A stretch of 64,000 nucleotides of DNA from Phycisphaerae bacterium RAS2. Its GTDB lineage: Bacteria; Planctomycetota; Phycisphaerae; UBA1845; UTPLA1. Below the pieces are notes generated by a model, which was not told the origin of the DNA, ran no database searches, and worked only from the letters and a program-made list of their open reading frames with translations. Positions 1-64,000 of the stretch are shown here, piece after piece. The position numbers were made by a program, and so were the translations under genes. Location: NCBI GenBank assembly GCA_007753915.1, contig CP036352.1, forward strand, positions 3,535,306-3,599,305. The letters are read 5' to 3'. Numbering within the stretch: position 1 is the stretch's first letter; every line of letters begins with the position of its first letter.

Positions 1-391
1 CCTCCAGCGTTCCGACGGTGTAGTAATTGGTCGCGTAACTCAATCGCCGCAACTGGGTCGTGCCGGGCAACTGCTTGATCCAGTACGGGCTTTCATCCGC
101 CGGGCAGCGGCAGACCTTCTCCGAGCCGATCTCCTGCGACGCCGTGTTGATCCACGCATTGGCCTCGTCGACGCTGCCGCCGTGGGCAAACCCGACGGCC
201 GGCAACCGCCCGTCGTTGTTGTCGGCGTACATCTGCACGGCCTGCCCGAGGCTGTGCAGGTTGGCCAGACAGGCGGTCGAACGACTGATCTGCCGCGACT
301 TGTTCATCGCGGGCAGGAGAATGCTGATCAACAGCGCGATGATCGAGATCGAAACCAGCAACTCGATCAACGTGAAGGCACGTTGCTTCAT
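1..391 (-). CDS. Prepilin-type (pseudopilin) protein, 3' end cut by window edge
   Basis: The first 130 residues are visible; the C-terminus lies outside the window. The protein begins MKQRAFTLIELLVSISIIAL, the classic type IV prepilin cleavage/methylation motif (FTLIE) followed by a hydrophobic helix to about residue 29. After this come CxxN-type residues (TACLANLHSLGQAVQMYADN) and a short CRCP motif near residue 97, as in the planctomycete DUF1559-like pseudopilins. It would be processed by a prepilin peptidase and sit in a type II secretion or pilus-like structure. A second pseudopilin of the same class is at 58685. No associated secretion ATPase is visible. Confidence 0.85.
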   Translation of the reverse strand, partial: MKQRAFTLIELLVSISIIALLISILLPAMNKSRQISRSTACLANLHSLGQAVQMYADNNDGRLPAVGFAHGGSVDEANAWINTASQEIGSEKVCRCPADESPYWIKQLPGTTQLRRLSYATNYYTVGTLE

Positions 392-562
392 GACAGGCTC
401 ACGCAATCGCCAGCGAAGTCAGCCGGGCAATCGCACCGATGGATGATTGAGTTCAGCAAACGCGAAGAACACCGCGCGAAAGCGCGTGAAGGCACGGACG
501 CCATGCAGACCGGGCGCGCGAGGGCGTTGGAATGCACGATGGCCGTGAGAGAGAAGTTCGCG

Positions 563-838
563 TTAGCGGAGAGGGGGCGCGCGGGGCGAAGCGGGCGTGC
601 GATGGATTCGACTGATCGGCGCCGCTATCGCGACCGGTTTCGCGCGGCGGGCCGCTTGAGGCAGGAAAACGTAAAACGCTGCCGCGACAACCAGCGCCGC
701 GGCAATCGTGACGAGCAGATAGCAGGTTTCGCAGCCGGCCTTGAATCCGGCGTCGTGATGATGCAGCGCAGCTGCCGCGCCCGTCGCGAAGGCGGCGAAT
801 GTCAGCACCAGCAGCCATGTCAAAACGCGCTGTTTCAT
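563..838 (-). CDS. Small Cys/His-containing membrane protein (91 aa)
   Basis: I do not recognise the family with certainty. The ATG at 838 gives MKQRVLTWLL, a hydrophobic N-terminal helix (residues 5-24), then a HHHD cluster at 26-29 and a CETC motif at 36-39, followed by a second hydrophobic helix (about 41-60) and a Pro/Arg-rich tail. The HHH plus CxxC arrangement between two membrane segments suggests metal or heme contact, as in small DUF2946-like proteins; that is an inference. An in-frame upstream extension to 943 exists but would put about 35 unstructured residues before the signal-like helix. A short palindrome sits upstream (942-954). Confidence 0.55.
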   Translation of the reverse strand: MKQRVLTWLLVLTFAAFATGAAAALHHHDAGFKAGCETCYLLVTIAAALVVAAAFYVFLPQAARRAKPVAIAAPISRIHRTPASPRAPPLR

Positions 839-899
839 AATCCAACGAACTGATTGCACGAGTAACGGACCCACCGTGACAGCCAATCGATCAGCGTGC

Positions 900-924
900 A
901 AAGTGCCGATTGCGCGAGCAATCG
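900..924 (+). repeat. Dispersed palindromic repeat B, copy 1
   Basis: A 25-base segment identical to 34782-34806 on the other strand. Its core is a perfect hairpin, CGATTGC-GCGA-GCAATCG, with a GNRA-type tetraloop, preceded by AAAGTGC. A related core with a 16-base perfect palindrome occurs at 37821-37838. It lies in the leader region of the small gene ending at 563. Confidence 0.8.
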
Positions 925-941
925 AGGCTTCGACAGAACGC

Positions 942-954
942 ATTACATTGTAAT
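942..954. promoter_or_regulatory. Perfect palindrome ATTACA-T-TGTAAT, possible operator
   Basis: Two perfect 6-base arms around a single T lie about 105 bases upstream of the ATG at 838. The TACA/TGTA arms recall BlaI/MecI/CopY operators, but those normally have a two-base centre, so the family assignment is weak. The element is in an unusually AT-rich spot of the intergenic region. Confidence 0.3.
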
Positions 955-970
955 ACAGCCGCCGGGTGTG

Positions 971-1789
971 TCAATCCAATTCCTTGGGCTTGAGTACCCG
1001 GTTTCCATCGCAGGGATACCGCATTGGCGGTTCCTTCGGAAACGTCACCGCTGCCATGAGCATCCGTCCGTGGCGGGCCCAGAGAGCATCCGGGGATAGC
1101 CGCTCCTCGTTCGGCGGTAGCTCCAGCGTGATGATGGGGATCCCCAGCGACTCGCCGGCGAACGACCCCAGCGACCCAGGCCGCCCGCCCAGCTTCTTCA
1201 CCGGCAGTTCGCTGTACCGCCCCATCGCACGGGCCAGCCCTTCGGCCGGACCGTCGTAGTCAATGCACACCAGCGGCTGATGAATGCTTACGATCCGCGC
1301 CGGACGATGCTTGAGCAGCAGTTCGTGCAGCGCGCGGCTCTCCGGCTCGGACAGCGCCGAGTCGCCGTGCCGATCAGATGTCTGGTAGTTGTCCGCGGGG
1401 AAGTTGCGATTCAGATCGACGCCGCGAACGTTGTGGCGAATCTTCTTCGCGTAACCATCGGGATTGGCCACGGGCAACAGCAACACGCGGCGACCTTCAA
1501 GCATCGCGGGGTTGCCGGCGATGTATTCCGCGAGGCGATTGACGATCGGCGTGCCGGCCCATTCGTTACCGTGAATCGTCGCCATGATGAGCACGACATC
1601 CGGCCCGCTGCCCGCCGTGAGCAGTTCAATCGGGCGGTTCTCGATTGAGTGACCGAGTACCGTGCTTTGCCAGATTCCCTCGCGCGGCTGCGCCGGCGAC
1701 GGCTCGGTCGGCTTGAGGCACCCCGCCGACATCAGGATTGGGGCGAGTAGAACGCAACATGACGTGAAACGGCGGGCGGCTGTGCTCAA
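971..1789 (-). CDS. M14 family zinc carboxypeptidase / murein peptide amidase-like, lipoprotein or secreted
   Basis: A secreted zinc peptidase of about 272 aa. The zinc ligands HxxE appear in TIHGNEWAG and the third His in IVSIHQP; the substrate-carboxylate Arg context is VDLNRNFP and the catalytic Glu lies in ITLELPP. The set matches M14 peptidases of the MpaA type that trim peptidoglycan peptides. I chose the TTG at 1789: GGGAG precedes it by six bases and it yields a compact signal LSTAARRFTSCCVLLAPILMSAGC with a lipobox-like end. An ATG at 1846 is also in frame but would overlap the divergent ispG start. It is transcribed divergently from ispG with only about 55 bases between starts. Confidence 0.8.
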   Translation of the reverse strand: MSTAARRFTSCCVLLAPILMSAGCLKPTEPSPAQPREGIWQSTVLGHSIENRPIELLTAGSGPDVVLIMATIHGNEWAGTPIVNRLAEYIAGNPAMLEGRRVLLLPVANPDGYAKKIRHNVRGVDLNRNFPADNYQTSDRHGDSALSEPESRALHELLLKHRPARIVSIHQPLVCIDYDGPAEGLARAMGRYSELPVKKLGGRPGSLGSFAGESLGIPIITLELPPNEERLSPDALWARHGRMLMAAVTFPKEPPMRYPCDGNRVLKPKELD

Positions 1790-1844
1790 TTCATGCTCCC
1801 AGCTAGAATCCACGAAATCGCAGGCAGTTTCGGAGACGATCGGC

Positions 1845-3059
1845 ATGAATGCAAGGCGGCGGACACGACAGGTGCGGGTGGGGCCGGTGCTCATCGGGGG
1901 CGACGCACCGGTGTCGATCCAGTCGATGACCAGCACCTACACGTGGGAGATCGACAAGACCGTCGCGCAGATTCAGGCGCTGGCGCGGGCGGGGGCCGAC
2001 ATCGTGCGCGTGGCCGTGCCCGACCCGAAGGACACCGAGGCGCTGAAGCACATCCTGCCGCAGGTGCCGGTGCCGATCGTGGCCGACGTGCATTTTCATT
2101 TTCAGCGTGCCATCGAGGCCGTCGAGGCAGGCGTCCACAAGATCCGCCTCAATCCGGGCAACCTTCAGGACCGCAAGCAGGTTGATCGCGTGATTCGGCT
2201 CTGCCGCGAGCGCGGCGTTCCAATACGCGTCGGCGTGAACGAGGGCGGCATCGTCGAACGGCGCGATAAGGACAAGCGCGCGGCCGAGAAGGCGCTGCTG
2301 GAGACCGACTACGAGGGCCACCTCGTCGGCATCATGCTGGAGAAGCTCGCGGAGTATCTGCGCATCTTCGACGAGAACGATTTTCACGACGTGGTTATCT
2401 CGGCGAAGTCGATCGACCCGCGGATCGTGATCGCGGCGTACCGCGAGATCAGCAAGCGATACGACTACCCGCTGCACCTGGGCGTGACGCACGCCGGGCC
2501 GAAGGAGACAGGCTGCATCCGCAGCGTGGCGGCGCTGGGGGCGCTGCTGGCCGAGGGAATCGGCGACACGGTGCGGATCAGTTACGCGAGCGACCCGGTG
2601 TATGAGGTGGAAGACGCGAAGGAGTTGTTGAGCTGCCTCGGCCTGCGGGCGCGGGTCGAGCCGGAACTGATCGCCTGCCCGACCTGCGGGCGGATCGAGA
2701 TCGATCTCATCACGATGGTGCAGGACGTTCGCCGGCGGCTGGCTGAGATTAAGACTCCCGTCAAAGTCGCGGTGATGGGCTGCGTGGTGAACGGCCCCGG
2801 CGAGGCCGAAGGCGCCGACGTGGCGATCTTCGCCGGCAAGGGCAAGGGCATCATTTACGTGCAGGGCGAACAGAAGCGAACCGTCACCGAGGCCGAGATG
2901 CTCGAAGCGCTGTACGAGGAATGCGTGGCGTTCGCGGCGCGGGTTGAACGCGGCGAGGCAAAGCTCTCCGGCGGCGGCGTGACAATCAAACCGCCCGACC
3001 CCCTCCCGCGGGCCGATGGAAGCCTGCCGTTGACGGTTGTGGCTGCTCGGCGCGGATAA
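1845..3059 (+). CDS. ispG: 4-hydroxy-3-methylbut-2-enyl-diphosphate synthase (flavodoxin/ferredoxin type)
   Basis: IspG (GcpE) makes HMBPP from methylerythritol cyclodiphosphate in the non-mevalonate isoprenoid pathway, using a [4Fe-4S] cluster. The 404-aa protein has the TIM-barrel signatures SIQSMTSTYT near the N-terminus and VVISAKS in the middle, then the cluster cysteines CPTCGR (about C277 and C280) and MGCVVNGPGEAEGAD (about C313). The length fits the compact bacterial form. The ATG at 1845 has GGAGA eight bases upstream. It seems monocistronic, ending at a repeat-rich region that separates it from the convergent glnN. Confidence 0.97.
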   Translation: MNARRRTRQVRVGPVLIGGDAPVSIQSMTSTYTWEIDKTVAQIQALARAGADIVRVAVPDPKDTEALKHILPQVPVPIVADVHFHFQRAIEAVEAGVHKIRLNPGNLQDRKQVDRVIRLCRERGVPIRVGVNEGGIVERRDKDKRAAEKALLETDYEGHLVGIMLEKLAEYLRIFDENDFHDVVISAKSIDPRIVIAAYREISKRYDYPLHLGVTHAGPKETGCIRSVAALGALLAEGIGDTVRISYASDPVYEVEDAKELLSCLGLRARVEPELIACPTCGRIEIDLITMVQDVRRRLAEIKTPVKVAVMGCVVNGPGEAEGADVAIFAGKGKGIIYVQGEQKRTVTEAEMLEALYEECVAFAARVERGEAKLSGGGVTIKPPDPLPRADGSLPLTVVAARRG

Positions 3060-3064
3060 CGATT

Positions 3065-3170
3065 GCAGGGTGCGCCTTCGACGCACTACGAGTAACTACG
3101 GAATAGACAGACTCCGTAGGGTGCGTCCTCGACGCATCACGAATAACTACGGGATGGACGCACCCTACCT
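3065..3170. repeat. Two 41-base direct units plus a 13-base inverted repeat, likely bidirectional terminator
   Basis: Units at 3068-3108 and 3119-3159 are 34/41 identical and all seven differences are transitions. Each starts with a copy of the GGTGCGTC-CTC-GACGCACC type element (best copy 3115-3139). A further half-element makes a perfect inverted repeat, GTAGGGTGCGTCC at 3116-3128 against its complement at 3155-3167, with a 26-base loop. It lies between the convergent ends of ispG and glnN, so the RNA hairpin could end both transcripts, though there is no T-run. Confidence 0.75.
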
Positions 3171-3182
3171 TTGGCCCCCGCC

Positions 3183-5375
3183 TCAATACATGAACAGCAT
3201 CTCGCGATACTTCGGCAGCGGCCAGTAGTTGTCGTCCACGACCAGCTCCAGCGCGTCGGCCGCCGCGCGCACGTCGTTCATCGCGGGCTTGACCTGGTCG
3301 CGGTAATACAGGGCGTGCTTGAAGTGATCCCCCCCGCCGTGATCGGCTTCGCTGCGGATGCGGTCGAGCGTGTCGACCGCGCTATGCAGTTTGGCCAGAA
3401 GCGTCGCCACGTTGCGAAGCGTCTTTTCCGGCGCGGTCGCGTCGCCGCCGGCCTGCTTGGTCGCCGTGAGGCAGTTCGAGACATCCGTCTGATATCGCAT
3501 GACCGCCGGCAGAATCTGCGTCCGGGCCATGTCGCTCGTCAACTGTGACTCGATGTTGATCGTCTTAATGTAGGCCTCCAGGGCGATGTTGTAATTCGCC
3601 TCCATCTCCGTCGGCGTCAGCACGGCGTGGCGGTTGAACATGTCCTTCACGGCCGGATCGACCATCACCGTCAGCGCGTCCACGCTTGATTTCACGTTGG
3701 GCAGGCCGCGTTTCTCGGCCTCAACCTCCCACGCGCTGCTGTAATTGTCGCCGTTGAACAGCACCGGCTGGTGCTTCTTGAGATTCTCCTGCACGACCTT
3801 TTGAACGGCTGCCTCGAACTTCGTGCCGCGACCGGTCTCCGCCTCGATCTCTCTGGCGAGCGTGTCCAGCGCGTCGGCGACGATGACATTCAGCACCGTG
3901 TTCGGAAACGCGATGGACTGGCTGGAGCCGACCGCGCGGAACTCGAACTTGTTCCCGGTGAACGCGAACGGACTCGTGCGATTGCGGTCCGAGTCGTCGC
4001 GCGGCAGCGGCGGAAGGCTGGAGACGCCGAGTTGAATGTGACCGGCCGATCGGACGCCGTCGGTCTTGCCGCTGATGATGCCGTTGACGACTTCAGTCAG
4101 CTTGTCGCCGAGGTAGACGCTGATGATCGCGGGCGGGGCTTCGTTGGCGCCGAGTCGATGGTCGTTGCCCGGCGTGGCGATGGAAGATCGCAACAGCAGC
4201 GCGTGCTTGTGAATCGCGCTGATGACGGCGGTGAGGAAGACGAGAAACTGCGCGTTCTCGTGCGGCGTGTGGCCGGGGTCGAGCAGGTTGTTGCCCTTGT
4301 CGTCGGCGATGGACCAATTGTTGTGCTTGCCGGAGCCGTTGACACCGGCGAAGGGCTTCTCGTGGAGCAGGCACTTGAAGCCATGCTTCAGCGCGGCGTT
4401 CTTGAGCACCTCCATGAGCAGCATGTTGTGGTCGACGGCGACGTTGGTGGTTTCATAGACCGGGGCGATTTCAAACTGACCGGGCGCGACTTCGTTGTGC
4501 CGCGTCTTGATCGGGATGCCCAGCTCGTACAGCGTGCGCTCGGCGTCCATCATGAAGGCCAGCACGCGCTCCTTGATCGAGCCGAAGTAGTGATCCTCCA
4601 TCTCCTGGCCCTTGGGCGGTCGCGCGCCGAAAAGCGAGCGGCCGGCGTTGATGAGGTCGGGACGGAGGAAGTAAAAGCGCCGGTCGATGAGAAAATACTC
4701 CTGCTCGGGGCCGGCGGTGCAGGAGGCGGACCTGACGTCCTTGCTCCCAAACAGGTGAAGCATTTTGACGGCCTGCTTCGAGAGAGCGGTGATGGAACGG
4801 AGCAGCGGCGTCTTGCGGTCCAGCGCCGTTCCGTCGTAGCTGTAGAACGCGGTCGGGATGCAAAGCGTCTTGCCGTTGACGCTGTCCATGAGGAACGCGG
4901 GGCTGGTCGCGTCCCACGCCGTGTAGCCGCGGGCTTCGAAGGTGCTGCGCGTGCCGCCCGATGGAAAGCTACTGGCGTCTGGTTCGCCCATGATGAGATT
5001 CTTGCCGGAGAACTCGACGATGGCCTGGCCCTCGGCGGTGGGTGTCAGGAAGGTGTCGTGCTTCTCGGCCGTGAGACCGGTCAGCGGCAGGAACCAGTGG
5101 CAGTAGTGGGTGGCTCCGCGTTCGATGGCCCAGTCTTTCATGGCGTTGGCGACGACGTCGGCAACGTTGGAGTCGAGCGTGGCGCCTTCGCGCATGGTCT
5201 GGATGAGCGCGCGGTACGCATCCTTCGGCAGCTTGGACTGCATCGTGGAGAGGTTGAAAACGTTTTTCCCGTAAATATCGCGCACCGGCTCGGCCTCGGG
5301 ATGAATCGTGGCGGCGGGCATGCGCTGGGTGGAGATGGCGGCGATGGCGTCAAAACGTCGGCGTGCGGGGCTCAT
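3183..5375 (-). CDS. glnN: Glutamine synthetase type III
   Basis: A 730-aa type III glutamine synthetase (GlnN), which forms glutamine from glutamate, ammonia and ATP in a dodecamer unrelated in length to the 450-aa GlnA type. Recognisable segments are the GSIII N-terminal region (DIYGKNVFN, residues 33-41), [40 protein letters not shown] with the metal-binding Glu residues, [11 protein letters not shown], and [12 protein letters not shown] with the ammonia/Glu-binding loop. The length is normal for the family. The ATG at 5375 is preceded by GAGG and by an unusual octamer array (5391-5414). No other nitrogen genes are adjacent, so it is probably a single-gene unit. Confidence 0.96.
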
Positions 5376-5390
5376 GCAATGAGTTCCTCA

Positions 5391-5414
5391 AAAGGTCGAA
5401 GCGTCAAAACGTCA
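5391..5414 (-). repeat. Octamer tandem array (TGACGTTT type) just upstream of glnN
   Basis: Read on the minus strand, three consecutive 8-base units (TGACGTTT, TGACGCTT, CGACCTTT) are followed by TGAGG, the likely ribosome binding region, and the ATG at 5375. The same arrangement precedes the gene at 59752. A partial unit extends to about 5420. Confidence 0.7.
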
Positions 5415-5670
5415 AAACGATTCCCAAAGAACCGACCGCGCGAGCGATCGAACCGATGCGCCGCCGACCTCGTCGCGCGGAGCACTTCGTTGCTTTCCTG
5501 TCGGATGTGTTCGAGCTGCTGAACGATGACATACGGTGTAAGCCGGCCGTTGGTTCAACAGCAAGCCGGGAGCTGCTTCTTCCGACCGAGCGTCCGATCA
5601 GCCCCCCGCGTTGAAAAGGGTATTTTCGGACGCCGCGCCGATTTTTCAAGGTGCGCCGAAAGGCCTGATT

Positions 5671-6012
5671 TCATTGACCGGATTGAAACGCGCGAACCAG
5701 CTTCGTCGGAGCCGTGTTCAGCCAGGCAGTGAGCAATGCGGCCTTGACTGAAGCGGCCTTTGCCGGCTTAAGCAGGATGTACGTTGCGCCGCGCCTGCCC
5801 CACCCGCCGGGAACGGGGTTGAAAACCGTCGGCTCTCGCTTGATGAATTGACCCTGTTCGGCGGGCGTCAACTTGACCATGGCCAGCCCGGCATCAGGTC
5901 GCAGCGTGGCGAAGATCTTGCCGCCGACTCGAAAATCCGGATGGCCCATGTGCTCGCGCTCAACCGATTCAGGCAGAGCCAGGGCCAGCTTTCGAAACGC
6001 CGCTTGGGTCAT
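5671..6012 (-). CDS. MmcQ/YjbR family protein
   Basis: A 113-aa protein of the YjbR (PF04237-like) fold, small single-domain proteins often described as DNA-binding. Family hallmarks are visible: FRKLALALPESVEREHMGHPDFRVGGKIFATL near the N-terminus, with the His-Pro-Asp-Phe-Arg-Val core, and a C-terminal WGRRGATYILL segment that matches the usual GWVHLxL region. The ATG at 6012 starts exactly where the family normally begins (MTQAAFRKLAL); an in-frame ATG at 6048 would add 12 residues. No strong ribosome binding site is visible. Its biological role is not established. Confidence 0.85.
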   Translation of the reverse strand: MTQAAFRKLALALPESVEREHMGHPDFRVGGKIFATLRPDAGLAMVKLTPAEQGQFIKREPTVFNPVPGGWGRRGATYILLKPAKAASVKAALLTAWLNTAPTKLVRAFQSGQ

Positions 6013-6199
6013 GGTGGGAATGATACATTGGGTAGCAGACACCAGCACCCGCTCCCCACTCTGGGCACTATTTCCCGTTTCGGCCGGAATCGGGGCCTTT
6101 TCCGGATCATGCTAGGAGCCAACCCGACGCCACTGGATCGCCATAACTCAATTTCCTGAACGGCCTTACAGCATCAGCCCTTCGAGATTCCCATTCCGC

Positions 6200-6398
6200 T
6201 TCGCCGGACTGGCACGGTCCTTGCTCTCCCTTCCTTTCGTCCCGATGTGCCGGCAACGGCGCGAAGGGGCATGGAACGAAAAACCTCGGTGCGAACGCGA
6301 CTGCCCTTGCGGCGCACTGATTCAAACGTGCCAGACCCAGAAATGGGTCGGTTGTGTTAGGGGCGGGCTCGAGTGCGAGGCGAGCCCGTCCTTTTTTT
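6200..6398 (+). ncRNA. Candidate structured small RNA ending at an orphan intrinsic terminator
   Basis: No plus-strand protein gene precedes the strong terminator at 6361-6398; the neighbours on both sides are on the minus strand. Upstream of it are a perfect hairpin with a GAAA tetraloop (GACCCA-GAAA-TGGGTC, 6334-6349) and a longer pairing between GCGAAGGGGCA (near 6270) and TGCCCTTGC (near 6302). The start is uncertain; 6200 is an approximate limit. It does not match the cores of SRP RNA, RNase P RNA or tmRNA that I know. Confidence 0.4.
6361..6398 (+). terminator. Rho-independent terminator
   Basis: A ten-base-pair stem with one bulged T (GGCGGGCTCG against CGAGCCCGTCC) and a nine-base loop is followed directly by seven T residues. 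The T-run is only on the plus strand, so it ends a rightward transcript. Confidence 0.85.
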
Positions 6399-6464
6399 AT
6401 GCGCGGAATTTGACCGGTCGGGAGAACGGTTCCACAGTTGATCTGTTCCGGGACATCAAAAAGT

Positions 6465-6776
6465 CTAGTGCGGCCCGGCGCGGAAGATTCGTGAGCTGGT
6501 GCCATTCGCGGCGACCTTCAACACCGCGCGGCGATGGCAGTTCGGGCATTTGGCGACGTAGCGCGTTTCGTTCGGCCGGCGATACACACGAATGTAGTGA
6601 CCGCAGCATGCGAAGTGGATGCCGATCCACGGACGTGGACCCGTCGTCATCGGCTCCTGCGTCGGCACGGTTCCGGCAACCAGGCCGGGCGGGGGCGCGG
6701 GGACGAATCGCTCGGGGGTGTATTCGCCGTCGGGGGCGGAGATGATGTCAAGATAATCGCCGGTTGGGTCAGGCAT
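6465..6776 (-). CDS. Small zinc-ribbon-like hypothetical protein (103 aa)
   Basis: Function unknown. The N-terminal half is Pro-rich and low in structure (MPDPTGDYLDIISAPDGEY...), while the C-terminal half carries a probable zinc site: FACCGHYIRVYRR followed by CPNCHRRAVLKV and a conserved-looking GTSSRIFRA end. The Cys-Cys-x-His plus CxxCH spacing and the RPWIGIHF lead-in resemble short planctomycete proteins I have seen annotated only as hypothetical. The ATG at 6776 was preferred to the in-frame start at 7013, because the upstream part has no protein-like character. Confidence 0.6.
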   Translation of the reverse strand: MPDPTGDYLDIISAPDGEYTPERFVPAPPPGLVAGTVPTQEPMTTGPRPWIGIHFACCGHYIRVYRRPNETRYVAKCPNCHRRAVLKVAANGTSSRIFRAGPH

Positions 6777-7108
6777 AGGGTAGGTATCGGCCGATTCCGG
6801 GCGCGAGTTGTCCGATGTGGCGGGCACTGGGGAGCGTTCCCTAAGTCGCGCAAAGTTTGCGGGGACCAGGCAGCGACCAAACTTCCAACTGGTTGTGTCG
6901 TGCCGAGCGATACTGGTCGTGATTGCGACTCGATCCGAGCCGCGCAAGATGACCAGCCGAGGCGGGTCTGGGAAAGGGCGATTGAGGTCGGCGCGGTCGA
7001 ACCCGCCCGCCACGGCGGATATTCAACTTGCTGTCGCGCGCGGCTCGGTCCAAACGATACCAGTACCCCGGATGGAAACCGATGCCACCGGGCCGTACCA
7101 TTTCCGGC

Positions 7109-7789
7109 ATGAGCACGAATTCAAACGGCGGCGGGGTGCAGTTGGCGGGGTCGATCCTGTCGGGCGACTTGCTCGACCTGGGCAGCGCGATTCGGCTGTG
7201 CGAGCAAGCCGGAGCGGACCTGATTCAGCTCGACGTTTGCGACGGGCATTTCGTGCCGACGATCAGCTTCGGCGAGGCCGTGGTGAAGCGGACGTGCGAG
7301 GCGACGAAGCTGCCGGTGGAGGTTCACCTGATGGTGAGCCGGCCGGACGACTGGTTGAGTCGCATGGCGGGGCTGGGCCAGTTTCGAATGATCTTTCACC
7401 TGGAGGCGAGCACGCGGGCGATGGGGGTGATTCAGGGGATCGAGCGCGGCGGGTGGAAGCCGGGCGTGGCGATCAATCCGGAGACGCCTGCGAGCGCGCT
7501 GGAGCCGGTGCTGCCGTATATTGACAATGTGTGCGTGATGGGGATCGCGCCGGGGTTCGCCGGGCAGGCGATGCTGGAATATACTTTTGTCAAGATTTCA
7601 GACATCCGGCGATTGATTGAGAAGACGGGGTCGAAGGCGACGATCACGGTCGATGGCGGCGTGAAGGCGAATAACGCGAAGCGGCTGGTCGAGGCGGGGG
7701 CGGATATCCTGGTGGTGTCGTCGGGGATGTTTCAGCATCCGCGGCCGCCGGAGAGCTTGAAGGATATCCGCGCGGCGGTGCGAGGGTGA
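7109..7789 (+). CDS. rpe: Ribulose-phosphate 3-epimerase
   Basis: Interconverts ribulose 5-phosphate and xylulose 5-phosphate in the pentose phosphate/Calvin pathways. The 226-aa TIM barrel shows the metal and catalytic segments LDVCDGHFVPTISFG, EVHLMV and TVDGGV, with the phosphate-binding region near the C-terminus (VVSSGMF). The metal-binding His and Asp residues are in place. The length is normal. The ATG at 7109 fits the family start; an in-frame ATG at 7028 would add 27 unlikely residues. It is followed immediately by heptamer arrays and tRNA-Ser. RpiB, acting in the same pathway, is encoded at 23054 but is not linked. Confidence 0.93.
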   Translation: MSTNSNGGGVQLAGSILSGDLLDLGSAIRLCEQAGADLIQLDVCDGHFVPTISFGEAVVKRTCEATKLPVEVHLMVSRPDDWLSRMAGLGQFRMIFHLEASTRAMGVIQGIERGGWKPGVAINPETPASALEPVLPYIDNVCVMGIAPGFAGQAMLEYTFVKISDIRRLIEKTGSKATITVDGGVKANNAKRLVEAGADILVVSSGMFQHPRPPESLKDIRAAVRG

Positions 7790-7792
7790 AGG

Positions 7793-7861
7793 GCGAATTG
7801 CGAATTGCAAATGGCTAAGTGCGAAGTAAGGGAGAATGAAGAATTGAAAATGTAGAATGGG
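7793..7861 (+). repeat. Heptamer tandem array 1 (GCGAATT to AATGAAG type)
   Basis: About ten consecutive 7-base units start four bases after the rpe stop codon. The first two are identical (GCGAATT), the later ones drift to AATGNAG-like units, but the 7-base phase is kept throughout. Confidence 0.65.
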
Positions 7862-7912
7862 CCGTCGCCGGGACGCGCCTGAATACGCGGCGGACCGTTG
7901 CCGAAGTGGATC

Positions 7913-8065
7913 GGCTGACGGCTCAAGTAAACGTAGGGTGCGTCCTCGACGCACCAGATTGGCTAACGGCTTGGAGCTAACAGCTGATGGCTCTATTAGA
8001 CTGGCTCGCGGCTCAAGGCTGATTAGGATTGGCTCACGGCTAATGGCTAAGAGCTTATCGCTGAA
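7913..8065 (+). repeat. Heptamer tandem array 2 (GGCTNAN type), interrupted by a palindromic element
   Basis: Two units at 7913-7926 and fifteen units at 7961-8065 follow a degenerate GGCTNAN consensus with period 7. The two parts are separated by 34 bases (7927-7960) holding palindromic element A. The array ends four bases before tRNA-Ser. Confidence 0.75.
7932..7956 (+). repeat. Dispersed palindromic repeat A, copy inside heptamer array
   Basis: A 25-base element starting CGTAG with the hairpin GGTGCGTC-CTC-GACGCACC. It is identical to 62086-62110 and to 44214-44238 (opposite strand), and differs by one base from 3115-3139. Confidence 0.85.
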
Positions 8066-8069
8066 TCAT

Positions 8070-8156
8070 GGAGAGGTGGCCGAGTGGCTTAAGGCGGCGG
8101 TCTTGAAAACCGCAGTACGGGAAACTGTACCGGGGGTTCGAATCCCTCCCTCTCCG
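8070..8156 (+). tRNA. tRNA-Ser (anticodon TGA)
   Basis: An 87-base type II tRNA. The acceptor stem is GGAGAGG paired with CCTCTCC and a G discriminator at 8156. The anticodon loop reads TCTTGAAAA, giving anticodon TGA (serine). A long variable arm (GTACGGGAAACTGTAC) and a T loop GGTTCGAATCC are present. CCA is not encoded. The last 14 bases recur at 15127-15140. Confidence 0.97.
8143..8156 (+). repeat. Possible attachment site, left copy (tRNA-Ser 3' end)
   Basis: The 14 bases TCCCTCCCTCTCCG at the 3' end of the tRNA are repeated exactly at 15127-15140 in the same orientation, bracketing the exporter cassette. Integrases often use tRNA 3' ends, but no integrase gene is visible between the copies. 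Confidence 0.4.
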
Positions 8157-8407
8157 ATAGATCGAATCGATGGCGCATGAGAATTCGTTCACAGTTGTCC
8201 TGCGACGACCGAAACGGCGACGAGCGCTCCTCACATCTGCGCGATGGTTGCGATTGTCGCGTCGTGACTAAGGTTTGACAGAGAGCTGCTGCATCGGCGA
8301 GCGTTGCGTAGAATTCCCGATGGTTGATTGAGGGATTGCCTTCGACCTGCGCCTCGAAACACATCACAGAGCCGTCGGGAGCGGCCCGAAACATCCTGCA
8401 CAACGAC

Positions 8408-10288
8408 TCACGGAGCGGCTTGCGCGTAGTCGATCCCACCGACGTCGACGTCCGAGTATCCGAGCAACGTTCCCGTCGCAAACGCCAGATCAATCAGGGA
8501 AACCTGGTACTCAACGACCGCTGCGATCTCGCGAAGCTGCGCCTCCCCCAGTTCTCCGAGCGCTTCAAACACCTCGCGCATGGTCCGCTTTCCCTGCTCG
8601 AACTGCTTCTGTTCGGCAATGTAGTTGGCGTCCGACGCGATGACGGTTCGGCGCGTCGCAAGGATGCGCTGCCAGTTCTGGTTCAACACATCCACGGCAT
8701 CACAGACTTCCTGCCGGATGGAAAGCTCCCGCGCGGCGCGCGTTGATAATCGCTTCGTGCGCTGCAACTTGGCCCGACGCAATTGCGCTTCACGGGCCTC
8801 ATTCGTCACGGGGATTTCCCCGCGAATCCCCATGCCGTACGTGCCCGTGTCGTAGCCCCACGTGTTCTCCCACGCCGTGCCCAGCGACCCGCCTCGCGCC
8901 GCCAGGCCGTATTCGAAATCCAGGGTAATCAGCGGCAGAACCTGATTGCGGGCGAAATCGATGCGCACCTTGTCGGCCGCAAGCTCCAGCTCCAGTTCGA
9001 GCATCTCCATGCGATTTACAACCGCTTCGTCCGCGAGCACGTTCGCATCCAAAAAATATTGCACAAGCTCGGGATCCGTCTCGGGGATGATTCGCGTATC
9101 CGAGTTTACTTCGACGTTCTCGATGTTCACGATGCGCTTCAGATCGCGCTGGACAAGGCGGTCAATCGTCTGGGCGACGATGAGGTTTTCCTGTTGCTTC
9201 GCGACGCCCACTTCCGCGCGGACAATTTCAATGGGCGCCGACAGCCCTTCGGTCGCCCGCCGCTCCACCAGCTCGAGCTGCTGAAGAGCCAGCTCGGCCA
9301 ATCGCTCGCGCACCTCGAGTTGCCTCCGCGCCGCATAGACCCGCCAATACGCCTTCTCGGAGGCCGCCAGAATCTTGATGGCTGCCAGTTTCGTCTGTGC
9401 GATCGTCGCTTTCTCACCAAGCCGCGCGATCCGGATGGACGCGTTGTTGACGTCCACCCCGGCGTTGCGAAGCAGCGGCTGACTGAACGTAAGCTTGGTG
9501 CCACTCAAGCTCTGGTCGGAGAACACCGGCGAAAGCTTGTTGTTCTGGTCAAACGCCTGCCGGAGACTGGCAACGCCGCCGGTCGGAAGCGGCACCGAAA
9601 TCCCCGCGCCCAGGGCGGCGTCCTCCTTCCGCTGCGACACTTCCGTGACCTTGGTTAGATTCCCGTCGCGAGCACCAAGGTAATCCAGCAGCGCCTTTTC
9701 GGCCGCCTTGCCGAATACCTTGTCGAGCATCCCGTCCGATTGCTGTGACAGCTCGTAAGCGCCGATCGCTCGATCGAGGGCCGACTTCTGCTCCTTGAGC
9801 TGCACCGTCGGGCCGTCAAGCTCCGGAAGATCCGATTTCTTGTACGACGCGCCCAGAGAGATTGTGGCGTCGAACTTCGCCCGCTCCTCGCTGACCTTTG
9901 TGCGCGCGATTCGCGGTTCCAGAACAACCACTTGCAAGTCCAGATTGTTCCGGAGCGTTTCTTCGCGAATGGCGCCGACGGACAAGCGCAGCGTCTGCGG
10001 CGCGTCGGCTGGCGCCGAGGTTGTGCCCCCGCGGCGCTCCTTCTGCCTTTCCATCCCCTGTTCAATCGTCAACGGCGCACGGCTCGATCGATTCTTCAAT
10101 CGAGTCTGGGTGATTCGATCAAGGCGCTCATCGACCTGGCGCTCAAAGTCACGGTCGAGACGACCCTCCCACGACGCACAACCGCCGGCTCCTGCGAAAA
10201 ACGCGAGGAGAGCGAGCCGGAGGAATCGTCGTTGAATCACGCCGGCGCACGCGATGTGGCGCCGCGGATACCTCGCGCGCCAAGTCAT
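8408..10288 (-). CDS. TolC family outer membrane efflux/secretion channel, lipoprotein-type signal
   Basis: Outer membrane component of the tripartite exporter encoded with the two genes before it. The 626-aa protein has a signal ending in FFAGAGGCASW (lipobox-like Cys near residue 37), then long alpha-helical stretches with the TolC-type repeats: SVGAIREETLRNNLDLQVV near residue 105 and the duplicated helical hairpin around 300-420 (EKAYWRVYAARRQLEVRERL). Charged helices of this kind form the periplasmic tunnel. Its start overlaps the stop of the HlyD-like gene by four bases (10285-10288), so translation is probably coupled. The protein is longer than classic TolC (about 470 mature residues); the extra length is mainly N-terminal. 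Confidence 0.88.
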   Translation of the reverse strand: MTWRARYPRRHIACAGVIQRRFLRLALLAFFAGAGGCASWEGRLDRDFERQVDERLDRITQTRLKNRSSRAPLTIEQGMERQKERRGGTTSAPADAPQTLRLSVGAIREETLRNNLDLQVVVLEPRIARTKVSEERAKFDATISLGASYKKSDLPELDGPTVQLKEQKSALDRAIGAYELSQQSDGMLDKVFGKAAEKALLDYLGARDGNLTKVTEVSQRKEDAALGAGISVPLPTGGVASLRQAFDQNNKLSPVFSDQSLSGTKLTFSQPLLRNAGVDVNNASIRIARLGEKATIAQTKLAAIKILAASEKAYWRVYAARRQLEVRERLAELALQQLELVERRATEGLSAPIEIVRAEVGVAKQQENLIVAQTIDRLVQRDLKRIVNIENVEVNSDTRIIPETDPELVQYFLDANVLADEAVVNRMEMLELELELAADKVRIDFARNQVLPLITLDFEYGLAARGGSLGTAWENTWGYDTGTYGMGIRGEIPVTNEAREAQLRRAKLQRTKRLSTRAARELSIRQEVCDAVDVLNQNWQRILATRRTVIASDANYIAEQKQFEQGKRTMREVFEALGELGEAQLREIAAVVEYQVSLIDLAFATGTLLGYSDVDVGGIDYAQAAP

Positions 10289-11646
10289 TTCGGTCCTTCC
10301 GCCTTGCGGCCCTCGTCCTTGGGTTCATTCATCGAGATGACCGGCGGAAACCCGTTGAGCTGCCGCCAGACTTCGTAGCCCATGCGAACCCGATTCAGCA
10401 GAACCCAGCCCTTGGCCCGCACCCCTTGCCGAAGGTAACGGCTGTCGGGCCAGTCTGGCTCCGTTTCATCCGGCACAACGAGCACTCGAAACTGGCCCTG
10501 CCCGTTGTCCGTGGAATCGATCAGCGCGACTCGCCCCCCAAACGTGCCGACCGCAACCGAAGGCCACCCGACAAACTGAACGGCGGGCCAGCCTTCAAAT
10601 TGGAGACGCACCGGCGACCCGGGTCGCACCAGCGGCGCATCGTTGCCGTCGATCCACAACTCTACGGATTGCTGATCGGTCTTGGGCACAAGCACCATCA
10701 GCGAATCGCCTGCCTTGACGATTTCGCCGTCCTGACTGGCGTGCAGCCGAAAGACGAATCCCTCGCGCGGCGCGCGGACCAACTGGGACTGTTGCCGGGA
10801 AATCGAAACGTCCAGCTTGGCCAAGCTCGCCAACGCCTCCTGCACTTGGCCTTCTGCTTCGTTCATCGTCGCCCGAGCCGAATCGATCTTGGAGTCCGAT
10901 TCGGCTCGTATGCGCTCCAGTTCGGCTTCCATCGCGCGTTGCTCGTTCTGTGCCGCCTTGAGCGAGGCTTCGGCGCTATCGACGGCCGTGCGCGCCAGCT
11001 GAAAATCGCGCTCGGCCACCTCGAAGTCACGCCGCGAGACGAGACCGTCGGCCTGAAGCGACGTGTGACGTTGCAACTGTGCGTCGGCCGCTTTCAGTGC
11101 GGCCCGCGATGCCTCCAGTGTTGCGTTGGCCGATTTGACTTTTTCACGAGCCATTTCCATCCGGTGGGAGGCCGCTGTCACGGCAAGGTCGCGCGTCGCA
11201 GTCAGATTGGTCACCTGCTGCTCATAGGATCGAGCCTTTTCCACAGAGGCCTCGTACTTGCCTTGCATGGCCGACCGCTCCTGCTGAAGCCGGCCTATGA
11301 GTTGCGGGTCGATATCTGAAATCTCCACGAGTGGGTCATCGGCGGAAACATACGAGCCTTCCTGAACGCGCCAGCGCACAACGCGCCCGCCCAGTGGCGC
11401 TTTGATGGACTGCTCGCGCTCCAGCGGAGCGAAAGCGAGTACGCGCCCCATCCCCTTGATGTTCTGCTGCCAAGGGACCAGAAGCATGGCAAACGGAGTC
11501 AGCACGAAGATGATCACAATGGACCATGCCATGCGCCCCAGCCAATGCGGTTGGGAGACCATTGCCATCACCGCGAATTGCCTCGCGAGCGGCTTCGTAC
11601 CTTCCAGCATGTGAACGCCATCCATTTTCAACTCATCCTCGTGCAT
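10285..11646 (-). CDS. HlyD family membrane fusion (periplasmic adaptor) protein
   Basis: Links the inner membrane ABC protein to the TolC channel. From the ATG at 11646 the protein has 453 residues: a cytoplasmic N-terminus, one membrane helix (WSIVIIFVLTPFAMLLVPW, about residues 37-55), a lipoyl half-motif (IKAPLGGRVVRWRVQEGSYV), a long coiled coil (about 115-285), the second half-motif (VRAPREGFVFRLHASQDGEIVKAGDSLMVLV) and a C-terminal beta domain. An ATG at 11625 is also possible. The start overlaps the end of the ABC gene by 14 bases, and the end overlaps the TolC start by four. The tail (NEPKDEGRKAEGPK) is highly charged. Confidence 0.88.
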   Translation of the reverse strand: MHEDELKMDGVHMLEGTKPLARQFAVMAMVSQPHWLGRMAWSIVIIFVLTPFAMLLVPWQQNIKGMGRVLAFAPLEREQSIKAPLGGRVVRWRVQEGSYVSADDPLVEISDIDPQLIGRLQQERSAMQGKYEASVEKARSYEQQVTNLTATRDLAVTAASHRMEMAREKVKSANATLEASRAALKAADAQLQRHTSLQADGLVSRRDFEVAERDFQLARTAVDSAEASLKAAQNEQRAMEAELERIRAESDSKIDSARATMNEAEGQVQEALASLAKLDVSISRQQSQLVRAPREGFVFRLHASQDGEIVKAGDSLMVLVPKTDQQSVELWIDGNDAPLVRPGSPVRLQFEGWPAVQFVGWPSVAVGTFGGRVALIDSTDNGQGQFRVLVVPDETEPDWPDSRYLRQGVRAKGWVLLNRVRMGYEVWRQLNGFPPVISMNEPKDEGRKAEGPK

Positions 11647-13378
11647 GCGCCGTTCGGCCTGCTTCCAATTCTGAATCCGATTCTGACTTGCCTTCCAACC
11701 CCAGACGCAGGATGCGCAACCCGTGGTCGCGTCCGATCTCGTGGTTGCCGAGAATGACGACCGTCCAGGGTGCATCCGGACAGAGAACCGCATCGAAAAC
11801 GCATTGTTGGGATTCGGAGTCGAGTTCATCCATCAAGTCATCCAGAACAAGGACCTTCGGCTTTCCGAGCATGGCCCGGGCGACCATGAGCCGACCCGCC
11901 TGGCCGGGCGAAAGCGGTGCGCCGGTGGAAGCCAGGTGCGTCGCCAGGCCCTCGTGCAGGTCACGAATGCGGTCGAGAATGCCCACGCGATTCAGCGCGT
12001 CGCAAACTTCTTCCAGAGGAATTGAACGACGGCCCATCCGCACATTCTCCTCCACCGTGCCTTCAACGATTTCAATTCCGCGCACGAGGGCGACATTCTC
12101 TCGAATGGTCCGCAAGTCCAGCTCACGCAGGTCCGCACCGCCGAGCTGCACGCTTCCACCCGTCGGCGTGCGGAGGCCGATCAGAAGATCCGCGAGGAGG
12201 CTCTTGCCGACGCCGTGGCGCCCAACGATGCAGATGTGCTCGCGTGGGTTCAGCCGAAGGTTCAGGCTGCTGATCACGGGCCGTTGATTCGGGAAACCAA
12301 ATGTCAAGTCGCGAAGCTCGACCGAGAGATCCGCATGGGCCCTTGTGAACGTCGCGCCGGTTTCACGCTCGAGCGGAAGATCAAGAAGGTGCCCCAGCTT
12401 CTCGACGGCGGCCATGAGGTCGTACACGTTCTCCAGTGTTTTTCCGAATTTCGCGAGCGAGGCGAGAACGCCTGAAACGATCAGTTCCGCGGCGACCAAT
12501 TGACCGAGTGTGAGCTGGCCATCAATTACGAGAAACCCGCCCAGTGTAAGAAGCACGGTGGCGGCGATGACCTGCAAGGCGATGAAGCCGACGATCTGAC
12601 GCAGCAAGATCGAAAAGTGCCTGCGGCGCGACTCCACGTAGTCAATCGCCAGCGCGTCGGCCCGCGCTCGGGCGAATTCCGCCGCGCCTGCCAGTTTGAA
12701 GACGAGGGGATACCGTGCCATCTCCTCCAGCGCGGCGGCCACCGCATACTTCGCACGGGACTCGGTGATGGCGGTGCGCACCGCGCCGCGGCCGAGCACG
12801 AACATGACAAAGACGATCGATCCGATGAGCAATACGTCGAATGCGAGCAGAAACGGATGATAGAACGCAAGAATGAGCAAACCGACAAGAATCTGGAGGA
12901 CCACCGACGCGCCATCGAGCAGCAACATGGCGGCGACTTTTTGAACGGTCACGATGTCAAAGAAACGGTTGACCAGCTCCGGACCGTTGCCGCGATCGTA
13001 GCAATCGGCCGTGACGCGCGGAAGCCGAATCGACAGGTCCGCCAGCACCCGAACGAAGATTCGGCGCTGCATGATCTCAATCATATAAGTCTGGAGCGTC
13101 CGTATCGCACCGGCCAATGCAAGAAAGCCGAACAGCAGAACCCCGAGCACGACCAAAGGCTGGACCAAGCCCCCGAACGACACAAAGTTGACCAGCGCCT
13201 GCACCGTGATGGGTGTCGCCAGCGCCAGAAAGCCCACCGCGACGGAAAAAACCAGCACGAGGCCGATGTCGCGGCGATCTTCCGAGAAAAGCCGGATCAG
13301 CCGGCGGTATGGCGCCTCGTCCGGACGCGCGGCCGGTTCCGACGAGTGTGGAAGTGTTTTTCGAGTCGTCTCTGTCAT
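11633..13378 (-). CDS. ABC exporter subunit (fused membrane and ATPase domains) with degenerate catalytic motifs
   Basis: Energiser candidate of the tripartite exporter, 581 aa. Residues 1-330 form an exporter-type membrane domain with about six helices; there is no N-terminal C39 peptidase. The nucleotide-binding domain (about 350-570) has an intact Walker A, GRHGVGKSLL, and a signature LSPGQAGRLMVARAML (normally LSGGQ). Three catalytic positions are changed: the Q-loop reads VALVRG where VAYVPQ is usual, Walker B reads VLVLDD with Asp for the catalytic Glu, and the switch region reads VILGNHE with Asn where His is expected. I confirmed the last two on the DNA. It may bind ATP and hydrolyse slowly or not at all. 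The gene follows the HPF-like gene after 51 bases. Confidence 0.88.
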   Translation of the reverse strand: MTETTRKTLPHSSEPAARPDEAPYRRLIRLFSEDRRDIGLVLVFSVAVGFLALATPITVQALVNFVSFGGLVQPLVVLGVLLFGFLALAGAIRTLQTYMIEIMQRRIFVRVLADLSIRLPRVTADCYDRGNGPELVNRFFDIVTVQKVAAMLLLDGASVVLQILVGLLILAFYHPFLLAFDVLLIGSIVFVMFVLGRGAVRTAITESRAKYAVAAALEEMARYPLVFKLAGAAEFARARADALAIDYVESRRRHFSILLRQIVGFIALQVIAATVLLTLGGFLVIDGQLTLGQLVAAELIVSGVLASLAKFGKTLENVYDLMAAVEKLGHLLDLPLERETGATFTRAHADLSVELRDLTFGFPNQRPVISSLNLRLNPREHICIVGRHGVGKSLLADLLIGLRTPTGGSVQLGGADLRELDLRTIRENVALVRGIEIVEGTVEENVRMGRRSIPLEEVCDALNRVGILDRIRDLHEGLATHLASTGAPLSPGQAGRLMVARAMLGKPKVLVLDDLMDELDSESQQCVFDAVLCPDAPWTVVILGNHEIGRDHGLRILRLGLEGKSESDSELEAGRTAHARG

Positions 13379-13429
13379 GGCGATCTTTCGTCAATCTCGC
13401 ACCGTTCAATCGGTGCACGCTGCTCACTG

Positions 13430-13747
13430 TTACTCGTGGCCGGAAGTGCGCCGGCCAATGGCCCCGTTCCGCACATGCCGCGCCGCCCGGTCTATGGCAC
13501 GATAAATCGCCGCGACCGGGTCGATGTCCGTGAAATCGGCCCGAACGGCGGGGCCGGACTTGCAGAGCACGGTCGCGCGGCAACACCATCGGCCCGCTTC
13601 CCGAGGCCCTTTGGCGGACTCCAGCGCGACGTCGATGCGCCGAATCAAATCGCCGAACCGACCAAACGCCATTCGAACCCTTTGCTCCACATCAGAAATG
13701 GATACGTCGTGATGGCTCAACAGAGCGATTCTCAATGTCAACCGCAT
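13430..13747 (-). CDS. HPF/RaiA-like ribosome-associated protein
   Basis: A 105-aa protein matching the N-terminal domain of hibernation factors: MRLTLRIALLSHHDVSISD, then the RRIDVALESAKGP strand, CRATVLCKSGPAVRADFTD, and the typical helix IDPVAAIYRAIDRAARHV. Family members bind the ribosomal decoding region and block translation. The ATG at 13747 has GGAG nine bases upstream; an in-frame ATG at 13792 would add 15 residues. It lacks the C-terminal dimerisation domain of long HPF. Its place as first gene of an exporter operon, divergent from the regulator, is unusual, so it may be a paralogue with a local role; that is inference. Confidence 0.7.
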   Translation of the reverse strand: MRLTLRIALLSHHDVSISDVEQRVRMAFGRFGDLIRRIDVALESAKGPREAGRWCCRATVLCKSGPAVRADFTDIDPVAAIYRAIDRAARHVRNGAIGRRTSGHE

Positions 13748-13865
13748 CGAATCCTGCTCCGGGTTGACCAGGAACCGGAGGGCGATGGGCATCCCCTCGG
13801 CCTTGGTCAGCGATGTGTGAAGTATTGGGCGTCCCGCGATATAAGAAAAATAGAATCCAGCGCAA

Positions 13866-13893
13866 TTGTTTATACATTTTCTCTATATATAAT
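13866..13893 (+). promoter_or_regulatory. Sigma-70-type promoter for the NhaR-like gene with an internal inverted repeat
   Basis: TTGTTT (13866-13871) and a perfect TATAAT (13888-13893) are separated by 16 bases. The ATG begins at 13900, six bases after the -10 box, so the transcript would start at or next to the A of the ATG. Within the spacer, TATA-N9-TATA (13871-13887) resembles a LysR-type operator. Confidence 0.6.
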
Positions 13894-13899
13894 GCACCC

Positions 13900-14913
13900 A
13901 TGGAAATCCCGAATTACCACCATCTCTACTATTTCTGGACGGTCGCCCGGGAAGGCAGCATCCTGGCGGCATGCAAGAATCTCCTCGTCTCGCAACCCAC
14001 GGTGTCATCGCAGATCCGCGCGCTTGAACGCTCCCTGGGGCACCCCCTCTTTCACCGACGCGGACGGCGCCTGGAACTGACCGAATTGGGACACATCACC
14101 CTTCGCTACGCCGACGAAATCTTCACGCTCGGCCGCGAACTGAAAGAGGCGCTCCGCGGCCAACCTTCAGGACGCGTGCCGCGATTTATCGTGGGCGTGG
14201 CTGATGCTGTGCCTAAGCTCATCGCCTATCGACTCCTGGAGCCGGCCTTGCACCTGACCGGCGGGATCGAAATAGTCTGTCGCGAGGGAAAACCTGACAA
14301 GCTGCTTGCTGATCTCGCGATCCACGAGCTCGATCTCGTAATTAGCGACGCCCCGATCGGACCAAACGTCAACGTGCGCGCATACAGCCATCTTCTCGGC
14401 GAAAGCGAACTGGCGGTGTTCGGCGTGCCGTCGCTTGCGAAGAAGTATGGCCCGCGGTTTCCGGCCAGCCTCTCCGAAGCACCCTTTCTACTCCCCGCCG
14501 AGACCTGCACGATCAGGCGAATCATCAATCAGTGGATGCTGACGGAAGGAATCTCGCCGCGCCTCATCGGCCAGTTCGAAGATTCAGCGCTGCTCAAGGC
14601 CTTCGGTCACGCCGGGGTGGGCCTGTTCTTCGGACCCGTCGCAATCGCCGACGAAATAGAGCATCAGTATCGAGTCGTCACGCTTGGGAAAATTCCCAAG
14701 CTTCGCGAACAGTTCTATGCCATTTCCATCGAGCGTCGCATTCGCCACCCCGCGATCCTTGCGGTCTCCGGATCGGCGAAACAAACTCTCCGAAATTTGG
14801 CCACCGCCCACGCCAGGCGGTCTCCGAATCAGCGAAGCAGCAAACCAATCAGGGCACGGTCACACGTTCGCGGTTCGACCGTTCCCGAGAAACCGGAACG
14901 TCATGCCAAGTGA
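13900..14913 (+). CDS. LysR family transcriptional regulator, NhaR type
   Basis: A 337-aa regulator. The helix-turn-helix segment MEIPNYHHLYYFWTVAREGS...SQPTVSSQIRALERSLG is very close to the distinctive NhaR start (NYNHLYYFW), and a substrate-binding domain follows (FIVGVADAVPKLIAYRLLEPAL). NhaR proteins activate sodium/proton antiporter genes in enterobacteria, but no nhaA is nearby. The divergent exporter operon is the obvious target. The ATG at 13900 sits directly behind a consensus -10 box, pointing to a leaderless mRNA; an upstream in-frame ATG at 13813 would have to be read through the promoter. The last 40 residues are basic and low in structure. Confidence 0.85.
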   Translation: MEIPNYHHLYYFWTVAREGSILAACKNLLVSQPTVSSQIRALERSLGHPLFHRRGRRLELTELGHITLRYADEIFTLGRELKEALRGQPSGRVPRFIVGVADAVPKLIAYRLLEPALHLTGGIEIVCREGKPDKLLADLAIHELDLVISDAPIGPNVNVRAYSHLLGESELAVFGVPSLAKKYGPRFPASLSEAPFLLPAETCTIRRIINQWMLTEGISPRLIGQFEDSALLKAFGHAGVGLFFGPVAIADEIEHQYRVVTLGKIPKLREQFYAISIERRIRHPAILAVSGSAKQTLRNLATAHARRSPNQRSSKPIRARSHVRGSTVPEKPERHAK

Positions 14914-15257
14914 AAACGCTCTGGCCTTCCTGCTATTTGGTACAGGCTGATCGCCTGTGTCGGCCCGGCAGATGGCTGGACCTGCGCGGTTTTGATTCTT
15001 GGGCACGATGGGCAACATCCTGCGCTCAACTAGGACATCTGTTAGTCGAGTGACATCTCTGTCACTTTTCGATTACGGCGATAAACTGGGGGCTCGGAGC
15101 GGGTTGCAGGAACGTGGGAGCTAGATTCCCTCCCTCTCCGGTTTGGAGTTTTGATTCGTCGGACTTGGTAACTCAACTTATGAGCAGGCATGCTTCCCGG
15201 GTTCGCGGGACTAATGCCATTATGGATTCACTCAATTCCTGACCATGAGCGCACTGC
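14914..15257. other. Gene-free stretch at the right edge of the exporter cassette
   Basis: No reading frame here looks like a protein. The stretch contains the 14-base copy of the tRNA-Ser 3' end (15127-15140). No tRNA body precedes that copy, as expected of an integration scar rather than of a duplicated tRNA gene. Confidence 0.5.
15127..15140 (+). repeat. Possible attachment site, right copy
   Basis: Exact 14-base match to 8143-8156, the end of tRNA-Ser, in direct orientation and 6,984 bases away. The flanking bases differ on both sides. Confidence 0.4.
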
Positions 15258-17006
15258 TCACGACGCGCTCGCCGTCGCAGGCATTGCACGCGTTGACCGC
15301 CCCGGAGGGCCGAACCCGGCGAACATCTTGACCGCTTCGAGAAGGATGAGCGCCGCGAGAGCGAGGAGCAGGACAGCGATCCACGGCACCGGGTCGAGCG
15401 TCAGCCCCTGTCGGCCCAGGCGATCGGCCATGATCCGCGCCAGCGCCCAGGCGCTCATGACATACATGAACACCGTGGGCAGGCCGGTGACAAGGAGGAT
15501 CCACGGCGCGCGTTGCGTGCGCCAGAGCCAGACGGTGACGCCCAGCAGCGTGAGCGCGGCGAGAAGCTGATTGCTCGCGCCGAACAACTCCCAGAAGACC
15601 CGCCAGACCGGCACGATTTTCCCGCTCGCATCCGTCGCCTGCCGCAGCAGGAAGAACAGCGGCACGCAGATCGTCAGGGCCGTGGCGGCGAGTCGCCCGG
15701 CTCGGCTGCGCCAGCCGAACAACTCCTGCAGGACGTATCGCCCGAGGCGCGTGCAGACGTCAAGCGTGTCATAGACAAACGTCGTAAAAGCCATCAGGGC
15801 GAACGAGACGCCGAACGTCGCCGGCACGCCGATGACTTCGAGAAAACTGCCGATCCCCGTGGCATACAGAAAGTTCGGCTGCGGCCCCTTCCCGCCGGCG
15901 AGCAGGGGCGAGTCGAGCGACAACCGCATGACGCAAGCGAGCGAGACGACGGCGACCATGGCTTCCAGGAGCATCGCGCCGTAGCCGATCGCGCGGGCGT
16001 CGGTCTCCGTGCGCAGCTGCTTGGAAGTCGTGCCGGACGCGACGATGGAGTGAAAGCCCGAGCAGGCGCCGCAGGCGATCACGATGAAGAGCATGGGAAA
16101 GAGCGACTCGCCGCGAGGTGTCTGCCAGCCGGTGAAGGCAGGATACTCCACGCGGTCGCCGCTAAGGATCAGCCCGAGCGCGCCGCCGAACAGCGCGACG
16201 TAAAGAAAGTATCCGCCCAGATGGCCGCGAGGTTGAAGCAGCAGCCACATCGGCAGGACCGAAGCGACGAAGCAATATGCGAGCAAGGCGACGCCCCAGA
16301 CCTTTTGCGCCGTCGCCGGCGTCGTGTCGAGCATGGCGGAGAGGTCGAGGGGGATGTACTGACCGACCCAGATGGCGAGGCCGACGAGCGGGACGAAGAT
16401 GATCGTCGCCTTGTTCAGCGACAGGCGGGTCCATCGCAGGAGCAGGCCCATGATGATCGGCAGGGCGAGGTACAGCAGCGATGAGGTGGCAATGCCGCCG
16501 CCGCTGACTTCCTGCCCGCTTTCCAGCCCCACCTGCCCGATGAAGCTCGACGCGGTGATGTCGGTGAAGGCGACGACGATGTAAACGAGCGCGAACCACA
16601 CAAATGCGAGGAACAACGTGTGCGAGCGGCGGGTCATGTGCTCGCGGACGACTTCGGCGATGGATCGCGACTTGTGCCGGATGGAGGCGACCAGCGCGGT
16701 GAAATCGTGGACGCCGCCGATGAAAATCGAGCCGATCAAAATCCAGGCAAGCGCCGGGAGCCAGCCGAACATCGCGCCGGCGAGAATCGGTCCGACGATT
16801 GGCCCGGCCGCGGCGATGGCGGAGAAGTGCTGGCTAAGAAGAAACTTCTTCTCAATGGGGGCGTAATCGACATCGTCGCGGAGTGTCACCGCGGGCGTCG
16901 GCGTGCTCGGATCGAGCCGAAGGACGCGCGCGAGGAAGCCGCCATACAGCCGGTAGGCGATTGAAAGGATGAGCGCGGATGCGACAACAATCACAAGCAG
17001 GTGCAT
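15258..17006 (-). CDS. cstA: Carbon starvation protein CstA family (peptide/pyruvate transporter)
   Basis: A 582-aa polytopic inner-membrane protein with about 15 hydrophobic segments. Diagnostic parts are ALILSIAYRLYGGFLARVL at the N-terminus, KKFLLSQHFSAIAAAGPIVGPILA with the family's conserved His and Gly residues, IGSIFIGGVHDFTAL, and CGACSGFHSIVASGTTSKQL. The family imports peptides or pyruvate during carbon limitation. The length is shorter than E. coli CstA (701 aa) and closer to the compact form found in many phyla. The ATG at 17006 has GGAG six bases upstream and is preferred to the GTG at 17021. Confidence 0.93.
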   Translation of the reverse strand: MHLLVIVVASALILSIAYRLYGGFLARVLRLDPSTPTPAVTLRDDVDYAPIEKKFLLSQHFSAIAAAGPIVGPILAGAMFGWLPALAWILIGSIFIGGVHDFTALVASIRHKSRSIAEVVREHMTRRSHTLFLAFVWFALVYIVVAFTDITASSFIGQVGLESGQEVSGGGIATSSLLYLALPIIMGLLLRWTRLSLNKATIIFVPLVGLAIWVGQYIPLDLSAMLDTTPATAQKVWGVALLAYCFVASVLPMWLLLQPRGHLGGYFLYVALFGGALGLILSGDRVEYPAFTGWQTPRGESLFPMLFIVIACGACSGFHSIVASGTTSKQLRTETDARAIGYGAMLLEAMVAVVSLACVMRLSLDSPLLAGGKGPQPNFLYATGIGSFLEVIGVPATFGVSFALMAFTTFVYDTLDVCTRLGRYVLQELFGWRSRAGRLAATALTICVPLFFLLRQATDASGKIVPVWRVFWELFGASNQLLAALTLLGVTVWLWRTQRAPWILLVTGLPTVFMYVMSAWALARIMADRLGRQGLTLDPVPWIAVLLLALAALILLEAVKMFAGFGPPGRSTRAMPATASAS

Positions 17007-17133
17007 CCGCGACTCCAACACCGTTCATGGCCGGGGCCGCCGAGCGACCGAATCCGGCCGTCACGCGAACCGACGGCGGGCACCACAATAGCCATGAACG
17101 ATCCGCCGATCAAGCAACGCCCGCGCGCCTGAC

Positions 17134-18066
17134 TCACGGCCGATAGACATCCGTACTCAAGTACTTCAACCCCGAATCGATCATCAGCGTGACGACGTGC
17201 GCGGTCGGGCCAAGCGATTGTGCCACACGCAGCGCGGCGACGACGTTCGCACCGGAGGATGTGCCGGCGCACAACCCCTCCTCGCGCGCGAGGCGACGGG
17301 CCATGTCCTTTGCCTCGGCGGTGCTCACCGGCTCGATGCGGTCTGCCAAACTCGGCTCCCACAGCGGCGGCGGGCGGCCGATGCCGATGCCTTCGATCGT
17401 GTGCGCTCCGGGTGAGCCGCCCGAGAGCACGGCGGACTCGGCCGGCTCGACCGCGACAAATTGCAATTTCGGGTTGCGCCGCCGCAGCATCGTGACCACG
17501 CCGCGCGACGACGCGCCGGTGCCGACGGCCTGCACGAACGCATCGACCCGCCCGCCGGTCTGCAACCAGATTTCCTCGGCGAGGCCGTGATAGCCCGAAG
17601 GGCTGTCGGTGTTGTTGAGCTGATCGGTCCAGAAGGTGTTCGGCTCGCGGCTGATCTCGTGCGCGGCTGCGATCATGTCGTTGAAGAGCTGCTTCGTGCT
17701 CAAGCCGCCTTCGCTGTGGATAAGCGTGATCTCCGCGCCGAGGGCGGCCATGTGCGCGCGCTTCTCGCCGCTGAAGGCGTTTGAAGAAACCAGTCGCAGG
17801 CGATAGCCACGCGCAGCGCAGACCAGCGCCAGCGACGTGCCGGTGCTGCCGCCGGTGTACTCGACGACCGTGCCGTCGGGCTTCAGTCGGCCGTCGCGCT
17901 GGGCGGCGTCGAGCATGGCGAGGGCGACGCGGTCTTTCATGCTGCCGGTGGGATTCTCCCACTCAAGCTTAACGGAGATTCGCGCGCAGCCATCGGGCAC
18001 GACGCGACGAAGCGGCACGAGCGAGGTGTTGCCGATGGCGGCGAGGATTGCGGCGTCGGGCGTCAT
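17134..18066 (-). CDS. cysK: Cysteine synthase family PLP-dependent enzyme
   Basis: A fold-type II PLP enzyme of 310 aa, most like O-acetylserine sulfhydrylase, which makes cysteine from O-acetylserine and sulfide. It starts with IGNTSLVPLRRV, has the Schiff-base lysine in NPTGSMKDRVA (K44), a substrate-loop variant EYTGGSTGTSLA where most cysteine synthases have TSGNTG, and the PLP-phosphate loop AVGTGASSRGV. The GGSTGTS variant is common in a subgroup of cysteine synthase/cystathionine beta-synthase-like proteins, so exact substrate use is not certain. It lies 127 bases upstream of cstA on the same strand. Confidence 0.85.
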   Translation of the reverse strand: MTPDAAILAAIGNTSLVPLRRVVPDGCARISVKLEWENPTGSMKDRVALAMLDAAQRDGRLKPDGTVVEYTGGSTGTSLALVCAARGYRLRLVSSNAFSGEKRAHMAALGAEITLIHSEGGLSTKQLFNDMIAAAHEISREPNTFWTDQLNNTDSPSGYHGLAEEIWLQTGGRVDAFVQAVGTGASSRGVVTMLRRRNPKLQFVAVEPAESAVLSGGSPGAHTIEGIGIGRPPPLWEPSLADRIEPVSTAEAKDMARRLAREEGLCAGTSSGANVVAALRVAQSLGPTAHVVTLMIDSGLKYLSTDVYRP

Positions 18067-18079
18067 GGCGCGCGGAAAT

Positions 18080-18976
18080 CTAATTCAACAAGGCCTGAAT
18101 GAACAGCGCGATGTCCGATCCGTCGGTCGTTTGTGAGCAGTTCAGATCAGACTGGGCGATGTGCTGCGGGTCGGTGTCCAGCCCGAGCAACACGTCGACA
18201 AAGAGCGGCACATCCGGCAGGTCGGCGTCGCCGCTGTCATCGAGATCGCCGATGGCCGGGCAGCCGCGAAGGAGTCGAATGTCGTCGAAATCGACTTCGA
18301 TGCCGGGGTCCATGGGCGTGTCGATCTGATTGAGATTGATAAGGCGGACGGCGAGTGGCTGGCCGGCCTGCGGGTGCGACGGGCCGATGGCGATCTGCAC
18401 GGTGCTGACAGCCCAATGACCATCCGGAATGGTCCCGGTGAGGGTGTTGTTGTCCTGCGCGATGACGACGCCGCCGGCGAGCAGTTGCACCTGATAGCCG
18501 GGGAACCCATCGAGATCGAAGAAACCGAAGACATCGCAAGGCGGCGGACCCTGGCCCGAGGCGATGTTGCCCACGTGCGCGGTGAGGGTGTAGATCGTGT
18601 CGGTTTCGAGACTCGCGCCCAGTGTCTGAACCAGCCCCATCGGTCCTCGACCGATGTCGCCTTGCAGGAAGACGAGCGCGACGTGATCTCCCTCCGGCGC
18701 ACCGTCGACGAAGTGCGGCCCGCCGGGTTGAGTGTTGAGCGCGCCGATGGCATCGACCGCGCCGTCGAAGATACCGGTCGGGTCGTACAGCGTCCAACCG
18801 GTCGGGGTCAGGCCCGCGAAGCAATTCGTGGCCACGGGATTGGACTCGAAGCCGGCGTTGGTGATCGGGATCGGGTCGCCGCCCGGCGAACCGGCGAGAG
18901 CATTCTGCTCAACGGCTGCGACGACGAGCGTGAGCGCGAATGCGAATCCGGCGAGTGAATGCAGAGACGTCGTCAC
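18080..18976 (-). CDS. Secreted protein with C-terminal dockerin-like module
   Basis: A 298-aa exported protein of unknown function. The GTG at 18976 is preferred because GGAAGGA lies seven bases upstream; the product begins with a signal peptide (SLAGFAFALTLVVAAVEQNALA). The middle region (ITNAGFESN...GWTLYDPTG...DFDDIRLL) is a jelly-roll, PEP-CTERM-type carbohydrate-binding-like domain. The last 55 residues are a dockerin-like pair of calcium loops, GDLDDSGDADLPDVPLFVD and SDLNCSQTTDGSDIALFIQ. The same module ends the proteins at 37804 and 59752. It lies 13 bases upstream of the cysteine synthase gene, possibly by chance. Confidence 0.75.
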   Translation of the reverse strand: MTTSLHSLAGFAFALTLVVAAVEQNALAGSPGGDPIPITNAGFESNPVATNCFAGLTPTGWTLYDPTGIFDGAVDAIGALNTQPGGPHFVDGAPEGDHVALVFLQGDIGRGPMGLVQTLGASLETDTIYTLTAHVGNIASGQGPPPCDVFGFFDLDGFPGYQVQLLAGGVVIAQDNNTLTGTIPDGHWAVSTVQIAIGPSHPQAGQPLAVRLINLNQIDTPMDPGIEVDFDDIRLLRGCPAIGDLDDSGDADLPDVPLFVDVLLGLDTDPQHIAQSDLNCSQTTDGSDIALFIQALLN

Positions 18977-19067
18977 GTAGCTTCCTTCCAAGTCCGGCGA
19001 GTCGAACGGCCGTCGCAGCGAAGCGAGGGGGCGATATGCCCATTATACCAGTTCGGAAGGTGTCGTT

Positions 19068-19649
19068 TCAGGGGGCGTAGTTGGTCAGGTCGCGCAGGCG
19101 CGTGATCTCAATTCCGTCAATCCGCTCGGGGCGGAGTGCCGTGATACGCCAGGCGTCGCCCTCGCGCCGCCAATCGAGGCTCCACGACCCCACGTGAAAC
19201 TCCCCCACGCCCCCGTCGATGCTCACCGTCGCCCGCGCGCCCAGCCCCATCCGCGCCGTGTCGCCCTCGACGCGGATCGTCGGTGAAAGCGACGAATCGT
19301 AAATCCGCATCCGCGCCAGTCGGCCGTTGATCAACCGCAGCACATCATCTCGCGCGAGGCCCTCGCAGTCGTATTCAGCGCTGACGGCCTGCGCGATCGC
19401 CGCGGTGTTTTTCTGTTCGACGGCGCGAACGAACTCGCGCAGCGCGTGATCGATCCGTTCGCGATCGGTCTCGACGAGTGATTGCAACCCGAAGAGCGCC
19501 GCCATCGCCAGCAGGCCGATCGGCAGAATACGATGCCGCGCGGCGCCCTCCAGCCGACGGCGCGCAAACAACATCACCGCCAGCGCAAGAAAACAGACGA
19601 CGCCGAGCCGCGCGGGGCTTTCCAGGAATGTCACGGAGAGAAAGTCCAT
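19068..19649 (-). CDS. Membrane-anchored hypothetical protein with an NTF2-like domain
   Basis: I do not recognise a named family. The 193-aa protein has two N-terminal hydrophobic helices (LGVVCFLALAVMLFA and ILPIGLLAMAALFGL), then a soluble domain beginning DHALREFVRAVEQKNTAAIAQAV and ending SWSLDWRREGDAWRITALRPERIDG. The helix-plus-beta pattern and the closing W-x-I-x-x-L strand are typical of SnoaL/NTF2-like domains. It is followed downstream by the dockerin gene and preceded by dusB with a 23-base gap, so it may belong to the dusB transcript. Confidence 0.6.
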   Translation of the reverse strand: MDFLSVTFLESPARLGVVCFLALAVMLFARRRLEGAARHRILPIGLLAMAALFGLQSLVETDRERIDHALREFVRAVEQKNTAAIAQAVSAEYDCEGLARDDVLRLINGRLARMRIYDSSLSPTIRVEGDTARMGLGARATVSIDGGVGEFHVGSWSLDWRREGDAWRITALRPERIDGIEITRLRDLTNYAP

Positions 19650-19672
19650 GGTGCCTGTTCAGGCTGGCGAAT

Positions 19673-20743
19673 TCATGCCGTCACCGGCTCGCACGTCCAC
19701 GCGGCTCCCGCGGCGATGAGCGACTCGGGCCGCGGCCGGCGCGTCACGGGGCCGTACGCATCGTCCGCGGCGTACCATTGATCAAGCATGGCGTGCCAGC
19801 CGTCGGCATCCGCAACGGCGAGGAAGGCTCGCTTCACCTCCGCGTGACACGGGTGCAGTTCGCTGTACCGCACGCCGAACTTCCGCAGTAGCGGCGCGGC
19901 CAGTTTCTCGCCGTAGTGTTCTACCATCAGGTTGTAATGGCGCTGCAGCGCGGCCCGTTGCTGCAAAATGGTCGGCGGCGGGGGCAGGTCGCGCCCGGCC
20001 ACCAGCGCGCGAACTTCGTTGAAGATGAAGGGGTTGCCGATTGCGCCGCGGGCAATGGAGCAGCCATCGACGCCCGTCTCCTGCAACATGCGTACGCAAT
20101 CGGCGGCGCTGAACAGATCGCCGCTTCCCAGAATCGTCCGATTGCCGGCGTGCCGCTTGACGCGCGCGAGAAACGCCCAGTTGCTCGGCCCCACATAGCG
20201 CTGTCGCACCGTGCGCCCGTGAACCGTGACCGCGGCAAGGCCGATCTCAAACGCCGCATCCAGCACGGCGAAGAAGTTCCGCTCGCTCTCTTCTGTGTCG
20301 TCCATGCCGCGCCGCATCTTCACGGTGACCGGCACGCGCGCGCCGACCGCGTCGTAAACCCGGCGAAGAATATCGACGGCCGTTTCCGGCGCGGAAAGGA
20401 GAAACCCGCCGCGGCATCGGCCCAGCACTTTTTTCACCGGGCAGCCGAAATTGATGTCGATCACGTCGTAGCCGATCTCGACAAGGGCGTGAGCGGCCTG
20501 AGCGAATTGCTCCGGCTCGCTGCCCATGAGCTGCCCGGCGACCGGGTGATCGGTTTGCGGAATGGCCAGCATCCGGCGCATCTTCTTGCCGCCGGTGTTC
20601 ACGAGCTTGTCGAGCACGACCTCGTTGAGCGTGTAGGGGCAGCCGTATTCGCGCGCGAGCAGGCGCATGGGCGCGTCGCTGTAGCCGGACAGCGCGGCCT
20701 GCACGAAGGGAACTTCAAGCGTGATCGAGCCGATTCGCAGCAT
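19673..20743 (-). CDS. dusB: tRNA-dihydrouridine synthase
   Basis: FMN enzyme that reduces uridine to dihydrouridine in tRNA D-loops. The 356-aa protein has the N-terminal barrel PFVQAALSGYSDAPMRLLAREYGCPYTLNE, the FMN-contact MGSEPEQFAQAA, the catalytic cysteine motif DINFGCPVKKVLGRCRGG (C101), VTVKMRRG with the FMN lysine, HGRTVRQRY and the C-terminal helical domain. Most DusB enzymes read NMGCPxxKVxxxxxGxAL, so the RCRGG stretch is a mild variant. The ATG at 20743 is preferred to a TTG twelve bases upstream. It lies 15 bases after the hydrolase gene. Confidence 0.92.
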   Translation of the reverse strand: MLRIGSITLEVPFVQAALSGYSDAPMRLLAREYGCPYTLNEVVLDKLVNTGGKKMRRMLAIPQTDHPVAGQLMGSEPEQFAQAAHALVEIGYDVIDINFGCPVKKVLGRCRGGFLLSAPETAVDILRRVYDAVGARVPVTVKMRRGMDDTEESERNFFAVLDAAFEIGLAAVTVHGRTVRQRYVGPSNWAFLARVKRHAGNRTILGSGDLFSAADCVRMLQETGVDGCSIARGAIGNPFIFNEVRALVAGRDLPPPPTILQQRAALQRHYNLMVEHYGEKLAAPLLRKFGVRYSELHPCHAEVKRAFLAVADADGWHAMLDQWYAADDAYGPVTRRPRPESLIAAGAAWTCEPVTA

Positions 20744-20758
20744 GGGAGCGACCAACGG

Positions 20759-21595
20759 TTATTTCTTCGTCGCCTTGGAAACGAACTCAATGATGGCATC
20801 CATGATTTCACCGCTGCGGCGATAGTCGGGCGCGAACAAGTTCGTGCCGTGGCGCTCGCGGCCGCCTGGGAACATGCCGCCCGTCGCGCGATCGCCCGAG
20901 GCCTGAATGAGCTTGGTCACAGCGGCGTATTCGCCCTCCGGCGCGATCAGCAGCGCATCGCGCGGCATGAGTTTCTTGATGTGTGAGAGCGAATCGACGC
21001 CGAAGTAGTTCGTGCCCGGCGAGAGACACACCACCGCCTTCACGTCCTTGTCCTTCGCGCCGTACTGAATCGAAATGCTGCACCCGATGCTCGCGCCGAT
21101 GCATGCGACGCGCGTTGTGTCGCACTCCGGACGCCCGGCCAGCCATTTCTTGGCGGCCTCGCAATCCTTCCACGCATCGGCGAAAAGCGATTCATCGCGG
21201 TCGGCATATTGTCGGGCGAGCTTGCTTTCGGCCCCGCCGCTGCTGCCGCCCTTGCCGCGGATGTCATACGCGAGGACCGCGAACCCCGCCTCGTGCAGCT
21301 TCGGTACGAACGGGGCCCAGCTTGTGCGGTCGGCAGGATACATGTGGATGAGGATGGCGACGGGGTGCTTCGCGGCCGATTTCGATTTGCCGGTAGAGCC
21401 GGCCTTCGCGCCGGACTGGTTGGCCGCATTTACTGCGCCGGACTTGGCCTTCGCCGAGGCGGCCGCAGCTACGGGCGCGTAGTAGTCGCCCTCGATCGTC
21501 ACACCGTCGGAGGTTTTGAATGAGACCGTTTGCGATTTCGGCATGCCGCCGGACAGCAACAGGCTGATGGCAAACGCGAGTGGGGTGAGGGGCAT
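20759..21595 (-). CDS. Secreted alpha/beta hydrolase (dienelactone hydrolase-like)
   Basis: A 278-aa exported hydrolase. The N-terminus MPLTPLAFAISLLLSGGMP is a signal peptide, residues 45-75 form an Ala/Ser/Lys-rich linker, and the alpha/beta core follows: AILIHMYPADRTSW (oxyanion region), AYDIRGKGGS, and the nucleophile elbow IGASIGCSISI with GxSxG. The probable acid is in LLIAPEGEY and the catalytic His in RERHGTNLF. The order nucleophile-acid-His is standard. Substrate unknown. It lies 12 bases after hslU and probably shares its transcript. Confidence 0.85.
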   Translation of the reverse strand: MPLTPLAFAISLLLSGGMPKSQTVSFKTSDGVTIEGDYYAPVAAAASAKAKSGAVNAANQSGAKAGSTGKSKSAAKHPVAILIHMYPADRTSWAPFVPKLHEAGFAVLAYDIRGKGGSSGGAESKLARQYADRDESLFADAWKDCEAAKKWLAGRPECDTTRVACIGASIGCSISIQYGAKDKDVKAVVCLSPGTNYFGVDSLSHIKKLMPRDALLIAPEGEYAAVTKLIQASGDRATGGMFPGGRERHGTNLFAPDYRRSGEIMDAIIEFVSKATKK

Positions 21596-21607
21596 GGCAA
21601 TCTCCCG

Positions 21608-22948
21608 TCAGAGAATGAACTTGCTAAGGTCTTCGTCCTTGACGATTTCAGACAGCCGCTTCCGCACGAACGCGCCGTCGATGGTCACGGATTTCCCGCC
21701 CATCTCCGGCGCGTCGAACGAAAGCTCCTCGACGACTTTCTCCATGATGGTCTGCAATCGTCTCGCGCCGATGTTCTCAGTGCGATGGTTGACGGTGCAG
21801 GCGACCGCCGCGACTTCGTCGATCGCGTCGTCGGTGAACTTGAGCGACAGACTCTCGGTGCCGAGCAAGGCGACCTGCTGCTTGGTGAGCGCGTTCTGCG
21901 GCTCGCGCAGGATGCGCACGAAATCCGCCTGCGTCAGCTCGTCCAATTCAACGCGGATCGGCAGCCGGCCTTGCAATTCGGGCATCAGATCGCTCGGTTT
22001 GGACGTGTGAAACGCCCCGGCCGCGACAAAGAGAATGTGATCGGTCTTCACCGGACCGTGCCGCGTGTTGACCGTCGATCCTTCGACGATCGGAAGCAGG
22101 TCGCGCTGAACTCCCTGCCGGCTGACGTCGGGGCCTTGCCCGTTGCGCCCGCCGCACAGCTTGTCCAACTCGTCAATGAACACGATGCCGGAATTTTCGG
22201 TGCGCTGCACGGCCATCTCGATGACCTTGTCGCGGTCGATGAGCTTCTCGCATTCCTGCTGAAAGAGAATGGCCCGGGCCTCGCGGATCGGCACGCGGCG
22301 GTCTTTTTGCTGCGACGGCATCAGCCGGTCGATCATGTCCTGAAACTCGGGGCCGATTTGATCGGGTCCGAGCGTCGTGGCGAACATGCCCATCGGCGGT
22401 GTTTTTTTCTCAACGCGCAGCTCGATGAATTTCTCCTCCAGCTCGCCGCTGCGAAGCTGCGCGCGGAACTTATCGCGCGTGCGCTGGCGACGCGCTTCGG
22501 ACTCGTCGTCCGTCGTAGCCGGCTCGCCCGTTGGGTCGGGCAGCAGTTCATCCAGCAGGCGCTCCTCGACCTGCGTCTGCGCCTGTTCGCGCACGACTTC
22601 GGACTGCTCCTTCTGCACCATGGCGATGGCCAGCTCGAGCAGATCGCGAATCATGCTCTCGACATCGCGGCCGACGTAGCCCACCTCGGTGAATTTGGTC
22701 GCTTCGACCTTGATGAACGGCGCGTTGACCAGCGCCGCCATGCGCCGGGCAATCTCGGTCTTGCCCACGCCGGTCGGACCGATCATCAGAATGTTCATCG
22801 GCGAGACTTCCTGGCGCATCGCGTCGGGCAGTTGCAAGCGCCGCCAGCGATTGCGCACCGCAACGGCGATGGCCCGCTTCGCGGCGGCCTGTCCGATGAT
22901 GAACTTATCCAGCGCGGCCACGATGGCGCGGGGGGTCAAGTCGTGCAT
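21608..22948 (-). CDS. hslU: ATP-dependent protease ATPase subunit HslU
   Basis: AAA+ unfoldase that feeds substrates to the HslV peptidase. The 446-aa protein has LTPRAIVAALDKFIIGQ, Walker A GPTGVGKTEIARR (about residues 57-69), the pore-loop motif KFTEVGYVGRDVESMIRDL, an inserted I-domain (about 110-240), Walker B GIVFIDELDKLC, and the sensor-2/C-terminal part NIGARRLQTIMEKV. It ends EDLSKFIL, the tail that docks into HslV, so a functional HslV is expected. No hslV gene lies next to it, although the two genes are usually adjacent. Ordering suggests a unit rpiB-hslU-hydrolase. Confidence 0.96.
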   Translation of the reverse strand: MHDLTPRAIVAALDKFIIGQAAAKRAIAVAVRNRWRRLQLPDAMRQEVSPMNILMIGPTGVGKTEIARRMAALVNAPFIKVEATKFTEVGYVGRDVESMIRDLLELAIAMVQKEQSEVVREQAQTQVEERLLDELLPDPTGEPATTDDESEARRQRTRDKFRAQLRSGELEEKFIELRVEKKTPPMGMFATTLGPDQIGPEFQDMIDRLMPSQQKDRRVPIREARAILFQQECEKLIDRDKVIEMAVQRTENSGIVFIDELDKLCGGRNGQGPDVSRQGVQRDLLPIVEGSTVNTRHGPVKTDHILFVAAGAFHTSKPSDLMPELQGRLPIRVELDELTQADFVRILREPQNALTKQQVALLGTESLSLKFTDDAIDEVAAVACTVNHRTENIGARRLQTIMEKVVEELSFDAPEMGGKSVTIDGAFVRKRLSEIVKDEDLSKFIL

Positions 22949-23053
22949 GGGGATGGATTTCCTGGGGCGGCGACGGCGCAGCCGTCACGCGTGAATTCCT
23001 CGTCCGATTTCGCGCAGCATTGTAGCCGGATCGGGGGGTTTTCGCAGCCGCGA

Positions 23054-23518
23054 CTACTTCGCGCGGTCGGGCCGGCACTCGGTGTGTTCGATGTCGCTGA
23101 TCTTGCCGATTCGCGCTTCGTGGCGGCCGCCCTCGAACGGCGTCTTGAGATAGACCTCGACGATGCGCCGCATGAGCGCGTCGCCGACGAGATCGGCGGG
23201 CAGGCAGAGGACGTTGGCGTTGTTGTGGCGGCGGGCCATTTCGGCCGTCAACTCGTCGTGGCAGAGCGCGGCGCGGATCCCGTGAATCTTGTTCGCGGTG
23301 ACGGACATGCCGATGCCGGTGCCGCAGAACAGAATGCCGAAGTCGCATTGGCCCGACTTGACGGCGCGGGCGGCGGCGGCGGCGGGATCGGGGTAGTCCA
23401 TCGACTTGGTCGAATCGGTCCCAAAATCGACAACAGTATGGCCCAGTTCTTCGAGCGCGGGCTTGATGTGACTCTTGGCGGTGAAGCCGCGATGGTCGGC
23501 TCCGAGGGCGATCTTCAT
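23054..23518 (-). CDS. rpiB: Ribose-5-phosphate isomerase B
   Basis: Interconverts ribose 5-phosphate and ribulose 5-phosphate. The 154-aa protein begins MKIALGADHRGFTAKS with the substrate Asp-His pair, has DYPDPAAAAARAV, and the active site ILFCGTGIGMSVTANKIHGIRAA with the catalytic Cys (about residue 65). The HDELTAEMARRHNNANVLCLPA segment supplies the second conserved His. Its ATG overlaps the stop of the upstream Sua5-phosphatase gene by four bases (23515-23518). The same gene order, Sua5, phosphatase, RpiB, is found as separate genes in the ywlC-ywlE-ywlF region of Bacillus subtilis. Confidence 0.96.
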   Translation of the reverse strand: MKIALGADHRGFTAKSHIKPALEELGHTVVDFGTDSTKSMDYPDPAAAAARAVKSGQCDFGILFCGTGIGMSVTANKIHGIRAALCHDELTAEMARRHNNANVLCLPADLVGDALMRRIVEVYLKTPFEGGRHEARIGKISDIEHTECRPDRAK

Positions 23519-24639
23519 AGCGTTACCTCTTCCAGGCGCCGGTGCAGCGCCGCCGCGATTCTATCCGCGACGCGCTCGTATTCGTCAAGCGAGCTACCGG
23601 CCGGATCGCTGATGTCCGATTCACTCTCCAGCGGCTGGGCACGCCTGCCGTCGGTCGGGCTGATGGAATGCAGTACGTCGATGTGGTGGCGGCCCATCGT
23701 GAAAATGTAATCGGCCGTATGGATCAATTCCGGATCGACCGTCCGCGCAGCGTGGTGCGTCAGATCGAACCCGCGCCGCCGACCGACCTCCACCGCCTCG
23801 CGCGAAGCCCCGCCCCCGCCGAAAGCCATCGTGCCCGCCGAGCGGATGTGAATCCCCCGGCGCGGCAGGTCGCCGACGGCGCAGCCGAGCTTCTCGGCGA
23901 CCATCTTCTTGAACAACCCCTCGGCCATCGGTGATCGGCAGGTGTTGCCGGTGCAGACGAACAGGATGTGTACATTGGCCAGACGCTTGATCGAGCGTTC
24001 GTCGAGAACGCCGGCGCGAATCAGCCGATAGCCGTCACCGTTGATCGCGACAATGGATGACGGTTTCTTGTAGCGGGTGGGTCCGGCATCGAGTACGAAG
24101 TCAATGCTCGCGCCGATCTGGCGGTGAACCCCCGAGGCGTCGAACGGCGCCGGATGGCCCGGCGCGTTGGCGCCGGTGGCGACGATGGGGGCGGACGCCG
24201 CGCCGATCAACTCGGCGGCGATGGGATGGTCGGGGCAACGCAGACCCACGTGGCCCGCGCCATACACCGAGGCGCGGCCCGCGTTACCAAGACTTGAGTA
24301 GATATCCGAGCGGCTGGGATCGTTGACCTGAAAGACGAGCGTGAGCGGACCGGGCCAGCCCTTCTTCATGAAGCGGCGGCCGATCGCCGGAAGCTGCGGC
24401 ACGAACGCCTCGCAGCCCTCCCGGCGCGCAAGATGCACCGTGTAGGGCTGATCGGTGGAATCGTCTCGCGCGGCGCGGAGCCGGCGGATCGCGTCTTCGT
24501 TCGCGGCGTTGGCGGCCAGTCCGTACACCGTTTCGGTGGGAAAGGCGACGAGCGCGCCCTCGGCGAGCGCCTTGGCGGCGCGCTGGACCGCCGCACGCGG
24601 GTCCCCCTCGGACGAAAGCGAGATCAACTCGGCAGCCAT
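23515..24639 (-). CDS. Fusion: Sua5/YrdC/YciO threonylcarbamoyl-AMP synthase domain plus low-molecular-weight protein-tyrosine phosphatase
   Basis: A 374-aa two-domain protein. Residues 1-205 form a YrdC/Sua5 domain (ALAEGALVAFPTETVYGLAANA; KGWPGPLTLVF; APIVATGANAPG), the enzyme making threonylcarbamoyl-AMP for the tRNA t6A modification; the Lys/Arg-rich ATP-site residues are present. From about residue 225 a low-molecular-weight phosphatase starts with VHILFVCTGNTCRSPMAEG, the CX5R loop, and its general acid lies near ESESDISDPAG. The ATG at 24639 is preceded by AGGAG at a long spacing of 12. The fusion precedes rpiB with a four-base overlap. Confidence 0.93.
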   Translation of the reverse strand: MAAELISLSSEGDPRAAVQRAAKALAEGALVAFPTETVYGLAANAANEDAIRRLRAARDDSTDQPYTVHLARREGCEAFVPQLPAIGRRFMKKGWPGPLTLVFQVNDPSRSDIYSSLGNAGRASVYGAGHVGLRCPDHPIAAELIGAASAPIVATGANAPGHPAPFDASGVHRQIGASIDFVLDAGPTRYKKPSSIVAINGDGYRLIRAGVLDERSIKRLANVHILFVCTGNTCRSPMAEGLFKKMVAEKLGCAVGDLPRRGIHIRSAGTMAFGGGGASREAVEVGRRRGFDLTHHAARTVDPELIHTADYIFTMGRHHIDVLHSISPTDGRRAQPLESESDISDPAGSSLDEYERVADRIAAALHRRLEEVTL

Positions 24640-24762
24640 GTACTCGTGAATCTCCTTTCGGATTATGCGAACGCGCCACGGCGCTGTCAAGAAACCACGG
24701 CGGCGCACCCCGCGCGGCGGCGACTATAATGCACCTTGTTCGCGAATCGTCGCGACGACGCC

Positions 24763-25908
24763 ATGATCTACCTCGACAACAATTCGACGACACGTGTCGA
24801 CGCGGCCGTGCTGGCGGCCATGGAACCGTACTGGCGCGAGCAATACGCCAATGCCTCGAGCCTGCACACCATGGGCCAGGCGGCGCGTCACGCGATCGAA
24901 ATCGCGCGCGAACACGTCGCCGCGCTGATCGGCGCGAAGCCGCGCGAAATCGTCTTCACCAGCGGCGGCACCGAGGCCGACAACCTCGCCATCCTCGGCA
25001 CGCTCGGAGCCACTGCGCACCGCCATGTTGTCACCACGGCCGTCGAGCACGTCGCGGTGCACAGCCTGTGTGAACGCCTCGCCGCCCAGGGGCACCGCGT
25101 GACGTTCCTGCCGGTCGATTCGAGCGGCCGACTGGACCTTGCTGCGCTGGAGGCTGCGATCGGCGACGACCCGGCCGTGGTCAGCGTCATGCACGCAAAC
25201 AATGAGACGGGCGTAATTTTTCCGATTGAAGACGTGGCCCGGCGGTGTGCGGCGCGGCGCGTGCCGCTGCATGTGGACGCGGTGCAGACGGCCGGAAAGC
25301 TGCCGATCGACGTGGCGGCGCTGGGGGTGAATCTGTTGAGCCTGTCGGCGCACAAGTTTCACGGGCCGAAGGGCGCCGGCGCGCTCTACGTCGGCCGCGG
25401 CGTGCGATTGCGGAATTGCCAGGTCGGCGGGCATCAGGAGCGTGATCTGCGCCCGGGAACGGAGAACGTCGCCGCGATTGTCGGCATGGGCGAAGCGGCA
25501 CGGCTGGCCCGCGAGCGACTCGCCGACGGTGCGATGCAGTGCGTGGCCGAGCTTCGCGATCGGCTGGAGGCCGGTGTCCTCGCATCGGTGAACTTCGCGC
25601 GGGTGATCGGCGATCGCGCGAACCGCACCTGCAACACGACCACGATCGGCTTCACCTCGCTGGAAGCCGAGGCCGTATTGATTGCATTGAGCGAACAGGG
25701 CGTGTGCGCATCGAGCGGCGCGGCATGCAGCAGCGGGTCGCTCGAACCATCGCACGTCCTGAAAGCCATGGGCATTGACGAGCGCGTCGCCCACGGCGCC
25801 ATTCGATTCAGCCTGTCGCACGAGACAACACGAGAAGAAATCGACCGCGCAGTGGAGATCGTCGCGGGCGTGACCCATCAACTGGCCGCATTGGGCGTCG
25901 GACCGTAA
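24763..25908 (+). CDS. Cysteine desulfurase (NifS/IscS family)
   Basis: PLP enzyme that takes sulfur from cysteine for iron-sulfur clusters or thiolation. The 381-aa protein starts MIYLDNNSTTRVDAAVL, has FTSGGTEADNLAI, the PLP-contact HANNETGVIFP, the Schiff-base lysine in LSLSAHKFHGPKGAG (K198) and the sulfur-accepting cysteine in SSGAACSSGSLEPSH (C322) on a flexible loop, typical of class I (NifS/IscS). The ATG at 24763 matches the family start. It is divergent from the Sua5 fusion. No scaffold gene (nifU/iscU) or thiolase (mnmA) is next to it, so its pathway is open. Confidence 0.92.
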   Translation: MIYLDNNSTTRVDAAVLAAMEPYWREQYANASSLHTMGQAARHAIEIAREHVAALIGAKPREIVFTSGGTEADNLAILGTLGATAHRHVVTTAVEHVAVHSLCERLAAQGHRVTFLPVDSSGRLDLAALEAAIGDDPAVVSVMHANNETGVIFPIEDVARRCAARRVPLHVDAVQTAGKLPIDVAALGVNLLSLSAHKFHGPKGAGALYVGRGVRLRNCQVGGHQERDLRPGTENVAAIVGMGEAARLARERLADGAMQCVAELRDRLEAGVLASVNFARVIGDRANRTCNTTTIGFTSLEAEAVLIALSEQGVCASSGAACSSGSLEPSHVLKAMGIDERVAHGAIRFSLSHETTREEIDRAVEIVAGVTHQLAALGVGP

Positions 25909-25959
25909 GTGTAGCGATCCGCGATTGCCAAGCTTCCCGCGGCGCGGATAATTCACCGC

Positions 25960-26841
25960 ATGAGCACGTCCCGAGCCGCCACCCTTCGCCGCCTGATTTC
26001 TACCAAGACGGTTCAAATGCCCGGCGCATTTAACGCCCTGTGCGCCCGCGCGATCGAAAAGGCCGGTTTCGAGGCCGTGTACGTCTCCGGCGCAGGATTG
26101 TCCAACGCCGTGTACGGACTTCCCGATGTCGGAATGATCACGATGACCGAGGCCGTCCGCCACGCGCGGACGATTTGCGCCGCAGTATCGCTGCCCGTCG
26201 TGGTCGATGGCGACACCGGCTTCGGCGAGGCGATGAACACCGCGCGAACCGTGACGGAGATGGAGGCGGCCGGCGTCGCCGGTATTCATCTTGAGGATCA
26301 AGTGCTGCCCAAGAAGTGCGGCCACCTCGACGGAAAGGAGTTGATTCCGGCGCAGGCGATGGCCGAGAAGCTGCGCGCGGCCTGCGCGGCACGGAGCGAC
26401 AAGGATTTTCTCATCATCGCGCGAACCGATGCCCGCGGCGTTACATCGTTCGACGACGCCGTTGATCGTGCGAAACGCTACCTCGATGCCGGGGCCGACG
26501 CGATTTTTCCCGAGGCCATGGCCAGCGCGGACGAGTTGGCGAAATTCGCGGCGGCCGTGAAAGCACCGTTGCTCGCGAACATGACCGAGTTCGGCAAGAC
26601 GCCGCTGCTGCCGCTGGCCGACCTGGAGCGGCTGGGCTATCGCATGGTGATTTATCCGCAGACGGCGCTGCGTGTGGCATTCGGCGCGATTACATCGATG
26701 CTGAGCGATTTGAAGCGCGCGGGCGATCAAAACGGCTGGCTCGATCGGATGCAAACGCGACGGGAGCTTTACGATCTGCTCGACTACGACGGGCTGGAAT
26801 CAATTGACCGCGCTGCGACGCGCGGAGCTTCCGGCTCCTGA
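25960..26841 (+). CDS. prpB: Methylisocitrate lyase / isocitrate lyase family protein (PrpB-like)
   Basis: A 293-aa PEP mutase/isocitrate lyase superfamily enzyme. It shows MPGAFNALCARAIEKAGFEAVYVSGAGLS, the Mg-binding VVDGDTGFGE, GIHLEDQVLPKKCGHLDGKE with the catalytic Cys (C120) of the KKCGH motif, IIARTDARG, and NMTEFGKTPLL. These match 2-methylisocitrate lyase of the methylcitrate cycle, which releases pyruvate and succinate. No prpC or prpD gene is nearby, so another 2,3-dimethylmalate-lyase-like activity is possible. It follows the desulfurase by 51 bases and precedes a sodium symporter by 63. Confidence 0.88.
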   Translation: MSTSRAATLRRLISTKTVQMPGAFNALCARAIEKAGFEAVYVSGAGLSNAVYGLPDVGMITMTEAVRHARTICAAVSLPVVVDGDTGFGEAMNTARTVTEMEAAGVAGIHLEDQVLPKKCGHLDGKELIPAQAMAEKLRAACAARSDKDFLIIARTDARGVTSFDDAVDRAKRYLDAGADAIFPEAMASADELAKFAAAVKAPLLANMTEFGKTPLLPLADLERLGYRMVIYPQTALRVAFGAITSMLSDLKRAGDQNGWLDRMQTRRELYDLLDYDGLESIDRAATRGASGS

Positions 26842-26904
26842 ATCGACCGCTCGCGAAGACGATAACAGGATCGCGCCGCAAGGGACGTAACTCCGAGGCA
26901 GGCC

Positions 26905-28572
26905 ATGCCCGAACTTCAGCGCCAATCGCTTTCCACGCTCGACTGGTCTTCCATCATCTTCTATTTCCTGGCCGTCCTCGGCATCGGGGCTTATTTCTCT
27001 CGGCGATCGCGCGACGCAGCCGGCTACTTTCTCGCCGGACGGCACGCCGGGTGGATTGCCGTCGGCGGAGCCCTCTTCGCCGCCAACATCTCCTCCGAGC
27101 ACTTCGTCGGGCTTGCCGGGGACGGCTATACCAGCGGCTTCGCCGTGGCGCAGTTTGAGTTGTTCGCGGCCGTCGCCTGCATGCTGCTCGGCTGGGTCTT
27201 CGTGCCGTTCTACATTCGCGCGGGCGTCTTCACCATGCCCGAATTCCTTGAGCGGCGATACAACAAACCGTGCCGCACATACCTGACCGTCATCAGCCTC
27301 GTGTCGTACGTCCTTACCAAGATTTCCGTCACCCTCTACGCCGGCTCGCTCTTCCTCAACATGCTCTTCGGCTGGGACCTCTACACCTCCAGCCTCGTGC
27401 TGGTGATTGTTACGGGTGTCTATACCGTCGCCGGCGGGCTGGCGGCCGTGATCTACACCGAGCTAATTCAGGCCTTCGTGCTGATCGGCGGCGCGATCGT
27501 GCTCACGCTCGCCGGTCTGAGTCGCGCCGGCGGACTGTCGGAAGTCGTCGCAGCCGTGCCGAGCGAACATTGGTCCATGCTCAAACCACTGGGGCACGCC
27601 TACCCGTGGCCCGGCATGATCTTCGGCCTGCCGATCCTCGGCATCTGGTACTGGTGCACCGATCAGTACATCGTGCAGCGGGCGCTGGGGGCGAAGGACG
27701 TGAACCACGCGCGCGGCGGTGCGTTGTTGGCGGGGTTTCTCAAAATCCTGCCGATGTTCCTGCTCGTCTTCCCCGGCATGATCGCGCTGAAGCTCTTTCC
27801 CGGCGTCGCGCCCGACAAGTCGAACATGATCTACCCCATGCTGACCACGCTCTTGCCGGCCGGCGTCAAAGGCCTGGTCATCGCCGGGCTGTTTGCTGCG
27901 ATCATGTCTTCGCTGGCAGCCTGTTTCAATTCCTGCGGCACCCTTTTCACGATGGACCTGTATCACCCTCGCCGGCCTAACGCCTCGCAGCGCGAGCTGG
28001 TCAATGTCGGCCGCGCGGTCACCGTCGTGATGGTCGGCATCGCCATTGCCTATGTCCCGATGATGGCACTCCTGGGCGGAAGCCAGATCTACCTGTACTT
28101 GCAGAAGATTCAGGCCTACATCAGTCCGCCTATCGCGGCGGTGTTTCTGCTGGGGCTGTTCGTCAAACGGCTCAACGGGGCCGGCGCGCTGGCGTCACTG
28201 TTGACGGGGTTTGTGCTCGGCTCGGCCCGGCTCGTGCTCGAACTGGGACAGGCCGCATGGAAATGGGACCTGGGCACGGGCCTGATTCACCGGCTCGTGG
28301 CGATGAACTTCCTGCACTTCGCGATTCTGATGTTCGTCGTGTGCGCAGCCGTGCTGGTACTGGTCAGCCTCGCCCGTGCGCCGATGTCGGATGATCGTCT
28401 GCGGGGGCTGACATTCGCGACAACCCCGCGCGACGCACACGCCGTCGACATCGCCGAAGGCACGCGCCGCGGCCGCCGCGTGACCGTCGCCGCGACGGTG
28501 GCGCTGTGCGCGATTCTGATCGCGCTGTGGGCGACGTTTTATGTAATCGTTCCGGCCCGCGCCGGGATATGA
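26905..28572 (+). CDS. Sodium:solute symporter (SSS/SGLT family)
   Basis: A 555-aa inner-membrane transporter with about 14 helices. Family marks are YFLAVLGIGAYFSRRSRDAAGYFLAGRHAGWIAVG at the N-terminus, AANISSEHFVGLAGDGYTSGFAV (substrate/sodium region, TM1), VFVPFYIRAGVFTMPEFLERRYN, and GIWYWCTDQYIVQRALGAKD, which is typical of the SGLT sugar-transporter branch. It likely imports a sugar or other organic solute with sodium; the substrate cannot be read from sequence. The gene starts at 26905 after a likely site GGCAGGCC and ends 22 bases before the convergent serS. Confidence 0.92.
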   Translation: MPELQRQSLSTLDWSSIIFYFLAVLGIGAYFSRRSRDAAGYFLAGRHAGWIAVGGALFAANISSEHFVGLAGDGYTSGFAVAQFELFAAVACMLLGWVFVPFYIRAGVFTMPEFLERRYNKPCRTYLTVISLVSYVLTKISVTLYAGSLFLNMLFGWDLYTSSLVLVIVTGVYTVAGGLAAVIYTELIQAFVLIGGAIVLTLAGLSRAGGLSEVVAAVPSEHWSMLKPLGHAYPWPGMIFGLPILGIWYWCTDQYIVQRALGAKDVNHARGGALLAGFLKILPMFLLVFPGMIALKLFPGVAPDKSNMIYPMLTTLLPAGVKGLVIAGLFAAIMSSLAACFNSCGTLFTMDLYHPRRPNASQRELVNVGRAVTVVMVGIAIAYVPMMALLGGSQIYLYLQKIQAYISPPIAAVFLLGLFVKRLNGAGALASLLTGFVLGSARLVLELGQAAWKWDLGTGLIHRLVAMNFLHFAILMFVVCAAVLVLVSLARAPMSDDRLRGLTFATTPRDAHAVDIAEGTRRGRRVTVAATVALCAILIALWATFYVIVPARAGI

Positions 28573-28594
28573 CTGCGCGCGGTACCGTGCCGCT

Positions 28595-29923
28595 TCACGA
28601 CGCAATCCGCTCCATGCCGCCCATGTACGGCCGGAGGGCCTTCGGCACGGTCACGCTGCCGTCGGCGTTCTGATACTGCTCGAGGATGGGAATGAGAATG
28701 CGCGGGCTTGCGATGACGGTGTTGTTCAGCGTGTGGCAGAAGTATGTCTTTTTGTCGCCGCCACGAAAGCGCAGGTTCAGCCGCCGGGCCTGGAATTCGC
28801 CGAAGCGGCTGGCCGAGTGCGTCTCGCCGTAGCTGTTGCGCGAAGGCATCCACGTCTCGATGTCGTACATCTCCACCTTGCCCTGGCCCATATCGCCGGT
28901 GCAGACGGACATCACTCGATACGGCAGCTCCAGCGCGGTCAGCACGGCCTCGGCATTGGCGATGATCTCGTGGTGATATTTCTCGCTCTCGGCTTCGTCG
29001 GCGCGGCACAGTACGACTTGCTCCACTTTGTCGAAAAAGTGAATGCGATAGATGCCATAAGTGTCCTTGCCCGCGGCGCCCGCCTCGCGTCGAAAGCATG
29101 TGCTCACCGCCGCGAGTTTCACCGGCAGCATGGCCTCATCGAGTATCTCATCGCCGTACATCGCCGTCAGCGAGACTTCGGCCGTGCCGACGAGCGATTT
29201 GCCGTCGCGCTCGCAGCGATAGGCCTGTTCCTCGCCGCCGGGGTAGTAGCCGGTGCCGTACATCTGGGCGTCGTTGACGAGAATGGGCACGGTGAGCGGC
29301 TCGAAGCCGCGTGAGACAATTGTATCCATCGCCAGCCGCAGGACGGCGTGATGCAGCAGGCAGCCCGCCCCGCGCAGCAGATAGTTTCGCGTGCCGGCAA
29401 GCTTCACGCCGCGCTCGATATCGAGAATGCCCAGCGATTCGCCCAGCTTCACATGATCCTTCGGCTCGAACTCAAACTTTCGCGGCGTGCCGACACGCCG
29501 CACCTCCACGTTCTCCTCCGCGTCCTTGCCGATCGGCGTCTTGGCCGACGGCACCTGCGGTACAGTGAGCATCAGCGCGCGAAACTCCTCCCCCACCGTG
29601 CGCGTCTCATCCTCCAATTCCTTGATGCGTTGCTTGATCGCGGCCGACTGCGCCTGAATCTTCTCCCCCTCGGCCTGCAACTGCTCGGCCGTCGCGCCCT
29701 TGGCCAGCGCCTCCTGGAACCACTTGCTCTTGGGGTTCTTGTACAGCCCAACCTGCCCGGACAGCTCGTTGCTCTGGTTGCGCAGGTTGTCCGCCTCGGT
29801 CTGAAGGGCGCGGCGGCGGTCATCCACCGCGATGAGTCGGTCGAAATCGCACTTGATGTTCTTGTTTCGAGCGGCCAGGCGAACCGCGTCGAGGTTGTCA
29901 CGGATGAACTTGATGTCGAGCAT
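28595..29923 (-). CDS. serS: Seryl-tRNA synthetase
   Basis: Class II synthetase charging tRNA-Ser. The 442-aa protein starts MLDIKFIRDNLDAVRLA, followed by the long antiparallel coiled coil (about residues 30-105) that grips the long variable arm of tRNA-Ser. The catalytic part has motif 2, STCFRREAGAAGKDTYGIYRIH, then FDKVEQV, and motif 3 around GSVTVPKALRPYMGG at the C-terminus. Dimer-interface and ATP-binding Arg residues are present. The ATG at 29923 is preferred to a TTG seven codons upstream. The only tRNA gene in this window is itself a tRNA-Ser. Confidence 0.96.
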   Translation of the reverse strand: MLDIKFIRDNLDAVRLAARNKNIKCDFDRLIAVDDRRRALQTEADNLRNQSNELSGQVGLYKNPKSKWFQEALAKGATAEQLQAEGEKIQAQSAAIKQRIKELEDETRTVGEEFRALMLTVPQVPSAKTPIGKDAEENVEVRRVGTPRKFEFEPKDHVKLGESLGILDIERGVKLAGTRNYLLRGAGCLLHHAVLRLAMDTIVSRGFEPLTVPILVNDAQMYGTGYYPGGEEQAYRCERDGKSLVGTAEVSLTAMYGDEILDEAMLPVKLAAVSTCFRREAGAAGKDTYGIYRIHFFDKVEQVVLCRADEAESEKYHHEIIANAEAVLTALELPYRVMSVCTGDMGQGKVEMYDIETWMPSRNSYGETHSASRFGEFQARRLNLRFRGGDKKTYFCHTLNNTVIASPRILIPILEQYQNADGSVTVPKALRPYMGGMERIAS

Positions 29924-30088
29924 GAAGGGAGCGCTCCGATTCAATGGGTGCTGTGAAAAACTTCGTCACCATGATACGCAAAAAGGGGGCGGAGCAAAGC
30001 AGCCGGCGTCGGCAAAGCGGGTATACTGCTGCAACGGCGCGGCCGGCGGCAGACCCTTCGCGCCAAGGACAATCACAAGGCGGTATCC

Positions 30089-31372
30089 ATGCGGTGCATT
30101 CATCGGGCGGCGGGGTCGGGCACTCTAAGTCGGCGAACGGTTGCCGGGTACATGATCCTCGTGCTCGCCGGTACGGCGTCTTGCCTGGGCACGTCCTGTT
30201 TCAGCCTGCCGGGCAGCGGCTCGGGGTTTCCAAAAACGACGGCATGGACACCGCGGACCGTCAACACCGGCGCCGCGACACGGCCCAGCGCCATCGGCGT
30301 GTTCGACTTTGATAACGACAGTCGCCTTGATGTCGTCGTGGGCTATCAGGGGGCGGCTGCGGCCGAGGCGGCGGTGTTCATCTTCTTTCAGGACGATGTG
30401 GAGAGCTTTACCGCCGTGCGCATCGGCAGCGGGGCCGACCTCGCTGTGATCCGCGCATTGGCGATCAGCGATCTCGACGGCGATGGGCATCGCGATGTGG
30501 TGGCCGCCTGCAACGGGCGGCTCATTTACCTGCACAGCGGGGCCGACGCGCGGAGCGAGGCCGGATGGTCGCAAAGCGTGATTGCACAGTCTGACGACGC
30601 CGCGTTCGGGCAGTGGAACGACGTGGCTATCGGCAACATCGACGGCGCTGCCGGATCGGATATCGTCGCCTGCAATGAGACGCCCGGCCGCGTGAGCTGG
30701 TTCCGCAGCCCGGCGGCCAACATCGCCGACGGCACAGGCTGGACACGGATCGACATCGCCGCGACCGGTCGCACCACCGCGGCGGGCGTCGCGCTGGATG
30801 ATTTCAATTTTGACGGCCGTGTTGATGTCATCTCCACCGCGCCGGGCGAGGCGTCGGCACGCGCCGCGTGGTTCGCCAACCCGGCCGACCCGGTCGCGGG
30901 GACCTGGACCAAGCACACGATCGGAAATCTGCCCGCCATTACTCGCGTCATTACAGCCGACCTCAATGTAGACGGACGAAGCGACGTGGTCGTTATCAAT
31001 CCGACCGGCCGGATCGTCGGCTGGTATCAGCGGCCGACCGACGCGACGACAAACTGGAGCGGCTTTCAGGTAACGATGTACACATCCAACACGCCCACGG
31101 ACCTGCAAGCGGCGAACGTCGACAACAACGCGCAGCCGGACATCCTCGTCAGCACGCAGATCGCCGGCACCCTGCGATGGTTCGTGCCGACGCCGGGCCA
31201 GGCGCAGTCGGTCGGCTGGGTGGAAAACAACCTGCGCGACCTGACGGTGAACGCTGTTCGCATCGCAGTGGGTGATTTCGATGGCGACGGTCGGCCGGAT
31301 GTCGTCGCGGCGCAGCAAGGCGCCGCCGCCGCGCAGGATTCGATTGTCTGGTACGAGAATCCCGAAGAGTAA
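30089..31372 (+). CDS. Secreted FG-GAP/VCBS repeat beta-propeller protein
   Basis: A 427-aa exported protein of unknown function. A hydrophobic N-terminal segment (YMILVLAGTASCLGTSCF) looks like a signal, perhaps a lipoprotein signal at either Cys. The rest contains about six to seven propeller blades, each with a calcium-binding loop: FDFDNDSRLDVVVG, ISDLDGDGHRDVVAA, IGNIDGAAGSDIVA, LDDFNFDGRVDVIS, TADLNVDGRSDVVV, VDNNAQPDILV and VGDFDGDGRPDVVAA. Such proteins are common on planctomycete cell surfaces. AAGG lies eight bases before the ATG at 30089; an alternative ATG 21 codons downstream would trim the N-terminus. Confidence 0.85.
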   Translation: MRCIHRAAGSGTLSRRTVAGYMILVLAGTASCLGTSCFSLPGSGSGFPKTTAWTPRTVNTGAATRPSAIGVFDFDNDSRLDVVVGYQGAAAAEAAVFIFFQDDVESFTAVRIGSGADLAVIRALAISDLDGDGHRDVVAACNGRLIYLHSGADARSEAGWSQSVIAQSDDAAFGQWNDVAIGNIDGAAGSDIVACNETPGRVSWFRSPAANIADGTGWTRIDIAATGRTTAAGVALDDFNFDGRVDVISTAPGEASARAAWFANPADPVAGTWTKHTIGNLPAITRVITADLNVDGRSDVVVINPTGRIVGWYQRPTDATTNWSGFQVTMYTSNTPTDLQAANVDNNAQPDILVSTQIAGTLRWFVPTPGQAQSVGWVENNLRDLTVNAVRIAVGDFDGDGRPDVVAAQQGAAAAQDSIVWYENPEE

Positions 31373-31382
31373 AACCGTCGCA

Positions 31383-32186
31383 TTAGATCGGCGGACGGAC
31401 AAAATCCCGCACGACGCCCCCGATCTCAAAGCACCAACCGCGCAGGAATCCGATCCGTTCCGGGCAGTCGGCCGGGGCGGTTGCGACAATGATCTTGGGC
31501 AGCAGGCGTTTTGCAAGATGCAGGACGTGGGACACCAACGCGCCGCCGACGCCCTGACCGCGAAACGCGCGCAATACGGTGATGTCATCCAGCCGCGCGA
31601 TATCGCCGGCTTGCAGATAAGTGATCCGCCCGGCGGCTGCGCCGTCGACGATCGCCACGAACGCGTCGTGATCCGAATCGTTCAGTCGGTCGATGGCCGC
31701 TTCGGCTTGTGCGTCGGCTGCCGCGCCGGCGACACCCGGGTCCGCATTGGCCGCGGCACCTTCCGCCGCGAACGTCTGCCGATAGGCCTTGGGCATGGCT
31801 CGCGCCGGCAGAATGCGAATCGCGGGCGGCATTGCATCGGTCAGCGCGTCCATGGATGCCAGATACATGGCAGCGCGATCCCACGCGCGCCACCCCCGCG
31901 ATAGCAGCAGTCGCTCCACCGGTTCGACGGCCTGCCCCGACGCCGGCGTCCACAGGCGACAGGTCAATCCGCGCTCGGAATAATACGACTCGGCCCGCTC
32001 GTACGCCGCCTCGGGGGAGACATCCGCCAGCCACACCTCGCGCAATTGATTCGCGCTCGCCAGCGCCGGATGCCGGGGCGACGTGTGCGCCACGCCGAAC
32101 TCCAGCGACTCCCACTCGCTCAATTGCTCCACCAGCGCCCGATCGGAGCGCCGCACAGCAGAAATAACTTCGACTGATTCGTTCAT
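31383..32186 (-). CDS. GNAT family N-acetyltransferase
   Basis: A 267-aa protein with a C-terminal acetyltransferase domain. The acetyl-CoA loop is visible as LDDITVLRAFRGQGVGGALVSHVL (R-x-x-G-x-G), followed by IIVATAPADCPERIGFLRGWCFEIGG, the usual final strand-helix pair. The N-terminal half (SDRALVEQLSEWESLEFG...) is a diverged GNAT-like or unrelated domain, with ILPARAMPKAYRQTFAAEG between them. The target is unknown. It lies six bases downstream of typA and ends ten bases from the convergent FG-GAP gene. Confidence 0.85.
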   Translation of the reverse strand: MNESVEVISAVRRSDRALVEQLSEWESLEFGVAHTSPRHPALASANQLREVWLADVSPEAAYERAESYYSERGLTCRLWTPASGQAVEPVERLLLSRGWRAWDRAAMYLASMDALTDAMPPAIRILPARAMPKAYRQTFAAEGAAANADPGVAGAAADAQAEAAIDRLNDSDHDAFVAIVDGAAAGRITYLQAGDIARLDDITVLRAFRGQGVGGALVSHVLHLAKRLLPKIIVATAPADCPERIGFLRGWCFEIGGVVRDFVRPPI

Positions 32187-32192
32187 CGCGCG

Positions 32193-34016
<1,824 letters not shown>

Positions 34017-34177
34017 GGTGGGGTGTCGTTTCCTGGTGTGGTATCGTGTTGTGAGTTCGTGGGTACCGACGATCGGCAATTGCTGATTCGCGGGCATTGT
34101 AGGGGCCGGCGATGATTCATGCGAATCCGCGGCGTACGAACGCAAATGAACGAGATTGGAGTAAGGAGAAATTCCAG

Positions 34178-34705
34178 ATGGCAACCAACCGAAGCACCCG
34201 TCGCCGATTTCTAAGCAACACCGGCAAACTGGCAATCGTGACCAGTGCGGCCGCCGCCGGCGCATCGAACATCGCCGCCGAGGCGGTGCACGCCGACGAA
34301 CCGCAATCCAGCAATGAGAAAGCAAACCGCCCTGACCGTCGCGTTGTGCCCGGCAGTCCGAGCAAGGCCTATTCGCGCGCGATGCAGTCGGGTCGATTCG
34401 TGTTCGTGGCCGGCTGCGTCGGCACATATCAAAAGGACGGCAAGTCGGCGATGGATGCCGATTTTGAGTCGCAGGCACGGCGCACGCTGGAGAATTTAAA
34501 GGCGTCCGTCGAGGCAGCCGGTTCAAGCCTGGACAAAGTCCTCAAGTGCACCTGCTTCCTGAAGAAGTATGAGGACTTTGCGAAGTTCAACGAAGTGTAT
34601 ATGACAATCTTCCCCGAACCGCGCCCGGCGCGCAGCACCGTCGTCGTGCTGGATTTCGTCGTCCCCGGCGCGCTGCTGGAGGTCGATTGCGTCTGCGTGG
34701 TGTAA
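34178..34705 (+). CDS. Tat-exported RidA (YjgF/YER057c/UK114) family protein
   Basis: A 175-aa protein. The N-terminus MATNRSTRRRFLSNTGKLAIV is a twin-arginine signal, so the protein is likely exported folded, which is uncommon for RidA proteins. The mature part is a RidA domain: SRAMQSGRFVFVAGCVG, FESQARRTLENLKASVEAAGSSLDKVLKCTCFL, and EPRPARSTVVVLDFVVPGALLEVDCV with the conserved Arg that fixes the imine/carboxylate substrate. Cytosolic RidA hydrolyses reactive enamines; an outside-cytoplasm version may act on something else. AAGGAG lies nine bases before the ATG at 34178. Confidence 0.88.
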   Translation: MATNRSTRRRFLSNTGKLAIVTSAAAAGASNIAAEAVHADEPQSSNEKANRPDRRVVPGSPSKAYSRAMQSGRFVFVAGCVGTYQKDGKSAMDADFESQARRTLENLKASVEAAGSSLDKVLKCTCFLKKYEDFAKFNEVYMTIFPEPRPARSTVVVLDFVVPGALLEVDCVCVV

Positions 34706-34781
34706 TGGCGTGCTCCAAGGAGCCGATCACGCCATTCGCAGATTCACTATGGCGGGCATTCGACGACCGCACGAAACGCTC

Positions 34782-34806
34782 CGATTGCTCGCGCAATCGG
34801 CACTTT
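34782..34806 (-). repeat. Dispersed palindromic repeat B, copy 2
   Basis: Reverse-complement match of 25/25 bases to 900-924, with the hairpin CGATTGC-GCGA-GCAATCG. It lies between the convergent ends of the RidA gene and the serine hydrolase gene. Confidence 0.8.
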
Positions 34807-34815
34807 GAATGTTGA

Positions 34816-35970
34816 TTACTTGAACGCTTCGCGCAGCTTCCTTATCGCACCGCGGATCGCGCTCTGCGCCGTGTCATCGGCGGCATTCGTCGCCACGAGA
34901 ATGGCCAAATCTCGCTGCGGCGCGATAACAACTACAGCGTACCAGCGGCCGTTCGACCCGTCGTGCGCCAGCATCTTCCCGCCGGCCCACTCCTCGTCGC
35001 GAATCACCCAGCCGAACGCGTATTCCTGTTTGTATGGATCAGCGTGCAGCAATTCGAACGTCGCGGGCTTAAGCAATTCTGCCGACTCCGGCTTCCGCGC
35101 GCCCCGCAGATGCAGCCGCGCATACTTCGCCCAGTCGCCGACCGAGCAATGCGCCGTTCCCGCCGGCCCGATCACGGCGGGATTGTCGCTACCCGGCCCC
35201 GGCGGCACGGCGCTATACATCATGAACAACGAGTCGTGCCCGCGCGGCTGATCGACTTCATCCGGCGACCCCGGTGCGCCGAAGCCGGCCGTCGTCATTC
35301 CCAGCGGCTCGAACATCATTTGCTTCATCAGTGCTTCGTAGGCTTCGCCGGTCACCGCCTCGCACATCGCCCCCGCAATCGCGAAGCCGTAATTTGAATA
35401 GGCAAACTTGGTATCTGGTTCGTGCGCTGGCTCGCGCGACAGCACGATCTCAACGAGCGAACGCCGCTGCTTGAGCATGTCCCCAGAAAGCAACAGCACC
35501 TTCGGCCACGTCGCCAAATCCGGCCGCCGATCCTCCGCCAGCCCCGCGCGATGACACAACAATTGCTTCAACGTTACGGTGCGATACACCGAGTTCAACT
35601 TCTCCGCCTGTTCGCCAAAAGCCTCGGCGACCGTCGTCTCCCATTTCAACTTACCTTGCTCCACGAGCATTGCGCAAAGCGTCGCCGTCATCGACTTCGT
35701 GCATGAGCCGAGATGAAACCGATCATCCGCAGCGATCTTCTGTTTGCCTCGCGCCTCGCGCTTGCCGGCAACGCCAACCACGATCGGCCCCTTGCTTCTT
35801 ACCACCGCCGCCGCCATCCCCGGCACGCGGTCTTTTTTTATGACATCCTTCAGAATGGCGGTCACATCGTCAGCCGCAGGCCGGGTCGTTTGGCCGATGA
35901 CCAATTCAACAAGCATCAACGAGTGGATGACGGATGCAATGCAGATTGTTGGCAATCGTCCTCTCATCAT
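34816..35970 (-). CDS. Secreted serine hydrolase of the beta-lactamase / penicillin-binding-like family
   Basis: A 384-aa protein with a signal peptide (LPTICIASVIHSLMLVELVIG). The class C beta-lactamase-like fold (PF00144 type) shows the nucleophile motif SCTK (S89-x-x-K92), the YxN motif as FAYSNYG, and a C-terminal AHDGSNGRW in the place of the KTG/HxG box. Relatives act as esterases, D-peptidases or lactonases; true beta-lactam resistance is not implied. Two adjacent ATGs (35970 and 35967) follow a GGGGA; I took the first. The in-frame upstream stretch to 36198 is not protein-like. Confidence 0.87.
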   Translation of the reverse strand: MMRGRLPTICIASVIHSLMLVELVIGQTTRPAADDVTAILKDVIKKDRVPGMAAAVVRSKGPIVVGVAGKREARGKQKIAADDRFHLGSCTKSMTATLCAMLVEQGKLKWETTVAEAFGEQAEKLNSVYRTVTLKQLLCHRAGLAEDRRPDLATWPKVLLLSGDMLKQRRSLVEIVLSREPAHEPDTKFAYSNYGFAIAGAMCEAVTGEAYEALMKQMMFEPLGMTTAGFGAPGSPDEVDQPRGHDSLFMMYSAVPPGPGSDNPAVIGPAGTAHCSVGDWAKYARLHLRGARKPESAELLKPATFELLHADPYKQEYAFGWVIRDEEWAGGKMLAHDGSNGRWYAVVVIAPQRDLAILVATNAADDTAQSAIRGAIRKLREAFK

Positions 35971-36243
35971 GCGAGTGGTCCCCGTGGAATCGAATGCGTT
36001 GTCAGGTCGTGCCGCATGTAGAGTAATCGCACGAAAAGCGGCGATCTCACGAAACAACCATGAACGCACAGAGTACGGGCAATCAAGGCATAAACACTCA
36101 GAGCCGGGGCGTATCGCCCCGGAGATTCCGGGCAACGCAGCGACATTGGCGAATCTCAATCGATCAGTTCGGCAGGACGGCGTCATCCGGCTCGACACGA
36201 GCCGGCTCTGACCATCTGGCGCGTCCCTTCGCGCCAGCCGGGT
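35971..36243. repeat. Cluster of three perfect hairpins
   Basis: Between the serine hydrolase and preA lie CCGGGGC-GTATC-GCCCCGG (36104-36122), CCGGCTCG-ACA-CGAGCCGG (36187-36205) and CTGGCGCG-TCCCTT-CGCGCCAG (36216-36237). The first belongs to a dispersed family (palindromic repeat C) with a second copy at 37781-37803. No protein gene is evident here. Confidence 0.7.
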
Positions 36244-36273
36244 CTGACGAAGAAAAATGATTCTTGATATAAT
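36244..36273 (+). promoter_or_regulatory. Probable promoter of preA
   Basis: A perfect TATAAT at 36268-36273 is preceded by CTGACG (36244-36249) at 18 bases, in an AT-rich segment 45 bases before the preA start codon. Confidence 0.5.
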
Positions 36274-36317
36274 CGTGATCAGTAGCCTTTTGATCGATCC
36301 GATTGCGAGGACGCGAC

Positions 36318-37766
36318 ATGCAACCCGACCTCTCCATCAACTTCTGCGGCGTGAAGTCCCCCAATCCCTTCTGGCTCGCATCGGCTCCGCCGACCAACAG
36401 CGGCTACCAGGTTCGCCGCGCCTTTGAGGCCGGTTGGGGCGGCGCAGTCTGGAAGACCCTCACCCACGAACCGATCGTCAATGTCTCCAGTCGTTACGGG
36501 GCGGTGGATTACGACGGCCGCAAGGTGATGGGCCTGAACAACATCGAGCTGATTACCGACCGCCCGCTGGATGTGAACCTCGCCGAAATACGCGACGTCA
36601 AGCGCGACTTCCCAAACCATGCCTTATTCGTGTCACTCATGGTCGAATCCAAGCGCGAAACGTGGCACGACATTGTCAAACGCACCCAGGACACCGGCTG
36701 CGACGGTTTCGAGCTGAACTTCGGCTGCCCGCACGGCATGAGCGAACGCGGTATGGGCGCGGCCGTCGGCCAGGTGCCGCAATACGCCGAGATGATTACG
36801 TCGTGGGTGAAGGAAGCATCGCGCATTCCCGTCATCGTCAAGCTCACGCCGAACGTGACCGATGTGCGCGCCATCGCCCGCGCCGCAAAGAACGGCGGGG
36901 CCGATGCCGTCTCGCTCATCAACACGATCAATTCCATCATGGGCGTCGATCTTAATTCGTTCGCCCCCAAGCCCAGCGTCGCAGGCCGCGGGTCACACGG
37001 CGGCTACTGCGGCCCGGCGGTCAAACCGATCGCCCTCAACATGGTCTCGAGCATCGCCGCCGATCCGGGCGTCCGCATTCCCATCAGCGGCATCGGCGGC
37101 ATTCAGGCATGGCAGGACGCCGTCGAGTTCATGCTGCTCGGCGCGACGAGTGTGCAGGTCTGCACGGCCGTCATGCACTACGGCTTTCGAATCGTCGAGC
37201 ACATGATCAGCGGTATGAAGAATTGGATGCGCGAACATGGGTTCAAAAAGACGTCTGACTTCATCGGCAAGGGCGTGCCCAACATCGCCGACTGGGGCGA
37301 TCTCGATTTGTCCTACAAAGTCGTCGCCGAGATCAGTCAGGCGAAGTGCATCCACTGCGGCCTGTGCTACATCGCCTGCGAGGACGGCTGCCACCAGTCC
37401 ATCAAATGGGAGAAAGTCCCGCTGGACGAATTCACTAAGCGATACGGCGCCCCGCAATCCTCAAGCCCCAAGCCTCAAGCCAATTCCAACGGCAACGGCC
37501 AGCGCCTCGTCAACCCCGACATGCATTTCCACAAGAGCGGCGATGTCGAGGTGCTACCCGGAGCGGGCGACGGCTACGTCGGCGTCTTCAGCATCAAGCA
37601 GGACACCTGCGTCGGTTGCAACATGTGCTCGCTCGTCTGCCCGGTGGAAGACTGCATCACGATGAAACAAATGGACAGCGGCCTGCCGAAAATGAACTGG
37701 AAGGAATACCAGGCGAAGCTTGCATCGGGTGAGATGCAGAAGATCGAGCCGCCCAGCCATGTGTAA
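36318..37766 (+). CDS. preA: NAD-dependent dihydropyrimidine dehydrogenase subunit PreA
   Basis: A 482-aa dihydropyrimidine dehydrogenase catalytic subunit, which reduces uracil/thymine reversibly. Residues 1-330 form a DHOD-like FMN barrel: LASAPPTNSGYQVRRAFEAGWGG, GFELNFGCPHGMSERGMGAA, VKLTPNVTD, and SGIGGIQAWQDAVEFMLLGA. The C-terminus carries two [4Fe-4S] sites, CIHCGLCYIAC and CVGCNMCSLVCPVEDC. About 40 residues rich in Ser/Pro/Asn are inserted between the two clusters. The partner PreT and the hydantoinase/ureidopropionase genes of pyrimidine breakdown are not nearby. GAGG lies seven bases before the ATG. Confidence 0.93.
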   Translation: MQPDLSINFCGVKSPNPFWLASAPPTNSGYQVRRAFEAGWGGAVWKTLTHEPIVNVSSRYGAVDYDGRKVMGLNNIELITDRPLDVNLAEIRDVKRDFPNHALFVSLMVESKRETWHDIVKRTQDTGCDGFELNFGCPHGMSERGMGAAVGQVPQYAEMITSWVKEASRIPVIVKLTPNVTDVRAIARAAKNGGADAVSLINTINSIMGVDLNSFAPKPSVAGRGSHGGYCGPAVKPIALNMVSSIAADPGVRIPISGIGGIQAWQDAVEFMLLGATSVQVCTAVMHYGFRIVEHMISGMKNWMREHGFKKTSDFIGKGVPNIADWGDLDLSYKVVAEISQAKCIHCGLCYIACEDGCHQSIKWEKVPLDEFTKRYGAPQSSSPKPQANSNGNGQRLVNPDMHFHKSGDVEVLPGAGDGYVGVFSIKQDTCVGCNMCSLVCPVEDCITMKQMDSGLPKMNWKEYQAKLASGEMQKIEPPSHV

Positions 37767-37780
37767 CGATTCTCGCAATT

Positions 37781-37803
37781 CAGAGCCGGGGCATGTCGCC
37801 CCG
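37781..37803 (+). repeat. Dispersed palindromic repeat C, copy 2, abutting a start codon
   Basis: Shares CAGAGCCGGGGC and TCGCCCCG with 36099-36122. The hairpin CGGGGC-ATGTC-GCCCCG ends on the base before the ATG of the nuclease gene at 37804, replacing the place where a ribosome binding site is expected. Confidence 0.65.
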
Positions 37804-39024
37804 ATGAAAAAGTGCTGCATCCGATTGCGCGCGCAATCACCTCTATTGGTACTTGCGGCGATTGCATTGGGATCGAGCGGAATCGCCCGCGCCCAGACCG
37901 GAACCTTCCTCGATCGCCAGTGGCCCAGCGATTTGCGTGTGGCGGATTACAACGTCAACTGGGATTCCATCTTCCCCGACAACGACCCGAACAATCATTC
38001 ATTCCGCTGCTGCAACAAGGTCGCCGAGTTTCGCCGGCTCATCGCCGCCATCAATCCCGACATCATGACGCTTCAGGAAATCAACGGGAGCCGGCCGGTC
38101 ACCGACGTCACCGCCATCTTCAACACCGTGCTGCCCCTCCCCGGTGGTGCAAGCTGGCACGGCGCGATTGGCTACAACAACGTCATCGTCAGCCGGTGGC
38201 CGCTCTCGATGATCGCTACCCAAACGACTCCCGCCGGAAACCTGCCGCGCGTCATGGCCCTCGTCGATCTGCCGAACGATCGCTTTGCGCGAGACCTCTA
38301 CATCATCAACGAACATTTCAAGTGCTGCGAAGGCGCGGCCAACGACCTTCGCCGACAGATTCAGGCGGATTCAATCATCAACTGGATGCGCGACGCCCGC
38401 ACCGCCGGCGGCAGCATCACGCTGTCAACCGGCACACCCATGCTCGTCATCGGCGACCTCAACATCGTCGGATCGCTCAACCCGCTCAACACCGTCCTCT
38501 GCGGCAACATCAGCGACAACGGCACGTACGGACCCGACTCCCCTCCTGACTGGGACGGCTCATGCAGCGTTGATGGCCACCCTTTGCATAACATCACCGG
38601 CCCGGAAGACTACACCTGGCGCGACGACGGCAGCAACTTCGACCCCGGCCGCCTTGACTTCGCCATCTTCACGGACAGCGCCCTCAGCGTCGCGAAGAAA
38701 CTCATCCTCAACACCGTCACCATGACACAGGCCGATCGCGATGCAAACGGTTTGCAACTCAATGACGTGCTGCTCGACCCACCGGGCTACTACGACCACC
38801 TGCCGCTCGTGGTCGACTTCCGCCTGACGACGCCCGTTCCTGCCAACGGCGACGTGAACCTCGACGGCGCTACCAACGGCCGCGACATCGACTGGTTCGT
38901 CCGGCTCCTGCTGACCGGCCTCGGCAACGATCCGCTGCGCATCGCCAAGGGGGATTTTTCAGGCAACGGTGTGGTGGACGCCGCGGATGTTTCAGTTTTC
39001 GTTAATGCGTTGGTCGGGCCGTAG
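37804..39024 (+). CDS. Secreted endonuclease/exonuclease/phosphatase family protein with C-terminal dockerin-like module
   Basis: A 406-aa exported protein. After a signal peptide (LLVLAAIALGSSGIARA), the EEP fold shows VADYNVNWDS, the catalytic Glu in TLQEING, GYNNVIVSR, IGDLNIVG with the metal Asp, and a final RLDFAIF plus DHLPLVVDF with the catalytic His. It could hydrolyse DNA/RNA or a phosphodiester outside the cell. Residues 349-406 are a dockerin-like pair (GDVNLDGATNGRDIDWFV and GDFSGNGVVDAADVSVFV). The start is uncertain: the ATG at 37804 directly follows a hairpin repeat, and an ATG at 37762 overlaps the preA stop. The signal peptide itself contains a palindrome of repeat B (37821-37838). 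Confidence 0.83.
   Translation: MKKCCIRLRAQSPLLVLAAIALGSSGIARAQTGTFLDRQWPSDLRVADYNVNWDSIFPDNDPNNHSFRCCNKVAEFRRLIAAINPDIMTLQEINGSRPVTDVTAIFNTVLPLPGGASWHGAIGYNNVIVSRWPLSMIATQTTPAGNLPRVMALVDLPNDRFARDLYIINEHFKCCEGAANDLRRQIQADSIINWMRDARTAGGSITLSTGTPMLVIGDLNIVGSLNPLNTVLCGNISDNGTYGPDSPPDWDGSCSVDGHPLHNITGPEDYTWRDDGSNFDPGRLDFAIFTDSALSVAKKLILNTVTMTQADRDANGLQLNDVLLDPPGYYDHLPLVVDFRLTTPVPANGDVNLDGATNGRDIDWFVRLLLTGLGNDPLRIAKGDFSGNGVVDAADVSVFVNALVGP
37821..37838 (+). repeat. Palindrome related to repeat B, inside a signal-peptide coding region
   Basis: GATTGCGCGCGCAATC (37823-37838) is a perfect 16-base palindrome differing from the repeat B core only in the loop. AAAAGTGC, matching the B flank, lies just upstream. 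It encodes part of the signal peptide of the nuclease. Confidence 0.55.
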
Positions 39025-39026
39025 CC

Positions 39027-39494
39027 CTACGCATCGCGGAAGCGCCGAATCGAATTGCGAAGCAGGTCAAACGTCGCTTGAGGGAAACCCGGCGGCCACA
39101 CTTCCGCGAAGCGTTCTTCATCCGTGCCGGCTTGCAAAGTGGCAAGCATTCTCGAAACCGCGCGTGCAAATCCAATGGCAGTTGTACAGGTGCTGAACAA
39201 GGGCTGTGCTTGCGCGCGATCCGCTCGAACTGAATCGCGAAAGTGTAGCAGCTTGAATTCTAGCTGATCTCCCGTTGCTTCCAGTAATCCCAGATACTCG
39301 CCGGGTTCGTCGTACATTACGAACTCGGTCGAGTGTGCGGGGCCGAGAACGCGCACGGCCGCTTCTGCCAGCAGCTTCAACGAATCATCCGGAATATGCG
39401 AAGGATAGATGATGGCCTCATTACTTCCATCCGAAAATGCGATTTCAAGCACGTGTGATGAATGCAAATTGGCTTTTATTTCCAGCACGCTCAC
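39027..39494 (-). CDS. Hypothetical protein (155 aa)
   Basis: I do not recognise this protein. It has no signal or membrane segment. It reads as a compact alpha/beta protein: VLEIAFSDGSNEAIIYPSHIPDDSLKLLAEAAVRVL, then EFVMYDEPGEYLGLLEATGDQLEFKLLHF, and a C-terminal helical part with TTAIGFARAVSRMLATLQ. This pattern recalls small immunity- or SUKH-like proteins but no motif proves it. The gene lies 15 bases downstream of gatA on the same strand and ends two bases from the convergent nuclease gene. Base composition is slightly more AT-rich than its neighbours by eye. Confidence 0.6.
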   Translation of the reverse strand: MSVLEIKANLHSSHVLEIAFSDGSNEAIIYPSHIPDDSLKLLAEAAVRVLGPAHSTEFVMYDEPGEYLGLLEATGDQLEFKLLHFRDSVRADRAQAQPLFSTCTTAIGFARAVSRMLATLQAGTDEERFAEVWPPGFPQATFDLLRNSIRRFRDA

Positions 39495-39509
39495 TCACCC
39501 GAATTGCCT

Positions 39510-40931
39510 TCACGCGCTCGCGCACATTGCCGGCACGCGCATGTGATAGTCCGTCGTTAGTTGGTACGCATGCGCCGCGCGGAGCAGCCGGGCCTCCTCG
39601 AAGTGCGGGGCCATCAGTTGCAGGCCGATCGGTAGCCCGCCGCCGGTGAAACCGCAGGGGATCGACACGGCGGGAATGCCAGCGAGGTTGGCCGCGGTCG
39701 TGTAGATGTCGGCCAGGTACATCTGCAACGGGTCGTCGCTTTTTTCGCCCAGGCGAAAGGCCGCCGTCGGCGTCGTGGGCGACACGATCACGTCGCACTT
39801 CTGGAACGCCTCGCGAAAGTCGCGCGCGATCAGCGTCCGCACCTTTAGCGCCTTCAGGTAATACGCGTCGTAGTAGCCGCTCGAAAGCGCGTACGTGCCC
39901 AGCATGATCCGCCGCGCCACCTCCGGCCCGAAGCCCTCTGCCCGGCTTGCGGCGACCATCTCGATGAAATCGCCGCCGGTCGCTGTGCGATGCCCGAAAT
40001 GCACGCCGTCGTACCGCGCCAGGTTGCTCGATGCCTCGGCCGTGCAGATGAGGTAATAACAGGCGATTGTATATTTTGTGTGCGGCAGCGAAAGCTCCAC
40101 CACCGTCGCCCCCTGCTTGCGGTACTGCTCGATCGCCGCCTCCACCGCCGCGCGAACCTCGCCGTCCAGCCCATCGCCAAAGTACTCTTTCGGCACGCCG
40201 ACCCGAAGCGACCCCAGCGGCTTGCCCAATTCGGCCACATAGTCCGGCGCCGGCTGTTCCACGCTCGTTGAATCGCGCGCATCCTTCCCCGCAATGCAGC
40301 CCAGCACGCGGGCCAGTCCTTCGGCGCTCGTCGCACACGGCGCGACGTGATCCAGGCTGCTTGCGAACGCGACCAATCCGTACCGAGAAACGCGCCCGTA
40401 CGTCGGCTTCAATCCGCACACGCCGCAGAACGACGCCGGCTGACGGATCGACCCGCCCGTATCCGACCCCAGCGCATACGGCACCAGCCGCGCCGCCACA
40501 GCCGCCACCGATCCGCCCGACGATCCGCCGGGCACGCGCTCAACGTCCCACGGATTGCGCGTCGGGAAGTACGACGAGTTCTCGGTGGACGAGCCCATCG
40601 CGAACTCGTCAGTATTAGTCTTGGCGACGATCACCGCGCCGGCATCCAGCAATCGCTCGACGCAATGCGCGTTGTAGGGCGATTTGAAACCCGCCAGCAT
40701 CTTCGACCCGCAGGTCGTCGTGCCCACATCGGTGCAGAAAATGTCCTTCACCGCGACCGGCACACCCTGCAACGCGCCGCGCGGCCCGCCGCGCGACGCC
40801 GCGGCATCCAGATCGGCCGCTCGCTTCCGCGCGGACTCCTCCAGCACGCTGATCGCGCAATGAAGCATCGGATCGAGCCGCGCGATGCGCTCGAGCGACG
40901 CGGCGACTTGCTGAACCGCCGACTCGCTCAT
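39510..40931 (-). CDS. gatA: Glutamyl/aspartyl-tRNA amidotransferase subunit A
   Basis: Glutaminase subunit of the GatCAB complex that turns Glu-tRNA(Gln) or Asp-tRNA(Asn) into the amidated form. The 473-aa protein has the amidase signature with the Ser-cisSer-Lys triad: [11 protein letters not shown] (K62), [20 protein letters not shown] and [17 protein letters not shown]. Downstream segments [22 protein letters not shown] and [16 protein letters not shown] are typical. The ATG overlaps the gatC stop by four bases (40928-40931), so the two are co-translated. gatB is not in this window. Confidence 0.97.
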
Positions 40932-41230
40932 GCCGACCCCTGATCGAGCAGCTTGGGAACTTTGAAGTACGGTGTGTCGCGCTGCGGCGCGTTGGCCAGC
41001 GTGCGATCGGCGCCAAGCGATTCACCCGGCACGTCCTCGCGCCAGACGTTCGCCACCGGCAACGGGTGCGCCGTCGGCTCCACGCCATCCGTGCTGACCT
41101 CGTTGAGTAGCGCGACATACGTCAGGATGTCGCCGAGCTGACCGGCATAGACCGCGAGCCGGTCCGGCGGCAGTTGCAGCCGCGCCAGGTGCGCGATGTG
41201 CTCAACCTGTTTGGGATCAATGGCGGGCAT
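40928..41230 (-). CDS. gatC: Glutamyl/aspartyl-tRNA amidotransferase subunit C
   Basis: The small GatCAB subunit that wraps around GatA and stabilises it. At 100 aa it has the normal size. It starts with [49 protein letters not shown], the typical helical N-terminus, followed by the extended [18 protein letters not shown] and the C-terminal FKVPKLLD. The gene comes first in the gatCA pair and is followed by gatA with a four-base overlap. rpmB lies 84 bases upstream on the same strand and may share the transcript. Confidence 0.96.
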
Positions 41231-41314
41231 GGACGATTCAAACCTCGTGCGCGGAAGCTTGCACGGGCTCGGCCGAGAAGTCCAGCAATTGAATCGTAAT
41301 CCGCGCCAACCGCG

Positions 41315-41578
41315 TCAGGCCGAGACGGCCTCGGGCTTCCAGTTGCGTCGCACCGGCTTCACCACCAGCCCCATGCGAATCGCCTTCGTGGAGACAAGAA
41401 TCCGGGTCACCCGGCCGTCAACCACGGCGCGAACTTTCTGAAGATTCGGCTTGAACTTCCGCTTGGTGCGGCCCGTGACCTTTGTACCGACGCCGCCCAG
41501 GTACTTGGCCTTGCCGCGATGGGTATACTGGCGGCCGGTGGTCGTCTTCTTGCCGGTGAACTTACAAACGCGTGGCAT
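41315..41578 (-). CDS. rpmB: Large ribosomal subunit protein bL28
   Basis: An 87-aa ribosomal protein. It starts MPRVCKFTGKKTTTGRQYTHRGKAKYLGGVG, with the L28 N-terminal region in which the CxxTGK segment normally contacts rRNA, then RTKRKFKPNLQKVRAVVDGRVTRILVSTKAIRMGLV, the family's core. Only one Cys is left in the N-terminal motif, so it is the zinc-free type. It is separate from rpmG and other ribosomal genes, as is often the case for L28, and is divergent from the ECF sigma gene. Confidence 0.96.
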   Translation of the reverse strand: MPRVCKFTGKKTTTGRQYTHRGKAKYLGGVGTKVTGRTKRKFKPNLQKVRAVVDGRVTRILVSTKAIRMGLVVKPVRRNWKPEAVSA

Positions 41579-41788
41579 GCTGCACCTCGACGGTGTCCAA
41601 ATCCCAACAGTTCCGTAGAATCAGGCAAGTGTAAGTCGGATCGCACTTTTTTCAAGTGCTCGCCGCGGCTCATTCATTTAGGGATGACCGGACTGGTTCC
41701 GATAACCAATGTCGGATTCATCCGGGCCGGCCCCGGCTCTCGGCAATGAACCCCGCCGGGCCGCGTTAGGCCCCCAGTGAGGTCGGAG

Positions 41789-42415
41789 ATGGATGACGCC
41801 TCGGTGCGGCAGGCGATTGAGCTGGCCAAACGCGGCGACGCCCCGGCCATGCACCAGCTGGTCGATCTCTTTGCGGGCCGAATCTTCGGGTTCTTCTACC
41901 GCTCGACCGGTTCGCGGGCCGACGCCGAGGACTTGATGCAGGAGGTCTTTGTCCGCGTCGTGCGGATGCTGTCCCAGTATCAGGACGACGGGCGATTCGA
42001 GTCGTGGTTGTTCCGGATCGCCGCGAACCTGGTTCGAGACCGCGTCCGGCAGCAGCGTCGCCGGCCGCGCCACCTTTCAGGCCATGGTGCGGACTCAACC
42101 AGACACGGCAACGAGTCGCAGGTACTGGACGAGTTGGCCGGTCAGGAGCCTGCGGCCGATGCTCGGATGGCGCTCGGCGAAGACGTGGACGCGCTGAACG
42201 CGGCGCTGGCGCAGCTACCGGACGGCGAGCGAGAAGTCATCATGCTAAGACATTTTTCGCAGATGTCGTTCAAGGAGATCGCCGAGACGACGGGCACGCC
42301 GCTGGGGACGGCCTTGGCGCGCGGGCATCGCGGCCTGCGCCGGCTGCGCGAGTTGATGGAATCGCAGGAGACAGCCCGCCGCACCCGGCAATCCGGCGGC
42401 AAGTTGAGCGTTTAG
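41789..42415 (+). CDS. ECF-type RNA polymerase sigma factor
   Basis: A 208-aa sigma factor with regions 2 and 4 only. Region 2 is DLFAGRIFGFFYRSTGSRADAEDLMQEVFVRVVRML...FESWLFRIAANLVRDRVRQ (-10 recognition and core binding). Region 4 is LPDGEREVIMLRHFSQMSFKEIAETTGTPLGTALARGHRGLRRLREL, with the -35-reading helix-turn-helix. The ATG at 41789 has GAGG six bases upstream and is preferred to a GTG at 41777. It is followed by a probable membrane anti-sigma gene 17 bases on and a periplasmic gene, suggesting an envelope-stress circuit. Confidence 0.93.
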   Translation: MDDASVRQAIELAKRGDAPAMHQLVDLFAGRIFGFFYRSTGSRADAEDLMQEVFVRVVRMLSQYQDDGRFESWLFRIAANLVRDRVRQQRRRPRHLSGHGADSTRHGNESQVLDELAGQEPAADARMALGEDVDALNAALAQLPDGEREVIMLRHFSQMSFKEIAETTGTPLGTALARGHRGLRRLRELMESQETARRTRQSGGKLSV

Positions 42416-42432
42416 CAGGCAGGAGCCAGACG

Positions 42433-42867
42433 ATGCAGGCTTTTGATTCGGACAACCTGGAACGCGAGATCGCCGAAAGCGAGCGGTGGCTGCGGCAGAT
42501 TGAGACGCCGTCGCCGTCGCCGAAGGCCATCGCGAACCTGAAGGAAGTCTTGACCGCGGAAATGGGTAGTGACCGCGTGGGGGGCCGGGCCGCCCCCATG
42601 CGGCGATTTTCCGGGTGGCACGGTTCGCTTGCTGCCGCGGCGGCCTTGTTGTTGGCCGTCGGGATCGGCTGGTACTCCTTCTCCGGTCACGGTCGTTCGG
42701 CATTGGCGACGGCGGAAACGGGCGAGCCGATTCCGCTGTCGGCCGATGCGAGCGAGCAGTTGAGCCGGTACAGCGACTGGGAGCGCGAGCTTTCGGCGTT
42801 GGAGTCCGAGTCGCTGGACGACGTGCTGTCGGGCGTGCGCGATGCGGCCCTGGAGATCGGTGCGTAA
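42433..42867 (+). CDS. Probable anti-sigma factor (single-pass membrane protein)
   Basis: A 144-aa protein with a cytoplasmic N-terminal helical region (SDNLEREIAESERWLRQIETPSPSPKAIANLKEVL, residues 5-40), one membrane helix (GSLAAAAALLLAVGIGWYSF, about 63-82) and a periplasmic part rich in acidic residues. There is no HxxxCxxC zinc motif, so it is not a ZAS-type anti-sigma; the role comes from its position directly after the ECF gene and its topology. AGGAG lies seven bases before the ATG. The end SLDDVLSGVRDAALEIGA may sense the periplasmic partner encoded next. Confidence 0.6.
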   Translation: MQAFDSDNLEREIAESERWLRQIETPSPSPKAIANLKEVLTAEMGSDRVGGRAAPMRRFSGWHGSLAAAAALLLAVGIGWYSFSGHGRSALATAETGEPIPLSADASEQLSRYSDWERELSALESESLDDVLSGVRDAALEIGA

Positions 42868-42980
42868 TCGTAGGGACCGTTCGATCGCAGACAACACGAT
42901 GACATGAGCGGGTCAAGGGTGTGGGTGGTGCGCTTCGGCAACAGCCGGCGCGGGCAGTCAGTCAAGCAAAGGGCAAGAAC

Positions 42981-43958
42981 ATGAACGGGCGATTTGGGTT
43001 TGCAGTGACGGGCATGATGGGGTTGGCGCTGGGTGTCGGATTCCTGGCAGTGCCTTCAGCGCGGGCGGTTGAACCGCCGGAAGACCAGCAGGGCGCGATG
43101 GACGAAGATCGACCGCCGCGCCGAGGCCCGATGGGCGGGCCGCGGATGCACGACGGTCCTCCGCCGGGGCATTCTGAAGACGGCATGGACGACGGTCCGC
43201 GCCGGCCGATGCGCGAGCGCCGGGGTGAAGGCCCGGACGGCGGGCGCCGCTGGCGCGAGGGGCCGCCCGAGCTGACCGATGAAACGCTTGACAAGGTCAT
43301 GGCACTGGTCGCGGACAAGTTCCCGATCATGCACCAGCGACTCACGCGGCTGCGGGAAGAGAACCCCGAACGCTTCCGCCGGTCGATCGGCCGCATGGTC
43401 GGCGTCTATCACGAGTATCAGATGCTCAAGGAGCGCCACCCCGAGATGGCCGAGACGCTGATCGACGAGATTCGCGGCGAGCAGCAACTGGCCGATTTGA
43501 TCGAACAGCATCGCGCTGCCTCGGGCGACGCGCCGAAGCAGGCACAAATCGAAACAACGATGCGCGAGGCCGTTCGCACGCAGGTGAACCTGATGCTCAA
43601 GCGGCGCGAAGCGCGGCTGGCGGATTTCGGCGCGCGAATCGCCCAGCAGCAGGAACGTCTCGCCGAAGAACAGGCCAAGCTGGCCGATGAAAAGACACGC
43701 GTCGATGAGTTGGTCAACCAGCGACTGGAGGACATCAAAGCCGGCAAGATGCCGCCGAAGCATGGGCCGTTTGAGGGCCGCGGTTTCGGCAAGGGACCTC
43801 CGGGCGGTCCCGGTGGCCCCGGGCTGGGCGGTCCCGACGAGCGCCGAATGCGAATGCGCGACGGCAAAGGCCCGCGTCATCCGCGGCCGCGACCGGATGA
43901 GGACATGCCGCCGGAAGACGGTGAAATGCTCCCTCCGCCGCCGCCACCGGGCGAGTGA
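42981..43958 (+). CDS. Periplasmic protein with coiled coil and Gly/Pro/Arg-rich arms (Spy/CpxP-like position)
   Basis: A 325-aa exported protein. After the signal (VTGMMGLALGVGFLAVPSARA) comes a low-complexity arm rich in Pro, Arg, Gly and Asp (residues 28-90), then a helical core (ELTDETLDKVMALVADKFPIMHQRL ... ARIAQQQERLAEEQAKLADEKTRVDELVNQRLEDI) and a second Gly/Pro-rich tail ending in six prolines and GE. The helical core recalls LTXXQ-type periplasmic chaperones such as Spy, but the motif itself is absent. Third gene of the sigma/anti-sigma unit; a strong terminator follows. Confidence 0.6.
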   Translation: MNGRFGFAVTGMMGLALGVGFLAVPSARAVEPPEDQQGAMDEDRPPRRGPMGGPRMHDGPPPGHSEDGMDDGPRRPMRERRGEGPDGGRRWREGPPELTDETLDKVMALVADKFPIMHQRLTRLREENPERFRRSIGRMVGVYHEYQMLKERHPEMAETLIDEIRGEQQLADLIEQHRAASGDAPKQAQIETTMREAVRTQVNLMLKRREARLADFGARIAQQQERLAEEQAKLADEKTRVDELVNQRLEDIKAGKMPPKHGPFEGRGFGKGPPGGPGGPGLGGPDERRMRMRDGKGPRHPRPRPDEDMPPEDGEMLPPPPPPGE

Positions 43959-44124
43959 TGCGAGAACGTCGCCGCACTCAAACGAGAATTCACAGCCCAC
44001 ATATCGAGGTGCATTCCGCGACTCGACAGGTCGGCGCGTGAGGGCTATCTTGGGTGCGCTGGCGGTGTGAATCGCTGGCACACAACATAAGAGTGACATC
44101 CGCGTGAGAATCGTGGGTGGAGTG

Positions 44125-44160
44125 GGCCCGTGGTCGCTTGTCGACCGCGGGCCATTATTT
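44125..44160 (+). terminator. Rho-independent terminator after the ECF sigma operon
   Basis: A 12-base-pair stem, GGCCCGTGGTCG against CGACCGCGGGCC (one G-T pair), with loop CTTGT is followed by ATTATTTT. Confidence 0.75.
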
Positions 44161-44213
44161 TGCGCTGACCTTAAGCCTTAAAAATCTCATCCTGATGCTA
44201 CATCTTCTCATCG

Positions 44214-44238
44214 TGGTGCGTCGAGGACGCACCCTACG
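44214..44238 (-). repeat. Dispersed palindromic repeat A, minus-strand copy
   Basis: Reverse complement of the 25-base element at 7932-7956 and 62086-62110, without mismatch. It lies five bases from heptamer array 3. Confidence 0.85.
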
Positions 44239-44243
44239 TTTTA

Positions 44244-44292
44244 CTGCCCACCGCCCACCGCTCACTGCTCACTGACCACTGCCCACTGCCCC
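44244..44292 (+). repeat. Heptamer tandem array 3 (CTGNCCA type)
   Basis: Seven consecutive 7-base units (such as CTGCCCA, CCGCTCA, CTGACCA) end one base before the stop codon of the PAP2 gene (44294). The unit matches heptamer array 4 at 52299-52354. Array and repeat A together fill 44214-44292. Confidence 0.75.
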
Positions 44293-44293
44293 C

Positions 44294-45445
44294 TCAATCA
44301 AACGACTTCACGAATGCGATGCCCGTGCCGCCTTGCGTGCTGGCATACGGCGCGATCTTCCACCCGAAGAAATCCGGATCGCGGCCCGACGCGACGCTGT
44401 GCCCCACCACCGTTCCAAGCACGGCCCCCATGACCACGTCGGAGAAATAATGCTCGCCGTCCTCGATGCGCTCGTATCCCGCGAGCGCGGCCAGTGCATA
44501 GAGCGGAATGCCGACCGCGTGCCCGTATGCCTCATGCATGACACTCGCCACAACGAAGCTGCTCGACGTATGGCCCGAAGGCAGCGTCCCGCGCTCGCCG
44601 TTGGGGGCCCGGTCGTACGACGCCGCCTGCCCCAGCATCACCGTCACGCCGTTGATGGCCAGCGCCGAGAACAGCGTCTTGCCCACTTCGTAGGTCTTGT
44701 CGTCCATGCGCTGTTGGCCGATGAGGTACCACGCGCCGGCCAGTGCGAAATGGGTGCCGGGGTTGCCAATCGCCCCGAATGCGTCGCGCCAGTCCTCCTT
44801 GAAATGGTGGTGCGCCGGCCGCCAGTCGCCCTCTTTGTTGAAGTGCCGCTCGATGGAGTAATCGACGCCAGATTCCTTGATGGCGATGGCCCCGCCGAGC
44901 GTGCCGCCGAGAATCACGAGGTTGACCGGGTTGGCATAAACGCGCTTCGTGTCACGCCACAGATCGGCCGGGGCGTTCTTCACGTCGCGCTTGACCGTCT
45001 CCCAGAACGACGGCAGCGGCGGGCGACGAAGGTATTTGTCTTCTTTCTCCGACCAGTTGACCTCCGCTCCGTCCGCTGTGCCGGCCCCCTCGCCGGCGTC
45101 GCCCAGCAGCAGGATCGTCTCGTCAAAGTCGAGCTGCGCCGCCTGCGCCAGTGTCACGACGCGATCCTGCCCCGCCGCGCCCGTCGCTCCATTCGCCGTT
45201 GACGCGACGATTGAAACAGGCTGGTTCAGCCGAACCTTCGGGGCGCGCCCGGAGCCGGAACTTCGCCATGCCAGATCCCTGTCCGCGGGCGGCAGGTCGT
45301 CAGCGCTTGCCAGCCGCGCTCGCTCGATCCGGTCCAACCGGCCCGCCAGACCTTGCGGCGCGATGCTTGCCGACCGCTCGCTGCAACCGGCCAGTGAAGC
45401 CAGCAACACCGTTGCACAAGATATAGAAAGGGTGATTCGTGACAT
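44294..45445 (-). CDS. PAP2 family (phosphatidic acid phosphatase type 2) lipoprotein
   Basis: A 383-aa lipoprotein: the signal ends TVLLASLAGCSERS with a good lipobox. The C-terminal half is a PAP2/vanadium haloperoxidase-like domain with RAPNGERGTLPSGHTSSSFVVASV (the PSGH motif) and GYERIEDGEHYFSDVVMGAVLG (R-x5-H-x3-D, with the nucleophile His). The N-terminal 190 residues are a linker of low complexity. It likely dephosphorylates a lipid or sugar phosphate in the periplasm. AGGAGG lies seven bases before the ATG at 45445; an ATG two codons upstream is too close to that site. Confidence 0.87.
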   Translation of the reverse strand: MSRITLSISCATVLLASLAGCSERSASIAPQGLAGRLDRIERARLASADDLPPADRDLAWRSSGSGRAPKVRLNQPVSIVASTANGATGAAGQDRVVTLAQAAQLDFDETILLLGDAGEGAGTADGAEVNWSEKEDKYLRRPPLPSFWETVKRDVKNAPADLWRDTKRVYANPVNLVILGGTLGGAIAIKESGVDYSIERHFNKEGDWRPAHHHFKEDWRDAFGAIGNPGTHFALAGAWYLIGQQRMDDKTYEVGKTLFSALAINGVTVMLGQAASYDRAPNGERGTLPSGHTSSSFVVASVMHEAYGHAVGIPLYALAALAGYERIEDGEHYFSDVVMGAVLGTVVGHSVASGRDPDFFGWKIAPYASTQGGTGIAFVKSFD

Positions 45446-45773
45446 GACCATGCCTCCTGGAAGAATCGAGGCCGCCTCGCGCCGTCCTTGGCGGGTTGGG
45501 GCTCAATCGTAGAACGCTGGAAAGAGCTTGGCAACTCAACATTTCTGTCAAAAGGTGGATATCGGGGCATCACGAAGGGGATCAACCGATCTCGACAATT
45601 TACGCCCAAACACTTGAAACGCTTCCTCGAAAGCCGTACATTCGTTGGCGTGCGATGCTTCGTCATGGTCCATCCACCTATCTTGGATTGACGGATCTGC
45701 GGCATCGGATGCGCCTTTCACTGCCGGGCCGTAATTAGCGGGCGTGTCGACGCTGAACACGCGAGGAGGCAAC
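45446..45773. other. Intergenic stretch with no clear gene
   Basis: The divergent control region between the PAP2 gene and the HAF-repeat gene. A 67-codon open frame at 45488-45691 (plus strand) has no protein-like features. I see no terminator or palindromic repeat of the families listed here. Confidence 0.4.
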
Positions 45774-47057
45774 ATGTCCCGAATCAAGACGAGCGAGACT
45801 TACATGGCGAGTCGTCAGTCATCGGGCCACAGGCTTATGGAATTCATTCGAGTCCGGCGTAAGCCCGTATGCGGAAAGCTGTTCGACAGTCGCCTACCTG
45901 GTTTACGCTGGTTTGCCTTGTACGGCGCTCTGCTATCCGCATCAGTTGCCGCGCCGGTTCGAGCCCAATGGACCGTGACCAACTTGCACCCGGAAGGGGC
46001 CAGTGAATCGTTTGCGACGGGCGTTCACGCGGGCCAGCAAGTGGGCTACGCAAAGTTCGGCATCACCGATCGAGCCACATTGTGGAACGGCAGCGCGGAG
46101 TCATGGATTGACCTAAATCCCTTTGGAGCGAGCTCTTCACGAGCACTGGGGATTCATAACGGGCAACAAGTGGGTCAAATCGGCGTTGGCAGCAATTCCA
46201 CACGGGCTGCCATGTGGAGCGGCAGCGCAGCCTCATTCGTCAGTCTGCATCCCGCCGGCGCTACCTTCTCACAAGCTCATGGCGTCTACGATGGTCGGCA
46301 GGTCGGCGAAGTGAGATATGGCGGCTCCAGTCGCGCGACCTTATGGAATAACAGCTCGACGCCGTTGAGCTTGCACCCCGACTGGCTTGCGAGCGGGTCG
46401 GTTGCCTATGGAGTTGACAGCAATCAAGTGGCAGCAAGGCTCGATATGTATGGCGATCCTGCGGCCGGTGTTTGGAACACCAGTGGCTCTTATTGGGTGA
46501 ATCTCGGGCCGCCGGGCACGTACTGGTCAGGGGCCTACGGCGTACACGCCGGTGAGCAGGTCGGCTGGGCCTACGGGTACGTGTGGGACCCCAACACAAC
46601 GATACGAGCCTTCATGTGGAGGAGCTACACCAATACAGGCGTAGATTTACATCCCGCCATTGCAAGCTCTTCGATCGCGTACGGCGTTCACGCGGGGCAT
46701 CAAGTGGGTCAAGTCGCATTTGGCGCGTACCCGGGCGTCCCACATGCCAGCTTTTGGAAAGGTACTGCCGAAACGTGGGTAGACCTGCACACCTTCCTGC
46801 CGGTGCACTACCAAAGTTCAGAAGCGCGAGGCGTCTGGCACGACCAAGACGCAGGAATAACATACGTAGTGGGGCACGGATTCAACATCAACACGGGTCG
46901 AAACGAGGCCCTCATGTGGACGTTGCCCGAGCCCGGCAGTGGACTATTGGCGATGGCGGCGATGCTGGGGTTGACCGCGACGCGCAGCCGGCGCTCACAC
47001 GCGGCGAACATCAACATGAAAACGATTGAAAGCACGTCAATGCGGCCTAGCCCGTGA
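45774..47057 (+). CDS. Extracellular HAF-repeat protein with PEP-CTERM-like tail
   Basis: A 427-aa secreted protein. After a long signal region (residues 1-65, helix FALYGALLSASVAAPVRA) it consists of about seven repeats of 45-50 residues with the pattern A-x-GVHAGQQVG ... RATLWNGSAESWIDLNPxGASSS, which is the HAF extracellular repeat type. The end, LPEPGSGLLAMAAMLGLTATRSRR, is a PEP-CTERM-like sorting signal (Pro-Glu-Pro, helix, Arg cluster). About 20 extra residues follow the Arg cluster, which is unusual. GAGGAGG lies just before the ATG at 45774. Function unknown; probably surface-exposed. Confidence 0.82.
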   Translation: MSRIKTSETYMASRQSSGHRLMEFIRVRRKPVCGKLFDSRLPGLRWFALYGALLSASVAAPVRAQWTVTNLHPEGASESFATGVHAGQQVGYAKFGITDRATLWNGSAESWIDLNPFGASSSRALGIHNGQQVGQIGVGSNSTRAAMWSGSAASFVSLHPAGATFSQAHGVYDGRQVGEVRYGGSSRATLWNNSSTPLSLHPDWLASGSVAYGVDSNQVAARLDMYGDPAAGVWNTSGSYWVNLGPPGTYWSGAYGVHAGEQVGWAYGYVWDPNTTIRAFMWRSYTNTGVDLHPAIASSSIAYGVHAGHQVGQVAFGAYPGVPHASFWKGTAETWVDLHTFLPVHYQSSEARGVWHDQDAGITYVVGHGFNINTGRNEALMWTLPEPGSGLLAMAAMLGLTATRSRRSHAANINMKTIESTSMRPSP

Positions 47058-47100
47058 TGGGCGTCGATTCGCGCCGCACATTCGTGATAGCCTTTGACCT

Positions 47101-47361
47101 ATGACACGGATCAGCGAGTTCTAAAGAATCGTCACTTACATGTACTACCGTGATCATGCCCCGCCGCATTTTCACGCCGTCAATTCCGGAAGCGAGGCGG
47201 AAGTGGCGATCGACTCCCTTGAAACCATTGATGGGTTCTTGCCCCACCGGGCGATGAGTCTGGTAAAAGAATGGGCAAGGCTCCATCAGGTTGAACTTCG
47301 GACTGTCTGGAACCAAGCGCGTTCGCATCAACCATTGAAACAGATCGAACCGCTGCCCTAA
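47101..47361 (+). pseudogene. DUF4160 family gene with an in-frame stop codon
   Basis: DUF4160 proteins typically start MPxISRFYGIVIxMYYxDHxPPHFHA. Here the frame from 47101 reads MTRISEF, TAA (47122-47124), RIVTYMYYRDHAPPHFHAVN, so a stop replaces the usual Tyr after Phe; a single TAT/TAC to TAA change explains it. The rest (73 residues from the ATG at 47140) is intact to LPHRAMSLVKEWARLHQVEL. It may be restarted at 47140 or be dead. It lies one base before a DUF2442 gene, its usual partner in toxin-antitoxin-like pairs. Sequencing error cannot be excluded. Confidence 0.75.
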
Positions 47362-47362
47362 A

Positions 47363-47638
47363 ATGATGCGTATGCCTCGAATCAACGAAATACGACCATT
47401 GCCCGGGTTTCGCATCTTCGTCCGGTTCGAGGATCAGGTCGCGGGTGAAGTAGACCTCTCTGATCTACGCGGCAAGGGCGTGTTTCAATCCTGGGACATT
47501 CCAGGGACTTGCGAAGCCGTTTTCATTGATCCGCAGACCGGTACCGTGGCATGGCCCGGCGGGATTGATATTTGCCCGCGAACGCTCTACCAAGACGTTC
47601 TTGCGCAACAACCAACTGCTACATCAGGCGGCCAATAG
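47363..47638 (+). CDS. DUF2442 family protein
   Basis: A 91-aa protein with the DUF2442 layout: INEIRPLPGFRIFVRFEDQVAGEVDLSDLRGKGVFQSW, then CEAVFIDPQTGTVAWPGGIDICPRTLYQDVL, with the conserved VDL, GVF, WPGG and DICP-LY positions. DUF2442 genes commonly sit next to DUF4160 genes, as here, in pairs suspected to be toxin-antitoxin modules. The start is 47363; an ATG three codons on (47372) is an alternative. It overlaps nothing and is read directly after the broken DUF4160 gene, so it may be translated by coupling. Confidence 0.82.
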   Translation: MMRMPRINEIRPLPGFRIFVRFEDQVAGEVDLSDLRGKGVFQSWDIPGTCEAVFIDPQTGTVAWPGGIDICPRTLYQDVLAQQPTATSGGQ

Positions 47639-47697
47639 CGGATTACCCTCGCCTTTTCTCTGAGGCTCCACTTTTAGTTCACCGTATTAATTCTGGC

Positions 47698-48804
47698 CTA
47701 ACCATTCGGCAGAATCACGGCCTTGCCCGTGCGCCAGTGCGCCACTTCCTCCAGCGCCTCGTTTACCTGATCCAGCCGGAACCGATGCGTGATCAATTCA
47801 TGAAACGGGAAGCGATCCTTCCGCGCCCGCAGGAAGGTCAGCGCCCGCGCCCAGTGCACCGGCTCCGAGCCGTATGAGCCGTGAATCTCCAATTCCCGCT
47901 TCGTGATGTGATGCGGGTTCAGCATCACCGGTCCCGCGTCGCAATACTGACCCAGCACCATGTACCGCCCGCCGTCCCGCGCCAGCGGCCAACCCTCGGC
48001 CACCGCGGCCGGATGCCCAACACACTCCACCACGCAGTCGGCCCCCAGCCCGCCCGTGTGCTCCAGAACGATGCCGCGCCGCTTGTCCGCGTCGCGCACT
48101 TCGTCGATATCAATGCAAATGTCTGCACCGAACCGCCGGCACCGCTCCAGCCGCTCTCGCGGCCCGCCGATCGCGATGATCGGCCGGCAGCCCGCATCGG
48201 CCGCGATCGCCAGCGCCGCCAGGCCCACCGGCCCGGCCCCTTGAATCACCACGCTCTCGCCCCAGCGATACGGCATCTTCTCGCAGGCATGCACCGCCGT
48301 CACCAGCGCGCAGCCCGCGCCGATCAACGACTCGCTCGGCAGATCGTCCGGCAACTTGAAGATCGCCGTTCCGGCGCGCAGATGATGATACTGCCCGTAT
48401 CCGCCCAGAAAGTGCGGCGGCGCGTTGCACGGCGTGTTCACCCCGTAGGCCTTGCGATTCAGACACCGCGCCGGAAGTTTATACAATCGACAATATCGAC
48501 ACTGCCCGCACGTCATCCCCACTGTCCACGAAACCCGATCCCCCGCCCGCAGCGGCTGACCCAGCCAGTCGGCCGCCTCGCCCCCCACGCCCTGCACCCG
48601 CCCCACCGTCTCATGCCCCATGATCAGCGGCAACGGCACCGGCAACTGACCCTCGTGCAAATGAACATCCGTCCCGCATACGCCAGCCATCTCGACCTTC
48701 ACCAGCACCTCGCCGAGGGCCAGGTCGGTCGGCAGCGGGAACTCCTGCACGCGAATCGGCTGCTTGAACGCGTGCATCACGGCGGCTTGAGCGGTTTTTG
48801 ACAT
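47698..48804 (-). CDS. Zinc-dependent alcohol dehydrogenase family protein
   Basis: A 368-aa medium-chain dehydrogenase. The catalytic zinc ligands are MAGVCGTDVHLHEG (Cys) and IMGHETVG (His-Glu); the structural zinc site is GMTCGQCRYCRLYKLPARC; the nucleotide-binding Rossmann motif is VVIQGAGPVGLAALAIA. The C-terminal GSYGSEPVHWARALTFL region is normal for the family. Substrate unknown; the closest named relatives I recall are sorbitol/threonine dehydrogenase-like enzymes. The ATG at 48804 is used; no strong ribosome binding site is seen. It is divergent from the propeller gene. Confidence 0.87.
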   Translation of the reverse strand: MSKTAQAAVMHAFKQPIRVQEFPLPTDLALGEVLVKVEMAGVCGTDVHLHEGQLPVPLPLIMGHETVGRVQGVGGEAADWLGQPLRAGDRVSWTVGMTCGQCRYCRLYKLPARCLNRKAYGVNTPCNAPPHFLGGYGQYHHLRAGTAIFKLPDDLPSESLIGAGCALVTAVHACEKMPYRWGESVVIQGAGPVGLAALAIAADAGCRPIIAIGGPRERLERCRRFGADICIDIDEVRDADKRRGIVLEHTGGLGADCVVECVGHPAAVAEGWPLARDGGRYMVLGQYCDAGPVMLNPHHITKRELEIHGSYGSEPVHWARALTFLRARKDRFPFHELITHRFRLDQVNEALEEVAHWRTGKAVILPNG

Positions 48805-48953
48805 GGTTCGGGTGATTCTCGCGGCACGCACTCAAACCGTCAAAGCGGCAATGCACTTCGGCCTCGCCGCACTTGAGTTTCAATCGCCCGCGCGGCACAA
48901 TACGGAGTGTTCCGTGCCGACCCGGCGAGCCTCAACCTCAGGAGCATCTTCAC

Positions 48954-50264
48954 ATGTCTTTCGCGCTTCCTTACGCATGGCGTTCGATTGCCACCCTGCG
49001 CGCGTCGCGCGCGGCCGTCTGCTGCCTGACCGCCGCAGCCGCCCTCTCCTGCACCGCCCTTGCCCGTGCCGAGAGCGGCTGGACCCGCTGGGGCGGCCCC
49101 AACCAGGACTGGAAGATCAAGTGCGGCAAGCTCGCCGGCGAATGGCCCGAGAGCGGCCCGAAGAAAGCCTGGACGCGCGAGCTGGGCGAGGGTTACTCGT
49201 CCATCAGCGAGGAGAACGGCAAGCTCTACACCATGTATCGCGAAGAAGGCGAGGACGGCAAGGAAGTCGCCATCTGTCTTGATGCAAAAACCGGCCAGAC
49301 GGTCTGGGAGCGCAAGTACAAAGCCAAACCGTCGGATGAACACGTCATGGAGTTCGGCGCCGGCCCGCGCGCGACGCCGCTCCTCTGCGACGACCGCGTC
49401 TACACCATCGGCGTCTCGGGCATCATGCATTGCCTGAACAAGGCCGACGGCAAGGTCGTCTGGAAGCACGACCTGTGGAAGGAGTTCAAGGGCACCGTGC
49501 TGAACCACGGCTACTCCTCCAGCGCCCTCGACTACGGCGACACCGTCATCGCCATGGTCGGCGGCAAGGGCCACAGCCTCATGGCCTTCCGCAAGGACAA
49601 CGGCAAGGTCGTCTGGAAGAAGCAGGACTTCAAGAACAGCTACTCCACGCCCATGATCATCAACGTCGATGGCCAGGATCAGATGCTCTGCTTCATGGCC
49701 GAGGAACTGGCTGCGCTGAACCCCGAAGACGGCGAACTGCTCTGGCGCGTGGAACACAAGAACCAGTGGGGCCAGAACGTCTGCCTGCCGGTCTGGGACG
49801 CGAAGGATCACCTGCTGTTCATCACGTCGGTGGCCCAGGGCGGCAGCAAGTGCCTGAAACTGTCGCGCGACGGCGACGAAACCAACGTGGAAGAGGTCTG
49901 GGCCAATCCCAAGCTGCAGATTCACCACTCCAACGCGATCCGCCTCGGCGACACGATCTACACCTCTTCGGGCGGGCGCGGCCCCGGCATCTTCTACGCC
50001 GTCGACGTCAAAACCGGCGACATCCGCTGGAAGGAACGCGGCTTCGCCAAGGCGACATTCGTCTATGGCGATGACAAGTTCTTCGTCGTCGATGAAGACG
50101 GCAACGTCGGACTGGTCGAGCCGGACCCCGAGTCGTTCAAGATCAAGGCCAATGTACCCCTGCTCACCAAGGCCGCATGGACCCATCCGACTCTCGTCGG
50201 CAAGCGGCTCTACCTGCGCGATCGCAAGGTCATCATGGCGCTGGATGTCGGCGCGAAGTCCTGA
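48954..50264 (+). CDS. Secreted PQQ-binding-like beta-propeller repeat protein
   Basis: A 436-aa exported protein with a signal peptide (VCCLTAAAALSCTALARA) and PQQ/quinoprotein-type propeller blades: CLDAKTGQTVWERKY, CLNKADGKVVWKHDLW, AFRKDNGKVVWKKQDF, ALNPEDGELLWRVE, AVDVKTGDIRWKERGF. The opening W-x-x-W-GGPNQDW is usual in planctomycete members. There is no alcohol dehydrogenase domain, so PQQ binding is doubtful; many such proteins are structural. AGGAG lies nine bases before the ATG. A strong bidirectional terminator follows 55 bases later. Confidence 0.87.
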   Translation: MSFALPYAWRSIATLRASRAAVCCLTAAAALSCTALARAESGWTRWGGPNQDWKIKCGKLAGEWPESGPKKAWTRELGEGYSSISEENGKLYTMYREEGEDGKEVAICLDAKTGQTVWERKYKAKPSDEHVMEFGAGPRATPLLCDDRVYTIGVSGIMHCLNKADGKVVWKHDLWKEFKGTVLNHGYSSSALDYGDTVIAMVGGKGHSLMAFRKDNGKVVWKKQDFKNSYSTPMIINVDGQDQMLCFMAEELAALNPEDGELLWRVEHKNQWGQNVCLPVWDAKDHLLFITSVAQGGSKCLKLSRDGDETNVEEVWANPKLQIHHSNAIRLGDTIYTSSGGRGPGIFYAVDVKTGDIRWKERGFAKATFVYGDDKFFVVDEDGNVGLVEPDPESFKIKANVPLLTKAAWTHPTLVGKRLYLRDRKVIMALDVGAKS

Positions 50265-50318
50265 CACCGCGGAGACGTACCTAAGACCGGGCGTGCGCGA
50301 TTCGGACCGTGCAAGAAA

Positions 50319-50366
50319 AAAGCCCCCTCGTTCGCCTCACGGCGACGAAGGGGCTTTCATTTTCTC
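50319..50366. terminator. Bidirectional rho-independent terminator
   Basis: A GC-rich hairpin (AAAGCCCC on the left arm, GGGGCTTT on the right) with a GCG-containing upper stem is flanked by an A-run on the left and TTTCATTTTC on the right. It serves the propeller gene from the left and the small minus-strand gene at 50402-50491 from the right. Confidence 0.8.
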
Positions 50367-50401
50367 ATGACCGCAACCGGACTTGATCCGGCCGCGGACA
50401 T

Positions 50402-50491
50402 TTAGATGTGCGGGGTGGGTACCGGGAAGAAGATCCACTGCATCACAACAAAGAAGTACCAGATCGCTGAAAAGATTGCTGCGATATTCAT
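50402..50491 (-). CDS. 29-residue single-pass membrane microprotein
   Basis: A tiny gene: ATG at 50491 with AGGAGG seven bases upstream, product begins MNIAAIFSAIWYFFVVMQWI and ends FPVPTPHI before a TAA at 50402. It is one hydrophobic, aromatic-rich helix (about residues 3-23) with a polar, Pro-rich tail. It ends 36 bases before a terminator that suits the minus strand. The combination of a perfect ribosome binding site, a coherent helix and a following terminator argues for a real gene. I do not recognise a family; small subunits of oxidases and other membrane complexes look like this. Confidence 0.6.
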   Translation of the reverse strand: MNIAAIFSAIWYFFVVMQWIFFPVPTPHI

Positions 50492-50823
50492 TGGACGGCC
50501 TCCTGTGAGGGTTCGCCCTCGCGCCCGCCGAAGCGGCGGACACCCTGCGAGTGCGGGGTCAAGTGTAGCCAATCGAAAATCGGCGTCAACGAGCGCGAAG
50601 GCAACGATCACTGCCCGCGTCCACGGCGACCCCGGCGCAAGCCGTCATCCCGACACACCCTCTAAGACAGCATGAGATGCTTCCACACTTCGCCCCGGCG
50701 CGGTGCGGAAATTCACGGCCCACTGCGCAGAATCAGCCTCAGAACCTCATCGAGCTGAAAGCCGGCACCGAGACCCACCACGAAGGGCGAGGCCCGAAGA
50801 TGGCCACAATTCCTCGGCGCGGC
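50492..50823. other. Intergenic stretch with no clear gene
   Basis: Holds the promoter region of the microprotein and the 3' flank of the zinc-ribbon membrane gene. I see no tandem array, palindromic repeat or credible reading frame in it. Confidence 0.4.
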
Positions 50824-52116
50824 CTAATGCGAGCCGAACTCAAGATTCTTGCGAAACGCCCGCGCGAAGAGACCGTGCAGCCGAGCCAGGACGTACATCC
50901 CGTAGAAATAGAATGCCATGACTGCGCCCCATGCGACGAGGGCGAGGCCGACCTGAAGCAGGTTGCCCTCCTTCGAGCCGGCCGACATCTGGCTGATCTT
51001 GGGGATGAACCAGTCGTGGACAATGGCCCAGAACGCCCCGCCGAAAAGGATGCCATAGACAACGAGAATGATGACGAGAAAGAGGTAGTGCACGTGCGTT
51101 CGGGCGATGCCCTTGGCCACGTTCACCGGGTTGATGCCCTGCGACACCGACCCGAGCGCGATGCCGACGAGATTCATCGGGACGCCCAGCGAGATGACGA
51201 GCAAGCCGACAAAGAATCCCGCGCCGCCCTTCTCAAGCAGGTCGGTCGCGTTGGTCTCCATGACGAATTCAACCGGCGTCTTGCCCATCGTCAGAAACAC
51301 GACGATGCTCAACATCACCGCGAAATAGACATTCAAGACAAGATACGCCACGACGCTCTTGCCCCACTGGGCCGGACCCCACGACAGATTCGGCGGCGCC
51401 TCCTGCCCGACGGTCGTCGTCCGGACGACATCAAGAAACGTGTGAATCGCCACGGCCGAGAAGAAGAACACCTCCAGCGCGAAGATGCCCATCAGCATGA
51501 GCGACGCGGTGCTCAAGTCGCCGGTCTGTTCGGCGGTTTCGGTCCCCGCCGCGCTTTGCTGCATCAGATAGGTGAGCGACGTGAAGATCGCCACGGGCAC
51601 CAGCCCCGCGCCGACGGCGATGCCGGCCGCGTTCAGCAGCGATGCAATCGCGGGGATCGGGTAGGCCATCGCATTGCCGATGCCGCTGTAAAACGTCGCG
51701 ACCGAGGTCGGACCGCTCTGCCGTCGGGGCGAAGGCCCGCCGCCTTTCACCAGCGCGGGGATCGGATTCCAGCAATTGGAACACAGCACTTCGGTGTACG
51801 GGTCTTTGGCCTTGGTCGGCTTTTGACAATTGGGACAGATGCGAACGTTGGGGTCGCTCTTGGAGGCTTCTTTCTGCGCGGCGGCCGTGACGGCATCCTG
51901 TGCCGCCTTCAGCTCCTCTCCCCCCATCTCGCCGGCCCGCTTCTCAAGCGCGGCGAGGCTCTCCAAATCGAGATCGCCGCCGGCGCCGCTTCGCAGCGCG
52001 GTTTGAAGCTTCGGCACGGAGAAGGCGCGGTTGCACGCGGGGCAGCGAATGGCGCGGCCGGCATACTTGTCGGCGATCTGCAGTGCCTTCTGGCACCGCG
52101 GGCAACGCAGCTTCAT
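50824..52116 (-). CDS. Zinc-ribbon multi-pass membrane protein of unknown function
   Basis: A 430-aa protein. The N-terminus has two zinc-ribbon-like sites: KLRCPRCQKALQIADKYAGRAIRCPACNRAF (residues 3-31, the MJ0042-like type common in planctomycetes) and ICPNCQKPTKAKDPYTEVLCSNCWNP (about 93-118). Residues 140-420 hold about six membrane helices, including FALEVFFFSAVAIHTFLDVV, AYLVLNVYFAVMLSIVVFL and YLFLVIILVVYGILFGG, in a DUF4013/YIP1-like pattern. It may be a stress- or membrane-organisation protein; nothing more specific can be read. Confidence 0.72.
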   Translation of the reverse strand: MKLRCPRCQKALQIADKYAGRAIRCPACNRAFSVPKLQTALRSGAGGDLDLESLAALEKRAGEMGGEELKAAQDAVTAAAQKEASKSDPNVRICPNCQKPTKAKDPYTEVLCSNCWNPIPALVKGGGPSPRRQSGPTSVATFYSGIGNAMAYPIPAIASLLNAAGIAVGAGLVPVAIFTSLTYLMQQSAAGTETAEQTGDLSTASLMLMGIFALEVFFFSAVAIHTFLDVVRTTTVGQEAPPNLSWGPAQWGKSVVAYLVLNVYFAVMLSIVVFLTMGKTPVEFVMETNATDLLEKGGAGFFVGLLVISLGVPMNLVGIALGSVSQGINPVNVAKGIARTHVHYLFLVIILVVYGILFGGAFWAIVHDWFIPKISQMSAGSKEGNLLQVGLALVAWGAVMAFYFYGMYVLARLHGLFARAFRKNLEFGSH

Positions 52117-52298
52117 GTCGGCACGTCCTCCGTACGCCCGGCCCTGGGGCGAATTCTACGCGATCCAGCCGCAATGAGTAAGGTACACTCCCCCGCCGCC
52201 GGCCCGAATCAAATCACGTTGGCCAACCAACCACGCCAATCCAAGATCGTATCATCAGGCAGTGCGTCACCCTGCCGCACCGCCAAATGTCTCATTTC

Positions 52299-52354
52299 CT
52301 GCCCACTGACCTCTGATCACTGACCTCTGATCACTGACCTCTGATCACTGACCA
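52299..52354 (+). repeat. Heptamer tandem array 4 (CTGACCT/CTGATCA), overlapping a stop codon
   Basis: Eight 7-base units. Six of them alternate CTGACCT and CTGATCA, giving three perfect copies of a 14-base unit. The array runs over the stop codon (52345-52347) of the PAS-GAF-receiver gene. Same unit family as array 3 at 44244-44292. Confidence 0.8.
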
Positions 52355-54033
52355 CTCCCCCCCACAGGCATCAACGCCTTGCGAACTTCCTCGATCAGTT
52401 GGTCGACCATGAACGGCTTGAACAGCACGGCGCTCAATCCCTCGGGCCGCGCGCGAACAATTGAATGATTCGGGTCGTAGCCGAAGCCGGTCATCAAAAT
52501 GACGGGGCAATCGGCCCGTTTGTCGCGCGCCGTCGAGAAGACTTCGTACCCATTCTTGTGCGGCATGCGAATGTCGGACAGGACCAGATCGTAGTCCTGT
52601 TGCTCGATGCGCGCGATGGCCTCACTCCCGTCCGAGGCCATGTCGACCGTGCCGCCCCGCCGCGTCAGCAGCTCGGCGATGGTCTCGCGGATCGTCTGGT
52701 CGTCGTCAGCCACGAGGATTCGCTTGCCGTTGATCAACGGATCGACCGGCGTCGCGTCGCCGTGGCGGCCGAGGATGCCGGAGCGGGACGTGCCGGCGGC
52801 CTTGATGCGCTTGCTGATCTCCTTCGCGTTTTCACAGATCGCGGCAATTCGCCGCCGGAGCGAGTCATTGCCGATGTACTCGTCCATGATCCCCTGTGAC
52901 TCGGCGATGATGTCGTTCACCGGCCCGGCCACCTCGCTGCAGACGTCGTCCACCAATTGCCCGCTGAATTCGTACCGCTCGATGATCAGCAGGTCCAGCG
53001 TGTTCAGGGCAATCGCGACATAGCGCGCCAGAATCTCCGCGAACTGCTTGTCGTCCTCGTTGAAGGCGTTGACCTCGTCCGACTCGATGTCCAGCACGCC
53101 GATGACCGAGTCACGCAGCCGCAGCGGCACGGTCAGCGAGCTGCCGGTCGTGTCCAGCCCCTGGAGATACAGCGGGTCTTGCGACGTATCTTTACATATG
53201 TAGCTTTGTCCGGTCGCCGCCACGTAGCCGCTCGTGCCGTTGCCCGTCGGCTCCGCGTAGATCTCGTAGTCGCGGCTCTGCTGCGACAAGCCGTGGTGAA
53301 AGACAAAATCCAGCTTGTTCGTCTTCTTGTCGATCAGCAGCACGGCGAACTTGTCGAAATTCAACAGGTCCTTCAGATACCCGTGCATCTTCTCTTCCAG
53401 CAGCGCGATGCGCTGCTCGACGTTCATCCCCGCGAACGCCTCCGCGTCGATCCGCGCCAACTCCCGGCCCGCCAGGTCGATCGCGTCGATCTTCTTCTGC
53501 AGGCGCCGGCTGTGCGTCACGTCCCACACCACCGCCGCCACCTGCGACACCTCGCCCCGCTGGTTCAGAACCGGTGTCACCGTCAAGTCAAAATACTGAT
53601 CCTGGCCGCCCGTCAGGCTGAATCGCCGCGCGCGGTGATACGAAGGCTGCGCGGGATCGGTCTCAATCGGCACGCCGAAGGTCTTGGCGCAGACCTCGCA
53701 GACCTTTTCGCGAAGATCCGGCGGATAGCTCTGCATCTTGGGATTCGACCAGACATGTCGGCCATCCAGTCCGACAATGCAGACGCCCTGCCCGATGGTT
53801 TCAAGCAGCAGCGTCGCCTGGTGATTGATTGAGGCGCGCTCCAGCGCAAGAAAATCACGCTGATCGCTGATCACGAGGTCATATTGACCGTCCCGCAGCG
53901 CCGCCACGGCCTCGTCAAACGAAGCGACGGTGCGAACTTCGGCATCGGGAAAAAGCTGGCAAACGCGGTCGGACGAGGGAGAACCGGGGCGGCTCAAGAC
54001 GAGAATTCGCGAATGAGTCGCCGTGCCGTTCAT
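52345..54033 (-). CDS. Multi-domain signalling protein: receiver-like, PAS, GAF, helical domain, receiver; no kinase ATPase
   Basis: A 562-aa cytoplasmic protein. Order: a degenerate receiver-like domain (RILVLSRPGSPSSDRV..., residues 9-70, with SDQ in place of the phosphoryl site), a PAS domain (about 80-190, ETIGQGVCIVGLDGRHVWSNPKM), a short coiled link, a GAF domain (about 225-345, FAVLLIDKK; VPLRLRDSVIGVLDIES), a helical segment resembling a HisKA dimerisation domain but without phosphorylatable His in the usual context (about 350-410), and a C-terminal receiver (RILVADDDQTIRETIAELL; LVLSDIRMP with the acceptor Asp; VLFKPF). There is no HATPase domain, so an external kinase is needed. ATG at 54033 is used. 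The last codons lie in a heptamer array. Confidence 0.82.
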   Translation of the reverse strand: MNGTATHSRILVLSRPGSPSSDRVCQLFPDAEVRTVASFDEAVAALRDGQYDLVISDQRDFLALERASINHQATLLLETIGQGVCIVGLDGRHVWSNPKMQSYPPDLREKVCEVCAKTFGVPIETDPAQPSYHRARRFSLTGGQDQYFDLTVTPVLNQRGEVSQVAAVVWDVTHSRRLQKKIDAIDLAGRELARIDAEAFAGMNVEQRIALLEEKMHGYLKDLLNFDKFAVLLIDKKTNKLDFVFHHGLSQQSRDYEIYAEPTGNGTSGYVAATGQSYICKDTSQDPLYLQGLDTTGSSLTVPLRLRDSVIGVLDIESDEVNAFNEDDKQFAEILARYVAIALNTLDLLIIERYEFSGQLVDDVCSEVAGPVNDIIAESQGIMDEYIGNDSLRRRIAAICENAKEISKRIKAAGTSRSGILGRHGDATPVDPLINGKRILVADDDQTIRETIAELLTRRGGTVDMASDGSEAIARIEQQDYDLVLSDIRMPHKNGYEVFSTARDKRADCPVILMTGFGYDPNHSIVRARPEGLSAVLFKPFMVDQLIEEVRKALMPVGGSGQ

Positions 54034-54517
54034 CGCGTACAAACCCACTGTTCAAGGTCCCATCGAAAGCGCAGGGGACGAGCCTTTCGATTTGAAATGA
54101 GCAGCGACCCCCGGAATGCAGCCATGCGAAAACCTTTCACCAAGGCTCCAATGCTGGATTCTATCACACGGACTCGGTCCGGACCAACCCCCTCTTAAGC
54201 GTCAATCCGCCCTGCGCGTTTTTACGTGCCGACGCTTTATTATCGACCGATCGGGCGACCTCGGCTGACTGCAACCCGCGCAGGAATGCCAAAACGAGGC
54301 TCGCAGGAGCGCACACCGCTCCGTGCCCCCGATATTTGCACGTGTTGAAATGAGTAGTGGGAACAGTGACGCGATGGCGCACCATCGCCCTGTGCCGAGT
54401 GCATCCGGTTCAGGCTCGATCCGCAGGACACGATGCCATCGACCAAAGCCAGTTTGCCAGGTTCGTAGCGACACCACCCGGCGGCAAGTCCCTTACAGAC
54501 AAGCCCAGCCGGTCAAC
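54034..54517. other. Intergenic stretch with no recognised gene
   Basis: Nearly 480 bases between two minus-strand genes. I see no convincing reading frame, tRNA or riboswitch core. The promoter of the signalling gene should be at its left end and the 3' region of the DUF3352-like gene at its right end. Confidence 0.4.
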
Positions 54518-56677
54518 TTATTCGCCGTCGCCATCATCCTCGGAAGCCGAATCAGTTTCGTCTTCCGATGAGGCGCCTTCGGTCGATTCATCCTCGGCGG
54601 GCTTGGGCTGCGGCTTCTTGTAGTTCTGGACGCTGTGCGAGCGCCAGGCCTTCCCGTCAAACGTCGTGTAGGTGGACGACGATTGGTAGAAATTCAGTTT
54701 GCCCGCGACCGGAGCGAGTTTCGCCAGGATCGGCGGCACCGCGCGGACGACGGCCTGCATCGGCGGCGGCATTTCCTGCGCGCCCATCGCCATGAAACCC
54801 ATGCCCATCGACAGGCCCGCGATCGCGCCCTGCAACTCCTCGGCGAAGTTCCGCTCGTCGGTGAAACTGATCGACATGACGCGATCGCCCTTGGGCATCA
54901 TCGCCTCGGCCGTGAACTGCTTGCTCTTGGTGATGTTCGGATGCTGACCCGAGGCCGTCTTCAGGCAGGTCGATACGGCCTTGCTGGACGAGCCGATGAC
55001 GAGGTGCCCCTCGGCGCAACCGACGACCGGCGAGAGACCTCCCATCATCATCATCATGGGGTGCGAGATTTGGGTGAACTTTGCCTTGCCGATTTCGGTC
55101 GGTGTCAGCGTCAGCCCCTGCTCCTGGCCCACCTTTTCCTTGACGAACGCAACGAGGCGCTCCATCTGGTCGGCGGCCTTCTCCTCATCCGTGACGCCGA
55201 CCAGCAGGACCCAGTCCTGTCCCGCGTTGTAGGAGATGAACGGGCCGGTGTAGAGGGCGAAGATCTCATCGCGCACGTTGATGCCGAGCGGACCCTGCTG
55301 GATGCCGTCCCACGACTCCAGCAAATCCGGGCCGCCGGGGACGCTGTCGCGAATGAAATCAATGACGTAGTCATAAAGCTTGGACAGATCGAAGCTGCCG
55401 GAACACGAAAAGGTCGTCGCCTCACGCGGGACAAACCTGGCGTAGTCATCCAGTGCCTTGCCGCTGCAGATTGCCTTCGTGAACCCGTTCTTCTCCGTGC
55501 CGGGTCGAATCGAGGTCAGGTGCTCGGTGTGAACGCGCAGGCCGTCGGTCCATTCCACCTCGGCGATGTAGTCAAACGTTGACATGTCATCGAGCAGGCG
55601 CGAGACCACGCGCATCCATGCCGCGGGATCGTCGGTCGCGTCGGCCGGCTGATCCTCGGCGTCGGCCTCGTCCTCGGCGTCCGCATCGCTGTCGTCGTCC
55701 GCGTCGGCGGCCTCGGACTCGTCTTCGTCGGGTTCCGGCGCCGGGCGCTTCGCTTTGGGCCGGGGCGAATCGGCTTGCGCTTCGTCCTCGGCGCCGCGCG
55801 CCGCCCGCCGTGCCGCGACCTTGCCCTTCCGTCCGCCGGCCTGCATCGAGCCTTCGATCATCTTCACCATGCCGTTCATGCTGTTCATCATGCCGCTGGA
55901 ATCGAAGAAGACGAGGCTGTCTTCGGCGGGCGGGAGTTTCTTGAACGCGCCCTGGAACCGCGGGGAATCAAGCAGCGCTTTCTTGTCCGACTTGCCCTGG
56001 AGCAGGGCGACCGCGTCGCGGGCGATCTGCGTCCCGCCGACACCAATGACAATTGTATCTTTCCACGCGCTGATGCTGATGACCTTCATCCCCGGCACCG
56101 CCAGCACTTCCAGGGCCGCCGTCGTGATGCCGTCGGCCTTGTCTTCGGTGACCTTCAGCACGCCTTCGCCGCCCTGCGTCTCCACCACCTTCACGATTTC
56201 TTCCAGCAACGCCTTCAGGGCCTTGTAGTTGGCAGCCGCTTTTTCCTTCGTCATGCGTCCGGCCAGCACGCCCTCAAACTGAAACGCCTGCGGGAACGGG
56301 CGGTAGAACCGGCCAGCCCAGATCATTTCCGTGCCGAACAGCTCGCTCCAATCAACCGCGTGACACAGCGTGCCGAATCGCTCGTGCAGGTCCTCGACCA
56401 TCTCTAACTGCTCGTCATCAACATTCTCCATGACGAGGTCCCAGACGTCGGTCAGGATGCCGCTGTCCATGAAGGCCTTGTGGACCTCGCCCCAGTAGGC
56501 GTCGAGAAACGCCCGCTCGGGGTTGCCCTTCGCGGCGACCGCGATGAACACGTCATCGGGGATGGCCTTGGAAAGCGGAAACTTGCCAAAGTCGGTCTGG
56601 GCCACGGCGGGTACCACCGCGGTCAGAAATCCCAGTGCGACGACCGCCATTCGGATTCGGCACGACTGATTCTTCAT
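54518..56677 (-). CDS. Large secreted protein, DUF3352-like, with an acidic linker
   Basis: A 719-aa exported protein with a signal peptide (MAVVALGFLTAVVPAVAQ). It begins SKAIPDDVFIAVAAKGNPERAFLDAYWGEVHKAF and contains repeated modules such as AWKDTIVIGVGGTQIARDAVALLQG and CAEGHLVIGSSSKAVSTCLKT, the pattern of DUF3352-type planctomycete proteins. Residues of about 300-370 are a linker: a basic part (KGKVAARRAARG) followed by a run of Asp/Glu/Ala. The C-terminus is again acidic. AGGAG lies eight bases before the ATG at 56677. Function unknown. Confidence 0.7.
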   Translation of the reverse strand: MKNQSCRIRMAVVALGFLTAVVPAVAQTDFGKFPLSKAIPDDVFIAVAAKGNPERAFLDAYWGEVHKAFMDSGILTDVWDLVMENVDDEQLEMVEDLHERFGTLCHAVDWSELFGTEMIWAGRFYRPFPQAFQFEGVLAGRMTKEKAAANYKALKALLEEIVKVVETQGGEGVLKVTEDKADGITTAALEVLAVPGMKVISISAWKDTIVIGVGGTQIARDAVALLQGKSDKKALLDSPRFQGAFKKLPPAEDSLVFFDSSGMMNSMNGMVKMIEGSMQAGGRKGKVAARRAARGAEDEAQADSPRPKAKRPAPEPDEDESEAADADDDSDADAEDEADAEDQPADATDDPAAWMRVVSRLLDDMSTFDYIAEVEWTDGLRVHTEHLTSIRPGTEKNGFTKAICSGKALDDYARFVPREATTFSCSGSFDLSKLYDYVIDFIRDSVPGGPDLLESWDGIQQGPLGINVRDEIFALYTGPFISYNAGQDWVLLVGVTDEEKAADQMERLVAFVKEKVGQEQGLTLTPTEIGKAKFTQISHPMMMMMGGLSPVVGCAEGHLVIGSSSKAVSTCLKTASGQHPNITKSKQFTAEAMMPKGDRVMSISFTDERNFAEELQGAIAGLSMGMGFMAMGAQEMPPPMQAVVRAVPPILAKLAPVAGKLNFYQSSSTYTTFDGKAWRSHSVQNYKKPQPKPAEDESTEGASSEDETDSASEDDGDGE

Positions 56678-56956
56678 GGAATTAACTCCTGCTCCAGAGT
56701 GTGAGGTTTCATATTCCTGGCCCCGCTTCGGCGCTCCACCAGCGTCTTCGCGTCGGGCCTGCGATCGGCAACGGCCTTGAGTCGGCAACACGACCGCCCG
56801 GACCCGATGGGTCAGGTTCGATCAAACCGAAGCCTCCGGCACGATAAGGGGCAACGGGAAGTGTGGCCGAAATTCACGCTTCGGGCAAATCGGGCCAGAC
56901 CAAAATCGCCTCGTCGGCGGGAATCTCGGCTGCCGAGGTGGGAAAACGCAGGATTA

Positions 56957-58408
56957 TCAGGGGGTTAGCGACGCCGCCCGGGCGATCCAATCATCCGCTC
57001 GCTGCGCGATGCGATGAACGGCTGGGTCGGATCGAAACGCCTCGAAGCACCGAGCGAGATGAGCATCCAACTTTGCTGCGCGGCGCGCAAACTCATTGAC
57101 GCCGGCCTCCGCCAGGTCCGCCAGTTGTTCGGGGCGGGTGGATGATTTTCCGGCCTTGAGAGCGTGTCGATGAGCGTGGCCCAATGTCTCTCCGACAAGG
57201 TCGGCGGCGGCAAGGAAGTCGTCAACGCTGCGCAGATCTTCCCAGTCAGGTTCCTCGCTCCATGGGTCCTTCGCGCGCACCAGAAACGACCGGCCCTCAA
57301 TGCTGGCGTGACTCACCAGCCAGCTCGGCGAGGGCTGCAGCGCGGCGTGTGCGGCGGCGACCTCGCGGCTGCGGTCGGTTTCGGAATGCGTCAGGCCGGC
57401 GCGCTCTGCAGCGGAGCGCGGCTGCTCTTTGAATTCAAACAACATCGGTGCCGCGCCATCGCTCAGTGTCGCATCGGCGATGACGAGGTACTTGGCGACA
57501 CCCTGGCTGCCGCTGGAGCCGAGTCGCGTCCAAATCGCGGCGTCGATCGGCACCGGCGCGCGATCGCCGATCAGCATGCGGCGCGAGGCGGGCGGCATGC
57601 GGCCCATCGCATCGCGCAACGAATCAGCCAGCGCCGCGCGGACGGCTTGCGACGGAGGCTCCATGATATCGACAACTTGATTCTTCTTGTGTCGGGCCGG
57701 CGCGAAACGCGGCGGACCGTCTTCTCGTAGGTATCGCTTTGCAAACTTTCCCAGCCGCGCATCCCTTACTTTCTCGACCAGCTCACGCACGACCGCGTGG
57801 CGATCCGCGAGCGTGGAGGCGTCGAGTTTCGCGCGAAGCGCCGCTGAATACGCCGCGCAGAATCGCCGCGCCAGCTCCGCCTGCCGCGATTCATTCAGAT
57901 CGATCCGTCGCCCAGTCGCCGCGACCCGCAGCGATGTGATCCCTCGAAGCACGTCCAGTTCAAACGGCCCCTCAAACGTCTCATCGAGATCGACCACGCC
58001 AAAACGCACGAAGTCACTTGACTCGGCCGTGCGGAACACACCGATGTTCCCATAGTGCACGTCACCGTGCAGACGGAGACGCGCATCCGGCCGTTTCAGC
58101 CAGTCGGCGGCGTTTTCTCGACACCAGTCATAATAGAGGCCGGCGGTTCCGCGGAAGAACGTGTACGCGTCGGTCCGCAGGCTGCGAAACTTCATCGGCA
58201 GTCCGCGCGGATCGTCGGGCGAAAGATGCGGGTTCAGTTCGGCGATGCGCGATGCGATGCCGCGGAGACCCTCTTCAGCCCGCGCCGTCGCAACAGCCCC
58301 GAACAGGACCGCGACGATCAAGAGCACGGCCCCCCTGGTGGTGCCCGGCTTTGATCTTGCTTCACGCCGGGGCGCACCGGCGGCGGTGGCGCTTGTTTCT
58401 GGTTGCAT
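56957..58408 (-). CDS. DUF2252 family protein, exported
   Basis: A 483-aa protein with an N-terminal hydrophobic segment (GAVLLIVAVLFGAVATARA). The DUF2252 region shows MKFRSLRTDAYTFFRGTAGLYYDW, RLRLHGDVHYGNIGVFRT, FGVVDLDETFEGPFELDVLRGITSL, and YLVIADATLSD, with the HGDxHxxN and DxDE/D motifs reminiscent of aminoglycoside phosphotransferase/kinase folds. Reported DUF2252 proteins lack an assigned reaction. An export signal on a kinase-like fold is odd, since ATP is not available outside the cytoplasm. ATG at 58408 preferred to a TTG five codons upstream. Confidence 0.8.
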   Translation of the reverse strand: MQPETSATAAGAPRREARSKPGTTRGAVLLIVAVLFGAVATARAEEGLRGIASRIAELNPHLSPDDPRGLPMKFRSLRTDAYTFFRGTAGLYYDWCRENAADWLKRPDARLRLHGDVHYGNIGVFRTAESSDFVRFGVVDLDETFEGPFELDVLRGITSLRVAATGRRIDLNESRQAELARRFCAAYSAALRAKLDASTLADRHAVVRELVEKVRDARLGKFAKRYLREDGPPRFAPARHKKNQVVDIMEPPSQAVRAALADSLRDAMGRMPPASRRMLIGDRAPVPIDAAIWTRLGSSGSQGVAKYLVIADATLSDGAAPMLFEFKEQPRSAAERAGLTHSETDRSREVAAAHAALQPSPSWLVSHASIEGRSFLVRAKDPWSEEPDWEDLRSVDDFLAAADLVGETLGHAHRHALKAGKSSTRPEQLADLAEAGVNEFARRAAKLDAHLARCFEAFRSDPAVHRIAQRADDWIARAASLTP

Positions 58409-58684
58409 GGTTCGTGTTGGCAAGCGTTTGGAATGCTATCGCCTGTGGGGCCGTCGAAGCAACTCGGGAGCCCCCATGCCAAGGCGACCATGGATGCTGC
58501 AGGGAAGGTGATCTTCGGATTAACCGATTCTTAATACGGCCTGAATACACCTCAAACAGTCGGTCGCCACACTACGCGGGAACTCATCAACTGGCCGGGT
58601 CATCCGTTGCGCGGCGGATCGTCCAGTTTGCTCGCAATACCGAAATCCGAATCACGTCAATCAATCGAGCGAGGAACACCTCTC

Positions 58685-59599
58685 ATGCGGAGAAAGTCTT
58701 GGCCGACAGCGGAGGGGGCCTTCACGCTGATCGAATTGCTGGTCAGCATCGCCATCATCGCGCTGTTGATTTCGATACTTCTGCCGGCGCTGACGGCAGC
58801 CCGCGAGCAGGGACAGGAGACCAAGTGCCGCGCAAACCTCAAATCGTTCGGCATGGGCTTCATGACCTATGCGAACGTGCATGACGACTATACATGCAGC
58901 GGTGCGTTTGATCCCGATGTCGGTAAGAAGCGCGATGGACCGGTCGATCAGGTCGGCTGGGTCGCGGATCAGGTGAACTCGCAGGCGTCGGTGCCGGGGC
59001 AGATGCTCTGCCCATCGAACCCCGCGCGATACAACCAGAAGCTCGGTGCCGAAGGCGCGACCTACACGCCGGCGCAAGCCGCTGAGCTGATTCGCCTGGG
59101 GTACAACACCAACTACACCCAAAGCTGGTACATGGGCCGCACGCAGTACAACCCCCACGGCACCGGCAACCTCAAGAGCACCACCGGCACGCTGTGGGCG
59201 CTCAACTTGAGCAGCCTCAAGAGCGTCGACACATCGCGTGTGCCCATGCTCGGCGATGGGCGCACCGACCCCGACAACCTCGTGCTGGGCGAGCGATCGG
59301 TAAAGTCGATGACCGACGGTCCCTATCTGGGGAACTACGGCGTTCAGAGCTTCGCGGACTTCGGCCCTGCACACGGACGAGCCAAGTGGATCGCGTCGAA
59401 GAATCACAACCGCGTCCGGGCGAACATCCTGTTTGCTGACGGCCATGTTGGTTACTTCCGCGACGTCGATGGGGACGGGGAGTTCGCATTGAACGACGAC
59501 GATTTTCCGAACGTGACGCAGCGTGATGTGGATCATCAGGTGTTCGACGGCGTGCTGACGCTGGGGCGAAGGTCGAGGAACGCGGACGCCATTGAGTAG
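58685..59599 (+). CDS. Prepilin-type (pseudopilin) protein with DG-type C-terminal motif
   Basis: A 304-aa pseudopilin. It begins MRRKSWPTAEGAFTLIELLV with the prepilin cleavage/methylation motif and one helix (to about residue 36), then CRANLKSFGMGFMTYANVHDDY, a Cys pair region (LCPSNPARYN) and the C-terminal HNRVRANILFADGHVGYF close to the H-x9-DG motif of planctomycete DUF1559-like proteins. It is the same class as the truncated gene at the left edge (1-391). GAGG lies ten bases upstream of the ATG. Confidence 0.9.
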   Translation: MRRKSWPTAEGAFTLIELLVSIAIIALLISILLPALTAAREQGQETKCRANLKSFGMGFMTYANVHDDYTCSGAFDPDVGKKRDGPVDQVGWVADQVNSQASVPGQMLCPSNPARYNQKLGAEGATYTPAQAAELIRLGYNTNYTQSWYMGRTQYNPHGTGNLKSTTGTLWALNLSSLKSVDTSRVPMLGDGRTDPDNLVLGERSVKSMTDGPYLGNYGVQSFADFGPAHGRAKWIASKNHNRVRANILFADGHVGYFRDVDGDGEFALNDDDFPNVTQRDVDHQVFDGVLTLGRRSRNADAIE

Positions 59600-59703
59600 G
59601 CCAACGGGACGTGCCGCGAGGGGAATGAGCCTGCACGGAAGCACGGAATCGCAATGCCACGGGGGTCACACGCTTTGCGAGCGTTTCAACTTTGTGATTT
59701 TCC

Positions 59704-59735
59704 TGACGTTTTGACTTTTTGACGTTTCGACGTTT
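59704..59735 (+). repeat. Octamer tandem array (TGACGTTT type) upstream of the lamin-tail gene
   Basis: Four consecutive 8-base units (TGACGTTT, TGACTTTT, TGACGTTT, CGACGTTT) followed by CTTGAG, the site GGGGAG and the ATG at 59752. It mirrors the array before glnN, including the C at the start of the last unit and the TGAG that follows. Confidence 0.7.
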
Positions 59736-59751
59736 CTTGAGAAGGGGAGCC

Positions 59752-62070
59752 ATGCGAAGCAAAATCACCGTCATCGTCTGTCTGTTCAGCTTTACGTTCG
59801 CACAGGTCGCGCCGGCGACGGTCTTCATCAACGAAGTGCTGATGAACCCGCCGGGCAGCAGCAACGACGACACGCGCGAATACGTTGAAATCGTCGGCAC
59901 GCCCGGCAAGAAGCTCGACGGCTACGCCTTCACGCTGATCAACGGCGGCCAGCGCAGGCACTACGCCCTGGGCACCATGGACTGCGCCATGCTGAACTCG
60001 ATTGGCGAAGGCACCCCGGAAGTGGACGAATTCTTCAGCCTCGATGGTTTGCAGATCGGCCCCAACGGCATTCTCGTGCTTGGAATCGGCCCGACCGGCG
60101 CGTATCCCACAATCCTGGCGGACTCAAACTTCCGCCGCTGGACAACGGTATGGCAGAGCAATCCCGGCGACCCGCACGGCAAGTTGAGCAACGACGGCTC
60201 CAACACAATCCTGCTGCTTCGCAATCGGCCCGGCGACACGCAGGCCACCGGCGACAACGGCGACGTGCGCTGGGGCAAGGACCGCGTGCACGTCGATTCG
60301 GAAGTCACGTCGCCGGTTGATACAAATATCTGCATCGGCGGCTCCAACAACGGCTCGCCCTGTCAGGACAGCAGCATCTGCGTTGGCGGCGGCGTCTGCA
60401 GCGCGGGGCAGGCCGACCTGCTCGGCGACGGAAACGTGGACAAGGGCGAACCGAACGGCATGGCGGCGCCCTGCGGCCCGAACTCGGTCGATCTCAAGGG
60501 CGCGAGCACGCTTGGGGATGAAGCCGACGACCTGGAAATCGTTGATGAGATTAGCTACGAACACGATCAAGGCTGGGAGTACGACTTCGACGCGCGGCAC
60601 GTGGACATCGGCAGCACGTCGAACGGGCTGCCCTATCGCCACGTTCATGCCCTGGACGATCCGCAAGGCATCAACCCCGATGCCTTCTCGCGCGTCGATT
60701 ACCGCACCAAAGGCCCCGGCTGGACGCCCGTGGCCAGCGCAACCGGCGAGATGGGCAACGGCAACAACTGGCAGGACACCGCCACCGAGCAATGGATTCG
60801 CGGCGAGAGCGCGGCCACGACCGCGACCTGCCCTCCGCCGGGCGGCAACCCCTCTCCGCCGTTCTTTTATGACAATTGCACAAATACGAATCCCGACAGC
60901 ATTCAGCCCTTCCTGACCAACGTGCCGCTGTGGCTGAACGATGGCGCAGGCGTCGATTACAACTTCGCCGCACAGAACACGTACGAGATCATGGCCGGGC
61001 GCGTGAACCCGCTGGCGGTTCCCTTCATCCCCGGCGACGCCGATCGCGACGGTGCCTGCTCCGCATCGGACATCGCCAAGATCGCCGTGTTCTTCGGCGA
61101 CGACGACTGGGTCTTCAGCAACAGCTTCTCCGAGTCGGCCCAGGGTGACGGCGGCGACCCGGCTGCGCAGATTCGCCCGTGGGACGTCGACATGACCGGC
61201 GACCACGGCATCGAGCCGACCGACCTGCAATGGGCGCTGAACTTCCAGGGCAACACCGACGGCCGCATCGTCGGCCAGCGCTACGACAGCACGACGCCCT
61301 CGGCCACGGGCGTGTACTTGAACCCCAATACGGGCGTGAACGTCGCGGTGACGGCAACGGCCGCGAGCGGCTGCGGTCGGCCGATTTCGGCGCTCTTCAT
61401 CGGCGATGTCGTGGACGTGACGGTGAGCGCGCAGGTAACGGCCGGTGCGAACCTATCGGCCGGTCAGGAAAACGGCGTGATGCAGTTCGCGCACGACGTG
61501 GCCGTGAGCAGCGGCGGCGTGTTGGAGCTGGTCGGTGTGACGCTGATCAACGGCTTCAACACAACCCGCGCTGCGATTCAGTCGCCGCAGGGCGCGGGCG
61601 GCGAGCTGGGCGTCAAGCTCGTCAACGGTTACACGACGGCGTTCAATCGCGGACTGACGGCAGCCGATGCCATGTATCGCGTGAGTTTCCAGGCGGTGGC
61701 GCCGGGATCGACCAATGTCAGCATCGCAGCCGCGACCGAGGCGAAATTTGCCGCGAGCACGCCCGGCGGCGTGAAGATCGGCCACACGCGAAACCTGCAA
61801 ACCCTCGGCGCGTTCAACATCACAACAGTCAGCTACGGCGACCCGGAGAGCGCAAGCTACCCCGCCGCCATCGGCATCACCGTCACGCCCGGCCTGCACG
61901 GCGACGTGAACGGCGACACGTTTGTGAACCTGTCCGACGTGCCGCTGTTCGTGAACGTGCTGCTGGGGACTGACACCATCCCGGCACACGTGGCCGCCAG
62001 CGATCTGAACTGCGATACAGCGGTCAACGGTCGCGACATCGAAGGCATGATCGACGCGATCCTGCCGTAA
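59752..62070 (+). CDS. Secreted lamin-tail domain protein with two dockerin-like modules
   Basis: A 772-aa exported protein. Signal peptide ITVIVCLFSFTFAQVAPA, then a lamin-tail domain (TVFINEVLMNPPGSSNDDTREYVEIVGTPGKKLDGYAFTLI, residues 23-170), a Cys-rich motif (about 194-215, CIGGSNNGSPC), an internal EF-hand-type pair starting at about residue 428 (GDADRDGACSASDIAKIAVFF and DVDMTGDHGIEPTDLQWAL), a cohesin-like or beta-sandwich region (about 520-700), and a C-terminal dockerin-like pair from about 717 (GDVNGDTFVNLSDVPLFVN; SDLNCDTAVNGRDIEGMI). GGGGAG lies just before the ATG. Probable surface or adhesion role. Confidence 0.83.
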   Translation: MRSKITVIVCLFSFTFAQVAPATVFINEVLMNPPGSSNDDTREYVEIVGTPGKKLDGYAFTLINGGQRRHYALGTMDCAMLNSIGEGTPEVDEFFSLDGLQIGPNGILVLGIGPTGAYPTILADSNFRRWTTVWQSNPGDPHGKLSNDGSNTILLLRNRPGDTQATGDNGDVRWGKDRVHVDSEVTSPVDTNICIGGSNNGSPCQDSSICVGGGVCSAGQADLLGDGNVDKGEPNGMAAPCGPNSVDLKGASTLGDEADDLEIVDEISYEHDQGWEYDFDARHVDIGSTSNGLPYRHVHALDDPQGINPDAFSRVDYRTKGPGWTPVASATGEMGNGNNWQDTATEQWIRGESAATTATCPPPGGNPSPPFFYDNCTNTNPDSIQPFLTNVPLWLNDGAGVDYNFAAQNTYEIMAGRVNPLAVPFIPGDADRDGACSASDIAKIAVFFGDDDWVFSNSFSESAQGDGGDPAAQIRPWDVDMTGDHGIEPTDLQWALNFQGNTDGRIVGQRYDSTTPSATGVYLNPNTGVNVAVTATAASGCGRPISALFIGDVVDVTVSAQVTAGANLSAGQENGVMQFAHDVAVSSGGVLELVGVTLINGFNTTRAAIQSPQGAGGELGVKLVNGYTTAFNRGLTAADAMYRVSFQAVAPGSTNVSIAAATEAKFAASTPGGVKIGHTRNLQTLGAFNITTVSYGDPESASYPAAIGITVTPGLHGDVNGDTFVNLSDVPLFVNVLLGTDTIPAHVAASDLNCDTAVNGRDIEGMIDAILP

Positions 62071-62085
62071 GCGGCGAGCATCAGC

Positions 62086-62110
62086 CGTAGGGTGCGTCCT
62101 CGACGCACCA
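62086..62110 (+). repeat. Dispersed palindromic repeat A, right-hand copy
   Basis: Exact copy of the 25-base element at 7932-7956. It lies 15 bases after the lamin-tail gene and 16 bases before a strong terminator. Confidence 0.85.
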
Positions 62111-62118
62111 TGATTCTC

Positions 62119-62168
62119 AAAAAACACGCCCCGCGCCGACGGCGATCCGTGGCGCGGGGCGTTTTTTC
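62119..62168. terminator. Bidirectional rho-independent terminator
   Basis: A perfect 12-base-pair stem (ACGCCCCGCGCC at 62126-62137 with GGCGCGGGGCGT at 62151-62162) has a T-run to the right and an A-run to the left. It lies between the convergent lamin-tail and PEP-CTERM genes. Confidence 0.9.
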
Positions 62169-62225
62169 AGATGCACGCAATCTCATCGTTCGCCGCGCGT
62201 CATCACCGCGACGGCGAATGCCGCA

Positions 62226-62975
62226 CTACGCACGCGCTCGGCGGCGTCGGTGACAGGCCGCCACGACCCCCAGGAGCGCGAGGGCGGCGGTGGACGGCTC
62301 CGGCGTGACGAGAATGTTGTCAACCTTGCCCATGTCGCCGTTGCCGTTGTTCATCCAAAAGGCGACCCACACGTCCGGCTTGTTCGCGGGCAGCGGGTAC
62401 GACGCCGACGACCACGAATTCTCGTTTCGGTCGCTAAGCAACTGGGTCCAGTTGCTCCACGCTGGGCCGTCCACGTCGAACCGATGAATGAGATTTTCGT
62501 TCGGACCGCCGTCGGGCGTGTCGTTCACGAAATTGATGTTGCCCAGGTAATAGCCCGCGGTGAATCGATCCGTGCTTTCCGTGTTATGCGTCTTCCATTG
62601 GAAGCTCAACACGGGGTTGGCGATGCCGACGGTGCTCACGCGAAACAGCAGGCCCGCGTCATCCTGGAACTGACCGAACGTGACGTTGTTCGGATAGACG
62701 CTCGGCAGCCGCAGGACGGCGAGGTCCGAATCGATCGTTCCCTCGCCCGGGGCCATGCGCCCGCCGTACCACGTGCCCTTCGCGCCTTCGGAGACCAGCG
62801 GCAGCCCGGGATTCTGGCTGTTCGAGAAGCTGGTGTAGCCCTCGAAGTCCTCGCAGAACAGGCTGGTTACGTTCTTGCAATACATGCTGGCCGATGCCGT
62901 CGACGCGACCGCCAGATTCGCCAGCACGACCAGCGCCAGTCCGCCGCAGATGCTTCGCTTCGAATCAATCGTCAT
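62226..62975 (-). CDS. PEP-CTERM sorting-signal protein
   Basis: A 249-aa exported protein. Signal peptide GLALVVLANLAVASTASAS, a beta-sandwich-like domain (CEDFEGYTSFSNSQNPGLPL ... VLSFQWKTHNTESTDRFTAGYYLGNINFVND ... PDVWVAFWMNNGNGDMGKVDNI), and the tail VTPEPSTAALALLGVVAACHRRRRARA, a clear PEP-CTERM signal recognised by exosortase. The domain resembles the carbohydrate-binding-like folds seen on many PEP-CTERM proteins. The ATG at 62975 follows AAGGGGG at ten bases. No exosortase gene lies in this window. Confidence 0.85.
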   Translation of the reverse strand: MTIDSKRSICGGLALVVLANLAVASTASASMYCKNVTSLFCEDFEGYTSFSNSQNPGLPLVSEGAKGTWYGGRMAPGEGTIDSDLAVLRLPSVYPNNVTFGQFQDDAGLLFRVSTVGIANPVLSFQWKTHNTESTDRFTAGYYLGNINFVNDTPDGGPNENLIHRFDVDGPAWSNWTQLLSDRNENSWSSASYPLPANKPDVWVAFWMNNGNGDMGKVDNILVTPEPSTAALALLGVVAACHRRRRARA

Positions 62976-63538
62976 CACAATCAAACCCCCTTTTGCCCCG
63001 CGATGCAGGATCCCCGAAAAACAATTCCCCGCTGCTAACGCTTCAGGCATTGCCGGATCGGATGGAGCGCTTCGCCGTGTGAGACGACCTGTCCCCGGCG
63101 AATCGCCATCCCGGCGATGCCCGTACCCACAAGCTCCCAAAAACCGTGACCCCCCGGGTCCGCAAATGCATCGCGGACCGTGTCGCAACAGCGATGGCTG
63201 CCAAACTGCCGTCACTCGGAGTCGGCAGGCCCTTGTGTTGCCCGCCCGCTGTGCGACGAATGAAACCTAACCAACGAATGACGAGAAGCAAGCTGCGGCT
63301 GATGAATTTCACACATTTAACCAAACTGCGAGGTGACAACGAGTTAGGGATAGAGCGACATTGCGCGAAATGCGGACGTTCGCGGCGAGTTTGTGTTATG
63401 AGATGAATGACCCCTGGACCGGGTGGTCTATTATTGGATACTCGAAGGCCGCTTGCCCATCCGGACGATGCGTGATTTCACCGAACGTAGTAACTGAAAC
63501 GACGACGCTGCTCATGCCTGACAAGTCTTTGACCGGAC
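62976..63538. other. Long intergenic stretch with no clear gene
   Basis: About 560 bases. The leader of the PEP-CTERM gene contains a small hairpin (ATCGCC-GGGAT-GGCGAT, near 63100). A 67-codon open frame at 63361-63564 has no protein-like pattern. I see no tRNA or repeat of the families described above. Confidence 0.4.
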
Positions 63539-63982
63539 CTACGAATTGGGCTTGGCGGATGTGAAAGCGAACGCCACTGCGAATCCGACAAGGCAGAGCC
63601 GCAGCACTGAGTGAACTCCCCCGGCATACCAAACCTGCCATGCGAATTGTGGATCCAGCGCCGAGCCAACGGCCACGCGATGGATCGTCGTCATAAATGT
63701 CAGGAACGCCAGCTCCCCGAGTACAATTCCAAGCAGGCAACTCAACGCTGCCACCCGCGCGCCGCGCATTCCGCGCCCCTCAATCCGGCCGATCAGCCGT
63801 TCTTGTGGATACGACAACAGCCAGGCCGCCGCCAGGAAGGCGATTGTCTCAACCAATAACGCGTGCGGCAGATAAAATTTTCGATACGGCCCGACCAGCC
63901 GATCTAAGAGCCAGGCAACGCCGATCCACGCGCTCGACCACACGGCCGCCGTCGCCAGCATGGCCAGGGGCCCTCGCGTCAT
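63539..63982 (-). CDS. Hypothetical four-helix membrane protein (147 aa)
   Basis: Not recognised. Four hydrophobic segments can be seen: GPLAMLATAAVWSSAWIGVAWLL, YLPHALLVETIAFLAAAWLL, VAALSCLLGIVLGELAFLTF and SVLRLCLVGFAVAFAF. A charged loop (SYPQERLIGRIEGRGMRGAR) links helices 2 and 3. The ATG at 63982 is 18 bases from the window edge, so no upstream context is available; a TTG one codon earlier is possible. Confidence 0.65.
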   Translation of the reverse strand: MTRGPLAMLATAAVWSSAWIGVAWLLDRLVGPYRKFYLPHALLVETIAFLAAAWLLSYPQERLIGRIEGRGMRGARVAALSCLLGIVLGELAFLTFMTTIHRVAVGSALDPQFAWQVWYAGGVHSVLRLCLVGFAVAFAFTSAKPNS

Positions 63983-64000
63983 CAAGGCTATGGTGCCGTC

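Follow-up and report, generated by a model that had tools for sequence, protein, structure and literature searches.

Why should tandem repeats of a single heptamer family lie against the 3' ends of two unrelated genes? The question is raised by the window, the whole 64,000-nucleotide stretch of the Phycisphaerae bacterium RAS2 genome that was analysed, in which an earlier note had described two arrays of such a repeat, each at the stop codon of a minus-strand gene. This description holds: both arrays are real, belong to one family with the unit ACTGNNC, and have CTGACCA and CTGCCCA in common. Array 1 (44244-44292, + strand; seven degenerate heptamers by direct reading, placed at 44243-44291 with a score of 63 by TRF) lies 1 nt from the TGA stop codon (44294-44296, minus strand) of an ORF encoding a PAP2 superfamily protein (44294-45451, minus strand; Pfam PF01569, E 1.5e-11). 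Array 2 (+ strand) covers 52299-52361 by our own extension and 52299-52356 by TRF, contains a perfect ladder of a higher-order 14-mer at 52304-52353, and encloses the TGA stop codon (52345-52347, minus strand) of a PAS-GAF-receiver ORF (52345-54048, minus strand; Pfam GAF and Response_reg), the last codons and stop of which are supplied by the array itself, as had been proposed. On the side of array 1 away from the gene, a hairpin of the form GGTGCGTC-GAG-GACGCACC followed by CTAC (44215-44237, + strand) is shared with a genome of the same genus (G001), and is called REP-like here for its resemblance to the REP family. A further array in the window, of another heptamer family (GCGAATT; 7790-7827, + strand), directly follows a stop codon (7787-7789), with its G-richer strand running outward.

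The two stops were compared with those of related genomes. Because full-length PAP2 homologues in 14 relatives align up to residue 381-385 of 385 (two further short matches were set aside) and the homologue in G001 stops at the same residue, the PAP2 stop is, as judged from these alignments, ancestral. The orthologous site of array 1 in G001 carries a shorter and diverged array; that of array 2 has none, and the PAS-GAF-receiver protein ends within about 3 residues of the end of its G001 counterpart. Gene truncation by array insertion was rejected for PAP2, given its ancestral stop, and for genes with a Pfam domain extending to the C-terminus, such as those beside arrays in which the domain reaches the last residue (FliE, 30-113 of 113; CitMHS_2, 20-465 of 465); it is possible for the genes that read one to three units into an array (gaps of -9, -16 and -23).

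The 4.32 Mb home genome was searched with the three-unit pattern CTGNNCACTGNNCACTGNNCA, using the same letters reversed as a control. Allowing up to 2 mismatches, 131 matches were obtained against 9 for the reversed pattern; when no more than 1 mismatch was allowed, the counts were 64 and 2, and a narrower pattern gave 67 against 0. The units are ACTGNNC, mostly with C in last place. The lag-7 signal reaches 9.3 per 10 kb in intergenic DNA versus 0.3 in coding DNA, and 39 of the 42 arrays of the genome lie outside called genes. The two arrays of the window belong to a family of degenerate heptamer arrays scattered over the genome. This family has the 7-nt tandem unit with some degenerate positions, and the mostly intergenic location, of the intergenic heptamer tandem repeats of bacteria. 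Within the order, 19 of 61 genomes (home genome counted) match the heptamer pattern at all.

The placement of arrays relative to genes, random under the alternative that the earlier note had named, was then scored on the ACTGNNC strand, with gene edges taken from a home-made ORF caller. In the home genome, the 3' side of the array lies within 10 nt of a gene edge in 19/39 cases and the 5' side in 1/39, a difference above the maximum of 20,000 random placements within the same intergenic gaps. In 120 loci of a genome scan covering many phyla, the corresponding values are 65/125 versus 9/125, or 49/95 versus 4/95 when one array per locus is kept (p 7e-11), and 50/125 versus 3/125 when the gap is restricted to -4 to +10. 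Two individual genomes give 12/19 versus 0/19 (G039) and 8/13 versus 0/13 (G036). We are highly confident that arrays tend to extend away from a gene edge, and that the strand which does so 5' to 3' is the G-richer one, (GNNCAGT)n. Other families of 7- to 9-mers in the same order, oriented by their G-rich strand, follow suit (38/110 versus 7/110). The rule is weak in genomes with few arrays (3 versus 1 of 5 in G001, 2 versus 1 of 5 in G009, 1 versus 1 of 5 in G020), and Verrucomicrobiota and allies go against it, with only 1/7.

Stops are the edges most often abutted: among edges within 20 nt, 16/22 are stops and 6/22 starts in the home genome, and 57/80 and 23/80 in the broad set. Between convergent genes, where both flanking edges are stops, the rule holds (22/34 versus 2/34); between divergent genes it gives 6/22 versus 0/22 within 10 nt, the nearer edge being split 13 versus 9, which is not significant. 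RNA genes, located by independent programs and not by the ORF caller, are also abutted, with array ends 6 nt from a tRNA-Trp gene and 7 nt from an RNase P RNA gene. Since start codons, tRNA and RNase P RNA are all abutted, the rule is not specific to stop codons; it is one of strand orientation relative to any gene edge. The proposal that the repeat spreads to gene ends was not refuted by the placement test and stands in that one family recurs at the ends of unrelated genes; it is too narrow in its restriction to stops.

Viral contigs were examined in the same way. In 40 array-dense contigs, which include Mu-type transposase genes, inverted array pairs that obey the rule are present in 107 of 230 intergenic regions, and pairs in another order in 4. 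Array-sparse contigs show a milder bias (41/84 versus 16/84), and the reversed-letter heptamer gives 7 versus 6 within 10 nt, of 31. The arms of paired arrays from the same gap are less stable than arms drawn from other gaps (p 6e-10; p 0.004 in a second test), and arms flanking one gene do not differ from other arms (p 0.34), so that an intercistronic hairpin or mRNA panhandle was rejected. Of 285 homology breakpoints between phage contigs, 14% lie within arrays, against 31% for random intergenic DNA; a role as recombination linker was likewise rejected, breakpoints not being enriched in arrays over intergenic DNA.

In cyanobacteria, degenerate intergenic heptamers in tandem are known as STRR (short tandemly repeated repetitive) sequences, of which one unit, TTGGTCA, looks similar to the ACTGNNC unit. 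Two further systems were compared. In the first, TAACTGA direct repeats are found in Beggiatoaceae, Cyanobacteria and Bacteroidetes, 147 of 170 sets point toward a start codon, the largest class ends 1 nt upstream, and a single set, in Flexibacter, lies after a stop and faces the opposite way (MacGregor 2015, PMC4679880). TAACTGA is also a heptamer, a rotation of ACTGATA and one letter off ACTGANY; its start-pointing sets correspond to the start-edge class of ACTGNNC arrays and the Flexibacter set to the stop-edge class. The ACTGNNC unit differs in being degenerate and GC-richer, the exact TAACTGA unit is absent from both arrays of the window, and where PMC4679880 sees the site of a translational regulator at starts, ACTGNNC arrays occupy mostly stop edges and RNA genes as well. 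In the second, the degenerate intergenic heptamers GGGAATC and GGGGA(C/T)T of Xanthomonas and Nostoc (Rehm 2015, PMC4692102, where three Calothrix heptanucleotides are also mentioned), GGGAATC repeats almost always lie closer to the ORF on their 5' side, whichever way that ORF runs. ACTGNNC arrays share this polarity: read along the G-rich strand, they are closer to the ORF at their 5' end. The GGGAATC repeats form G-quadruplexes and are interpreted through them in PMC4692102, whereas ACTGNNC arrays keep the rule without a G tract in each unit. By eye, no GGG run in each unit at quadruplex-close spacing was seen: GGG is absent from the ladder of array 2, and the four GGG runs found on the minus strand of array 1 are separated by as much as about 20 nt.

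How arrays change was read from sites shared by the home genome and G001, at three of which the lengths differ by exactly 7, 21 and 7 nt; array length was thus shown, at these three shared sites, to change in whole 7-nt steps, as slipped-strand copying predicts. At two arrays present in the home genome only (genome positions 141235 and 3587604; relative empty), the outward intergenic sequence is replaced as far as the end of the gene. The account that we favour, tentatively and at less than even confidence, is that arrays would be repair or copying patches deposited with a strand bias outward from the edge of constrained DNA. Slippage would next make them longer and more diverse, while their sharp inner border would be fixed by purifying selection acting on the gene; arrays so formed would not be terminators and would need no product. 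The pairing of phage arms, which is not tuned, agrees with this account. Against it, the outward replacement comes from two sites, and since slippage by itself would insert DNA and leave the distance to the gene unchanged, the zero gap depends on the putative patch step. Directional growth is not directly seen in unit decay either, the distal tail of abutting arrays decaying gradually and non-abutting arrays decaying alike on both sides. Slippage alone does not account for the conservation of ACTGNNC across phyla, and Xanthomonas regions with another heptamer repeat were more conserved than controls (PMC4692102).

The conservation of ACTGNNC/ACTGANY at unrelated sites and in many phyla, together with the occupation of most junctions of array-dense phage contigs, would also fit recognition of the heptamer by a DNA- (or RNA-) binding protein, with arrays selected as polar sites at gene edges, for instance to shield a gene from whatever would otherwise run into it. 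For TAACTGA, a regulator that binds the repeat was proposed by MacGregor (PMC4679880). We regard such a boundary element as possible but unlikely: the arrays are patchy, with matches in the 19 of 61 genomes above; a single binding protein would not account for the shared lean of several unrelated heptamer and octamer families; and a protein acting on RNA would be faced with one strand at starts and the other at stops.

It is improbable, too, that array formation is indifferent to intergenic site and to orientation, and that selection then removes the harmful orientation near each edge. On this view the harm would come from C-rich, Rho-loadable RNA just after a stop, and from G-rich structured or Shine-Dalgarno-like RNA just before a start. 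Both edge types fit this scheme, the inward strand being C-rich and unstructured, as a Rho utilisation site would be (the + strand RNA of array 1 folds at -1.4 kcal/mol), and for the repeats of Rehm et al. the distance is reported to grow when the strand is opposite (PMC4692102). Such a filter nonetheless predicts avoidance of the wrong edge and not attachment at 0-3 nt to the right one, RNA-gene edges obey the rule, and paired phage arrays place C-rich RNA in the same untranslated gap.

That arrays spread as passengers, either of REP hairpins that RAYT (Y1_Tnp) transposases mobilise or of transposable phages, was judged decidedly unlikely. Eight Y1_Tnp genes were detected with Pfam in the home genome, Mu-type transposase genes occur in the array-dense contigs, and a REP-like GTAG hairpin with the same lean lies within 120 nt on the far side of 10/42 arrays, always in one order and strand; REPs free of arrays also lean this way (7 versus 1 of 23 within 30 nt). 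When REPs are defined as imperfect palindromes preceded by GTAG, the element at 44215-44237 has that form and the arrays do not, being tandem direct repeats of heptamers and not palindromes. The other 32/42 arrays have no REP-like hairpin adjoining, far-side hairpins with a stem of 8 are not enriched (3/39 in the home genome, 4/125 in the broad set), and the scarcity of phage breakpoints in arrays argues against passage with such elements. A separate and very unlikely reading is that short repeats are added at gene edges, in the outward direction, by a strand-biased DNA-synthesis activity found across phyla and perhaps disseminated by transposable phages, loosely as telomerase extends the G-rich strand at chromosome ends; lineages would then differ in their 7- to 9-mers but keep the outward G-strand.

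The earlier note had suggested an effect on termination or mRNA stability, and a 3'-end element acting as terminator, stability or RNA-pairing element now appears highly improbable. The predominance of stops among abutted edges is in its favour, as are the folding of array 2 RNA, better than that of shuffled sequences (z -4.09), and the more frequent start or stop of transcripts in G4-forming repeats, noted by Rehm et al. (PMC4692102). The fold of array 2 is not followed by a T run, however, and the folding of array 1 RNA is on a par with that of shuffles (z -0.09). Directly downstream of the stops, on the strand of the gene, searches for a consensus terminator (GC-rich stem, then T run) found none in 52100-52450, and the sole minus-strand match in 44000-44400 (44389-44374) lies inside PAP2. 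Start edges and RNA genes obey the rule, and the complementarity of phage arms does not exceed chance. These sequence predictions lend no support to a role as terminator or hairpin. A three-frame stop device was also rejected as a general account: every ACTGANY unit has a TGA, but a gene that stops at an array is read from the opposite strand, and in several other families inspection by eye showed no stop on the inward strand. That the pattern is an artefact of chance repeats and of an ORF caller ending genes at stop-bearing arrays is scarcely credible: the caller is home-made, the arrays contain TGA, TAG and TAA, and some genes run one to three units in, yet one side dominates although either orientation can end a frame, the excess persists at gaps of -4 to +10, the FliE and CitMHS_2 domains run to the last residue, and RNA genes were located independently.

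The same rule is found in many unrelated bacteria and in some phages. Two papers (PMC4679880, PMC4692102) cover parts of it for two other heptamers in few genomes and explain it in unrelated ways, and a search of full-text literature found no statement of it for ACTGNNC or across phyla. Because ACTGNNC arrays, a third family, follow it across many phyla, beside RNA genes and at the majority of junctions in array-dense phage contigs, neither a G-quadruplex nor a translational regulator can be its general cause. The orienting factor seems to be a property of gene edges, and not of translation or quadruplexes. Identifying it would account for a class of intergenic DNA that is common in bacteria, and would provide a marker for how intergenic regions are rebuilt.

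The two heptamer arrays of the window were found to be real, as the earlier note had claimed. Array 1 (44244-44292) lies 1 nt from the stop codon of the PAP2 gene, and the stop codon of the PAS-GAF-receiver gene falls within array 2 (52299-52361); both consist of degenerate ACTGNNC units, and array 2 is additionally periodic as a 14-mer. In the home genome (4,324,589 bp), a three-unit pattern with at most 2 mismatches gave 131 matches, against 9 with letters reversed. At 44125-44153, beyond a + strand gene ending at 43958, there is also a stem of 12 base pairs that resembles a terminator and has a T-rich tail.

Placement was analysed in the window and 60 home-genome stretches of 20 kb (1.264 Mb, 29% of the genome), 39 picked for holding a pattern match and 21 spread as background; the stretches being mostly match-selected, density figures are not genome averages, and left-right asymmetry is unaffected by this choice. 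Genes outside the window were called with a self-written ORF caller (960 genes in the home-genome sample, 82.5% coding). Three of the 42 arrays lay within called genes and were left out. Reading on the ACTGNNC strand, a gene edge was found within 10 nt of the 3' side in 19 of 39 arrays and of the 5' side in one, so that the non-random placement supposed earlier was borne out: when arrays were placed at random within their own gaps, 20,000 trials gave 4.5 on average and at most 13, and random flips at most 18, against the observed 19. Of the edges within 20 nt, 16 were stop codons of genes on the opposite strand and 6 were start codons of genes on the same strand. Among the 20 misses, a tRNA-Trp begins 6 nt past the end of one array, the 3' end of RNase P RNA lies 7 nt from another, and two more have plausible start codons (by eye) at 2 and 7 nt, overlooked by the caller. 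The abutting genes are real genes (in a Pfam scan of 19 proteins, 4 lacked a match) and are unrelated (FlgG-like, FliE, CitMHS, FtsX-type permease, GNAT, penicillin-binding protein, ThiG, UDP-glucose dehydrogenase, sigma-70, SDR, CDGSH and others). In the negative-GC-skew half (2.2-3.9 Mb) arrays are nearly all on the + strand, with strands mixed in the other half, perhaps owing to the strand of the genes or to the direction of replication.

The same polarity (3' side against 5' side, 10 nt) was counted in genomes of the same order: 12 against 0 of 19 (G039), 8 against 0 of 13 (G036), 3 against 1 of 5 (G001, same genus), 2 against 1 of 5 (G009) and 1 against 1 of 5 (G020). A scan of the genome contig collection with four ACTGANY units returned at least 120 stretches; among the matches listed, 159 arrays were reduced to 125 by leaving out 6 in genes and 28 with one side geneless, and 65 of 125 had an edge within 10 nt on the 3' side, 9 of 125 on the 5' side (genes called on small training sets). 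With one array per locus, the counts among matches listed were 49 against 4 of 95 (p 7e-11). By phylum, taken from record titles and again among matches listed, they were 8 against 1 of 18 in Chloroflexota, 10 against 1 of 13 in Cyanobacteriota, 5 against 1 of 8 in Planctomycetota, 5 against 0 of 8 in Bacteroidota, 3 against 0 of 6 in Acidobacteriota and 1 against 0 of 7 in Verrucomicrobiota and allies; 40 loci without phylum label (45 arrays) gave 24 against 6.

Array polarity is independent of gene direction. Pooling the home genome and the broad set (211 arrays among matches listed, cut-off 10 nt), the counts were 22 against 2 of 34 in convergent, 6 against 0 of 22 in divergent, and 20 against 8 of 74 and 62 against 3 of 81 in the codirectional layouts. 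Since both edges are stops in convergent pairs, promoters or start codons cannot cause the polarity.

Polarity was kept in viruses. The IMG/VR scan with four ACTGANY units returned at least 120 stretches, against 27 for reversed letters, and among matches listed the 3' side was favoured by 121 against 20 of 405 usable arrays (474 in all). Forty listed contigs were array-dense, 31 of them in one protein-linked cluster, and ten proteins of four dense contigs matched phage families, including Mu-type transposase, transposition protein, endolysin and head-tail or tail proteins. The 40 dense contigs, among matches listed, have 230 intergenic regions of 60 nt or more, which are not independent events since the contigs are related. 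Of these regions, 107 held an inverted pair in the expected order, each array reading away from its gene, 4 held both strands in another order, 36 had one array where the rule places it, 11 had one on the opposite side, and 72 had no array. Contigs L371, L361, L344, L385, L351-L353, L403 and L357 are Mu-like tailed phages or fragments with ACTGANY inverted pairs in most intergenic regions.

Other repeats were searched in six genomes, in stretches chosen for ACTG arrays, where tandem lags of 7, 8 and 9 are enriched in intergenic and not coding DNA. A sequence-blind tandem search of six genomes gave 183 arrays; with the G-richer strand as reference, non-ACTG families had a neighbour within 10 nt at the 5' side in 38 of 110 and at the 3' side in 7 of 110, the 5' edges being stops in 33 of 38. 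Array-free edges had no outward G-over-C skew (53.5% of 1,014 stops, 40.6% of 1,158 starts). In the window, a GCGAATT heptamer array begins directly after the stop codon at 7787-7789. The intergenic region 7787-8071, built of repeats as a whole, continues with a REP-like hairpin of GTAG form (7933-7955), a degenerate GGCTAAN heptamer tract and, by eye, an apparent tRNA-Ser start. Octamer arrays TCAAAACG x4 (5388-5419) and TGACGTTT x4 (59704-59735) lie 12 and 16 nt from the neighbouring start codons. In G019, of another family of the order, a GTCACCT heptamer array, unlike ACTGNNC, lies downstream of the PAP2-homologue stop (locus L172), and the reversed-letter control counts of that genome may be this same heptamer.

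REP-like hairpins occur, in fixed order, at the far side (away from the gene) of 10 of 42 home-genome arrays, and eight Y1_Tnp genes are present; stem-8 hairpins in general had no far-side enrichment, and the array-hairpin link is an association in a minority of arrays. Downstream of the receiver-gene homologue's stop codon in G019 (L151) there are several copies of a different REP-like hairpin, GGTCCGCACAGCGGACCCTAC, and three near-identical hairpins lie within 1.4 kb at 1828622-1829994 of the home genome, one followed by a tandem repeat with ACTGACCCACC.

Array polarity is already in print for other heptamers: a passage of Rehm et al. (PMC4692102) describes GGGAATC repeats as almost exclusively closer to the 5' neighbouring ORF, whichever way it points, and one of MacGregor (PMC4679880) gives 147 of 170 TAACTGA sets facing a start codon. 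Full-text literature searches found neither the ACTGNNC family, nor a joint rule across families and phyla, nor RNA-gene edges and phage junctions of arrays.

Eight home-genome sites were compared with their counterparts in G001. Three common arrays (350891, 1324970, 3266999) differ by exactly 7, 21 and 7 nt, which supports slippage, whereby array length would change in whole 7-nt steps. The arrays at 179837 and 3579549 (array 1) are common yet diverged; those at 141235 and 3587604 (array 2) have no array in G001, the outward intergenic DNA differing there too, and one in a doubtful ORF (3813355) is missing from G001 together with about 220 nt. Placement by a putative binding protein is conceivable if doubtful, an orientation filter is slightly less probable, and a mobile carrier is unlikely. 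The terminator role raised in the earlier note is disfavoured, as are a three-frame-stop role and a hairpin role, the arms of paired arrays in the dense phage contigs (among matches listed) not being tuned for pairing. At the two sites without an array in G001, the sharp inner border with outward replacement suggests, from sequence comparison, that arrays may be patches laid outward, starting at the gene edge.
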